Shown here piece by piece: positions 1-64,000 of a DNA stretch of 64,000 nt. The translations under genes were made by a program, and so were the position numbers. The stretch covers positions 8,486,001-8,550,000 of the forward strand of contig CM067528.1 of the NCBI GenBank assembly GCA_034509925.1, read 5' to 3'. The DNA is from Hirudinaria manillensis (Eukaryota; Annelida; Clitellata; Hirudinida; Hirudinidae). The first letter of the stretch is position 1, and every line of letters starts with the position of its first letter. The notes under the pieces are model-generated. The model made no database searches. It saw only the letters and a program-made list of their open reading frames with translations, and had not been told where the DNA came from.

Positions 1-286
1 ATCGTCCTCATTAGCATAATCCAACTGTTTAAGAGTCTGAGAAATTCAAGTAAACAGAACAAAAAGGAGACTCAAAAACTCCAAATTGCATGAAATCGAT
101 TCAACTCGGACTTTTCTAATTAATCGTTAAATCACGCTAATTGGTCGTTCAATTATGCTAATTGCTCTATTGTTATTGACTTACTTATGTTAATTAAGCA
201 TTAAAAAGCACCTAAGCGTGCCATTCGATCGATAAATGTTGTTCTGTCGTCTCGAGAAAAGAGAAAGACAAATCCAAAAGTCTCAC

Positions 287-959
287 CGCAATTCTGGCAG
301 TTGTGGTTGACCGCTTCCCTTCTGGCCGTATTAGAGGCCGCCACCGGGAAGCTGGACATTCGGTAGACCAGCTGCTGTTGTTGTTGCTGCTGTTGCTGGC
401 CGTGACCCGAAGCCCTGCGTCTGTACCTCCTACTCCAAGACTCCTGTCGACTCCTGGTGTGGATCTCGGGCTGTTCGGGGTTCGATAGGAAAACCAAGTA
501 TCTCTGACCGCGAGACATGCTCTTCCTGGCATAGACGCATTCGGAAGGGTCGTGCGTCGGTCCGAACAGGCCGACGACGATGGGGATGCTGAGCTCTCTC
601 GTGCCGGGGTTTCGATTGCGTCCGTTCTTTTGGCCCGGAGAGGCAGCCGTCTGCTGGTTGGGGCTTTGGTGTCTTTTCTCCTTTCTCGACTCCCCGCTCT
701 TTTGGTTTTTCTGGGCAGTCGGAGAATCGTCAGAAATGTCGCCTTTGATGAGCGTCACTTTGTTAAAGCGTATGTTGTAGAATCCCGGCATCTCTTTGAT
801 GGGAATCTCTCGGTAGAACTGAGCCTCGAAGACTATGTCTGCCATGACGGTCTTGGATGCGACGTCGTCGAAATCGGAGACGCAACTCGAGCTGAATGCG
901 CTCTGGAGGTAGTAGATGAGAAGACCTAATACGGTGCATCTCATTCTGCAGATATGCAT
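287..959 (-). CDS. Neuregulin/vein-like secreted signalling protein, first coding exon (partial)
   Basis: This is a single open exon of 224 codons plus one base, starting at the ATG at 959 and ending at a GTGAGA donor (281-286), so it continues left of the window. Residues 1-24 look like a signal peptide (LGLLIYYLQSAFSSS core). The block MSRGQRYLVFLSNPEQPEI (about 148-166) and the terminal HNCQNCG resemble the region before the Ig domain of vertebrate neuregulins, where a QRYxFFLxPxEQP stretch is followed by a Cys-x-x-Cys. A hydrophilic Lys/Arg/Gln-rich insert (about 78-120), an Arg-rich stretch and a nine-Gln tract (188-196) interrupt it. The expected Ig and EGF exons cannot be seen here. 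If correct, it encodes an ErbB/EGFR ligand precursor. The family call rests on two short motifs; another secreted NTR-like protein remains possible. Confidence 0.55.
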
Positions 960-2077
960 TGTCGCGCGGGTCAGCCGTATGGGTCTGGCAAAACTCGTTC
1001 CTTCTTCTTTGACTCGTGCTTCGAGTAAACCTTCTTCAATGTTCTCCTGCTGTTTTCTATCGATTCTTTATCGTTGGCGGATTTGAGGCCAACATGGCGG
1101 ACCAAAGAATTAAGAAAAAAACGACACAAAACTATACAGCCGAAAATTTCTAAGACAAAAAAAGCTACGCCTGTCTGTAATCCGTTCGATGAGAAGATTT
1201 AGAAATAATTCCTCGTTTTATTTTCCTTTATTAACACCTGAAAGAAAACAGGTTTCTCTGAGAGACAAATCAAAGGATTGCAAATGACTGATTTTTCTAG
1301 CGCTCAATTTCCTTAAAAGTAAGTTGTCGTCTGCCTCACATTGAGTCACGAGGGATTACATCTTGATTGAATTTTAAGCTAATAATGGAACGATGTTATT
1401 TGCATATCTGTGTGTTCGTGCAGATAGGCGGATGGATGGATTTGGATGGTAAAAGAATGCCCAGAGAAATGTTAATCTGAACATACTTATTCCAATAGCA
1501 TACCACAAAAATTCGGTCATTTTATCTGCTGTAAGCTTTAATAGACTTCAAGACGTAATCATTGTCATCGTCTTATAGACGTCATTGATATAGATATTGA
1601 TATATCATCGTCATTATTATTATCATCGTCATTATCATCATCATTATCATTATCATTATCATCATCAACATCATCAGGATCATGAAAAAAAAAAGGAAAT
1701 CGCGCCGAAAGATCAACAACTTCAGGCAAGGTGCGACGTGTTTATGATCCTAGGATCATCATCATCATCATCTTCAATATCGTTATCATAACCTTCATCA
1801 TCATTCTCATCATCATGAACGTTATCATTGAAGGGTTCAATCGGGTTCATCGACTGGTAAAAGAAGGCCCGGAATCCATTCATAAAAATATTATTAATTT
1901 AGGCTTTCTTTTATATCAGTAACGATAACGGTGATAATAATAATAATAATAATAATAATAAAAGTGAGAATATTGAAAGTATTATTATTATTATTATTAT
2001 TATTAAAACTAATATTAAAATATTAATGTTGCTGGCGCAGGGAACTAATAGATGTAAATATGCTCCTCGTCATCATT

Positions 2078-2109
<32 letters not shown>

Positions 2110-2200
2110 AACAGGTTATTAAAATTTATCTCACGAAAAACCACAGCCTAGCGATCTTCATCTCTAACATCGACAGTGTTATCTTCATCCTCTCCAATAA

Positions 2201-2202
2201 CC

Positions 2203-2233
<31 letters not shown>

Positions 2234-2249
2234 CCATCATCATCACCAC

Positions 2250-2293
<44 letters not shown>
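2201..2293. repeat. (ATC/ACC)n microsatellite
   Basis: An imperfect CAT/CAC trinucleotide array about 90 bp long, becoming a pure ATC run in its second half. It is one of the longest ATC tracts in the window and generates spurious Ile, His and Ser frames. Confidence 0.85.
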
Positions 2294-2515
2294 GTTGCAG
2301 CAACAGCATCAGCATCACTATCATTCCAAAATCAGCAGCAGCAACACCATCATCTTCATCACCATCATCATCATATAATTATTATTTTATCAACTCTCCT
2401 TAGTAAATTTCAAACATTGAAGAATTACTTTCATTCAATTCGTCACCATAGGCCTTTGTAAAACCAACTTCATTAGTAAAACAACGACCACATCAACAAT
2501 AACAACAACATCAGT

Positions 2516-2517
<2 letters not shown>

Positions 2518-2587
<70 letters not shown>
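2518..2587. repeat. (TAA)n microsatellite
   Basis: A pure TAA trinucleotide array of about 23 units, followed by interrupted TTA-rich sequence. It explains the poly-Tyr/Ile frames on the minus strand. Confidence 0.9.
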
Positions 2588-2588
<1 letters not shown>

Positions 2589-4960
2589 GCTATTGCTGTT
2601 ACCTCTTATTATTATTGTCATTATTATTATTATTTTATTACCATCATTAATTGTTATACAGGAATAATATAAGAATATTTGTATAAGATATACAATAACA
2701 ATAATAATAGTAATAACCATTATTAATAATGTTATTAGTAATTAACAAATGATTTATTTACATGTGAAGCAATAGCGAAAAGTTAAAAGCATTTGCATAG
2801 GAAAGCAAACATTGAATCTCGAGGCAACTCACCGATGTTTGATAAGATGTTAAAATTAAGTCTCCTTCAGTTATAAATAAATAAATAAACAAATATTTAA
2901 TCCATCAATTCAACTGATTATTTATTTATTTATTTATCCTTTGTTTATGTCTTCAAATCCTCGTGAATTCAAATCCGTATCTGCTCTCGTCGAGAGTAAC
3001 ATCTCTATGTTGTACGACGACGACGACAACAACAACAATTAATACGACCAAACCGACGACTATTCGTATATAATATCGACGACGACTATGACGACGACGA
3101 CGATGATGATGAAGATGACGACGACGACGACGATGGTGATGATGATAATCCTTTGAGAGGTTCAGAAGCCAAAACGCTAGAAAAATCCTTGGATGAGAAG
3201 AATAGCAGTTTGCAAGCATCCATTGAGTGTAATCTCTTCTTTAACAACGTTTTCTAAGCAGAAAGAAAAGAATCGGTCTTAAGTCGTGCCAAGACACGCA
3301 TACGCCCGACCGGATAGATGGATTGTCGGTCGGTCGGATGGATGGATGGATGGATAGATAGATGGATGGAGAGATGGGCGGACGGATGGAAAGAACGCGC
3401 AATGGAGAACGAGAACGACTCGTGTTTTTAGCCGGCTCAAGGGTTCTGCAAAGGCTTTATGTACAAACGTGCAGAGAGAGAGAGAGAAGAGAGTTTAAGG
3501 GAAAGGTAATGACCCTTGGGGAGGTCAAAAGGTGAGGGTGGACTGCAAAGGGGGAGTTATTTATTTTATCCGAGACCATTCGATCTGAAGTTCGGTTTTA
3601 TTTATTTATTGATTTATTTATGATATCCCCTTTTCCCGTTACTTTGTTCTTTATTTCGTTCGTCAATTGATTATTTATAAAGAGTTTGATATAATAATTT
3701 ATTTATTTTCACAAATTAACTCCGACAAGATCACGTAACCATAGGTTAACCTGACAGTGTTTATCAAGACATTCGACGTTTTTATCAAGAATTTGAATAT
3801 TGATTAAGCTGACCAACCATTATTAATAATTATAAATTGTAATTATTTATTATCTTTGTAGAATTTTAATTTATTTATTATTTCTATAATTTAAAATTCG
3901 GCCTCACTGACAGGCCAATGTAATCAATGGTTTATTGCTGATAGCGGTAGAGGCATGGTCAACTACGGTCTCTTGGGATAGATCCTTAATGTATTCCATG
4001 TTTATGATGATTATGATCATGGTGTCCGTCCAGTAGTCTTCCTCCGTCCGTCTGCCCATCCATCCATCCATCCATCCATCCACCCATTCATTCATTTATT
4101 CATCTAGCTATCCATCTTGATGACCGATAAAGATATCAAGTTAGGATGCCGTGGATGGAGGTAACAGAAAACCGATTTATTTGCCTGATTAAATAGATGC
4201 TTTGTCAGAATTGTCTTGGACTGCCAAATCATTAATATTAATGTCTTAGCTGGCATTACTAACATTATTATCTTAATTAGCGTCATTAATATTACCATCT
4301 AAAGTGGCATCATTAATATTTAAATTAGCATCGTTAGTATCGACATCATAATCATTATTATTATCAGCGCCATCGCCATCATACTCGTCTAAGACCAACG
4401 GTCCCTTTCGTCCAATGGGACTCATCCTAGGCACTCTGAATAAACATAGAGAATGTCCTTCACTTAGCACCCCTGATGGACAGTCGAATGTCATAGACTT
4501 AAAGAGCAACATCTCTGCAATAATATTGATAAGCAAGACCAAAGTCATGGAAATTTATGAACTGTGTCAGTTACACGAAGACACGCGCTCAGACAAGCAC
4601 CAAGACAAATTCAAGCACACGTACATCCTAGGATCATGAGGATAGCTTTAAACTTTTTTTCATTCTCTTTAGTCTAATATTAGTTTCGTAGTGATTGCCA
4701 CACTTTCAATAAATTCACTGATAGGCCAAATGATTGACTTCATAATTCAACGTCGTCGTCGTCTTCATCACTTTCAACTGCATGTGCGATACACTTTTGT
4801 TGATAATGTAACGAAATGCTAAGAAAATAACTGATGGCCTTCTCAAATGATGTTTCACGAGCCAAGTTCAGTGAAGAGCTCGGTTTCTCAACCGTCCAAT
4901 CAATCATTCAATCATTCAGCCATTATTCCATCTACTCATTCGTTAATCCGTCCGTCCGTC

Positions 4961-5053
4961 CATCCATCCATCCATCCATCCATCCATCCATCCATCCATC
5001 CATCCATCCATCCATCCATCCATCCATCCATCCATCCATCCATCCATCCATCC
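4961..5053. repeat. (CATC)n tetranucleotide array
   Basis: About 23 uninterrupted CATC/TCCA units, preceded by three TCCG variant units and followed by degenerate TTCA units. Shorter arrays of the same unit on either strand occur near 3340, 4060, 5360, 13330, 24830, 33560 and 38870. Confidence 0.9.
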
Positions 5054-6514
5054 ATTCATTCTTTCATTCGATCATAGTTATCCAGTCCTTTCTAAATTCA
5101 GACTCTTCCGGAGAAGACTGGGACTTTTCAATTGAACTTCTGAATAAACTCCAGATACTAAGGGTGGGTGGATAGATGGATGGATTAGAAAAAGAGAGTG
5201 AGTCCAGGGAAGCATTGGAAAGAAGTTCCAATCAGTTTAAAAGAAGAAAGGAAAGGAGCAGAATGGAAGAAGAAATGAATTGCAGACGTCTGCCAGAATT
5301 CCTCTCGACTCGTGATTTAGTTGTTCATCGAGAGACATCCATTAGTTTCTTTCTAATGGATGGATGGACGGACGGATGGATGGATGGATGGATGGATTCA
5401 ACCTTGACAGGAACCAATCGAAAGGTGACGAATTCGCAACCCGGATAGCGCTTCCGGCCCGAAAAAGGCGCTATCCGAGCGCTTAAGTGCTCCAGTGAAA
5501 GATGCGCTAGAAAAATGCGGACCAAGCGAAGATGCGAGGAAAACGATGTTTCCTGTTTTGACGGCAGGAAGAAAGATCGAGAACGATCAGAAGGGAGCAG
5601 ACGGATGATTTAGAGGCGGGAAAACTCGCTCGGAATCGAGGAGTCATAAATTAATAGACGGCGATAAGAACCCTTTCCTATTGCGTCAGTAACTTTGGGC
5701 GACGCAGAAGCGGGGGGAAGGGAACCGAAGAAGTGAAGAAAGACAGATAAGACTTTCTCCAGGAGAGAAAGTTGATTTTTTTGCGGGCCAAATTTTCGTT
5801 CCGTCTATCATCGACTGGGTTTTGAATTTTTACCTTTTTTTCTCCCCGGCATCCTCAGGCTTTCGAGAGATCGTCTGCGCGTATTTTTGGTCGCAAAGTA
5901 CCAGAGACTGCACTAGGATGATGCTTTTCAAAGCATTTAAAACTGTCCCAGGTTTGACTGAAGTGAGCGAGTCGAACCGACAACAGCCTGTGGAACGGGA
6001 ACTGGCGATAGCATACGGTCACTCTCGCTCATTAGGGACATTCGGCAGGACGAGGACCACATTCCCATCAGACTCGTATCACACCTACGATGCCCAGGTC
6101 CTCCTCCATCCTGATAACGATCCTGACAACCCATACCCTCCCATCCATCCCACAGCAACGTGACAAGCGAAACCAAAAGTCCAAAGACATGCTCGCCGAC
6201 TCTCAGAGCCCACGACGAGCATAAAATCGATTGACCCCCGAGGCCCGAGGAAGACGACGAATCGTCGTCAAGGTAAACGGGCAGTCGCAGCGGCTCGAAC
6301 CAGTCATCAAAACGTGAGTTTTTAAAAATAACTTTTCAATAAATTAAATAAAAAATTGAAATCCATCAAAAAACATAACAAAATAACAAACTAAACGCTT
6401 AAAAAAAAACCACACGCACGCACATGAACCGACAGAATGGAACAGAACTTCAGAGATGGCGAGGAACGAGTACTTTTAGCAATCACCAACAGATGACAAT
6501 AACTTTTACAATGG

Positions 6515-6546
<32 letters not shown>

Positions 6547-7299
6547 AATCATCGCTGGCATCAACACAAACTCAACTTTTGCAGCCATTGTGGTCCATCA
6601 ATACACCTGTTGGTGAGCATCAAGGAATGGAAATCCACCATCATCATCATCATCATCACCGACCTGGCAGAGACGTGCATCCGAACGTAAACGTGCGTAA
6701 TCTCTTCTCCGCTCGACCGACGGGATCGGCCAGGACCGTAATTGACGTTACATAATGATAAAAATAATGAATTATTAATAATGAAATATATTATAAGATA
6801 ATTATTATCATTACGTAATAACAGTCAATGTCGCATAACGATGGAAAACGTTATGCATAAACCTTTTAGCTAAAAGATAAAATAGCAGCAGGGAAACCCC
6901 CAAGATCCAAAACGAGTAGAATAACATCGTCATTGCCATCGACAGCACGTCCGTCCGTTCGCTCGTGGAGGACCACAAACGAGTCGAAGAACGACCGTAA
7001 CCATGACGACGAAGAAGATGATAATGCGACGTGGACACCAAAATCAGTACCATGACAACACTAGTATTAATAACAACAACAACAACAACAACAAAGAAAC
7101 ATACAAAATAACCAGACAAATCTAGGGTAAGAGCAAACTGTTAGTTGATAAAGATTGGAAACACTGTTTTAAAACATCTTGAAACCGCTATAATCATCAT
7201 CATCATCATCGCCATCGTCGTCCCCGCAGTTCCCGACCGTCAGCGCGCGCGCATTCCGCAAACGTGTTGACGACGACGACGGTTCGCTATCATCATAAT

Positions 7300-9691
7300 T
7301 CATTCCTCTTCTTCCTCCTCCTCCTCTTCTTCCTCGGCGTCGTCGTCGTCCTCGTTGTCATCTTCGTTGTCGTCGTCGTCTTCGTCATCGTCTAGGCGAC
7401 CTCTCTTGGAGGGTGGGAGGTCGTCATCCTCGTCGTCGTCGTCGTCGAAGTCGTCCTCGGTCAGTTCGTCCAGGTTCGATATGACGTGCACTGAAACGAC
7501 AAAAACTTAAGTCAAGACCTTTCGGAAAAACCGGATCGAATGCCGAAGAACGAGCCGCGAAAAACCGAATACTAGCGAACGCACGCGAAGAATCTCGAAG
7601 GCATCGAGATCATGCATTTCCTCCGTCTGCCAAAATCTACCAACCTGACTGCAGCTGTTCCTCTGTGATGTCATCTCCGACGTCCCTCAGAACGAAGCAG
7701 GACTTCATGCCCAACTCCCCTGCCGCCTTCGAGGCTGAAACATTATCATCGTCATCACCATCGACTTCGACGCCTTCGTTTCCATTGCCGGCATCTTCGT
7801 CACGAATCGACGACGAGACGGTCTCGGAAATTCGGCCGAATTTTTCGACCCGGCACGCTCGGGCCGGCCGACCCCACCCACCTTCGAGAGAATGAGTAAT
7901 GTAGAGGACGTCGTTGAGCGCCATCTTGAGGTTCTCCTTGACCAGCAACTTGACCTCTTCTGCCACCTCGCCGCCCTTGGGCTTCTTGCGGACAAGGAAG
8001 TCTGAGAAGAGCTGAAAGACAGGGAAGAACATTGTAATCCATGGGTCTTGCCACAAAATTTTAACAAAAAACCATAACGACGACGGCAATGTTACCTGAG
8101 AAACATCACCCTGGTTGGTATTGGCATAGAACAGCTTCTGGAGTGCAACAGAAGAGCAAGAGTAGGACACGACCTTGACCTCGTTGGATGCCAGCACCTT
8201 GATGAGCGGAACCACATCTTCGTACAAACTTGAGAGTGAAAAAGTTTGAAGGTTAGGAGTGATTGACCTTTTCATTTGAATAATTTATGCAAACAAGTGC
8301 AGATTCACATCACATAATGAACAATGGCTCACTGCATGCTCACAAATACATCACCATAATGCACAACACAAGGCTGTTTGACTTGGCAACCGTGGCAACA
8401 TCATCATCATCATCATGACACCCACTCTCCCTGGATATCTTCCTCTTTGTAGGCTTCGATCCAGAAAGCCTCCAAAATGGCAGAATGTGACGGTTCTGGC
8501 AGCGAATCCTCGGACCCTAGGCCCGCCTCGACCAAGTCGCAGATGGCAGACACCACGCCGGCCTTGTCTTCTCCCGACGGTATCTTTCCATTGGTCTAAA
8601 AAAAAGAGGTATGATTCTGTTTATCCCTTTCACTTGTGTTCTCAGATCACTTGTGGTTGCACTAGCTCAGATTAACGTATCTCACCTCTAGCAAGGCAAC
8701 TGCATGAATATTAATATTAAGACAGGCTAACACTGCCAGCTTACAGCAGCATTAATTTTAAATTAGGCCACGCCTTCTATCAGGTCAATAACTATTTAAG
8801 ATATCCCACTGCTTAAAATTGGACTTCATATTTAAAATAAGTGGGTGGGCTTGGATTGTTTTAAGGTTTATAAAATCTTGTAGCTTATTATAATTATGAT
8901 TTAGTAATATGTAGCCTCAAATAGTCAACATCTTAAATATTAATGAGAGTGGGAGGAGCCTACCTTCCTAAGAGAATCAATAGACGATTTGACATCCTCA
9001 TCCTCAAAGTGATCCTCCAAAAACTTCTTCAGATTCTCTTTCACATGAGAAACAAAACCCTCCTAGAAATTCAAAATGAAATTGATCAGTCAAAAATTTG
9101 CCAGAACAAATTATCAAAATTGACATTTTATGAAAAAAAATCTCATAAATCCAGTTCATGCACCTATTAAAAAAAAATTAAGGAACAAAACAAAATAACG
9201 CATTCCACGTAAAACAAATCAATTCATACCGTGCACGAGGAAGTGACCTCTTAACTCAAATAGGCATCACACATGCTTGATGGACCAATGCAACGAGACA
9301 ATAACCGCTCGTTGTAACATTTTACGACGGAAAAACATAAAAGAATTCCATGTAAAATGCTAGCGAACAATGAGCACCAGTATTTACAAGCGATTACACG
9401 TCCAGGCAGGTTTAAACCAAAGATCATCAAAATAGCCAAAGTTCTTTTAAAATCCTGACATAATCGAATTGCAGAAAAAAATTGTCTCCAAAATGCAAGC
9501 GATTATGGTCTAAATGACGAGAAATATCGTTCAAACCGAAACATCAAAATGGCAGTCGTAGCCGGCACACTTACATTTATGTATGAGTTGGGAGTGCTAA
9601 CGCCTTCTAGATCAATCACAACGGCTGCGATTCCCTCCAAGATGCTGTTTTGTTGGACGAGTGGCCTTTTCTCTCCTCTTAATTCGCTCAT
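7300..9691 (-). CDS. ENOPH1: Enolase-phosphatase E1 homologue with acidic C-terminal extension
   Basis: Seven exons join with consistent phase into 310 codons plus stop: 9575-9691, 8964-9062, 8423-8595, 8096-8228, 7882-8011, 7645-7734, 7300-7490. The family (about 260 aa in human) is a cytosolic HAD-type enzyme of methionine salvage that enolises and dephosphorylates diketomethylthiopentyl-1-phosphate. Visible landmarks are VVIDLEGVSTP (about 24-34; motif I Asp and Glu kept), the helical cap EGFVSHVKENLKKFLEDHF, GKIPSGEDKAGVV, DVVPLIKVLASNEVKVVSYS (motif II region, Ser kept) and LQKLFYANTNQGDVS. Toward the end, LYITHSLEASKAA aligns with the family block where an Asp follows the Thr; here it is His. 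The last exon adds about 60 residues, almost all Asp/Glu, around a basic PPSKRGR patch that could be a nuclear signal. The exon 3 donor (GA before GTGGGT) was chosen because it alone keeps phase. Family identity is clear; catalytic competence is not. Confidence 0.85.
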
Positions 9692-10278
9692 TTTTCGAGA
9701 AATTCAAACAAAAATTGAACGGAAAAGATCCCGAAGCGAGAAGCTGCTAAGAAATTCCTGCACTACACCCGTTTCAAACAATTGCTAAGTAGTGCGCGTC
9801 GGTCTTCTAACGCACGGATTTGGAAGAAACAAACGAATCCAAATTATTTTTCAATGTATTGCAATGCCATTTTCAAATTTTTAAACAGATCATTTAAGCG
9901 ACCAAAAGCATTCCGACATTTTCCATAAGCGTGTTTTAATTTTTTGTGACTAAGGACTCTCGTTCCAGAAAAATCTATAATTTTAGCTCAGCCAAAAGTG
10001 TTTTTTAACACGAGGTTATAATTTCCAGAACTGAATTTGAGTGATACGTTTAACTACGCACAGGCCAGCTGGAACAAGTTTTTTCCACGAAGCAAAGTAA
10101 AAATAGACGCAGCGTACATTTTATTACGCAAGCGCATCAAAACATTAATATTTTTAACATTAATTAGCGGCAGTGTTGCAGAAGAAAATGGAAAATCGCA
10201 CTCGCGATTCGGCCTCAATAAGAAACGTTTCGCATCTTCATAAAATAAACCCACATCGACTGCTACTTTAATCTAACG

Positions 10279-10284
10279 TTTATT
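10279..10284 (-). terminator. Candidate polyadenylation signal of the TMDD1-like gene
   Basis: TTTATT on the plus strand reads AATAAA on the minus strand, about 75 bases past the stop codon of the TMDD1-like gene. The distance is plausible, but the hexamer is common in AT-rich DNA. Confidence 0.35.
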
Positions 10285-10359
10285 CATTAAAAATAATTAA
10301 TCCAAAATTTTAAAATTAATCTAGATATTTTTAAACTCCGTACTGATAAATCGTTCTCG

Positions 10360-11657
10360 CTAAATATAGCTACTGTGAAGCGTATGAATCTCGGGGCGGT
10401 AATGCGGCTTGTCGATGTTCTTGGGCAAAATGCCGCAGCAATAAACGGGAACGTTTCCTGCCACCCAGTAATTAAAATCTTGAACGCATTTAATCCTAGA
10501 AAAAAAAACCGAATAAGTGAATGCTAATAAAGCGATTAAGGTGGCCGTGAACAGGAAAATATGCCATGCTTTGAATCCGGTCAATCTCTCGGCGGCACCT
10601 GGCGATAACAAAAAAAAATCAAGAATTTCTGATACACCGCTAAATTTGGATGACTAAACCGAGTCTGGGACGCAGTCGAAAAAATCTTGAGTTGAATCGG
10701 TTTTTGATTGAAACTTTTAATAATTTTTGTTTTACAAGTAAAAAGTTTTCAGTTTGCAACCACAATCCGTTTGAATGTAGGCAGGTTTTTTTTAGATTGA
10801 TCGTGGCCGGGGAAAGTGCACAAATTATGCTTTACATAATTCGGTCATTCAAACATAATTTAACCATAGTTTACTTGTCAACAATGTCTACTTTCCTCCT
10901 ACCTTTCTCATCTTCTTCAATCTCCTGTGCATAATCCTCGATCATTTCATCCAAAGTTTTGTCCATCTTCAACACCTTTTCGCCAGGTGCCAAATCACGT
11001 CGCTTCGAATCCCGGAGGTAAAAAGGAGAGTTCTCGAAGCGGAACGCCATTTCTTTCTCCACCATTTTGTCCAACTCGTTTGCCAAGTCCTCTCTGCCAA
11101 TCTGATGCAGACGATAATAATAACAGACTGCAATTGTAATTTATCTGTGCCTAAACCCGTGCCCTTCGTAGGTCCTCATTACAAGTTTATAACTCTTCTG
11201 TTCAATGGAAAAAGATCAAACCCAACTACTGCATGGGTGAAGCCCTATCCCTATCTCCTCGTGGATAATGAAATGAGAATACTCCATCAGGTGCGACTTT
11301 AAAACGCTTAAACTTAACCATTTTGCACCCTAAGACATCATAATCATGCTTCCCTACCCTCCTTCCGATTCCTACCCTCTTCAAAGGTATTCTGAGTACC
11401 ACGCTTGATTGGCCCCGTCCGATACTCCTATCCCACATCAAGAAGTTCCTGAGACAGGATATCTTTGGGACGTTGTCGACGGACGAGTATCGCATCAATA
11501 TCATTATCAGTTCTTTGCATTCTTCGACTGTCAGATGATCTGCCAAATGTTGAGCGTGTCCCAGTGTCATGTCGAACGTTGTCAGGGATGTTTTCAAGTT
11601 GAAGCATACCAACAAAGCCAATACTTCTGGCCCGAACATCGTTCTAGTGAAAGCCAT
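10360..11657 (-). CDS. TMDD1: Transmembrane and death-domain protein 1-like (TMDD1-like)
   Basis: Three exons (11376-11657, 10903-11101, 10360-10598) join in frame to 239 codons plus stop, with donors GTAGGA twice and acceptors ending CATCAG and CGCCAG. Residues 1-22 form a possible signal peptide (EVLALLVCF core). A helical region follows with LTVEECKELI and, across the first junction, LKRIGREDLANELDKMVEKEM. That block resembles the last helix of death-fold domains and the pattern GRxDVAxEL that I recall from vertebrate TMDD1. A hydrophobic segment, HIFLFTATLIALLAFTYSVFF (about 171-191), is followed by a short Cys- and Pro-containing tail. The MDKTLDEMIEDY stretch before the membrane segment is acidic. 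The predicted product is a small single-pass membrane protein of unknown function. The gene structure is well supported; the family name is moderate, from remembered motifs only. Confidence 0.55.
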
Positions 11658-14563
11658 CGAAATGTTATTAAATTAGCATTCGTCAATTGATTAATCAGAT
11701 CACAAAATCGTCTTAAGCCAACGTATACTGATAAAGTCACAAAACAACTACGATTTTTTTTGGGTCGAACTCAACTCGTTTAAACGATGATGTAACATCG
11801 AACGCGACGCGAGAACAGAAAACATTGACGCTGAAAACGACCTCGTTTTGATTTTTTTTTAAAGAATTTATTGCATAGTTTAGATTCTTTTATAAATATT
11901 TAAGTAAAAAATAAAACACATTTTTGGTCTTTTTCAAAATGAAAAATAAGTGATAAAAATTACTCGAAGCTTTTAAAGTAATGGCTATGAAATGATTCTA
12001 CTCTTCTAAGCTTCTTTTCACCTGTCGCAATAAGAATAAACCATAAATATTCGAAATTTAAAAAAATAAATAAATCGCGTTTAAACAATCCAAATACAGC
12101 ATTCTATTGTAAAAGCTACTGTATATGCCAGGCCTCTTTTTAATGGCTAATCGGCATTTCAGACGCCATTGTCTGAGACTTTGGTGCTTCTTGTCATCCA
12201 ATCAATGCACGACTCTTTGACACGTGAAATGAGAAAGAAATTTCCAGAATTAAGTCCTCGTCGGCCAATTACATGCACCGGTCAGGAATTTCGAGTTCCC
12301 GACACTTTTATTTTGTTAAGTTTATTTCGAATATAAATATGGATTTATTTCTTAACCAGATAATTTACTTATTGCAAGATCCTAGAAAATGTTTGGCGGA
12401 CAAAAGTCGTCGGATGATTTCATGAGCTTAAAATCTCCACTTACGATTGCAGACCAAACGATGCCAAACAACTCCTATGAACACAATCGAACTCAAAAAT
12501 GAAAAAAAAAATTAATTAAGACAATAATTTCTCGATGCACCTTTCAAACGGTGTCTCACCTGTTGACGGCTGGATTTAAAAAAAAATGATGCAACAAGAT
12601 AAATGGACGGACGATAAAGAAAGGAGAGAAAGAGACGATGATTTAATGGGGCCATGCAAATGATAGAAAAGGATTTCGGGCTCGGAGCAAACAGCTTATC
12701 TGAGTGATTTACACACCGCAAGCCGCTCGGCCCACCAGAGTTCCCATGCTCCACGTGCTGGCAGCGGCGACGACGATGAAGAAGAGGAAGAATAAGATAA
12801 TGATGATGATGATGATAATTTGCTTCCGTCGTACGCATCGTCGCCATCGTCGTCATCATCATCAAACATCGCGGTTGTTATCTTCATGAGCGGAATGAGC
12901 GGACGTGGAAGAGATAAAGGCCTATTGGAGGCAAACACGGTCTTCCCCACACTCCCCCACCTTTTCCCGAATATCCCTGCGCAAACATGGCAAACCCGCT
13001 GGATCTTCACTCTCGACGAATTTCCAAACACTCCAACCTACCAAACTTTTCAATCAAAGTCCATCCAAAGACCCTCTCTTTGTCCATCTCTGTATGTCTC
13101 TCTCTCTCTGTCTGCCTGTTTGCAAGTCTATTTGCCTATCTCCTCTCCTGGATGAATCATCATCTCTCCGAACGTGCCACTCTGGTCTGATCGATTGGGC
13201 AACCGATCTTTTTAATAACTCGTCATCAATGGAATCGTCATCATCATCACCTTTAACATCGTCATCATCGTCGTTGTTGTCTGTATCATCGCAAATTATC
13301 GCGGAGCATCAATGTTGACCGCATATCCCGTTTCATCCATCCATTCATTCATGCCATGCCATTCCACCCACCGATTTGCCTTATCCACCCAGGTTGTTTC
13401 TTTCTCTCCCTATCAACCACTCACCCATTCATCCACCCTCCAAAGGCCACTCATTCATCCATCCATCTGTCTCTCCAGCTTTCCATCAACTCTCTATGAA
13501 GTGATAGTGAAGGCGATTGAAGTCTTCACTGATTGTTTGTCAAGCGCACGACCGCTTGTTTGCATTACATAAAATTATGACGTCATCAACTCGGGAAGGG
13601 ATTACGGTGGGGAGGGAGGAGATGGGGACTTCTTGACTGCCACCACTCGGTCTCTGCATCTCCTTTTGTTGTTTCCTTGAACTCACTCCTTTACTTTTTG
13701 TCGACAGGTCGTGTGGACTCAACAACTAGAAGTGATCTTTTTCTGCCCTTCACAGCCAAGATCTTTAACAAGACAATGATTATAATGATTATGAAGAAGA
13801 TGACGACGATGATGGGGCCGAAATGTTGAAGACGAAGACGACGATAGAAAAGGAAAAGCGAGTTGTCGAGGCAGGGAGCTGTCCGTGATGGCGGTCGTAA
13901 GTTATGAGACCAGTTTCGATGGTCCTTCACTTTTACACTGAGAGCTTCCGGGTGTGTCTAATGGCCTAATGTTCCCACATTGTTACCACGGCTGAGAGCC
14001 GCTTGTATCAATTGGTCGGGTTATGATAAGGCCGATGATGATAACGATGATGACGATGTTGATGATGATGATGGCGATTGACGATGGTAGTGGTAGTAAT
14101 GATGACAAAGATAATAAGACTGACTTTTGGTGCTTATTGATAGTTTTAATAATGACGGACCATCAGGGGCACTTTGCTGGCATGTCTTTTAAAAGCGGGT
14201 TTTAATGTTTTAAGCTGAAACTGGAAAGAAGTTGTTGACCAGTAGAATCCCGAGTCAAACATGTTCCAGGCGTTTGACCAATCGAATCATCGCAATGGAA
14301 TCGGTTTCCATCGGAGGGCGTGGCTAGAAACGGATCCAGAGAAAGAATAAATCTCATTGGATAGACTTTAAATTTTATAAAATTATTTGGCATAAATCAA
14401 TCGACATTATTTCCTATTCAATGAAACAATCAACTTTAACCTCATGCTTAAAAAGGAAAACAATGTTTAATGAGTAAAATATCCGATTTTACAGCCGAAA
14501 ATCTTCACTGCACGCTTGTCCTTCCTACCGTAGTGGCTTGGGTGGTGGAACCGGTAGGGCTGC
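11658..14563. other. Intergenic region between TMDD1-like and Nkx2.1 genes
   Basis: These 2.9 kb separate the minus-strand TMDD1-like gene from the plus-strand homeobox gene. Short GAT/ATC and CATC repeats occur at 12800-12870, 13230-13275, 13330-13460 and 14030-14110. Several overlapping Ser-, His- or Asp-rich frames (12512-13318) come from these repeats. I see no gene here; the 3' part may hold regulatory DNA for the homeobox gene. Confidence 0.5.
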
Positions 14564-14572
14564 TATAAAAAG
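14564..14572 (+). promoter_or_regulatory. Candidate TATA box upstream of the Nkx2.1 gene
   Basis: TATAAAAAG sits in a locally GC-richer stretch about 360 bases before the chosen ATG of the homeobox gene and on the same strand. Position and strand fit a core promoter, but no initiator or transcript evidence is visible. Confidence 0.35.
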
Positions 14573-14930
14573 CCGACAATCGATGACCATTGAAGACTGA
14601 AATTGAGGAGTATTGGAGTGCCCTCTCGACTGAGAATCCAGTCCATTCATCCGGTCTTGAAGGGACTCCAGAGACTGGAAAAGACTTACAACACGAGGCA
14701 TCTTTTACCTTCTTCATGGAGAATATTGAGATTTGAAAAATAAAGTTTTTTTCCATCCTCAAATCATCGATTCTTGAGTTTCTAAAAAGTCCTTGTTTCG
14801 CAGAAAATACATCACAATAACTCTTCGTCTGCGCTGATTTAGGGTCAACTCAAGAATATTTTTGATAAACAAAGTGACATCGAATGGTTTTCTTTTCTCG
14901 GCACTCGACCGATTTCAACTCTGATCGATC

Positions 14931-17169
14931 ATGTTTAACAAGAAATCTTCCCCCATCGACAAAACATCTTCCACCTCGATCACACCTACGGCCACTTATT
15001 CGACCGACCGTCAAACTTCCGTTCAAGTTTCAACCGTTTCCTCGATTCTGAACAGACCGGTGGATACTTCGCCATCGGCCTTCATGTCTCCGAACTCCTT
15101 CAAAGTCACGGACATCTTGACTCCATCGGCCACCGGACTGCAGAGCGCCTACCAATCCTCGTGTACGTCTCGAGACATGTCTTCTGTTGCATCTCGAGAC
15201 CTAGCCTCTAGTCAGTTGAGGGGATCCGTATCTGGTCTGCTCCCTCAGATGCAAGGCAGTGCCTTCTGCGAGAGTCCAGGGTATTTCTTCGGCTTCGGGA
15301 AGACCGACGCCTTCGCTAACAATCTCGTCGACGTGGACAATTTGGTAGCAGGTAAAACAAAGCATGAAATAAAAGCGTAATTAAAATATTCATATGAGTG
15401 ACTCGTCTGATAGATAATAAATATTATTATTTTTGTCTTTGAATTATTACAATTATTATTATTAATCATTATATTTGGGTAGCAAACTTCGCTGGCAATG
15501 TCTACGGAACGAATTCACCGACAGGCTACAATTCCACTTTCCCAACACCCCTCAATCTACAGAATGGAACTTTTCACGACTCTTACGGATTCGATAATGC
15601 CGTCTTTCCTCAAAAGAAAAATGGTAGCGCCTGGTCTAGTTTTGTCCCGCCTGATCCAAAGTTTTTCAACAGTAAGTCCTATTAAATCGTTCGGGTTAGG
15701 ACTGGAAGCCGAGACAATTTTTTAAGCATTTCCGGTTTAAGTCCAGGTTATGTAATATTTCATTTGCTTGATGCGAATAATATCATATATCTATATCATT
15801 GGCTGTGATGTTAGGAAATAGTCGCATATTACACCATAATTATTAAATATTTTTGTGCCATAATTTTGACTCATAATATTTAAATAATAAATAATATAAT
15901 AATAAATAATAATAATTGTTGAAAGTTTCCAGATGGATAAGAGCTTCAAACGGATACCAATTGCCGATGACGCTTGCTTCGAGTTACTCTACAGATTCAA
16001 CACAAATTGGATTCTCTGCTTCTACGTCGTCTGCCCAGAGCGCCCAAGGTGCCCTGCGCTTTCCATTTCCGAGTTCTTCCATCCATCCCCAGTTCTGCTT
16101 CAATCATCGTAGGAAGAGAAGAATTCTCTTCAGTCAGGCACAAATCTATGAGCTGGAAAGAAGATTCCGTCAGCAGAAGTACCTTTCGGCACCAGAGAGA
16201 GAACATCTGGCCGGGTTCATAGGGCTCACGCCTACCCAGGTGAAGATCTGGTTTCAGAATCACAGGTATAAGACTAAAAAATCTCGCAAGGAGTCGAGGC
16301 AACCATCTTCGACATCCACGAGCACCTGCAGCAGTACAGCGGCAAGCAACGGCATAAGTTCGTCCGTCTCGTCACCCCAGTTGATCTCGGGATCTGGAAA
16401 AGCTTTCGTCAGCACTGCCTCATCGACTGCTCTCAATCCGGGTACTCTTGGTTCTGGATTGCTTAATAATTGGAGCTACTCTAGTACCACGTTGGGTTTT
16501 CCCGAACCGACCGAAACCAGTGCTCCAACCGAAAGAAGGGCTGCGCCCGATGCCTGTCAATATGTCACGTGTTCCCAGCGATGCCCTGATGCGAAGTTGT
16601 CAAGAAAAGATGACCACGACTCCAAGACTTTGCGTACAGGATCAAAGAACGATGACACGATGAATTGTCCAAAAGCTGTCCCAGCATTTGCTGCCTCTCT
16701 AACGAGGCCAAATCATCACCCTTTTACGAATCAACCGAGATCCAACAGCTCCTATCAGTTCGCAAACACTTCGTTCATTAGTATAGCGTCTCCTTCGTCT
16801 CCAGGCAGTGGAACAAGAGACAAGGAGGACTTTTCTATGTTTTCTTCAGATCAAGATGTCTTCTCTCTATACCAGGGTCCAGGAATAGCCAGTAGCACGA
16901 TCGCTAGCGCTAGCTCTGGCTCTTTCAAGACTTCTTTTGGATCGGCCTTTAAGAGCCCATGGTCTCTCGGTTCAACAGAGTCCAGTTTTCACAACTGCAT
17001 CCCGGCAGCCTGTTGTCCCGATATCTTGGATCAGGGATTAAAAGAGAATACCCAGAATGGGAGTACCTTTTACGCCGTGGGACTGGCCTACAATCAGGAC
17101 CATTACCAAGAAGTCAATAACTGCGACCCCCTGTCCCGTAGCTGTCTCTACAATGTTATGACTTGGTGA
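14931..17169 (+). CDS. NKX2-1: Nkx2.1-class (TTF-1/scarecrow) homeobox transcription factor
   Basis: Three exons (14931-15351, 15483-15671, 15926-17169) join in phase to 617 codons plus stop. A tinman-like motif FKVTDILTP lies near the N-terminus. Across the second junction PPDPKFFN continues to ISRWIRAS, matching the Nkx2.1 pattern DPRFPAISRF before the homeodomain and justifying the otherwise weak acceptor GAAAG at 15921-15925. The homeodomain (16108 to about 16290, about residues 265-324) starts [20 protein letters not shown] and ends [11 protein letters not shown]. Tyr at homeodomain position 54 (NHRYK) is diagnostic of the NK2 class, and SQAQ plus [10 protein letters not shown] specifically recall Nkx2.1/2.4. 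The Ser/Thr-rich tail ends LYNVMTW, close to the LLYGRTW end of vertebrate Nkx2.1. No clear NK2-specific domain is seen after the homeodomain. It is a DNA-binding nuclear factor; in chordates it marks endostyle/thyroid and ventral forebrain. Confidence 0.93.
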
Positions 17170-18361
17170 CCCTGGCTAGGCTTTCTCTGTTTTCGTTGTT
17201 TCGAGTGCCAAAATTATTGTTTGAATTGTGCCATTAACACTATGCATTGTTGAATCATTTAAACCTTATTAACACCTTAATTATTAACCATAATTACTAT
17301 GAATCGTTTTTTGAAGAAAACTTTTAGAAATGTTAATATTTTGCGACATTTCGATCTTCTTTAGCACCAGAGACTTAATTTCATACCTCGTTTTTGAATG
17401 TTCAAATCACGGTGTGCAACAACAAATTAATCTGTGTTAGGGCTGTCCCCTTTCGTATGTTTCAGTTCTCACTTGATGGACTAGGCAGAGAACAATATTT
17501 CAAAATCGCGGGGAAATGGTTAAATTATGTGGCAAGATACTTCTAGTCATAGGCAGATATTGGGCAATTTAAAAAAAAAATTTTTACAATGATCGTAATA
17601 AATATGGAAAGTATGATACGAACCCTTAATTAGATTGTTAGAATAATTTCGGATTGTGAAGAAATAGTATTAAAAATATTTATAAATAGGTGATCCTATT
17701 AGCCATGGCAGATTTTAAATATAAATATTGCTCGTCTTAGAAAAGCAGTAAACTGAAACAGATGCTTACAAATTTGCTCGGGAAGTCAGGTAAGAAATTA
17801 TTTCAGTCTCATTTTTGCATTCGTTTATTTCTATCATGATATAATATCATTTATATAATACATGCTAAATTAAATTAAAATAAATCAAATTAATAAAGAA
17901 TCAAGAACAAATAAAAAACGCTTTCTCTCATCTGAAGTGATTAAAACTACCTAGTTTTACAATAAAAAACGATTTTAAACGTTGAAGGCAATACATAATT
18001 TTTTTTTAAATTAATAAATTAGTCTGACTAATTTTTAATTTGGAAAACCACAAGTGATGAATTAAGAATTGCGAACGTGCTTATCTCTGTTAATAATAAT
18101 AATAGCGAGATCCATACGACCTATTAACCTGTGAAAGCCAGTGTTGTGGGTAGGCAGATACATTATCTTACAACTGTCCGAGCAAAAACAACGCTTTATT
18201 TCTAGACGTTTCTCTTTAATTCCTAGAATTATACGTGAATTTGTGACTTAGAGCCGGTGTGTTTTGCTTGAAGTTTCTTAAAAGAATTTCATGTTTTACC
18301 GTCTCGTCATCTGACTGCCACAAGCAGGTGAAGAGACTCAAGCGCCAAAGACATAAACGCC
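17170..18361. other. Intergenic region between Nkx2.1 and rabconnectin-3 alpha genes
   Basis: About 1.2 kb of AT-rich DNA that must contain the 3' UTR of the homeobox gene and the promoter or 5' UTR of the DMXL gene, since both are on the plus strand. An AATAAA hexamer occurs near 17598. No coding potential or dominant repeat is visible. Confidence 0.5.
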
Positions 18362-21300
18362 ATGAATCTCCACCAAGTCCTGACTGGGGCCGCCAACGAC
18401 GGAAACAAATGTTTTGCAGTCGGTAGCATCGACGGTCAGCATTTTACGGTCAGTTTGTGTTCAAGTTTGTCAACTTCTTGTTTAAAGCTTTTATTTGAGT
18501 CTAAATTCTGCTCAACTTAGTTGTTATTGAGACTGAAGTGAGACTTAAAGTTATTTGATAGTCTGAAGTCATTGTAGATATTTCTATGGTTTGTAGAGAA
18601 AACTTGAGGCCAGCTAATTTGGAATTAAATGTATTCATGCGTTATTAGAATGTTTAGATAATTATTTCAAGCCTACACAAGGTTTTAAGAGCAATTAGCT
18701 ACTCAAAGTTGGAATTTGGATTTAAAATAATTTGATGGTCATGTATGTCTTGAACTACTTTTGCTAAATGATTTTCACAATGCTGCTTTTATGTCTGTCC
18801 TGGATAGAATATCTGTACACCTATTTTAAGGTGGAAGTCCATTTTCCACTCAAAACCTCAACTTCATTTTGAAGCTTCAGGCATTGCATGTCTGGGGCAG
18901 CAGTTAATTAATACTCGTGCAATTATGGACTATTTTCATTCTTCTGATGTACTTTCATTTCTTTTGCTATCAATGTTGATTCAATTGCCAATCCATCAAG
19001 TTGCTACATCCAAACTATGTGCTACATTGGTCAACTCCAAGTATCTAATTCTTGGATTTTTTGCTATTGTAGTTTGGTTATTTTCACCATTTTATATTCA
19101 AAAACTTAGACTTAAATGTCCATTTGTCACCAAATTTATAAATACAAAATGAATAATATTTTGTTTGGTGAGTTGGATGTCCTGTATCCATTCATGAGAC
19201 TGATCCTTCATCTGGGGTACATTGTCAGTTGTTGTCAAAAATGAAAAAGTTGAGAAAGCAGAGGAGGAGGAGGAGGAGGAGGAGGAAGTTTAGAAATCAG
19301 AAGAACATGAGTTGGGGGAGGAATTCTGAAGGAGGGTTGCCATTTGCAAGTCATTGTTGTTGTCGCCATTTGATAGCAACAGCAATGTTTGTAACATCAC
19401 CAACAAATAAATTTGCTCTCCCGATGTGGCTACTTTTAAAATCATTGGAAACATCATGAATGTCAACAAACCCCTTTGCAAGTTTTGTTTGCAAGGAATA
19501 TATCTCTTGAGTTTGCTTCCTCACTCACTCACTCACTCACTCACTCACTCACTCACTCACTCACTCACTCACTCACTCACTCACTCACTCACTCACTCAC
19601 TCACTCACTCACTCACTCACTCACTCACTCACTCACTCACTCACTCACTCACTCACTCACTCACTCACTCACTCACTCACTCACTCACTCACTCACTCAC
19701 TCACTCACTCACTCACTCACTCACTCACTCACTCACTCACTCACTCACTCACTCACTCACTCACTCACTCACTCACTCACTCACTCACTCACTCACTCAC
19801 TCACTCACTCACTCACTCACTCACTCACTCACTCACTTAAGAGAATGCCTTCTTAAAAATCAATAGAAGATAATGTTTAATCACAGGACTTCCTCTGCAT
19901 TCATTGGCCAATAGGTGTCCAAAAGCATTGAAATAAGATTCGTAGATGATGCTAATTTCATCTTGAATGAAGATAAGATTTACTTCCAATCATCATCATG
20001 GTCGTCATCGTCGTCATCATCTTCTTCCAGCTAGGAATCCTGACTGGCTTTTTATTCCATCGATTTGTTCTTTTCCAGCCTATTTATTTGTTTTTTTATT
20101 CTTTTTATTTATTTTTTGCTTCAATGTCCGCATTCGATCGTCTACCAATGTCGTGGGTGCCCCGAGTTATGGCAGGTTTTTTTGAGATTTTAATGAATGA
20201 CGAAGTTGGCGAACAGATGGTTCGACGTTTTGGGGTCGGCGGGTGGTTTTGGTGGTGGGCATATTGTGGACAGACGGATGGGTGGAGAGACAGATGAATG
20301 AATGGATGGAACTAATACTATATGTGTTCTTGCAGTTATTGAACTGTTAACACAAGTAAATTGACTGCAGTCAAGATTTTTATGGATTTTGCGATGTTCA
20401 AATGTCATTGGTTTTTTGTTGTTTGTTGTTGTTGCAACTGCAGCAGTGGATGGTGTTTTGTGCATTCTCAGTGCAGCCGAAGCAAAGGAATTAGAATAAA
20501 AATCGAGATTGCATGACCACCACGACGATGACAACATAGGATGCTGCCCAAGGACAGTTGAATCCGGTCGTTCGTTTACGTTCCTCAGTCGATTGTGTGC
20601 GAGTTGTCCTGTTTGATCCTGTTTCACTTGATTGCAATTCTTTGCAACTCCTCAAGATCTCTGCTTGTATCTGTCTGTCTGTCCGACGGTTTTTTCTCTT
20701 TCTCCTAGAACGATCGAATGGCTGGCGAAGGATGGAATGACGGATGGACGGATGAATCTAGGTGGAACCGGACAGACGAAGAACAGATCGTGGCACGTTT
20801 AGTAAATTGTAACAAATGTCAGGCTGTCGTCACTTCCATTTCGAGGTCACGTGAGTAGAAATGAATAGGAATAGAAGGCATAGTACCTGAGGACGTCCTA
20901 TTTGTCATCTTCGTCATCACCCCCCCCCTCCCATGGCCATCATCGTCATGGTGACCAACTGCAACACGTTCAGTTGATGTTAATAACGAGTGCATGCGTC
21001 GTCATAACTTTCATGTTTTCGCTTTCAACATTTCGAGCCGAGGTGGTCGGTCAAGCACCTGACACTCTCTTGCGTCGATTGCTGCAAGTTTTTTAATTTT
21101 TAATTAATAGCAAATTATCATCGTCTTTGACTTTATTATTATTATTATTGTTGTTATAGATTATTTTATGCATCATCTTCCTCATCATCACCATCACCAC
21201 TGCCTGTTGTTGTTGTTGTTTTGATCTGACACTGCATTCGATTGTCCTTGCTGTTCTGTCCTTTAGTGGTTCCATTCAATGTTGGCTCGAGATTCAAAAG

Positions 21301-21698
21301 ATTAAGTCAGGATGCCTGCACTGTAATTACCCCCAAAATGGCTCTTGCAAATGCAGTGATGATGATGATGGTTATGACAGCTGATGATAATGATAATGAT
21401 AATAATGATGATGATGATGACGACAACAGTAGTTCACATGTTGATGGGATTCATCTCAGGAGCTTTCAGTGGATGATGGACTTTTAGGAATTAATACCTT
21501 TTAGAGCAAAAAATAATTTTAAAAATAATTTTTAAAAAAATAATTTAAAAAAAAATAATTTTTAAAAAATAATTTTAAACAAAATCTTTTGTTTTGAATT
21601 TAAAAAGAATTCATAAATTCATGGATGTATGTGTTTTGTTTTCTATTATAAAAGATTAAAACCGTGGGTGGTCTGGTACATTTTCAACCTCTCAACAA

Positions 21699-21732
<34 letters not shown>

Positions 21733-23070
21733 GACATGTTGATAGTCAAACAGATGTTGAATTCTGAAGGCAAAATAATGTTTTCCATTCTCAATGAGCC
21801 TCATTTTTGCAGACTAAAAGTGATGACTGATGCCATAGTATGATTGGATGTCACGTGATGCTTTTATTCCTGTTTAATAACAATAACAATAATAATAATA
21901 ATAATTATTATTATTATAATATATTATTTATGTTTATGAATTATTATTTCTTAATGATTAATTAAATCTTATTATTTCAACTTAATGGGATAATTGTTGT
22001 TGGTAATTATATTATGCAGACAGTAAGAATAATAATTTCTTTCATTTCTCTTGATAAATGATGTTTCAACGTTCCAAAGGATTCTTTTGTCGTTAATTTC
22101 CGAGTTAAGTTTAAAACTGCCACCATTTAAAATGTTAGGAGTCATCAATTATAATACAATTTGTATGAGATTCATTTGTATGTATGCATTTGATTTGTAT
22201 GGTCACTCAAAATCGTTCATTCGTTCGTTCATTCATTCGATCAAGCCATCGATTCATCCGTCGAATGGTCTCTCTATCTCGCAGGCATACGCGGCCGGAT
22301 GCAACGTCGTCATTTTGGACGGCAGGTTCACTCGAGTGCAAATCATCTCCGGCACTGAACTCGGTTTCGCCTCCGAACTCACCTGTCTCAGCTGCTGCAA
22401 GGACTATGGAAAGGTGAGGTCGAAGTTGTTGATGATGATGGCGTCGATGAAAATATCTGCAATTGTCTTTGCCTTGTCACGCAAATCCGACCCGGAAAGA
22501 TCGTGACTCGGGAAGATGGCATTTGCACGTCGATAGCATTGATGCATGATGATGGTGATGATTATCATATGATACCGTGATAACTATGTTCGGCCTGAAG
22601 ATGTTATTATCTCTTTAATGGGTTACTTGTTTAATTGTCATATAAACAAATTTGTAATTGGCCAGCAGATTAAGATGTATCAACAACCGAGCAATCGTAA
22701 CATTTTGTCGAGACCCGACATTAACTGATGCATTAACATCTTAATCTTCTTCTTCTTTTCTGAGCAGATAGTTGCAAGCTACGGCAACAAGGTGAGGATG
22801 TTCGAACCCGTGCCGGTCATTAGAGCAGAAGGAAAGAAGGTACGAAGAAGGTTTATTGCTGGGAATTGATTAGGAATTGATTACTGCAATTAACGCATCA
22901 AGTTGTTACTCAGTAATTGAATTAATAATCATTAATCATTTAATTAATCATTAATAATTAATCATTTTCTTACAAACATTCTTTAGACTCTCAACTATCA
23001 GTGGTCTCAAACAAGTTTGATTACCTTGGAGGAAGATGTAGAAGTACTGACTTGGAATTGCTTTGGTATG

Positions 23071-23108
<38 letters not shown>

Positions 23109-26100
23109 GTTATCATTGTCGTTGTTGTTGAAACGTCCACCACATCTTCATTGTGGATCGTTTTCGTCCAGGGAGTCGTCTGCTCGTTTCCAGCGGCAAG
23201 ACCCTCCAAATTTGGGAGGAGTCGGACGCCGCCTCGACCTTCGACCCTTACCCGCACGAGAAGCGACCTTCTGCTTTCTTCATCGGGGACCCCGAAACCA
23301 ACGGCTCTGTGGGGGGTCAGCCGCCGGACGATGAAATCTTTTCCAACGAGTGGAGGTGCATTTGGAAGATGGCGCTTGCGAATCCCGCGGTGATGATGAA
23401 GTTCTCTTCCGACGGTTCGCTGTTTGCCACGGCCGGAAAGGTTCGGGGTTTTTTGTTGACTTTGTGATGACCTTCAAGTGGAACGACGACGACGATGATG
23501 ATGATGATGTTTTAAATTAATTTATTTTAAATTCAGAATGACAGGCTCGTTAAGATTTGGTACGAAAATGTGAAAGGTCAGTTGGAACAATCATGGTCTT
23601 GAAACAAATCAATATCATCACATCATAATCATCGCCACACCAGTATCATCATCATCATCACAAGCATCATCATCATCACCACCATCATCTACTCAATCGT
23701 TTACCTTGTCTTTGTTATTGACTTCATAATAATTGCTTTCAGTTTCCAAAGCATCCCAGGAGTCCGTGACCTCAAATCGGGCCGACTCGACCTCGTTTTC
23801 CTTTGTTTACGTTGCCCACCCGAGGACGGTGACTGGGTTTTCCTGGAGGCAGACGTCACGATACATTCAGAGGTTCGTGGCAAGTGCTCGTGCGTCCATG
23901 CGCCCGAGTTCCTCGTGACTCAACTGCTGCAACAATGGCAAAGATAATCAGTGATGAATGCACTGATGATGGTGATGATGATGATGGTGGTGGTGATGAT
24001 GGTGATGGTAATTCTGCTATTGTAATGCTGGTGATGATACTTCTGACATGTAACATCATCATCATCACCACTGCCTTACCTTTTGACAGGGGCATCCTGG
24101 CAAACATGCTACTGACCTCGTGCAAGGATGCCATCTGTCGCATTTGGTGTGAAACGTTCCTTCCAGACGACGGACTCCTCGACTCGCGTCAAGCCGTGGA
24201 CTCGCTTCGTTCGGGCGTCTGCTTCGGTCAGTCGAGTGGTGGGCAGAGAAGGAACAGTCAACATCACAATCACAAACATCGTCTAGTTCAGAGACTTACT
24301 CACATCAGGTTGCCCTTCGATGTATGCAGTGTTGTTGTGTGTTGTGTGTTGATGTTGTTGCTTGTTGATGTCATGCACCAACTTTTGATTGGTTGGTCAA
24401 TTGCGTGATTATGTAATTACCTGAAGAAGTTCATTGATCTTTTTCACGATGTTGTTGATGCACTTCTAAGGATGGCAGTGATGATGATGATAATGATGAT
24501 AGTAATAATAATCTGTGAATAAATTAGAATATATCAAGGTAAACTATAGTGACCATGCTAGAATTAACTGATGGCAAATGGTTCATTCTGATTGGTCAGT
24601 TGGTGAGTTCCAAATATTTTATTGGCCGCACAGGAAAATGCTGCATAAGAAAAAGCGCAGACACGGTCCGTCGGACCTCGGCCACCAATCGCACGGGGCC
24701 GAGCAAGCGCACAATGATCACCATCGCCATGGCAACCATCCGTCGGATGTTGCTGTGGAACTCCACTTCCATTTGGCTGCTTCCATCGACTTTGGCGCGG
24801 GTGAGGATTTAATGATTGGCAGTACTATCCATCCATCAATCCATCCATCCATCCATTTACTCGTTAGTTTGTTGGATGATAAATCTGCCAACTCGACCTT
24901 TCACCTTGTTCTCTCCTCTGCTAGACATTCCGACCATCGGTTCCTTTTCCGACGGCTGCTGCCCTTCGAATTTCGTGACCCACTGGTTGAACAACAAGGA
25001 GTTCCACACGAACCTCCTCGTCGAGAAGATGCTCGAAGACGTTTGGAAGAAATCCTTCACCCCTGACGGCTCCTCGCAAACACCCGAGGGGCAACAACAA
25101 CAACAGGGAAGCGAAGAGGGTATCGAACGTGCGGGTCACGGGGAGGAGTCCTGGGAGGACCTCGGTGCATTTGAAGGAGAAGAAGAGAGGAAGGTGGCAG
25201 GAGGAGGTCATCAGAAGGGACTCCAGAACGTGGGATCTGATCCATCCATGAATGGTGACTTGTTATTCTGCTCGTGATGGTAATCGAGATGATCGTGATT
25301 ATGGTGTTGGTAATGATGATGATGATGATGGCGTTGATGATGATGATGATGATGATGGCAGTTATTGAACATTCTAGAAAAACACCAGAGACTGCAGAGA
25401 TTGGGCAAGGCCAAAACCTTTGTCAGCGTAGAAGCTGAAAAGACTTTGGAGTCGGGAACCAATCATGTGTCGTCCTTCCATTCGGAGTCCAATGTCGGTT
25501 CCGACAGGACTGGACACCTTCTGGGGGTTGGTTTGCCAGACATCGTTTGTCGATAACTATAAAATACAATTATTAATATTATTATTATTATTGGTTATAG
25601 TTATTATTTGTTATTAATATTATTATTATCATTATTACCATTAAAATTTTCAAAGCCTTTATTATTATATCTCTAGGATAAAAAGATAATTTAATCGACC
25701 ACAGGAAATGGAGAATGACCAATGGGAAAGCCAGATTGATCACATGATCATGATCTGGAACGAGACCAGTGACGTGCTGTTCAGCATCCACCCCACGGAC
25801 GGAAGTCTCCTCATCTGGTAGGCGGAGTCTGGAATTTTCCTCCCAGGGACGATTTATTTTTAACTCCGGACGTGATTGGCTGGTTTTAGTCTCTGTCTGT
25901 TTGTTTGTATGCATTATGATGTCATGCATAATGGTTATGTTGTTGTGGCAGAGTAGAGTAGGTGTAGAGTGAAAATAATCACTATAGTGTTGATGATACT
26001 GACAATGGTGCTAAGTCTGTGCTTCTGACAGGACGGTCCAATACCTAGACGAAGCCGGACCAGGTATGTTCAGACAGGCTCAGGTGCACTTCAACTCGAG

Positions 26101-26217
26101 ACTACCTCGGGCCTTCCCGGCCTACGACGCATCAACGATGCTGGCCTCTCCGTGGGTGTACTACGAGTCCAACTCGACGCTGGAGTCGCACGTCATGTAC
26201 GAAGAGAATGTCAAGAG
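18362..26217 (+). CDS. DMXL2: DMXL exons 1-13: N-terminal WD40 region
   Basis: Exons: 18362-18448, 22285-22413, 22768-22839, 22987-23065, 23172-23440, 23537-23576, 23743-23872, 24090-24308, 24634-24800, 24925-25254, 25378-25526, 25705-25817, 26032-26217 (about residues 1-656). Exon 1 encodes only the first 29 residues, then a 3.8-kb intron follows; all later introns are much shorter. Conserved blocks include AAGCNVVILDGRF, IVASYGNKVRMFEP, FATAGK, FSFVYVAHPRTVTGFSWR, MLLTSCKDAICRIWCE, FVTHWLNNKEFH and FSIHPTDGSLLIWTVQYLDE, each matching DMXL blades in order. Exon 9 is rich in His and basic residues, and exon 10 has a Gln run and an acidic insert. Exons 4, 6 and 8 start from pyrimidine-poor acceptors but hold phase. 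Confidence 0.92.
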
Positions 26218-27272
26218 GTGAGTCTTTTGACGTGAAGGTAATGTGACGGTGATTACATCGCCCTTGGATGTCAAGTTAGTGATGATGGTGGTGGTGATGA
26301 TAATAGCTGCAACAGATGGTTATGGCATGGATGGCCTACATTGGACAATATAAGAAAGGTACTTAACGACCTTTCTCAACTCTTGCCAGTTTGGAGGTCA
26401 CAAAAGGTCACCAGCAGGTCAGGAACCCTTTCCTCCTCTCCCCATCGAAGCTCTCCCCTTCCTCCCCCCTGCCTCCTCGCGTCTTCCTCCTCAGCAAACA
26501 TTCCAACGGCTCCCTCAACCTCTGGGATATTGCATTCTCTGAAGAGTCTCGGTTCTCGAATGCAGTCGGCGTGACTCACGTCGCTCGGGTCTGCGGCCAT
26601 CGCTACCACACGAACAGCGCCATCTGCCACCCGGTCCTGCCGCTCCTGCTCACCACCTCCCATCTCGGAAACGGTGGGTCGCTCTAAATGCTTTGTTGTT
26701 GTTGTTGTTTTGTCATTCCTCTCGTTGTTGTGATGTTGTCAACTGCTATTTGATGGATATTACTAACCTATATTGATTTATAATATGATTATTCGTTTAA
26801 TTCTTTTTCGTTAGGTCACGACTGCGACTCAGACATCCACGAGAACGGCTACTGCAGTGAACTCATCCTTTGGAAAGTGGATCCCATCGGACCCCTTTCC
26901 AGGTCGGGGGGAATAAATGAACTTGCACGAGTCAATTCCAGCGTCTGCTCGGCATTCGCGGACGTGGCGTGGATTCCTTCCCTCTTGCCCGAGTTGGTGT
27001 CGTAGTTGTTGTTGTTGTTGTTGTTGAACTTGCCTTGAATGAAATTATTTACAATTTATTAACAATTATTTAAAATCTGTCTTAAATCTGCCTTGAAATA
27101 TTAACTTATAGCATCAACTCTATTATTACATTAACTGAGATTATTAACTATTACCATATTATTATTAATTATTAATTTAAGGTATTGACTTAAATTAATG
27201 CCATTGACATTATTTTTATATTTGCCACCACTGTGCTATTATAAGGTTTCCGTAAAAATAATTTATCAAAGA

Positions 27273-27312
<40 letters not shown>

Positions 27313-30300
27313 GTCTCAGTGCATTCAATTCGTAATCATCATCATCATAACCATCTGAGTGCATTCAATTTGTCGTTCATTGTCGTAGTCGTCATCACTA
27401 CTACCACCATCATCATCTTCATCACCATCTGAGTGCATTCAATTTGTTGTTCATCATCGTCGTCATCATTATCATCATCATCACCACCACCACCATCATC
27501 ACCCAATTACATCCAATTCATTGATCTATCAGTCAGAAGACCTCCCCGAGCTCCCTGTTCGTGGCCTCCGACGGTTCCTCGTTGCACGTTTACCAAGCGG
27601 TTTTCGACGCTCGGTCTTTGCTTGAAAACCTGAAAACGTCGCTCAAGAAGGAGGTTTGGATTTGGGGTTGTTTGGAGTCGTTTGGAATTGTTTGACATGG
27701 TCTCGTCCTGATTAGGGAGGATTGGAAAAATTGCTGTTCGGATTTGCTCGCATGTCACTGGTGCTGCAAGTTCCTGAAACAATTTACGATATTAACCGTA
27801 GTTTATTAATGTAACTGATTGTAACGTAATCGATTGTAATTAATGCATTATCAAATTTATTAATGATATGCCTGTTTTCTCAGGCTCCCCTGACTCCGAT
27901 CGGTGACGAGACTTGGACGGCACAGCAGGCATTCGAGGACCGCCCCGATAATAAAGCCGACGACTCCGCCCATAGGATCATCAGCCACCAATCAACTTCG
28001 AGGCCTGGCTGCATAATTGATCTCCTTCCCATAGAAGATACCTATAGGGTTGGTATAATCAATCGTCTGCAATAAGAACCACAGCATTCTTACCAATACC
28101 ACTAATAGTATTAATAATTAATAATAATATCAATTAGTTATAATAATGATAATACTCATATTAATAATTACAAGAATAATAATTAACACTTGTAATAAAT
28201 GAAGAGCTTCACAAAGTTTAAAAAACTTTCCACTGCAGTCCTGGCATCAGATCCAACTGATGCACATCTTCCAGGAGAGGATGGTGTTCAGCCACCAAGG
28301 GTCAAACCCCAGGTGTCAAAGGTCGTCAAAAGAGGGAGGTGAGGGTTCCTTCGTGGACCTGCAAGACTCGAACCACTTCTGCGAGAAGTTTTACCTGGTC
28401 GTCTTCCAAAAGCTCTCCTCTCCGTCGTCCATGACGTCCGTCGGAGGGTCTTCTCTGGTGTCGTACGGCACCGTCGTTTTCACCTGGGAGATCGTCGTGG
28501 CACATTCTGGTGGGTTTACCGGCAAGGTCGAACGTTTGGTGTCAAGATCAAAAAGATTGCAAAAATGGTGCTATTGTAATAAGTAAAAAATTCATTTAAT
28601 ATGTTAAAAACGTGCTAAAAGTTAATATATATATGAAATATCTTGATAATTTATTAAATGGTTTTATATTTCAAATTTCTAAGCTATCATTCCTTGTCTC
28701 TTCTCCAGCGGCCAACAGATTTGCAGACAATGCATCAAACTTGGACCATTACACTGACCTCGAAATCACATCAAAGAAGGTTACCTCCGTGAAAAGCTTC
28801 AACTATCATCGTTAACATAATTTATTCCCATTCAGGTGTGCCAGCAGTTGCTGCCCCTCCCGCAGGGCGTGTCCGTGACCTCGGCGGCCGTCGCCGTCGG
28901 TCACCTCTGCTCCTCCTCCATTTATCCGGCCTGTTTTGCACCTTATCTCGTGTCCACGGCCTGTTCCAACGGAGAGGTTATAGACGACCGCGAATAATAT
29001 TAAACGCGACCGACGTAACCAATTAATGCATCTCTTGCAGGTTTATTTTTGGAACTGTAAATTCGAATCGAACGACGAATCGGACGAAGGGAGCAAAAAA
29101 TTGATTTGGAAACAATGGGAGATGATGTCGTCTGCCAAGGAGGGCACGAGTTCCATACGAGTGGGAGGTTCGTGCGAGGCCAACGGCATGTTATCGATTG
29201 GCGGATTTATTAATTACTCGGAACTGTGATTAGTTTATGAATTATTATTAGTTTATGAATATAATGCTTCATGCTTAACGTGTAATAGCAAACTTTAATA
29301 TCGACGATGGCCGATAAAGACGTCTGATAAAGACGATGGCTATTTATGAGATGCTCGTTCTGCATTTCAGGTCAACTTCTGTTCGTCAGTTGTGCCTACA
29401 GTGGTCGGGTGGCAGTGGCCTACAAAGTAGGGGGTTCAGTGACCGGTTACTCGAGACAAGATTATGACAACCAACAGGATTATTTGAAAGACCTTTTCAG
29501 TAATTTGAAAGTTGCCATCTACCAATGCGAAGCTACAGGTGAGCACAAGTCGTTAGGATTGTTGTTGTTATCAGGTGCTCGATTGTATTCATGCTTTTGG
29601 TTTACTTTCAGTGGATGTGGCATTTTATTTCATAAATATTTTATTTGAAGTCAAATGTATACCTAAACAAATTAGACTGACGATCACATGATCAGCATGG
29701 TAGATTAGTTATATTAGTTAACAGGACATTGGTTCAAGATGATTTAAACCAATTCCAAGCTCAAAGCATGTTTGACTTTCATTCATCAGGTGGTTCAGAA
29801 TGGACCCTGGAAGACACCATTCCCCTGAGAACCATTTCCCTTCCCGACCTCAAATTTGACATAGATCCTCATTTCCTCTACGACTTCGACCGATTCGTCA
29901 ACCATCCCGGAGTCCCCGCCACCCCCTCGGTTCCCCACGTCCACCACCATCACCACCACCACCACCACTACCCGCATCCTCAAAGCCACGGGTCCGGTGC
30001 CGGACTGCATCACTCGTCCCACGACCACGCCAGGCCGGTACTGCCGAGCTGTGCCTCCCTCCACAACTTGAGACGAGCCCTGAGCACCAAGTCCCCGAAG
30101 TTGCTAGCCCAGAGGGCGAGGCCGTTCGTCTTCTTGGATTGGATTTCGGCCGAGGACGGCACCCATGTCCTGACCGTCGGGGTGGGTTCCCAGATCATAC
30201 TCTACGGGCCAGCATCCCTCGAGATGGCTCGAACCATCGAGGCCAGGGACAGACTGACAGATGCTGGCAGGTAGGCAAATGTCGCACAAGGAAATGTTGC

Positions 30301-31842
30301 TGTTGTATTGAAAGGAAGATGTTTTACAAGATATTATTCTGACATTGGACGTGACAAATGTTGCCTATAGTTAAAAAATAATGAGCTTTCTATTATAAAT
30401 AGTATTTGTATTTCAATTGTATTTCAATTAGTGCTCCATCAGCCAAGTCTTCTTCTGGCAGAGGCAAATTGCAAAAGTCAGCGACACTCGTGGCTCCGAA
30501 CAGGGCCCCGCAGGTCATCAGGTGCGTTGTTTCATCAACTAAAAATGGCAATTATCTGCAAATGCGATTTAGATTATAATGATTATGGGACATAATAGAA
30601 TATATATAGATTATAACAACATAGATTATAAAGGTTATTATGACAACCGTTATAACGTGTGTCATGCATAGTAATAAAATTATAGTCTATAATATTAGCT
30701 GATGTTAAAAATATATAATTAATAACATAATTATATAAATCCATAATAATAATAATAATAATATTCACTTAGGTGGATCAAGCTACGCATGATCGACCTG
30801 TACACGGCCGACGGACTTGCACCGTTCCCGGTTCACATTTCTTGGGTCAGGAGTGGCATCTTGGTGGTCGGCATGGACAACGAGATGCACGTCTTTTCCC
30901 AGTGGCCCGACCTCGATTCTCCTCTTGCCATTGGTCAGTCGACAGCCAATGGGGAAGCTGTGAAATCTGGGGCAGCAATCAAAGAAGAGGAAGGAGAGGA
31001 AAGTATTGCCGAGAATGAAAAGGCATCAGTGAAGGTTTTCCGATCATTTATTTTAAGCTATCTTAAAACTATGTAATGAATATTATTATTATTATTATTA
31101 TTATTAATAATTTGTAATATGTGTTTTATATTATACACTTGAGAAAAATTTGAATCTTATCATTCTCCTCAGCATTAACAAAACCTGGTTGTAAATTATT
31201 TGTACCACTTGACCTATCATTAAGTTAATATTATTATTAGTTAACCAATTATTAAGCCATCGAAACAACAAACTAATTACAATTAAATTCATAGGAGGAA
31301 AGCAAGGGTCTCCTGCCCAGGACGCAGAGTCTGGTGTCAGCCATGACCAAGTCCATGAGTACGGCTTGGTTGGTCGATGCAGTCTTCAAAGACCCGAAGA
31401 AGGAAGCCATGGATGCCCTCAACGGGTCAGAGATTGTTGTCGCACCATGTTGTTCTAGTCATTAAGATGATCATTATTAAGATGATCATTATTAAGATGA
31501 TCACCATTAAGATGATCATCATTAAGATGATCACCACAACCATTAAGCTTGAATATATCAAACATAACTCAAATGATATCATTGCAAAGTGTTTTGTCAT
31601 TTTCGTTCTTTCTACTATTGTCATTGTCTTCATTATTATTATCATCATCATCACTCCAGAAACTTTGAGCAAATCCAGGGCACTTCAACTACAGAGGGCA
31701 CCATAAGCAACAACAACAATGCCCTGGATGAGGTCGCGACCCTCAATAGGGTCGGTCTCTTCGAAGCCTCCCGATTGGCCTGCCCCACTTTGCCTCAGTA
31801 TCATCCCAAACAACTGCTCGAGCTACTGAACTTCGGAAAGGT

Positions 31843-31890
<48 letters not shown>

Positions 31891-34800
31891 TAATAATAAG
31901 TTGTAGTTAATAATATTAATAATAATTTAAATACTCTAATTCACTCAGTACTAATACTTTAGGAACTAACATTTACCATTAAGTTTTGAACAGTGACCCA
32001 AGATGAACATGCCATGAGTTAATAAGTGTTAAATTTGTGGCCAAGAAGTTCAATAATTATTAATTATAGTCAATGATTACTTGATTATTATATTCGTGAA
32101 TGTTAATCACCAAGTCCATGAATATTAATCACCAGGTGAAGAGAGTGAAGGCCATCCTGTGGCACCTGCTGAGATGCGTCGCAGACGCCGACGACGAATC
32201 CGCCAACTCGGAAAAGTCCGGGAAGTCCGAGCCGCGGGCTTCGAGCTGCTTCGGGCAAGTTTCCATCGCCCCCTTGCCCTTGTATGCCCTGCTCTCAGCA
32301 GACGATTCTTCGACTTCGGGGGGTGCGGACAGGAAGCAGAGGACAAGTCAGTTGGTTTAGCCAGAGGGATGTTTGTGATGACCATGGACATTGAATTTGT
32401 TAATAAGTAATAATGGAGTTACCCTTCATACTTAACTAATATGTACTCTAATGGGTCTCTGTGATGATGATAACACTTGCTGATGGTATTGATGATGATG
32501 ATGATATCCATCGAGAACTCAAAAATCAATAGACGACCAGTCCATCTCCATGTCCGTAATGTCGTCTGTCCAACCATCCAACGACAAGAACAACTACGAT
32601 GCCCTCTTCAGTCTGAACTTTGACTCGACCCTCGAAGAAAACCCCTTCATTGACCTCGATCCTGAAGCGTCTGCTGCCAAAGAGCAGCAGCAGTTGTTGT
32701 CACGAAAGGCGGCAAGTGGTCTTGGTCCGTCTGGTGAGTCATGCTTCCTGGAAGACAGATTTGCGAAAGATTTCTGGACATTAAATTGATTAATTAATTA
32801 TTATTAATTGTTTATTAAATATCGCTGTTAATAATTCTTGGTTAATCATTAATGAGTAATCGTTTAATTAATCAGTTTTCTAACCTTTCACCAATCGTAG
32901 GCACTTTCGGGCCGTCGCAGGCCCAACTCCTGTCCGGGTACCTGACCAGGAGCAGTCTGCCAGGACTCACAGGTCTCGACCAGATGTACCTCCTCGCGTT
33001 GGCAGAAACCGTGGCACACACCAAGTTGGATTTCAAGGAAGGACCAGTTGAACAAGGTAGTCAGAAGATTGTTGCTACGGAAACATAATAGTGATATAAT
33101 AATAATAATAATAATAATAACATTGTAAAAAGTTATTATAATTTTAACTGAAGCTGTCTTTTAAATCACCAGTAATGTGCTTTTAAGGCACAGTTTAAAA
33201 TACTTTGCATGTCAATGCATCCTCAATTGTCCTTTAAAGGAAGGATGAATGCACACATCCTCCAGCGCCCCATTCCCTCTTCCCCCGAACCCTCGTCAGC
33301 CGAAGGGGGCATCTGTTACGTTGCAGACGCCTCCGTGGACGACTGCGGACTGAGGTACCTGCTGGCCACCCGTCACCACATGCACCTTATCAACAGCCTT
33401 CCAGTCGCTCAACGACTGCAACTCCAGAAGGTCGGACTGTCCTCCGGAGAGTTTGTGTGGGCATTCCACTCGGACAGTCAGGAGGTGATTGTTGGGGTTC
33501 ATGAGGGTTTGGTGTTGTTTGGGTTGGTAAGGTATGGATGGACTGAAAAATGATGAAAGTGTGGATGGATGGATGGGTGGATGGAAGTTGTTGAAAGGAT
33601 TTTGGAAATTAGTTAAGCTAACATTGTGATTCAATGGTCGATAAATCTGGGTTTTTATTGGTGGTTAGGGTTGAGTTATAAATAGCACGGGATTGAGTGA
33701 TAAACAAAAATTAATATATTAATGATAATAATAATTGAAAACAAATGGTTTTTCACCACAAAAGGAGTTATTGAACACCCTCCCGTGCATGCAAAAAGGA
33801 AATCCGACGTGGAAGGAATTGAAGCAGTTTGGCGTCGGTTGGTGGCTCAGGAACGTCACTTCCCTCTCCAGGTGCATGGAAAAGGTAGGATGTCGACGGG
33901 TCCTTCATTTGAACTCCTCGTCCGTCGATAGGATTGGCCGGAGGTCGATGAATTTACTGGGATTTGTGGATTTCTTTTCCTTTTCTCGACAATTACAATC
34001 ATTTGAGTAATTTGCAAATACAAAACTGTAGGTGGCCAAAACAGCCTTTCAAGAAAGCAAGGACCCTCTCGATTCTGCTTTGTTGTACTTGGCCATGAAG
34101 AAGAAAAACGTGCTCTGGGGACTGTTCAGGTAGGTATTTAATTAATGATAAATGAGTCATGCAATCGAAACTGGAATTTAAAAATTCTCCTTCCATTACT
34201 TCATTCTTTTATTCATTCTTCTGATCTCCCCATTTCTAGGTCCGTGAACAACACGCGCATGGCTCAGTTCTTCAAGAACAACTTCGCAGAGGATCGTTGG
34301 AGGAGAGCTGCACTCAAGAACGCCTTCGCCCTCATCGGTCTCCAGAAGTTCCAGTGCGCTGCTGCCTTCTTCCTATTGGCCGGATCGATATCGGATGCCA
34401 TAGAGGTGATGACGAAAGCACAAAATAATTATAAATATTAATTATAAAATATTGATTTCAAAATAGTAAATAAATGATTTTTGAATTTAAAATGATTTTA
34501 ATTTAAAAATAAAATAAAAAAGAAATTTCTCCCACTTTTTCTTCCAGGTCTGCTTGAAGAACCTCAACGATTTCCAACTGGCCATGGTGGTCCTGCGACT
34601 CTATGAAGGGGACTTGGGTGACAACGCCCCCCCGGCTTATAAGAAACTCCTCCTGCAGAAAGTCCTCGGCGGATCGCTCGATCGTTCGGAAGAAAGCGAA
34701 GATCTCTCTCGTCAGGACTCGGACGAAGGGACGCGATCTCCCGATCCGTTCCTCCGCAGCATGGCCTACTGGATCTTCCACGACTATGCCGGTTCCCTTT

Positions 34801-37800
34801 CCACCCTCCTGGAAAGTGCCAGCGGCGGCAGCCTCTGCGACGACTACCGAGCGCTGCTCGAGAGGCAGGACTTCGGAGGACACCCTTCGAGTCGCCGTCC
34901 CCGTGCCGTGGAAACTCGGGGACTCGGATACGCGGGCACCAACCTCGGGAGGTCTGCGGAGGGGGCGGCCGGCCCGGACGAGTCTGCCGTCGGCTCGGCT
35001 GCCATGTCGAGCGTCTTCAACTTCTACGTTTACCTGAGGACGCATCCGCTCATATTGAGACAACAGGCAGCCCTCGGCAAGGATTCGAAGACCATACCTT
35101 CGGATTGCATCACTCCGACGGAGAGGAGGTGAGACGACGGACTACTTATTCCAAGATGATGTTTTGTTATTGTTGACTATATTATTGTTGTTGTTATTGT
35201 TAATATTATAATAATAATTATTATTGTTGTTGTTTTCAATTCCTTTCACAAGGCTCTACTTTCTGACTGCCCACGAGCACTTTAAGAATGGCTGTCCTGC
35301 TTTGGCTCTCGAGGTTCTCATGAAACTTCCTCCTTACATCGTCTTCCCAGAAGAAGAAGGAGAAGAAGAGGAAAGCGAAGAAACCACAGACCCACTTGGG
35401 GGTAGCGGTCAAGTGGGGAGGAAGGACCCCCACATCCCAAATGTTCCTGCAAAGGTGGAGACAAAAGCAGAAGACTTTGATTGGAGCAAACCCGTTTCAA
35501 ATTCTGCCATCACCATCACTTCATCGAAGGTCGAAGACTTTGATTGGAGCCAACCTCTGTCGTCGAGATTTGGGGGTGATGATGATGATGATGACGAACT
35601 CAAGCTGGATTTTGGTTTGGATGATGAAGACGACGACGACGATGATGATGGTAATAAACGAGGCGAGGAAAAGGTTGAAGAGATGAAACTGCAGCCTGTT
35701 AATGGAGATGATGACAACGAGGATGGTGATCACGTGGTTAGTGGTGGTTATTGATATGGGTTACAGCAATATAAATGTATTATTACATAATATAATAATA
35801 ATAATAATGATGATGATGATGATGATATTAATAATAATATTAATAAAATGTTAGTTTTATTGGTTGTTGTCGTCCATTTTTTTTTGGCTTTTCGCTCATT
35901 GTACAATGCATCGTGAATGCATTATAATGTAATTGTAATATATTATTATTATTATTATTGTTGTAATATTAAAATTAAATAAATCAAACGAATAAAATCA
36001 TCGTCTGTCAGCAGAAAATGAACAAGAAATCAGACATCATGGCCCAACAGTTAAAGTTTGTGGCCTGCCTGAACATGATAGCAGACGAGTTGTCCACCCT
36101 GGCGTCGGGCTACGGAGTCGACGGGGGTCAGCTGAGGTTCCACCTGTATTACTGGCTCGAGAAGGAGGTCCAGGTGCTCGAGAAGGTGTGCAACTATCGT
36201 CCGGATGTCACGGACGACGACCGCGTCGGTTACACTTCGATGAACGAAGGACGTTGCGAATCTTTCAACGGTTGGAAGCTTTGTTCTTTCCCCCCTTTGT
36301 TTCTATTTAAAACCTCTCTCGTTGATGTTTTGGTTCGAATGATTTATTATAGGTTCAAACTCTGTCGGCCAATCACCTTCGTGTCTGTCTAATGGCCAAA
36401 ATTACGAAATGTCAGAAGCCCGCGACGGGAAGATTACGCGACGTCACGCTTGGCTGAGGACCAATCACAATCTGCTCGTCACTCTCCTCAGTTACACCAT
36501 ACTCCATGGCTCGAGCGGGGGAGGTTTTGCATCTGTGAGGACGGAAATACTGCTCCTACTCCAGGTAACACCTCTTTTGTCCACAACAGCTAATAATAAT
36601 AATTAATAATAACATTAGTAATTATAAGATGTTAATAATATTGCTGTCGTCCAATTGTCTAGTGTTGCATCGAGTTGTTTGCATTCTCAGGAGCTCCAGG
36701 AGTTGAATGACAATCGCAGGAAGACGATACTTGCAGCTCTGATGCCGACCAAAGTTCCGCTGTTGAACTCTAACCTCTCGAGTTCAAGGACAGTAGTTGC
36801 AGATCTCGTCCAATACCTGCAGGGCATGTGTCATGACCTCCTCTCCGCTTTCTCTGACATGCGGAACGTTCCGGATTCGGAATATCCCCAGCATAAGGTC
36901 GACAAACTGGTCTTTTTGGAGAGTTTTATGCTTTGCCTTTTTTATATTGCAAGATTTTATTCGATTTTTTGAACACTGGATTTTTATCTGAAAAAGTTCA
37001 CGAGTTCGAATTTTTTGTCTGTAAAATGATGATAATGATAACTTCAATCCCAGTCCAAAACAATGCTAAAGCCAATCTATTTTTAGATCTATTACATATT
37101 CTCCATCGGCACTGCCCTCTCAGCCTGCATGTATCAGAGTCTCAGCGACAACGAATCCTTCCTTGTTGTGGACAAACAAAACGCTGCCGTCGGATTGGAC
37201 GATTTCTTCTCGAATTACGAGCGAAGGAGGAGCAGTCACTTTATGGGCGGAGTCGACAGCCGAACCGTGCTGTCCAGTATCGTCGAGCCCCCGAAAACGA
37301 ATCCTTCTGATTGGCCAGGTAATTTGGAAATCCTTTGATGACCTCTGATGGCAGCATTCTATCAAATATGATAAAATATAAAAATTTCACTTTGACACTT
37401 TACAAATTATCTTATTATTATTGTTGTTGCTATTATTATTATTATTATTAAAAATCTTTAATGACTCACACAGGCGTCAGCTCTCTCACTCTTCTCATAA
37501 AGCAAAACAAGGATGAAGATTTGCCTCGTCTGAACGTCCTACTCCTCGAGTCCCTGTTGTCTGTCCACCTCAGCCTCCTCTGCTATGCCATGGCGAGCTA
37601 CGATGCTCCGGTTCTCTGTCGTCTGATTGGCCGTCCGCTAGCCGCTGACTGCTGGGGCGTGGTCTTCGGGGGAGGAGTCAAGCAGCTGGTCAAGACGGCA
37701 GCAGGTGAAGCAGGAGTTTGGAATTTGATTTTGAAGAATAACAACGATCATTATCATCATCAGTGTGGTCGTCGTTGTCACTTGACATCTTTCAGAGGGA

Positions 37801-40800
37801 AATTCCCAGCCAAAGCACAGAGTCAAGCTGGCCGTGAAAACAATTGGTCCGCAGGCCTTCCAGCAGAGGTTTGCGGACACGAGGTCAACCTATCAGGAGA
37901 AGTTCGTTCCTCCGAAGATGAGCATCATCGACTACTTCCTCTCTAAGGTTTTTGTAGTTCACCTCTGATTGTTTTTAAGCTCTGAAGGACTATTTTGGTT
38001 GGAATTTTTTACCAAGTTTGAATAAGTGCCTCGAGATATCTTCGTGGAGAGATATCATATGCTTCATTGGTATGATCTGATGTAGCCGATCCAAAAATTA
38101 TTTTTGTGAACGTCTTTCCTGCTTATGATTGGTTGCTCTCTCTGATTGGCCCTTCATTGACCAATAGCCATCTCAGGAAGCTGGAATGAGTCAACAGCAG
38201 TGTCGCAAGGAAGACGACTCCAACGATTCTGACACGAGCCACGATTCTGAGGTCGAGGAAGACTACGAAGATGGAAGAATTGACGATGTTGAAGATGATG
38301 ATGACTTCAAGACTTCCTACAAAATCAAAACCAAAAAAGAGTGAGTTGATGATGATGAGATGAAGGTGGTGGTGGTGGTGGTAGTAATAAGTCCCTACAT
38401 TAGGAAGGTGAAGGTGGTATAACATCAGTAACACTGCATCCACTTTTCCAGGCCTAAGAAAGCGGACAAGATGCACGTTGACCCAAGGTCATTACCATGG
38501 CAACTGATGAGGTACGCGGTGTTGAAATTTGTCAATATGAACCTGAAGGCCTTCCTACCTGCAGTCGGATTCAATCCATCAGGTGACGATGGTGATGATG
38601 GTGATGAGAGTGATGATGATGATGACAATGTCCCTATCCTAGAACTGGCCCATACCTCAAGCTCTCTCAACGCTGTCGTGAAGAACATGGTCAGGTGGGA
38701 GGCCCACCTGAAAGAAGAACTCGATGCCAATCCAGGTAATCTGAACATACCCGGCCTGTATGCCGAGCCTACTTCCATGTTCGCCAGCATGACTGCACAG
38801 AAGTACAGCTCCATCAAGGACCCTCAGAACACACCTTTTCTGTGAGTTGCTGGTCTAAGGATGGACAAATGGATGGATGGATGGATGGATGGATGGATGA
38901 CTGGATATGCTTGAATAAGCAGAGGCCATCTGCAGGAGATGGGCTGCCATTCAGTGAAGTTGGTCCTTTGCCTCTTTCCAGGTCAAAACATCGCTCTGCA
39001 AAACCAGTCAAGAAACTCTGGCACGCTTTGGTCTGCAAAGAACAGTTGCAAGACGTCTTCATAAAGTATGCGTTCAAGGGCAGAGATGAGGTGGGTGGTT
39101 GAGGAAGATGGACATAAGCATCATTATCATAATTATTCAGTCTTCATGTGGTCCTTAATGTTCATGAGTATTGATTTATGCTAATTAAGGTTTAATTGAT
39201 TCTGATTGGCAGAGGCATCAACTGCAACAAGTGCCTGAGACGGAGCCAATGAAGATCATCCACAAGGATCAAGAGGTCATCACGTCGTTTGCCATCAACC
39301 AGGTAGGTTTATCTCCCCGCGATTCGATCTGTCCTTCCGTCAGTCCATCAATCCATCCATTATTCACCTGCTCCACTTTGAACGAGTGAAGACTGAGCAG
39401 CACAATTAGTCATTTCTCAATGACTAAATTACTCCTATATAACTTGTAATTGCATTTTTTTTTGCTAATTAGCCTCATTGTTATTCCCCATGATTTTCCC
39501 CTAATTTTCTCAAATTATTGTTAAATTCCTTTTATTTTCACTTATTCCCGTCCCCTCTCGTCTTCCACCAGACCGGCCTCCCTACCACGGTCCATCTATC
39601 CAGCGGAGCTGCAATGGTGAGCTCTGCCCTCTGTGAACTTCTACTTTCCGAAACCTCGATCCGTCGTGCGGTCCTTCGGCTGCGGAAAGCGCCGGGGGAA
39701 GCCCGGCCTACCGAGCGTCAATTCGCATAATTTATTCGAATGCAGATGCACCTGAACTGCGTGGCCATGGCAACTCACAAGGAGATCATAGAGGTGGACA
39801 TGAGCAAGATTGTTGAGCCTCCCGATTGGCTGGGGCACGACGTGGATTACGACATCGAGGTCATTCAAAAGTAGGTCGACCAATAAATTGATGGGATTGT
39901 TTCTTAATACTCGCGTATCGCATTATCACCTTCACGTTTTGTTGCCCCTTTTCTCATAAATTAGTAATTCGTCTCCTCTACTCGTTTGTTCGCTCGTTCC
40001 AGTCCGATGTCGCACGGGGACAAGCCAGAGGACTTGCTGCTGCTTCGGGCACCCAACGACAGCAAAATCATGAACGGGGCACTCGGTCCATCATCTCCCG
40101 AGGGGACCAAGGGTTCTTCAGGAGGCACCACCGTGGTCGGTCCATTGTTGATCGATTTTAATAAAAGGGGGCGGAGCCACATAGATATTTATGGTGATCT
40201 CTGCGCCAAAGCTCTTCTGGCTCGTTACTAACGAATCTTGCACGTTATAATAATTTGCCACAATTCCAAATGCTAAATATGGTCGTTGATATTCTATTGC
40301 ATTGCTGGCTAAAATTAGATCAAAGGGATTTCCATACCTGGAATAACCAATCCAGGCATCTTCTGCTACATAGTGGATCGTAGCAGGAGACTCATGAAGA
40401 GGGTGAGGTGATGATGATGATAATGGTGATGATGATGATAATGGTGATGATTATCTAAAAACTGAGTTGCTTTCATTGGCCCTTATTTTCATTTTGATGT
40501 TGATGATGATGATGATGTCATATCATTTGTTTGGAATTCAGTTGAAGTAAAACAGCCAATGCAACATTAATCTTGATTAATTTATTATTATTATTGTTTA
40601 TTAATTGTCTTTTCGTTAGTAATTCTTGTTTTCGTTAACTTTTTTCGTTTCACCTTCTTCCGTCTTTCCAATGGACTCATTGGTGAAATATCTCATAAAA
40701 CTTTGTTTTATTCCTCGCCGACCAAACTTACTTTTGCTCGGATTTAAATTAAAATCATTTAAATTAAAATCATTTAAATTCATGGGTTTAATTAAGGTAA

Positions 40801-41052
40801 TTCCATACTGAATGAGACATACAGAAGCTCGTACAAAATTATTCTTATTACTGATGTTATTACTACTATTTTATTTTTATTATTTGCCAATCGATATTAA
40901 TTACACGTCACATTCATTACCACAGATACTGAGGAGACCAGATGCTGGTGTCAGGCGACTGGCTGCACATCCCCTCCAACCTATCTGTGAGTTGTCTTTG
41001 GACACATGTGACCATATAAACCATTTATTATTACTGTCATTATTATTGTTGC

Positions 41053-41087
<35 letters not shown>

Positions 41088-42589
41088 CTTGCTTCCTTTC
41101 AAAGACGTGTCGGGAGCAGATGATGGATGCGTCAAGCTCTGGGAATGGGGTCATCCGAACATGGTGGCAGAGGTCAGGAAGTCGGGGGCGTTTCCCAAGG
41201 TCACGATGGTGGCATTCAACGACCATGGCAACAAGGTGAAGATGACGACTATGAATGGTGATGGTGGTGATGACGATGTTGGTGATGATCTTTATATTAT
41301 TCTCAGATTGGGATCAGTGACGTTGAGGGATCTCTGTCCTTGTGGCAAGTTGGGGACAGAAGCACATTGAACAAACCCTACCTGGTATTATATTAAACTG
41401 TTATGTTAATACATATGCACTATCTTTAGCATTGGTACTTACCATCATCATCATCACAATCATTGTTACCATCATGATGATGATCATCATCGTCGTCGTC
41501 CCAGAGCATGAAATGTCACAGTAAGACCACCCACTGCTTCACTTTCCTCGGCTGTTCCAGTCTTCTGTGCACCTCTGGACACTCGGCCGACAGCAGGAAC
41601 GTGGCCCTCTGGGACACGCTTCTGCCGCAGAGGAAGATGCTCATACAATGTGAGTTGTGATGATGATGGTGGTGGTGGAGGTAGGATAATGATGGTGATG
41701 ATGTTGATCAACAATGTTGACAGTTGTTGTGATTCTGCTGAGTATGGCTATGATTATGATTATGATCTGATTCAAAAAGCCGCAGCCATTGACTCGCTCC
41801 ACAAACTCCGAGATACTTTTTAAACGTTTCCTTACAATCGCGGATTCGATCGATCGCCAGCATTCCCGTGCCACTCTGAGGGCTCACCCTCGGTTGTCTA
41901 CGCCCCGAGCCACCAGTTGGTGATCAGCGGAGGCAAGAAGGGCGAGATTTGCATCTTCGACGTGCGTCAGAGGCAACTGAGGCACACGTTCCAGGCCCAC
42001 ACCTCGGCCGTCAAGTGTCTGACGGTCGACCCGTCGGAGGAGTTCTTCGTGTCGGGGTCAGCAGACGGAGACATAAAGGTCGGTTCGGGTTGCAACCACG
42101 GTTTAACTTTTGTCGTTGACGTCATTCACTTACAGATCTAGAAGTACATTGCCAACGATTCTCATTATTATTGTTGTTGTTGTACTTTGAGATGGAAAGA
42201 CGTATTTGATAATTGTAACTCAGTAGTTACGAGTCCGTTGGAATCGCTCTGATTTTAACAATTCCATGATTTTTGTATTACAACTTACAAAACACATTCA
42301 GTCCTCATGACATCATCATCAGGTGTGGAGTCTGGCAGTGCACAGCCTCCTGCACGCCTTCACGGCAGAGCACAGCAGGGCCTCCTCGAACCTGTTCCGA
42401 AATGCGACCTCCGGGGTCATTCAGGTTACCACGAATGCCCGAGGGCACCTGTTCTCGTGCGGCAACGACGGCACGATGAAGATCAGACGCCTCTTTCACC
42501 CGCACGACGGCATTGGTCGGACGGATGGAAGGAACCCGTTCGGTCACAGAGAGGACTTGGTGCAGACGTGGGGAAAGACATATTATTAA
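18362..42589 (+). CDS. DMXL2: Rabconnectin-3 alpha / DmX-like protein, complete gene (55 coding exons)
   Basis: I traced 55 exons from ATG 18362 to TAA 42589; they total 10251 bases, giving 3416 residues with every junction in phase. Human DMXL1 and DMXL2 are about 3030 aa, so this copy is longer, mainly through acidic, Ser-, Gln- and His-rich inserts. The protein opens MNLHQVLTGA and keeps the vertebrate order of blocks: N-terminal WD40 repeats, the Rav1-like central core, and a C-terminal WD40 set ending near LFSCGNDGTMKIR. Rabconnectin-3 alpha pairs with the beta subunit (WDR7) and acts like yeast RAVE in assembling and regulating the V-ATPase on endosomes and synaptic vesicles; loss impairs acidification and Notch signalling in flies. 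The single copy presumably corresponds to the ancestor of DMXL1 and DMXL2, so the symbol is provisional. Exon lists are in the sub-entries. The junctions around exons 48-50 are the least certain. Confidence 0.95.
19521..19837. repeat. (TCAC)n array, about 79 perfect units
   Basis: A 317-bp run of the tetranucleotide TCAC/CACT with no interruption that I can see, inside the first intron of the DMXL gene. It produces open Ser-Leu-Thr-His repeat frames that are not genes. Perfection over such length suggests recent expansion or an assembly-collapsed locus. Confidence 0.97.
26390..29538 (+). CDS. DMXL2: DMXL exons 14-22: middle N-terminal half
   Basis: Exons: 26390-26673, 26815-26992, 27533-27653, 27884-28048, 28239-28509, 28709-28779, 28836-28976, 29041-29167, 29371-29538 (about residues 657-1165). 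Matching landmarks are LLSKHSNGSLNLWDI, CGHRYHTNSAICHPVLPLLLTTSH, SELILWKVDPIGPLS, LFVASDGSSLHVYQAV, STSRPGCIIDL, HIFQERMVFS, SSSIYPACFAPYLVSTACSNGE and VSCAYSGRVAVAYK. Exon 14 carries a Ser/Pro-rich insert. Introns hold ATC arrays, notably about 27271-27312 and 27365-27500 just before exon 16. Exon 15 is joined to 16 by choosing the donor after CCCGA, the only one in phase with a CAG acceptor. Confidence 0.9.
29790..33056 (+). CDS. DMXL2: DMXL exons 23-30: second WD40 half and linker
   Basis: Exons: 29790-30270, 30432-30521, 30773-31034, 31295-31425, 31660-31840, 32136-32346, 32533-32733, 32901-33056 (about residues 1166-1736). Landmarks are GGSEWTLEDTIPL, FLDWISAEDGTHVLTVGVGSQI, WVRSGILVVGMDNEMHVFSQW, GLFEASRLACPTLPQYHP followed by KQLLELLNFGKVKRVKAIL, APLPLYALLSADDS, and SSLPGLTGLDQMYLLALAETVA. 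Exon 23 contains a nine-His tract (about 29942-29970) followed by a Ser/Gly/His-rich segment that has no counterpart in the vertebrate proteins I remember. Exon 25 ends with an acidic Glu-rich stretch. Confidence 0.9.
31458..31536. repeat. Short minisatellite in DMXL intron 26
   Basis: Five near-identical 15-base units built on AAGATGATCATTATT, with small substitutions (ACC, ATC), sit directly after exon 26. They are distinct from the simple trinucleotide arrays around them. Confidence 0.7.
33240..35128 (+). CDS. DMXL2: DMXL exons 31-35: Rav1-like conserved core
   Basis: Exons: 33240-33484, 33765-33884, 34032-34129, 34240-34405, 34548-35128 (about residues 1737-2140). This is the part shared with yeast Rav1, the RAVE subunit. 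Landmarks are DDCGLRYLLATRHHMHLI, EFVWAFHSDSQE, FGVGWWLRNVTSLSRCMEKVAK, DSALLYLAMKKKNVLWGLFR, NFAEDRWRRAALKNAFALIG, CAAAFFLLAGSISDAIE, DFQLAMVVLRLYEGD, DPFLRSMAYWIFHDY and YLRTHPLILR. Exon 35 has an extra Ser/Gly/Arg-rich insert of about 60 residues before the last block. Strong conservation makes this the most certain section of the gene. Confidence 0.95.
35253..35736 (+). CDS. DMXL2: DMXL exon 36: acidic linker with duplicated DFDWS motif
   Basis: This exon opens LYFLTAHEHFKNGCPALALEVL, a conserved DMXL block, then becomes almost entirely acidic. The motif EDFDWS appears twice (35470-35487 and 35533-35550), encoded by an identical 18-base word 63 bases apart; vertebrate DMXL has related DWS/DWG motifs at this position. 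Long Asp runs (encoded by GAT/GAC repeats) follow. It is likely a flexible acidic interaction segment. Confidence 0.9.
36012..39090 (+). CDS. DMXL2: DMXL exons 37-45: C-terminal helical region
   Basis: Exons: 36012-36270, 36353-36564, 36691-36897, 37087-37318, 37474-37704, 37796-37947, 38168-38340, 38452-38841, 38982-39090 (about residues 2302-2956). Landmarks are QLKFVACLNMIADELSTLAS, LRFHLYYWLEKEVQ, HAWLRTNHNLLVTLLSYTIL, GGGFASVRTEILLLLQ, YYIFSIGTALSACMYQ, SLTLLIKQNKDEDLPRLNVL, WGVVFGGGVKQLVK, YQEKFVPPKMSIIDYFLSK, SIKDPQNTPFL and VKKLWHALVCKEQLQDVFIKY. Exons 42 and 43 lack long open frames of their own and were found from splice signals and homology. Exon 43 is mostly Asp, Glu and Ser, paralleling an acidic DSDES segment in vertebrate DMXL. 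Confidence 0.9.
39213..42589 (+). CDS. DMXL2: DMXL exons 46-55: C-terminal WD40 repeats
   Basis: Exons: 39213-39302, 39746-39870, 40003-40193, 40326-40402, 40926-40986, 41105-41235, 41307-41384, 41505-41649, 41861-42078, 42323-42589 (about residues 2957-3416). Landmarks are KIIHKDQEVITSFAINQ, VAMATHKEIIEVD, VRRLAAHPLQPI, VSGADDGCVKLWEWGHP, DVEGSLSLWQ, GHSADSRNVALWDTLLP, QLVISGGKKGEICIFDVRQR, VSGSADGDIKVWSL and GHLFSCGNDGTMKIRRL. Exons 48 and 49 (containing ISIPGITNPGIF) were placed by phase and ATG-free openness; their junctions have weaker donor and acceptor sites. The last exon adds a basic, glycine-rich tail ending KTYY. Confidence 0.9.
39572..39616 (+). CDS. DMXL2: Possible 45-nt cassette exon of DMXL
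   Basis: A 45-base open segment lies between a good acceptor (CTTCCACCAG) and a GTGAGC donor, in phase 0 with both neighbouring exons 46 and 47. Including it would add 15 residues (TGLPTTVHLSSGAAM) in the linker before the C-terminal WD40 repeats. The vertebrate-like reading skips it, so it would be an optional exon. It was not counted in the 55. Confidence 0.35.
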
Positions 42590-42841
42590 CAAACGTTATC
42601 GATATTATTATTGTTGTTATTATTACAATTATCAATATTATTATTATTATTATCTTCTTTATAAATACATTTCTTATTGGACAACTCTATCAAAAAGCCA
42701 AAGGCTACAACCCCAAGTTTGGCCAACTCAAAGTTCTGCTGTTACATGGTGCCCCACTGCTGAGGCTCTGATTAGATTGTCTCTATTTTTAGAATCTTTC
42801 TTTTAGGATCAGAACTTTCAAGTTATTTTCTTTCTTAACAT

Positions 42842-42847
42842 AATAAA
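42842..42847 (+). terminator. Candidate polyadenylation signal of DMXL
   Basis: AATAAA, about 250 bases past the DMXL stop codon on the same strand, is the first such hexamer downstream. The intervening AT-rich sequence is a plausible short 3' UTR. Confidence 0.4.
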
Positions 42848-43060
42848 TGTCTTTATTATAAGGACAACGTCGTTCATTATTATTGTTATTATTATTATTA
42901 TTATTATTGTTGTTGTTGTTGTTATCAGTTATTATTGTTGTTGTTGCTGTTGCCATCAATAGCAGACCTTGTAGCTTGACAGGACCATGACATTGAAATG
43001 ATCACGTTCAGCATATTGATAAGGACCGTTTTGTTTTTAGTTGTAGCCACTGCTGCTTTC

Positions 43061-43101
<41 letters not shown>

Positions 43102-43221
43102 TTTATTGTTGTTTTTGCTTCACTCCAATGCCATCCTAAATCAAAGCAATTGCTGCCACCAAATGCTTGCCCATTTGGCCAGAATTGGACAAAAGGGTTT
43201 TGCGTTCTCGAAAAAATCAAC

Positions 43222-43252
<31 letters not shown>

Positions 43253-43452
43253 CTGACTGACTCAGTGATTGATTGAATTACCGACTGATCAGGTGAGGTG
43301 CATTTATTATTAGCTTATTATTGATATGTATTCAACGAATTTGACCCAACCAACTTGAGTAGTTTGACTTCAATCAAGCAGGCCAGTTTATGTTTATGTT
43401 TTACTACCTTGCTATTTTGATTATGTACAAATTATTTGACTATTCTAGATCG

Positions 43453-43484
<32 letters not shown>

Positions 43485-45120
43485 GCCAATTTCATTGTGT
43501 TGATAGCATGGTTCGACCAACAGGACCTAAAGTAACATTTCCTAATTTTCAGTCTCTATTGGCTGACCTCTGATTGTAATTTGTGGAATAATAATATTAT
43601 TATTAAATAATTATTATTGATATTATAAATAATAATTATTGTTTACTTGATTGATTATGTTCAGCATTGAAAACATTATCATTGAAAGTGATTCATCCTT
43701 GAGATGTTGACATTTTCTTTTCTCATGTGGCTACTGCTTGTTAATGATGGTGATGATGATGATGATTTTTTTATATTTAATTTAAATAGTGATGAGGATG
43801 ATGATGAAATGTGGAGGCTATGCTCGAGACTTTCCGATCGGGAGGCGACCCGAATTGGTGATGTAATCGACTCCGAGTCGTTTTCATCTTCTGCTGAGTT
43901 CCATTTCCTTCGTTTTGTTTTCATTTTTAATTTTTCTTTCATTATTTAGAAATTCATTCCTTTTCAAGAATTATCAGCCTGCCCTCAGTGCAGGAAAGGT
44001 CAGCTTTTCATTTGATTTGATCCCCAGATGGCGGGTCGTTATATTTTTTCTTAAATATTCCCTACCCTCGATGCCCTCAGCAGGTATGGTGGTTACCCTC
44101 GTAACGTGTGATGGTTACCATGGTGAAATGTGATGTTACCGTGGTAATGTGGCTCGATTTTAGAAGTTTTTGTCCTATGCTTCCTGACAACAATTGGTGA
44201 TTAATAAGCAATTCTAATTGGTTACGCGATGATCTATCTTAGCATGGAAGCTATTTGCTGTCTTGTAATTGCGGCGCTGATTGCGAGCGTTGTTTGCGCT
44301 TCTTAGTTAGGTTTGTTTGCATCTTCTAAGAAGTTTCTGCATCGCTACAAACGTGCACGGTTATGACAGAAGTGGGGATTCCTGATCGCTGTACATAGAT
44401 GAAACATCAAAAGCGGATGGCAATCTGGTGAATGAAATCGGAACATTGATTAGCAGTTTTGGGGTTTATTTTTTTTAATTATTGATATGTAATGTAGGAT
44501 ATTGTTTCTGTCGTGGGAATTAAAGTCTAACGATTGTTCTTCCTTTATTCTTTTATTGTCCATCTTTCCTTCTTCAGAGATGTAAAACTTGTTGTTGTTG
44601 TTAATGATGTTCTTTGCGCACGTCCGTCGAGTTAGTCGCACGTCGCTGAAATGGCGACTGTTTTAGTGCAAGTTTTACTCGCTGAAGTTAAGCTGCTGAT
44701 AATGCACTGAAAAGAAGATGATTGGATCTGCAAACGTTTGGATTGTTGTTGTTGTTGGTGGTGTTGTTATCATGTCTTAAGATGATTCCGGGATTTGCCG
44801 GTCTCGTAAGCTTCGACATTGTTTAACTCTGCCATCTATCGAACGACTGTAAATGTTTTACCCCATCCCCCCGACACTTGACCGGGCGTTGGAACTCGTT
44901 GACCCATCTTTCACAAGTTCTTATTCGAAGACCGAGCATGCATCGTCGATTGATCGTCTGCGGCTTTCCTAGGATTTTGACACTTTGACCTCGAAAGCTG
45001 GCCTTTTGCTCGGAGCATGCCCCGCTTACTCGGGCATAGCTGAATAGTTAAGTGATTAGAAGTTTGCTTAGTTAAGGAAGATGTTGAAGATAATCATCCC
45101 TAAAAGGTTCGTTGGCATTT
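42848..45120. other. Intergenic DNA with ATT and TTGA arrays
   Basis: No gene is supported. Pure ATT arrays occur at 42880-42910, 43062-43101 and 43454-43484, and a TTGA tetranucleotide array at about 43221-43250. The 43679-44133 frames are Ser- and Asp-rich and show no family motif. From 44200 the sequence becomes less repetitive but remains unexplained. Confidence 0.5.
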
Positions 45121-46470
45121 TGATAATCTAGCATTATCTAGTTATTAAATTAATTAATTTTTGTTTTTAACATTCCATTTTGATAATTTAGCATTAGTTG
45201 ATGTGAACGTTAATTTAATACATCCGCTAAACATAGCAACCGTTTTGTTACAAATTTAGAGATTAATTAATCTCTAAAAATGTCACCCGAATTTTAAAAA
45301 AATAAGGGTTATTAAAGGCTAAAAACTGTGATAAAGTACACTGTCCAATGGACCTCAGAAACTGAACTGAAAGAAGAGGTTTTAGCATACATGTATGTCT
45401 AGAACCTCGCATAACCACGTGTTTGCAGAACCACGTATAACGGGGTCAAAATTCCCGATCTTTGCTCCTCGAGGGATGACGAATACATGTTACCTTAGTC
45501 GGCGGCATAGTAGACTTTGCCAGTGTCCACGAAATGAAGGTCAGAAAATACGAAATGTCGGACTTTCATGCATGGATTTCGAAGAAAGTCCCCGAAAGCA
45601 CCGCCAAGCCACCAAGTATTCGGCTCGCTTCCTTGTTCGGTATTCACTAATTTCAGAGGCCTCGGAGATTTGAATTTTCAAGTTGAGGATGAATGATCTG
45701 ATTTGGATTGTACACATATGCCATCGAATTCCCCATGTTGTAGCATAATCGAAAGTTCTTGAAATGAAAATGATGGCGTCGATGATTTCGTTCGATTTTG
45801 AGACGAAGATTTTGCTGCAACTATGGGAAAGTTCAGTCTCGTGTGTTGATCTGTCAGATGCGTCTCCAGGGCTTTTGCGATCTTCTCGGACATCCATTCC
45901 GATTTGACCAACTTGGCACATTGCAGTACGCTGTGCGCTACGCAGCTCAACAGTACTAGTTTGTAGACATTCGGAGAACTACACTGGCTTTTTCCAGCGT
46001 CTTGAAAACTGTGCTGATAAACTGTTCGTCTTTGGAGACTCTTTTGAGTCAGACCTGATCAGAAGAGAAGGAGTTCGCTGAGATCGGAAAATGCCTCCGA
46101 ACGAGCAGCCATCCAGATGTCTATCTTTGCGGTTATAATACCAGATAATGAATTCAAGCCCTGAACGAGGACATTAAATTTGAGGAGGATTGTTATACGA
46201 TACTGATGTTTTTTCGATTCGATTTTTTTATTTGGAATTGAATACGAAAGGCTGAGAAAATAAATTTAAAAAAAAAATAATAAATCGAATCTCTTAAACC
46301 CTTCACAGCGTGACGAAGAAGCTGGCAATTTATTGCATCAGTTGCAATGTTTCAGTGAACGAAGACCCTTCCGACAGCAGACAAACAGCTTCGTTTATTT
46401 TCAACTTCGTCCTGTCGTTGACGACGAGAGCGGAGAATGACGGGCCTAGCAAACCAAAAATTTCAAAACA
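45121..46470. repeat. Duplicated segment, left (inverted) copy
   Basis: Blocks here reappear in inverted orientation around 51.7-53.7 kb. 45171-45460 matches the reverse complement of about 53395-53665. 45520-45590 matches about 53250-53330, both encoding QCPRNEGQKIR. 46310-46460 matches about 52390-52500. 45850-45940, read on the minus strand, encodes AKLVKSEWMSEKIAKA, as do plus-strand copies at 51800 and 52030. The order of blocks differs between the arms, so the region has been rearranged. Frames are broken; this looks like a decayed multi-copy element or gene fragment of unknown origin. Confidence 0.75.
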
Positions 46471-47638
46471 ACTTCAAAGCGCCAATACGTTAAAATTTGA
46501 ATTTTACGTTACAATGGCGGTCTTTCTTGTTTATAAAATGGCGATTCCGGCATTAACAAACCGCACAAAAATTCAAGCAAAACTTGGTTTATGCAGTAAT
46601 TTATATTTTTTTGGTGTTAGCTTGAGACTTGTAAGGCTCTCCTTGACTAGTTTTAGCTGGAACTTTGCAAACGAAGCTGAAGATACTATCTAATTAACTT
46701 CTATTAAATAAAGTTATGAGCAAGACAGATTAGATTAAACCTTAGTCGACCAAGTTTGTTAATAAGTTATAACGTTAGAATTTAAATATCTTGACTATAA
46801 TAAAGTACCTTGGTTGGTGTTCCACCCGATTTTCTGCAGCAGAACAAAACTTAGCGAAAATTATATCCTCTAATAGGATTTTTAAAACTACCATTACGAC
46901 AAATACGTTGATAAATAACAAGACAAAATCATAAATAAAGTCATAAATAAAGATAAATAACAAGACAAAATCATGTAAACCAATAAAATGCTCCCAAAAA
47001 TATTCAGTCTGAAAAGCAATACAAAAAAAAAGAACGAAAACTGTGACGCAAAATCACCAGCAACGAGATGCGACGTGAATCGTGCTCCGTCGGTTTCGGA
47101 ACATTTTTCCCGCTCGATTGACGACGATGATCCAGGAGTCTCCACGGAACCACTTTCGGTCGGAAACGTTGCTTCGAGGGTACGTAAACGGATTGCACGG
47201 CGAGCCCCGCGCTTTGCCGATCCGCCCGTTCGATCGATTCCAGTTCAATCGAGTTCAATTCCCCCGCACGAGGGCGTCGTAAAGGAGGTCTGATCAAATT
47301 TCAATGTCGCATTCGCGTCCACCATGACGAGAGAAGAGGTTCGATTAAATGATCAAAGGAATCGTAGGAATCCTACCGCTCGTCTTGTCTTGTTATTTAC
47401 CTTTATTTAGTAACTACCATTAATCGCTAAAATTAAAATTTGTTTAAGAGCAGTTCGAAGCAAAATATATCGATTAATCCTTCTCGAGCGTACCACGTCC
47501 CAGCACGATCCGCGTCGCCACGGAAACATTTTATTATTATAATTATTATTGTTATATTTATTGTTCCTATAATCATCATCATCATTATCGTTATCATTAT
47601 TAATTTTAATTCGGAGCAGATTCAACGAATTGTAAAAG
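46471..47638. other. Unannotated spacer before the retroelement
   Basis: AT-rich DNA with a GC-richer, CpG-rich patch at 47050-47300 that is open in several frames, including 46988-47293 on the plus strand. I recognise no domain and no splice-supported gene. The final 20 bases before the target duplication match the unoccupied site at about 52533. Confidence 0.45.
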
Positions 47639-47643
47639 AAGAT

Positions 47644-47827
47644 TGTTGCTGCAAACAACTCTGCTTCTCGATTAAAGTATTTATTTCCTACTCGGAAACA
47701 ATATTCTATCGAACCGTCAACGATAACTGTGCGTAAAACAAAGTTCCATCACCGAAACTTCTAGAATGTTCTACCTATTTATACTCTCTCAGCCCCTTCC
47801 CGCTTCTCAACAGGAATGGCTGTAACA
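47644..47827 (-). repeat. 3' LTR of the BEL/Pao element
   Basis: A 184-bp LTR downstream of the coding region on the minus strand, TG...CA bounded, about 98 percent identical to its partner. It follows the polypurine tract directly and abuts the AAGAT duplication on the left. Confidence 0.93.
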
Positions 47828-47839
47828 CTCCCCCCCCCC
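47828..47839 (-). other. Polypurine tract of the BEL/Pao element
   Basis: On the minus strand a run of G ending in GAG abuts the start of the 3' LTR. This is where plus-strand DNA synthesis primes in LTR elements and confirms the element's orientation. Confidence 0.8.
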
Positions 47840-47910
47840 AGCTTAATGTCTTAGTTTATACATGAGACATTAACTACACATGACAATAAATGAATGTCAA
47901 CTTTCAAATG

Positions 47911-48579
47911 TTAGATACTGTTAGCTTCTAATAAAAGAATCAGTTTGGTTATTGGACGCTCCTTGAGCTTGTGTGGACTTGAGGGAACGAAGAGAGTGAC
48001 TCTTCTTACTAATCCATCAGATCCTGGGTGTACACTAACAACCCTCGCCATGGACCAGTCATTGCGAAGCTCCGCTTCGTCTTTCATTAATACAATATCT
48101 CCTTCTTGGAAATTCCTTTTGGACTTAGTGTTCTTGCTTCTGATTTGCAAAGATGACAGATATTCCCTTTTCCACCTGAACCAGAATTCATTTGCTAGAT
48201 GTTGTACCTTTCTCCACCTTCTACGACTATAAACATCTGCTGCTACAAATTTACCTGGTGGTGCCATAACAAGCCTTGACTTCGTAGTCAACAGAGCATT
48301 CGGTGTTAGTGGAATTAAACTTTCTGGATCGTGAATCGTCTCCACTGTCAATGGTCTCGAATTGACTGTTGTTTCCACTTCAGCCATTAATGTTCGGAAT
48401 GACTCATCAACAAGCTTTCCTTGATATTGTTTACTAATGGACTTCAGTACAGCTCTGATTGTTCTTATCTGTCTTTCCCAAATGCCTCCCATGTGACTAG
48501 CAAATGGTGGGTTCTTCTTGAAAACTATATAATCAGCATTATGATTCGACAAGAACTGACTGATCATTTCAGTATCCAT
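47911..48579 (-). CDS. BEL/Pao integrase C-terminal part
   Basis: A 222-residue frame downstream of the deletion. KNPPFASHMGGIWERQIRTI is the hallmark stretch following the integrase core; VETTVNSRPLT and the tail RRRWRKVQHLANEFWFRWKREYL, GDIVLMKDE and WSMARVV form the C-terminal domain typical of BEL/Pao. The bases just upstream read ALEEM in this same frame, continuous with the integrase, and meet the RT fragment there. That places the deletion junction at about 48585-48605. The catalytic DDE residues lie mostly in the lost part. Confidence 0.85.
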   Translation of the reverse strand: MDTEMISQFLSNHNADYIVFKKNPPFASHMGGIWERQIRTIRAVLKSISKQYQGKLVDESFRTLMAEVETTVNSRPLTVETIHDPESLIPLTPNALLTTKSRLVMAPPGKFVAADVYSRRRWRKVQHLANEFWFRWKREYLSSLQIRSKNTKSKRNFQEGDIVLMKDEAELRNDWSMARVVSVHPGSDGLVRRVTLFVPSSPHKLKERPITKLILLLEANSI

Positions 48580-48584
48580 TTCTT

Positions 48585-49427
48585 CTAAAGCCTCTTTAAT
48601 CTTTCATCTATTGCACTGATGACTTCCTTGTTATTTGAATTGAATTTCCTCAAATTAAATCCTCCAGCCTTGCACATTTCTATTAAAGATAAGGCTAATT
48701 CCTTCGCTTCATCGATGGTTTCTACTGATTTTAAATTTGACAAAATGTCTTGATTCGATGGTTCATTAAAGTCAGAATTATATAACTGTAACATCATCTC
48801 ATTTAACTGAGTTTCTTTAACTTCAACTGTTGGACCACAACAAACTACTTCTTTGTGCGTTGAGGTATTGTCTAAATTTATCAATGGACCACATATGGAC
48901 CAACCGAATCCAGTGCGCATAGCATAAGGACCACCTTGTTGACTAGGTATGATTTCAATAGGTTGCAATGCCTTTGGACAATTTGAACCAAGCAACATTT
49001 CAACTTTCATGTTTGGATCTGGATTTGGAATCTTACCTGCTAATTTCTTCAAATAAGACCAGTTATCAAATATTGCAGATGTTGGTATCTCACTGTTACT
49101 AAACGGAAGAACTTCTTTGGTAAATACCTTTGGTAATTTCAATTTCACACCAGAATCTAATGAAGTTACCATTAAGCCTTTAATCACATTTGTTTTTTCT
49201 TTAACTTCTCCTGTGATTGTTCTAATGGAAATTTCTGATAAAGTGCTCTTGCATTGAAGTTGCTTGAACAATCTTTCTGTGATGAAACAAGCAGAGCTCA
49301 AATTATCTAGAGCAGCATAAACTTCTTCAACTTTGGAATGATCTGATTCATGATATACTTTGACTTTAACTACATTAATCATGGATCGCCATGCAATCAT
49401 TTGAAGATATGTTACTCTTAGCAACAA
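48585..49427 (-). CDS. BEL/Pao aspartic protease region and start of reverse transcriptase (truncated)
   Basis: A 280-residue frame displaced by one base relative to gag, so a frameshift or a mutation separates them. The block YAALDNLSSACFITERLF is the retropepsin-like region; in Pao elements the active site is often DDQS rather than DSG, and here it reads DNLS. It continues through LLGSNCPKALQPIEI and TGFGWSICGPL, then jumps to the RT-associated sequence MCKAGGFNLRKFNSN and stops at ERLKRL. The RT catalytic core is absent. This frame is non-functional as a polymerase. Confidence 0.85.
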   Translation of the reverse strand: MLLRVTYLQMIAWRSMINVVKVKVYHESDHSKVEEVYAALDNLSSACFITERLFKQLQCKSTLSEISIRTITGEVKEKTNVIKGLMVTSLDSGVKLKLPKVFTKEVLPFSNSEIPTSAIFDNWSYLKKLAGKIPNPDPNMKVEMLLGSNCPKALQPIEIIPSQQGGPYAMRTGFGWSICGPLINLDNTSTHKEVVCCGPTVEVKETQLNEMMLQLYNSDFNEPSNQDILSNLKSVETIDEAKELALSLIEMCKAGGFNLRKFNSNNKEVISAIDERLKRL

Positions 49428-50883
49428 TTGGATTCAATGAACTTTCTTTCATTTCAACTGAAGCTGATCTTTGCACATTAACATCATTGCAAAAATTATA
49501 ATTGTGCATTAATGTAGGATGTGAACCTTTACAAACTTGGCATATCTTCTTTCTTTTACAATTTTCAGCCAAATGATATCTTCCAAAACAAGCAAAACAC
49601 AATTTGTTATCTCGAAGAAACTTTTTACAATCCTTCAATAAGAGATTCTTAAATTGATTGCACTGATCCAAGTAATGATCATTACTGTTGCAATTTACAC
49701 ATTTTGACTTGACTTTATTATTGTCATCTAATGATACATTTGCAGCTCTGATTTTGAATTGAGACTTTCTACGAGACATTTCTTCTTTGGTTTCATGAAC
49801 ATCTCTAACTTTAACTGCATGTAGATGTTGAACTGAGAACATTGGATGGTTCAATATCTTGCTTTGTTGTTCAATAAATGCAACTAACTGGTTGAAATTT
49901 ATTCTCTTTCCAGTTTCTTCATAATTAATAACTTCCTTTACCCAAGCTGTTTGCATGTAAACTGGGAGTTTAATGACCATTCTTTGCATGTAGAAAGAAG
50001 TATTCAAATTAGTTAAGTACTTCGTCGACTTCATGGCATACTTGCATTTTTTCAAGAATGCTACAAATTCTTGCATACCTTTAGCATCATGCAATTTAAG
50101 GATGGGCCAATTTTCTATCTTATCAATGTAAGCCATTGCAATAATTGTTGGATCACCATACATCTTAGATAATTCTAACTTTGCAGACAAATAATTTCTT
50201 TCAGTTGGATTTGAAATGAACCCACTCACCAAATTATTAGGTTCTCCTTTTGTATATTGCCTCAAATAAAATAACTTCTTTTTTGGATCATCAGTTACAG
50301 ATTCAATGGTTGATTCAAACCATACTAACCAATCATGATATGTAAGAGGATCTCCATCAAATGAGAACATTTCAATCTTTCGTAATTGCATCAATTGCAT
50401 ACATTCACTGAGACAATCACATCTCTTTGTGTCTAATGACATGCCTTTGTTTGAATAATAATTGTCACCTTGTGTATATCTTCTGTAATCTCTAAACACA
50501 GATTCAGAATGCACTCTTGGTCGATTGATAATAGATGACAACCTAGTTACTGATGGAATGAATGAAGATGGGTCTCCCATTAGATCATCATCATCGTCAC
50601 TTTCAGCAATTTGTTCTTCATGCTCTGAAGAAGGTTCTAGTTCTGCTTGAAGCATTGATTTATCTTTTTCATAAGCAAGTTCAAGCTCCTTCATCTTGAA
50701 ATAAATTTCTTGTCTTCTAGACAATCTCTTTGCATTCTTCTCACAAACAGAATTTCTCGAATGTGAAGATGCTTTGCTTCTTCTTGAAGCATTAGAAACT
50801 TGTGATGCACTTTCTAGTCTATCATCAGTTTCTATAGCAGCAACAATTGCTTCTCCTTTGTGGGCTAAAATTTCGTTTTCCAT
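49375..50883 (-). CDS. BEL/Pao Gag polyprotein
   Basis: A 502-residue open frame starts about 150 bases inside the 5' LTR. An N-terminal basic/coiled region (RLSRRQEIYFKMKELELAYE) is followed by the Pao-type gag core containing MFSFDGDPLTYHDWLVWFES and LFYLRQYTKGEP. Near the C-terminus are three zinc knuckles: CCHC at 395-408 (CVNCNSNDHYLDQC), CCHC at 429-442 (CFACFGRYHLAENC) and a CCHH variant at 448-460. Gag would form the particle and bind the RNA. The frame is intact over its whole length, unlike pol. It overlaps the next frame by 53 bases in a different reading frame. Confidence 0.9.
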   Translation of the reverse strand: MENEILAHKGEAIVAAIETDDRLESASQVSNASRRSKASSHSRNSVCEKNAKRLSRRQEIYFKMKELELAYEKDKSMLQAELEPSSEHEEQIAESDDDDDLMGDPSSFIPSVTRLSSIINRPRVHSESVFRDYRRYTQGDNYYSNKGMSLDTKRCDCLSECMQLMQLRKIEMFSFDGDPLTYHDWLVWFESTIESVTDDPKKKLFYLRQYTKGEPNNLVSGFISNPTERNYLSAKLELSKMYGDPTIIAMAYIDKIENWPILKLHDAKGMQEFVAFLKKCKYAMKSTKYLTNLNTSFYMQRMVIKLPVYMQTAWVKEVINYEETGKRINFNQLVAFIEQQSKILNHPMFSVQHLHAVKVRDVHETKEEMSRRKSQFKIRAANVSLDDNNKVKSKCVNCNSNDHYLDQCNQFKNLLLKDCKKFLRDNKLCFACFGRYHLAENCKRKKICQVCKGSHPTLMHNYNFCNDVNVQRSASVEMKESSLNPIVAKSNISSNDCMAIHD

Positions 50884-51035
50884 ACTGCACAGTTAACATC
50901 AACTGGACTCAGAATCTCCAAATTGTTTCTTGCAACTCACAATAACCACAACACAGTGATTCGATAACGTATTCTCTACAGACGCGAACTTTCGTATTTT
51001 ACTGCAGAATACGCGAACTTTGTTTTACTTGAATA

Positions 51036-51219
51036 TGTTGCCGCAAACAACTCTGATTCTCGATTAAAGTATTTATTTCCTACTCGGAAACAATATTCTA
51101 TCGAACCGTCAACGATAACTGTGCGTAAAACAAAGTTCCATCACCTAAACTTATAGAATGTTCTACCTATTTATACTCTCTCAGCCCCTTCCCGCTTCTC
51201 AACAGGAATGGCTGTAACA
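51036..51219 (-). repeat. 5' LTR of the BEL/Pao element
   Basis: A 184-bp LTR upstream of gag on the minus strand. It differs from the other LTR at four single bases. The sequence just inside it (minus strand from 51035) does not begin with the usual TGG of a tRNA primer site, so the primer could not be assigned. Confidence 0.93.
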
Positions 51220-52550
51220 AAGATAATTACGAAATTTCAAGGATAAACAACTTATTTAATCGAATTAAGTCATAATTGAGTTTGTTAATTGAATTGATTC
51301 AACAATTAATGTACATTTTGCTTTATTTTAACTTTATTTATTTTTTCGTTAAACCTTTTGATTTTCAAAATGGATGGTTTATAAAATGTTTTAAGCAATT
51401 ATTTCCTTTTGCTTTAATTTAAAAATTCTAATTAAAAATTTAAAAATTTAATTAACATTCAGAATCTTTTGCGTCAACCACCTTTATCGCGGCGCAAGCT
51501 TTATATCAATACTCAGTCAGCTAATCGAAATTAACTGCCCGAGCTTCTAGAGGTAAATAAAATTTTTGATTATTAAATTCACCGCCCTATATGACGATAA
51601 GGTTATGATGCCATCTTGGTTACATGCTCCAATTAACGAAATGAAAATACTTTCGGACTGCGGTTGAAACGAGAGCTTTGACGTGAGACTAACCATTTGA
51701 AGTGACCTACATTCTCGAGCAGATGTGGGAAAGCCAATGTAGTTCTCTTAATTCCTACAAACTAGTGCTGTTGAGCCGCGTAACGCACAGCGTCCTGCAA
51801 TGTGCCAAGTTGGTCAAATCGGAATGGATGTCCGAGAAGATCGCAAAAGCCATGGAGTCGCATCTGACAGATCAACACAAGGGACTGAACTTTCCAAGAG
51901 CTGTGGCTAAATCTTCGTCTCAAAATCAAACCAAGTCATCGATGCCACAATTCATTATGACGAGTCAGTGACAGAAGGACCTGATTCTTTGTTGAGCTCT
52001 TTGCAGAGGAAGAAGATGGGGAACTAACTGCCAAGTTGGTCAAATCGGAATGGATGTCCGATAAGATCGCAAAAGCCATGGAGACGCATCTGACTGATCA
52101 ACACAAGAGCTGTGGCAAAATCTTCGTTTCAAAATCGATCGAAGTCATCGATGCCACAATTCATTATCACGAGTCAGTGACAGAAGAAACTGAATCTTTG
52201 TTGAGCTCTTTGCAGCGGAAGAAGATGAACTAAGTGGCATCCTGGATCGATTCTGTGGTCCAAGCGGTGGGGGAGGGTAAGATTCGAATCCGGATGTGGT
52301 TACTGACAAAATCTTCGTGAACAGCCAGAGACTCTCTGCATTCAAGGAATACCTGGTGAAGCGAGGCTCTAAAACCGAATTTTCCGTCGTCGTCAACGAC
52401 AGGACGAATTTGAAAATAAACGAAACTGAATGTCTGAAGGGTCTTCGTTTACTGAAACATTGCAACTGATGCAATAAATTGTCAGCTTCTTCGTCACGCT
52501 GTGATCCGGTCAGGATGGTTGTTTCTATTAATTCAACGAATTGTAAAAGA
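51220..52550. repeat. Duplicated segments and fragmentary frames right of the retroelement
   Basis: 51220-51420 repeats about 52551-52750 as a direct copy (AATTACGAAATTTCAAG through AATTAATGTACATTTTG). A coding-like module reading CAKLVKSEWMSEKIAKAM occurs at 51795-51900 and again, in tandem, at 52028-52110; an inverted third copy lies at 45850-45940. After the second copy the frame runs SCGKIFVSKSIEVIDATI and ends ESLLSSLQRKKMN. A fourth stretch (52309-52475) reads IFVNSQRLSAFKEYLVKRG to a stop. I do not recognise the parent gene; these look like pseudogene fragments. Confidence 0.65.
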
Positions 52551-52560
52551 AGATAATTAC
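52533..52560. other. Unoccupied paralogue of the retroelement target site
   Basis: TTCAACGAATTGTAAAAGAAG runs directly into ATAATTACGAAATTTCAAG here with a single AAGAT. At 47621-47643 and 51220-51240 the same sequence is split by the element and AAGAT is doubled. This is a pre-insertion copy preserved by local duplication. Confidence 0.88.
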
Positions 52561-53690
52561 GAAATTTCAAGAATAAACAACTTATTTAATCAAATTAAGT
52601 CATAATTGAGTTTACTAATAGAATTGATTCAACAATTAATGTACATTTTGGTTTATTTTAACTTTATTTTTTTCCTTATACCTACAGACTTTTGATTTTC
52701 AAAATGGGTTGTTTATAAAAAGTTTTAAGCAATTGTTTCTTTTTTTTAGGAATGTGGCAATATGCATTAAATGGCAGTAATAGTAACGTATTCGTAATGT
52801 TGAATTCTTTGTTGATATATATTTGATTTTTTTCAGTCTTTCATATTGAATTCCGAATCAAAATATGGAATCGAAATCGAAAATTCAAACAGTAGCATTT
52901 AACAGTCCTCTTCAAATTTAATTTACTCTTTCTGGGCTTCATTTCACCCTCGGACAGAAAAAGAAATTGAATTTTGGGTCAATATAGCGAACCGTGACGA
53001 CAATGATCGAAGTGTTAATTTCGTTCAATTGTTGCCTTCAGTTTGATTCTTGCCTTCCTTCTGCGACATCTGTGGGCTCTCCAAATCCTGTTAGTATCTT
53101 GGAGAACTCGAATCACAGCGCCCATCAAACATTCCCGAGACAAGCCTATTCCCTGCAAAAACTATGATTTCGTTACCATCACCCCCTCCCATTGATGCAG
53201 GAAGTGACACTTCCCGACAGCACCACCAAACCAAGAGGGAATTTCTTCGAAATCCATGCAAGTATGTCCGGCATGTCGTATTTTCTGACCTTCATTTCGT
53301 GGACACTGCCAAAGTCTATGTCGGGTGACGTCGCAGAACATGTATATTCGACATCCCTTCAGGCGCAAAGAGCGGGAATTTTGACCCCGTTATACGTTGG
53401 AATGCGAGGTTCTACACATATGCTAAAACCTCTTCTTTCAGTTCAGTTTCTAAGGTCCATTGGACAGTATACTGTACGTTATCACAGTACTCTAGCCTTT
53501 AATAAACCTTATTTTTTTTAAAATTCGGGTGACATATAAATTTAGAGACTAATTAATCCTTAAAAATATAACAAAACGGTTATGTTTAGCGGATGTATTA
53601 AAAGGTAAATTAACATCAGTTCACATCAACTAATGCTACATTATCAAAATGGAATGTTTAAAACAAAAATTAATTAATTTAATTTAATAA
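52561..53690. repeat. Duplicated segment, right copy
   Basis: This is the partner of the 45121-46470 region in opposite orientation. The clearest block is 53395-53665, the reverse complement of 45171-45460 with scattered substitutions and small gaps. 53230-53340 mirrors 45510-45600. A TA-rich stretch between 52550 and 52900 repeats material from 51220-51420. It ends about 140 bases before the akirin-like ATG. Confidence 0.75.
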
Positions 53691-53832
53691 AACTTTTTTG
53701 TTCACGATCTTTTCTCCCTAAGACTGCGGTAAGGCAAGAAACAGTTGAAGAAGCACCAAACAAAAAGTAAACCGATCACTTCAATCGTTTATTATAATAT
53801 TATCTAATACTCTCCAAAACCTTCCAGGGAAA

Positions 53833-54405
53833 ATGGCTCCAAAAAGACCCAGAGATATCGATTCCGATGATGACACGTACGAGAGAAAGTGCAAAAGAAA
53901 AAGGTTGTTCGCCCTAAAAGTGAAGAAACAGAGGGTCGAATGTGGAGCAGAGAAGCCTACTGTGGCTGTCAAGGTACTGAAGCGACTCAGAGAAGAGTTG
54001 GACAGCGATTCTGAGAACGCCGAGAAGAAGTTCAAAATTGTTCCGGGTACCAGCAAAGTGGCCACCGATCACATGAAAGAAAACGAGACTAAAAATACCA
54101 GCAACATCTTCAACCCTTTAGCCACAAATGCTGCTCACATCAAGGCTCTCATCAAGCACCACACGAAAAGGTACAACCGCTTCAATCCCACCAAAACCAA
54201 TCGGGAAGCTCAATCAATCGAAGCCATTTCTCTTGGTGAAGTGGAAGCCATGTGCCTGAAAGCCATGAAGGCCAAAGAGGAGCAGCTGAAGAGCGAATAC
54301 GAGAGCGTCCTTAGCAACAGGATGATGGAGTTGTACGAATCCTTCCTAAAATTTAACAGCGACGTCATGGATCCTGTTGCTATCCCGTCCAGTTACTTGT
54401 CTTGA
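53833..54405 (+). CDS. AKIRIN: Akirin-like nuclear protein, intronless
   Basis: A single uninterrupted frame of 190 codons plus stop. The N-terminus is MAPKRPRDIDSDD, and basic nuclear-signal-like patches follow (ERKCKRKRLF, KVKKQRV). The C-terminal 60 residues carry the akirin signature: SLGEVEAMCLKAMKAKEEQL, LKSEYESVLSNRMMELYESF, VKF-like LKFNSD, and an end IPSSYLS matching the PASYVS end of animal akirins. Akirins are about 190-200 aa nuclear co-factors linking transcription factors such as NF-kB and Twist to chromatin remodellers, and they regulate nuclear proteasome import. The divergent middle and lack of introns suggest a retrocopy or a fast-evolving paralogue. A TTCCAG acceptor-like site lies just before the start (GGAAA ATG), so an untranslated upstream exon is possible. 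The open frame is intact. Confidence 0.85.
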   Translation: MAPKRPRDIDSDDDTYERKCKRKRLFALKVKKQRVECGAEKPTVAVKVLKRLREELDSDSENAEKKFKIVPGTSKVATDHMKENETKNTSNIFNPLATNAAHIKALIKHHTKRYNRFNPTKTNREAQSIEAISLGEVEAMCLKAMKAKEEQLKSEYESVLSNRMMELYESFLKFNSDVMDPVAIPSSYLS

Positions 54406-55932
54406 AGGAAATACCGGCAGCGTGGTGCGATGGTGAACGGGTGGAAAAAATTTTGGTTATATAACGTAAAGGGTGGGCCCAGGCACCAGCAAAATATATT
54501 AGAACTTATATTACATAACCATAAAACAAGTATAAAAGTGCTCTGCTCCAGAAAGAACATTCCATTATTAGATATTGAAAAACGAAATAAAATATATGAA
54601 GGAGTACAATTTTTGAAACCTAAGTTACGTAATTTAATCTTGCATTTTAGTGGATTACGAAACTTAATGCTAATTTCAAGAGATTAGGATTAAGTAGATG
54701 CTGGTACAGCATTATTCGGCGTCATTTATTAACATTTATTGTCATGTGTTGCTATTTGGTGTAATTTGGTATCGTGTGACATCATTAGGTAAGTTTTTGT
54801 GTGAACGAAGAGGAGATAAGGCGATGGTAGAGAGGGAGAGATAAAGTGAGGGGGAAAGAGCGGAGTGTTAGACGTACTTTGTCGGTTTTGTTATATGTCT
54901 CGGGAATTCTCATAACGATGATATCTAACAAATCATTACCGTCATCATCGTCCACAACACCACAACAAAACGATTAGCTCCGAATATCATCATGATTTTA
55001 AAAACAAGATTAAATAATATCATTTATGAACAAATGCATCATTTGAACGACAGGAACGGAGATAGCAATAAATTTTACAAGTAGGACGACACCACCACTA
55101 CTACTACTAATAATAATATTAATAATAATAATTATAAACCTTCAATAGCGCAATAATATCATTAATAATAAACAATAATGGCACAATAACAACAACAGTG
55201 TTGTTAACGGCAGCGATAAACAATGCGTTTCAAAATCAGTCGCTAGATGACAGGTGTGATTCAACTTGATAGATGTGACACTCCCTCACAACACAAGATT
55301 CGACAGCAAAATACGAAACAATAATCAATCAATCAATCAGAAACAACAATCAATCAATCAATCAGAAACAGCAATCAATCAATCAATCAGAAACAACAAT
55401 CAATCAATCAATCAGAAACAGCAATCAATCAATCAAAGTCAATCGACAACCCAACAACCTCGAACCACTGCTCCACAAAAGTCCCTCGCAGGGGGAGGTG
55501 AACGGGTCGAAGTCTACGGGAAATTTATGCGACATTCCGCAGATGGCAGGACGCACTATTCAAACAAAAAAAGGACTGGACAAAAGGTGGAAGAGATGCA
55601 AAGTTCGAGATAACCCAATAATAATAATAATAATAAATAATAATAATTAATAATAATAATTAATAATGAAATCAATGATAATAATAATAAGTAAGGTTAA
55701 TAGCAAACATTGCACTTCATCAAGACCCAAAAAAATAATAATGAAACCTTAACCTCCAGGATGACAAACGACCAACGATTGATTTTGAAAATGAATTTTA
55801 AAAACAAATTTTAAACCAAAAGAACGAACACGATCGAGATTAGAATTAACATCCCATAAGAGATGGAAATTAAAAATAATAAAAGTAAAAAATAATTTAA
55901 AGAAAAATAATGATAACAACAATAATAATACA

Positions 55933-55964
<32 letters not shown>

Positions 55965-56750
55965 TGATGATGATAATGATAATAATAATAATAATAATAA
56001 ATTAATGGATGAATACCAATGATTTTCAACTTTTAAGAATTGAAGAATTATTTGTGCAAATAAATATTCAACAAACAAAACTTGATTTCCATGCAAAAAC
56101 CACTGCATGGATTTGGATGATGACAATGGTGATGATGATGATGACAATGGTGGTGATGATGATGATGATGAGTACATGTCAAGACTGTATTAGCCAAGGT
56201 AGGAAAAATGAAAAATAAAGATTTCTGACTGCTGTTCACGACTCGGACCCGTATTTACAACGATTTATAAACAAAATATGAGTAATAAAAATAATATGAC
56301 AACGATCACTATCATCACCAACATTATCGTCATCATCACCAAGTGACACTGAATGTTGATAATGATCTTGTAATACTGATGGGACTGAGTGTCAGTTTAA
56401 AATCAGATGTGAAGACCATGTTAATTGCAATGAAAATGAACAACAAACAATTCATAATAATTTATAGACAATAATTTATTATAATAATAATAATCATAAC
56501 AATAATATTAATTATTAGTATAATATTACTATACTATAATGTATTATTATATAACTATTATTATTATTAATATTATTATTATTATTACAATAGTTATTAT
56601 TATTATTATTATTACTATTATTATTATTATAATGACGTGAAGGGTGGTGTTGACATCAGAGGCTGGGAACGCTAAACTTGAACGATTGTTTGCATCATAA
56701 TCATTCCCTCCCTCATCGACGTCCTCGTCGTCATCCTCATCACAACAGCT

Positions 56751-56782
<32 letters not shown>

Positions 56783-57133
56783 AATTACGTGCCAAGCAAC
56801 ATTACATGATCAGATGAATGCAAACAAACTAATACTGAACAAGAAAGAGGTGATTATAAAAAGGATGACGACGACGACGACGATGGTACCGGCGGTAGTG
56901 GCCTGGTGGTAATGAATGACTAGCCATCAGCTTCGCAGCTGCCGTGGCAACCATGGCAATAAGGACTAGAGAACTTTAGGCCATGGTTTCCATGACAATG
57001 AAACGATGATGATCTGCAATGACGTTACACTGAAGAAGGGATGCTCGACTGATTTTCCAGGGCATGGGGGGCTTGGGTGGGGTGGGGCGAGGAGATCTCA
57101 GCTCAGACGGGATTCCATCGTGGTCGTGACTCC
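54406..57133. other. Intergenic and RBFOX 3' flanking DNA
   Basis: After akirin the sequence is AT-rich. It contains AAT/TAA arrays near 55618-55690 and 55915-56000, GAT arrays near 56120-56170, an ATC array at 56752-56783, and a 40-bp minisatellite listed separately. No gene is supported. The right end (about 56900-57133) is likely the 3' UTR of the RBFOX gene. Confidence 0.5.
55318..55437. repeat. Minisatellite of AATC runs separated by AGAAACA(A/G)C
   Basis: Units of about 27 bases, each three or four AATC repeats followed by AGAAACAAC or AGAAACAGC, repeat about four times with the two spacer variants alternating. This is a higher-order repeat built from a tetranucleotide array. Confidence 0.85.
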
Positions 57134-59548
57134 TCAGTAAGGTGCGAATCTCTGGTAGGATCCCCTGTACAGAGCAGTCTGTGTGAATAAAAATTAACGT
57201 CGTGTGATGATGATGATGACGACGATGATGATGATGATGATATGGTGCTCTGGTGAAGAAATACCTTGACGAGCATCCATCTGATCGATACACTACAGCC
57301 ATTTCATAATCATCATCATCATCATCATCAGCGCAATATAGCCTCATCTTCATCATTGCCATCATCATCATCATTGTTGTCAACATAACCATCATCCTTC
57401 CACAAAATCAGTCACTTGTAAGGCAAGCATCCAACCGACCCCGTAACCCGTGATTGGTCCTATGGCATGACCCAGATAGGGGTCACCGATCTCTCTGCCG
57501 ATCGCCGTGGCAACCAGGGTGGGCCTGCAAGAAACACTTCTTGGAAATGGAAAATTTTACAAAAAAACAAGGACGACGATTTACGATTGCCTTTGTGATT
57601 ATGATAATGATCCCCTCACCCCGTGGCTCCGGCCGGGCCGACGGCGGCGGCTGCAGGTATGGCCGTAAGTCTTTGGGTGTTGAGATGGGATGGAGAGAAG
57701 GACTGAGAGGAGTAAATAATGAATGAATGAAGAACTATCATCATCATCATCGTCATTGTCATCAAGCTAATGTAGCCACCATTTCCATTCTTTCATTCAT
57801 CGCTTAAATAATTATTAGAATTATGATTCATGGCCTGAAAAATTAATTATTCCAACGAATATTTAATTAATTCAAACTCCAAGTCTGCTAACATTCTGGC
57901 CTGACCATTATTACCAAGCAAGAGCCCAACCACCTCCCCCCATCAAAGACCAAAAATAGAATCATCATCATCATCATCATCATCTCATGAATATTCACGC
58001 CTCGCCGTGCCATAGGTTCTTAAAAAAGCACGGACCTGGAGTCTGTCGCCAAAAGCGGTGGTCAGGACGGGTTCCTGGTACACGGCTCTGAGAATTAAAT
58101 TAACTGATTAATTGAAATATAAAGTAAATAAATAAAGTAATTAATTAATTATCAACAACAACAACAATAATAACAACAGCAATAGCACTCATCAAACAAC
58201 AACAGCGACACTCATCACACATCAAACGACTGACTGACAATTTAATTCCAGGTAATCATAAATAATGATGGCCATTATCTTTATAATATTGTGGTTGTTG
58301 TTGTTATTGTCACGTTCTAAACCCAGCTCAAACCACCCCAAAAACCCTCGGAAAGGGGCCCATCAAGACCAAAAGGAGCACCGATTCCTATTATTAACTA
58401 ATCTAATTTTAATTTATAATTATCGTAGCATCAACATATATGTTAATAATTAATAAATATTACAAATATAATAAAAATTAATATAATATTACTACAGTGT
58501 ACATTATTAATATATGACATTTTCTAATATGGCATAATTAATTCGACGAAATTAATGTTAACAATCGATTAACATAATCTATGATCCTCACGTGGCATAG
58601 GGCAGGCCCGAAATGGGCACGACGGGCAGCGTGTGTCTGATGGCAGCAGCCGTGGTGAGGTAGGAGGCGTGGATCCTGTTGCGAGAGGAGGCGATGGGGG
58701 TCACTATGGAAGCCAGGGAAAGGGGCGGAGCTACCATCATCATTTTCAGGGCGGAGTCGGCGTCTGGTCCGACGAATCGGGAAGGAGATCGTCCGGTAAA
58801 TTATTTCGAATTTGAAGGGTGTGTTTTGATGATTTGGTTTAGGCAAACAAAATGTCATGACAAAGACATGGTAATAAATATCATCATCATTATCATCACC
58901 GTCATCATCACCTGCAGTTGAGATTGTTGGCTTTTTGCTCACCACCCTTGCTGTGGCATTGTTTATCTGGAGAATGAAGTTGCCACTACATTACCAACAA
59001 CATCGTCAACAACACATTAACGACTTCCAGGAAATTAACTAATACAATTAGTGACAAACAGTAACGAGTAACAGATGCACATATATATACGTATATATGT
59101 ATATACATAAAAAATACTGGATTCATCTAACATTCACCTGGAAATTAGAAAGAGCGTAATTAGCATGAATTAACATAAATAATTATAACGACTGACCTCT
59201 ATCTTTCGCCCTTCGACCAGGGAGCCGTTCATGCTCTCCCGGGCCCTTTCGGCATCGGTGGCGGATTCGAAGGTCACGAAGCCGAAGCCCTTGATTGGTC
59301 GAAGCATTAGCATATGTTAATCGTTGTTAATCCTTTTCCATAAGCATACATTAGCATAGTTAAATTATTATTAACATGGTGCCTAAATAAATAGAGAAAG
59401 AGGAAGAACTAAAAACAATTATTAAACTAAAACAATTATTAAATTTATTATTACTGTTATTTATTATTATTATTGTATCTTAAATTAATATTATTACTTT
59501 TATCCACAACAATTATTGTTAAATTAATTATCGTTGTAATTATTAATA

Positions 59549-59599
<51 letters not shown>

Positions 59600-60921
59600 C
59601 ACGAATTGATATGCAAATGACATCTTAATCCATGCTGAAAATTGTACAAAGTTGCTCAAAAGGAATCCTTTTGAAAGATGACAATGGACATCCCATGCCT
59701 TAGGAATCTTTGCATCCACGAAGCACGTCAACAAAGAGTAGGATCGAAACGGTTAACAAGCAGTTAATAAATTAACGAATACCGCCAAAGTAACGACCAA
59801 TCGAAAGCCAGATCTCGGCACGGACTCCTCGGAAAAATTATTTCGGAATCGAGGGAAAAAATCGAGATTTCATTTCGGAGGATGCCGCATGCAGATCCCG
59901 TCTTTCGACCGACCAGCATCGATGGAATTATTCGTTTATTTATTTTTTATTTGTCTTCAAAATGCCAGAACGTCTCTCGGTAACAAACTTTCGGTGGACT
60001 CCTGATTATGATGTTCATTGAATCTCTATTAGCATGTATATGCAGCAAATGTTTGATTGAGGACCATGTCACAATATTATTAGTAACTTCGACTTAAACA
60101 TTACGATGATGATGTTGATGATTTGTAATGGTGATGATGATTTGTGTATTGTTGTTTCTAACTCCTTCTGACCCTAACAACTGGTCTTTGAGAAGATCTG
60201 AATTGAGCCTCTGAACTCAAAGTGGATGAAGTTATAATTAAGACTAGGATTTTTAATTTTAATTATAATTATTATAATAATAATTATTATTATAATTAAT
60301 TATTATAATTATTATTATAATTAATTATTATAATTGATTAAACATCGCAAGCGGTCCGGGAAAGTCGAGGATCGTCGTGAGTTCCACGGATCCAAGTCGC
60401 GTCCGTCAAAGACGCACTAACACGTACGACTACACATCCACTTGCAGAGGCATCAGGCAAACAGACAGGCATCCATGCAGAACAAAATAAGTTGCGATTA
60501 ATTAATAAATAATTAATAAATATTTGCAAATCACGACAAAATAAAATCAAATAATTTTTCATCCTGCATGCCAAGAGCTGGCAAAAGATAGTCTGAAATT
60601 TGGAAATCGGAAAAGTTCCGTCGTTCCCTCCCGCCAAACAGGAATCGTGGCAGACGAATTGGGCTCAATTGTCGACCAATCAGAAATGGACACTTGTCAT
60701 TCCTAGCAGGCGAGTTGCAATTTTCTGCTACAAATCCATATTTGGCTGGGTTTACAATTTGTAATTTGCTAACATTGGCAATGAAAACAACGTTGTTGTT
60801 GTGTCATGGTCTGGAGCATCAGGTCTTAAACCAATAATAAAATTAAGATTAGGAATAGAGTCATCAGTATGGTGATGAAGATAATGCAAAATCTGATTGA
60901 TGATGATGGTGATGATGATAG

Positions 60922-60952
<31 letters not shown>

Positions 60953-63124
60953 CTTGATGGTGATGGATGTGATTGAAGAGGTGTTGGTAGTGATGATAAT
61001 GCTAGTCAAAGCAATAGTATAAAATTGTCAAACCAGTAGTGGTAACAAAGTCATCAAAGAGGCAATCAGAGTTTGAGTGCATTCATCATCCAAGCAAACC
61101 AGAAATGAAAAAAATTAATCATATGCAAAGTTAATCATCAGACTAATATTCATTGGCTAGCGATCGACCAATGGACCGGGCAGGCTGAGCCCCGAGAAAA
61201 GGTATAAATAGAAACTAAACAAACAGGTCATTCCAGGGATGCACTAATTAAAATAAAAAATCGAAGATTCCCTCCGCGACCGACAGAATCGTCGAAGGCG
61301 AAAAAGATGCGTCCAATCCGAGAAGAGCAAAACAAACACGAATACCAATCACGTTACAGTACGGCCATGCTTCGAGAGAGAGTCTCATAACATCTCCGGG
61401 TGCAGCAAAAAAATAGGTCGGGTCACTAAGCTAGGTCACCTTGGCAGGATTAATCTAGGTCGAATGCCCTGGGAGGAGAGAGAGCTAGTGAGTGAGTGGC
61501 CTCCGCCGTCCTGCAATGCTTCATTATGCTAATTTATGCTTATCGGATGATCCGATCACGGGCAGAGGCGGACGAAATGCCAAACGACGTCGACGGATTT
61601 AAAACTCGAGTTCTCGCTCACACGCACATTTATCCGGCGTGTGACGTCCATCCGAAGGACATCGGACGGGTGACGTCCAACCTGCTTGCATAATTAACGA
61701 GACAATCTGCATAAATTATGAGGGCAACACTGATAGCTATTAATGTCACCCTCCATGCTAGCAATTATAATGAATATTTGATAAATATTATAATGCGAAG
61801 GTGACAACAACCTTGGAGCCTCTCTCGTTGAAGATTATTTCAACGTCCGTGATCGTTCCGTAGGGCTGAGAAAAAAAAAGAATTCACTGTTAAAATGTCA
61901 ACAATTTTGTCATCCTTTGACGGTCAATAACAATTCTCCATCATCATCATCACCATCACCATCGTCGTGGGTATCACTGTCGAATGTTGCCTATAGCATG
62001 GCATCGTAATTAGTTATAATTACTCCTGTTGCCAGGCATAATAGTTTACTGTTTACACAGAAGGATGTAATGGTAATTATTATCAGATGAGTTCTGCTAC
62101 TTGGAACTCTTGCGATCACGTCCATTACTTCTATCATTATCATCACCAACAGACCTTTGTACTACAAACCATTACTAGTACTAAAGACATCGTAACCATA
62201 ACCACTTTCGTCGACACCACCACCGTTCAACGACCTTTGACCTCAAAAGCTCACCGACCTCCAACAGGGTTCTGAGGTCGTTCTCTCTGAACCTGAACGG
62301 GATGTTGGAGATGTGAAGCCTCTTTGGACCACTCTCTGAATGGCTAAGAAGCTCCTTCTGCATAATTAATAAATTATTATTATTTTTTTTTTATTATTAT
62401 CACTTTATTCATCATAATGCATAGGCAGAACTTCAGAGACCGGCACGGGCCGGCCAGCTAAGGCCCGTCAAAACCCGGCCCATGGGACGAAACATTCCGA
62501 CCCGTGTAGGTCTCTACTTCAGAAGCATTTATATAATGCTCTGGCCTGAGCATGCACCGTGGCTTTATATGAAATGGGCTGCGAACATGGCATGGCACGT
62601 TACCTCTGATTACCACTCTTGCAGATGCAGTTGTGTGCAGGAAACGCAATCTGCAATCGTCCGAACCGACTCGCATGCCAACCATTTATAATAGCACTTT
62701 CTGGAAGTGCAGGCGGGGTATTGAACAAGTTATTGAACTCATTATTATTATTATTAACAATATCGACAACAACAACCTCAGCAACATCAACAACAACTCT
62801 CAAACCACCGACCGGTGCGTCCAGGAAGGCGTTCGTCGTCGTCGTGGAGGGCACGGAGGTCAAAGGACTCGAAGTCGTGGCCGCTGACGACGTCGACGCG
62901 ACGACGCACGTCGAGGAAGTCGAAGGAGTCGAGGTCGACTGGTTCGAAGAAGTCGCGGTGACGGGCGACGCGGGCACGGACGACATCGCGGGCGGGGGCA
63001 AGGGGGCGGCCTGGAGGATGGCAGGGGTCGCGACCCTCTGGTAGGCGGAGGGATCCAGGACCGCGGCTGCCGTCGGTTGGATTTGAAATCCTGCAGGCAG
63101 GGTCGGTTGTCCGGCGAGGAGGTG
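57134..63124 (-). CDS. RBFOX: RBFOX family RNA-binding splicing regulator (N-terminal exons outside window)
   Basis: Eleven exons were traced in phase on the minus strand: 62813-63124, 62259-62357, 61812-61865, 59197-59289, 58912-58966, 58592-58730, 58036-58087, 57620-57702, 57436-57524, 57265-57292 and 57134-57164. The single RRM reads [20 protein letters not shown], then [20 protein letters not shown] with RNP1 KGFGFVTFE, then [14 protein letters not shown], nearly identical to vertebrate RBFOX. The phenylalanines contacting RNA are kept. The C-terminus follows the family: [31 protein letters not shown] and the terminal SYQRFAPY. Upstream, 62813-63124 encodes an Ala/Ser/Thr/Pro-rich segment with [20 protein letters not shown] proteins bind UGCAUG in introns and control alternative exons in neurons and muscle. 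The 28-nt exon is the least certain. Confidence 0.92.
59197..59289 (-). CDS. RBFOX: RBFOX 93-nt RRM exon (autoregulated in vertebrates)
   Basis: This exon encodes 31 residues from GFGFVTFE to EGRKIE, including most of RNP1, and is exactly 93 bases, the length of the vertebrate RRM exon. In mammals, skipping it gives a dominant-negative protein that cannot bind RNA, and RBFOX itself promotes skipping through upstream UGCAUG sites. Two TGCATG hexamers on the coding strand occur in the upstream 2.5-kb intron here. Confidence 0.93.
59551..59597. repeat. (ATT)n microsatellite in RBFOX intron
   Basis: A pure ATT run of about 15 units between the 54-nt and 93-nt RRM exons. AT-rich palindromic sequence (AATAATTATTATAATT units) also occurs at 60255-60335 in the same intron. 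Confidence 0.85.
59888..59893 (-). promoter_or_regulatory. TGCATG (RBFOX binding hexamer) upstream of the 93-nt exon
   Basis: CATGCA on the plus strand gives TGCATG in the pre-mRNA about 600 bases before the 93-nt RRM exon. It could serve autoregulation, though one such site is expected by chance in roughly 4 kb. Confidence 0.4.
60474..60479 (-). promoter_or_regulatory. Second TGCATG hexamer in the RBFOX RRM intron
   Basis: A second UGCAUG element in the same intron, about 1.2 kb before the 93-nt exon. Together with the closer site it gives two hexamers where roughly 0.6 is expected. Confidence 0.35.
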
Positions 63125-64000
63125 CTGTTGGTACGATTGGTTGATCAGTAATCAATCAAATATATGTCAAGCTCTAATTGGTTTGTTATTGAAATAAAAG
63201 CATAATGTTTTTTAATGTTAGTCTAGCCTATGATAATAGCAGAGGATGTATTGAATTGGCCAAAAACTGCATACAAAATCAGACATGGCAATTTATAGCA
63301 ACATTACAATGATTTCAATCCTACAGCTGAGAGGAATTATCATTCAACATATCAGGCCAGTATCATCACCACCAAATCAATGGATTCCAGTTAAACTCTT
63401 AACAGACTGGCTGCCATGAACCAACATAACTAATAAGTCCTTGAAAATATTTCCAAGTGCACACATAGCAACTTTCAGCCTCCATCAAACATTTCCTTGA
63501 AAACATCCTGATAGCATTCTTTAAATCAAGGCATTTAAAAAAAAACCCTGCTCCTCACAAACCACAATATCACAAATGTAGAACCATTCACAATTAAATA
63601 TGCTCAAGGTTCATTTAAGTTTAGATAACTTTAGGGTAAAAATTACTACTAATCAAGTGAGCAGCCTTTCCACAAGTTCCACTTGAATTATGTGGAAGAC
63701 TAATTAGAAACGTATTTCTAAACAGTAACTAATTGGTAACAAATTAGAACTTAGCACACATCCTTTCAGACCAGGGTGTCCATACTCAAAGCCCGAGAAC
63801 AAGCTGTTTCGCATTGCGTGACAAACTGACTTTGTCAAAATACAAAAAGACAAGTAAAACGTAATTCACTGCCATTAATTAACCCCATAAAACAGAGATA
63901 TCTTCATGGGAAACCGTGCTCCGATCAGTTACTTCTGCGACCCGAACCGCCTCGCTAACAAATATCCAATGGCTGGATTAACTTTTACTCTCAAAGTCAA
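63125..64000. other. RBFOX intron or upstream sequence
   Basis: No coding segment is visible to the right edge. The exon at 63124 opens at a CCAACAG acceptor, so this stretch is presumably intronic in the RBFOX gene, with the start codon beyond the window. It is unusually poor in microsatellites compared with the rest of the window. Confidence 0.55.

Follow-up and report, generated by a model that had tools for sequence, protein, structure and literature searches.

A defective BEL/Pao-derived insertion and its empty paralogous site in Hirudinaria manillensis

Elements of the BEL/Pao group have a characteristic domain order, with integrase followed by DUF5641, a reverse transcriptase (RT) carrying a YVDD-type motif, and target duplications of 4-6 bp. 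Several types of non-autonomous LTR element are also recognised, including TRIM, LARD and TR-GAG. The loss of an LTR element leaves a solo LTR behind, and related empty sites are used to validate insertions of transposable elements. The BEL/Pao kind is well known, since it has been surveyed across 62 genomes (PMC3118150).

The locus described here lies in a window of 64,000 nucleotides from Hirudinaria manillensis (assembly GCA_034509925.1, contig CM067528.1, positions 8,486,001 to 8,550,000; coordinates below are those of the window unless a contig is named). The element resembles BEL/Pao in its DUF1759 gag, its DUF5641 integrase tail, its TG...CA LTRs and its 5-bp duplication, and a 98%-identical copy on contig C3 contains the Pao peptidase PF05380; it differs in lacking the RT core, in having lost a further ~1.74 kb, and in a total length of 3576 bp. 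Like TRIM, LARD and TR-GAG elements, it has LTRs and a gag frame without the machinery to copy itself, but it retains pol remnants and was found in few copies, with at least 14 LTR matches in the genome, fragments included (all genome-wide counts given here are lower bounds). As with related empty sites in general, a paralogous element-free copy yields the boundaries and the duplication; the difference is that such a copy is present once in the window itself and seven times on another contig, C1. As an insertion of a defective element the case is ordinary, but its empty paralogues make it unusually clear.

Boundaries and coding content of the element

The element is oriented on the minus strand, and the element proper occupies positions 47644-51219 (Table 1). 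Alignment of its two LTRs is free of gaps and gives four substitutions over 184 bp, the count and length that an earlier, sequence-only reading of the window had reported; the substitutions are at alignment positions 7, 21, 111 and 118. The termini read TGTTGC...GTAACA, and the perfect AAGAT duplication of that reading is indeed found at both ends, so that the combination of TG...CA LTRs with a short target duplication is that of BEL/Pao. The range that it had assigned to the insertion, 47639-52560, does contain the element, but it also takes in a gene relic in decay and the first part of the empty copy.

Table 1. Positions of the element, its flanks, the empty site and the neighbouring gene relics
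Feature	Position	Strand	Basis or comparison
Second, inverted CPSF100-like relic, left of insertion	45619-46440	-	tblastn, blastn
Left flank, start of spacer R, ends in AAGAT (47639-47643)	47598-47643	+	C1 unit positions 2283-2328, 89%
3' LTR	47644-47827	-	184 bp, 98% identical to 51036-51219
Polypurine tract adjoining 3' LTR (C run on + strand)	47828-47839	-	sequence
C-terminal integrase region with DUF5641	47911-48603	-	PF18701, E 4.1e-27
Presumed protease-linker / RT-tail frame, without RT core	48585-49433	-	97% identical to C3 copy
Junction of ~1.74 kb deletion relative to C3:6961004-6966315	48595-48599	-	arms overlap by 5 bp
Gag-like open frame, 505 aa, DUF1759	49375-50892	-	PF03564, E 1.5e-9
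5' LTR	51036-51219	-	184 bp
Right flank: AAGAT (51220-51224) and remainder of spacer R	51220-51412	+	flank comparison
Decayed CPSF100-like relic, internal deletions and internal duplication	51444-52501	+	tblastn, blastn of C1 unit
Spacer R', local empty site; target AAGAT 52550-52554	52509-52744	+	alignment, string search

The gag-like frame scores 38.4 bits against PF03564, where the cut-off is 25.4, in agreement with a gag of the DUF1759 type found in BEL/Pao. The end of gag and the part that follows it form a single frame in the C3 copy and two frames in the window copy. The second of these frames presumably holds a protease-linker and an RT tail, and Pfam gave no protease match in it at E values up to 1 or 10. 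None of the three window frames matched the Pao peptidase PF05380 or, since that part of the element falls in or beside the deletion, a Pfam integrase core family. A 300-bp stretch across position 48600 is unbroken at the window alone among the matches listed (one of six), and its halves lie ~1.74 kb apart in the C3 copy; the idea that the deletion is a shared feature of a subfamily was rejected on this ground. No [YFV][VMI]DD motif came up when all six frames were scanned in the internal region of the window element and in the C3 pieces.

Because both the peptidase and the RT motif are missing, the window element would be classed, judging by its sequence, as a defective BEL/Pao derivative rather than as a full member. 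The identification as BEL/Pao made in the sequence-only reading holds as far as DUF1759, DUF5641, the LTRs and the 5-bp duplication go, but has to be qualified for a badly truncated element with no PF05380 match and no RT core.

CPSF100-like gene units and the empty site

The sequences on either side of the insertion belong to a gene unit. Spacer R, which is interrupted by the element, and spacer R', which is not, flank the plus-strand CPSF100-like relic; both are spacers of a gene array, and a reading of the two as LTRs of a second element was rejected. A genome search with positions 52531-52744 returned at least 10 matches, five of them on contig C1 at a spacing of 2547 bp, and self-comparison of this array resolved it into head-to-tail units that are 99.8-99.9% identical. 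In the region C1:9371500-9388500 these units, each 2547 bp long, carry five CPSF100-like frames of 721 codons that are intact, intronless and identical to each other; the first of the frames, the sole one scanned with Pfam, matches Lactamase_B_6, Beta-Casp and CPSF100_C. A sixth frame is inverted, at C1:9122500-9130500, and differs from the array frames by a dS of 0.034 and a dN of 0.017. The array reflects either a recent amplification of the gene or an effect of the assembly. When the CPSF100-like protein was compared with C9:8600156-8605404, it matched in 10 separate tblastn pieces at 28-71% identity, and this locus is taken, from that pattern, as an intron-bearing CPSF100 gene. On that reading the C1 genes are intronless, and they are probably retrocopies.

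The array on C1 is intact, whereas the window holds CPSF100-like copies as relics only; in the plus-strand relic, Pfam recognises Beta-Casp and CPSF100_C, both under the cut-off. Relics of such units extend over 45144-46440 and 51444-53683 and are inverted relative to each other across the insertion. Within this extent, 53237-53683 matches 45592-45144 at 81%, yet nothing in the C1 unit matches that part. The gene relic also contains an internal direct duplication (51803-52227), with copies 209 and 226 bp apart, and a low-complexity stretch at ~55600-56000 is matched, among the hits listed, by many short segments in other parts of the window.

The paralogous empty copy, placed by the sequence-only reading at about 52533-52560, was borne out by alignment, with the flanks meeting without the element from 52531. 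Positions 47620-47643 are identical to 52531-52554 over 24 bp, and the right flank (51220-51343) matches 52550-52673 at 94% identity; in the empty copy the first match runs straight into the second, with the target AAGAT present once. The boundaries are thus as precise as had been claimed: the alignment neither stops short of the LTRs nor leaves AAGAT unshared, the two outcomes that would have counted against the claim. The left match is as short as 24 bp without gaps because the empty copy lacks ~17 bp just upstream of 52531, as a gapped alignment with the C1 copies indicates. In the occupied copy, similarity to the C1 unit starts at 47598, with simple-repeat sequence further to the left, and on the other side 51213-51412 matches this unit at 84% identity.

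A 29-bp string spanning the empty site, searched with up to two mismatches allowed, has at least eight matches in the 148-Mb genome, all of them exact, seven on contig C1 and one in the window; the reversed string, used as a control, has none in the same genome. A chance similarity of 24 bp between the flanks was rejected on these counts. In the alignment of copies, the site is kept in seven of the eight unoccupied rows, the eighth being a copy at the array edge from which the stretch is missing. Another C1 copy is outside the alignment, though it is counted among the seven string matches on C1.

Order of events and competing histories

Between spacers R and R' there are 29 differences in 227 sites (0.128), against four in 184 between the LTRs (Fisher p = 7.2e-5), a comparison of sequences whose evolutionary rates need not be equal. 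R and R' had separated before the element inserted, because the spacers have diverged more than the LTRs, and this order follows by logic as well, as one copy is still empty. This agrees with the order proposed earlier, duplication before insertion. The description of that event as a local duplication fits the tandem layout, in which R' is the spacer of a CPSF100-like unit, and what was duplicated is most plausibly a tandem gene unit, whose site is also empty seven times on C1; the locality of the event is unproven, as the spacer tree is unrooted and does no more than separate the C1 sequences from the two window spacers.

A spacer tree of R, R' and six C1 sequences, unrooted and without an outgroup, separates the C1 sequences from the two window spacers with a support of 1.000. 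Alignment columns group R and R' against C1 in 13 cases, R and C1 against R' in 16, and R' and C1 against R in eight. R differs from one C1 copy at 28 of 232 sites (0.121), and is thus as close to it as to R'. For this reason, and because the tree is unrooted, R and R' need not be each other's closest relatives. The distance between R and R' could also be distorted by gene conversion among spacers; the five coding frames of the C1 array are identical.

The LTR divergence corresponds to K = 0.0221. Compared by eye with the C3 copy, the four differences fall two to each LTR, as expected if the changes arose after insertion. In LTRs this short, 4 of 184 is a weak clock, with a Poisson 95% range of about 1 to 10 changes. 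At insect substitution rates of 2.8e-9 to 5.8e-9 per site per year the insertion would be ~1.9-3.9 million years old (Poisson range 0.5-10), though the rate of the host itself may differ; at a rate of 1.1e-8, the age would be 1.0 million years (0.3-2.6). The term young, applied to the insertion in the first reading, depends on only four substitutions.

A history that accounts for the locus would begin with a CPSF100-like intronless unit, in the order spacer, gene, spacer. Later, an element derived from BEL/Pao and already lacking RT would have been reverse-transcribed by enzymes presumably supplied in trans. It integrated in minus orientation at the AAGAT of the left spacer, where a staggered cut generated the 5-bp duplication, and the right spacer remained empty. 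The sequence itself demonstrates the site, the duplication, the orientation and the order in this history, and taken as a whole, this sequence of events is very probable.

Should the empty copy instead be younger than the insertion, with a paralogue or allele that lacks the element as its source through gene conversion or duplication, the order would be reversed. There are possible donors, namely the seven element-free copies on C1, and the units of the C1 array are nearly identical to each other. Nonetheless, the distance of R' is 0.162-0.214 to the six C1 sequences and 0.128 to R, the latter about sixfold that between the LTRs, and a recent donor would be closer, which makes such an origin improbable. 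Since the evidence comes from one assembly, the insertion or the empty copy could in principle be a collapsed or duplicated haplotype, but 29 differences in 227 sites are many for alleles and the sequences upstream of R and R' differ, so that an artefact of this kind is still less probable. That the element once sat in R' as well and was then excised is a formal alternative with nil support in this analysis, and hardly credible given that R' carries neither an LTR remnant nor a doubled AAGAT, like the seven C1 copies, that apparent solo LTRs with duplications do exist for the family of the window element, and that precise excision of LTR elements is not known.

Relatives of the element and the missing reverse transcriptase

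The preferred history, in which an RT-less element entered the left spacer, concerns an element of which few copies were found in the genome. The copy at C3:6961004-6966315 is ~98% identical where aligned, has the duplication ATAGA and LTRs that differ by two substitutions and one indel, and contains Peptidase_A17 (PF05380). A search of the 148-Mb genome for this peptidase family gave two matches as a lower bound, C3:6963743 and C4:8591390, and BEL/Pao is apparently rare in this host. Apparent solo LTRs are found at C7:4448281, with the duplication GCTAT, and at C6:6432456, with ATCCC. At three further sites (C12:5468700, C1:9203575 and C1:8111815), a variant LTR shares only positions 30-184 with the window LTR, and all three variants continue into a different sequence that they have in common.

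The relative on C4 carries YVDD. In tblastn, its RT piece fails to match the window element and reaches a best E value of 0.26 in the C3 pieces; its tail piece matches the window element at 3e-31 and the C3 pieces at 3e-31 and 3e-30. The same RT piece has at least five matches in the genome: C4 itself, C9:2080151 at 75%, with a 78% LTR match less than 1 kb away, two stop-containing pieces on C5, and a 19-residue piece on C7. Among the matches listed, the RT-bearing relatives are thus few or decayed copies only. Pfam found no RT even in the C4 fragment that has YVDD, and for this reason the absence of RT is argued from the motif scan and from tblastn.

The window element has LTRs and a target duplication and lacks an RT of its own, the combination that characterises a non-autonomous element. 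Since the window and C3 copies are without the RT core seen in the relatives on C4 and C9, the window element is non-autonomous and probably moved in trans. Moreover, two insertions with different duplications (AAGAT and ATAGA) share the loss of RT, which suggests that at least one of them probably moved without its own RT. That the window element is part of a BEL/Pao sublineage without RT, which spread by means of RT borrowed in trans, is a reading that we favour by a little.

These findings leave the knowledge of LTR retrotransposons unchanged. What the locus offers is a self-validating insertion, for which boundaries, duplication and order of events can all be derived from one assembly. For this genome, it is also a pointer to a possible RT-less BEL/Pao lineage, and to a family of intronless CPSF100-like genes in a tandem array.
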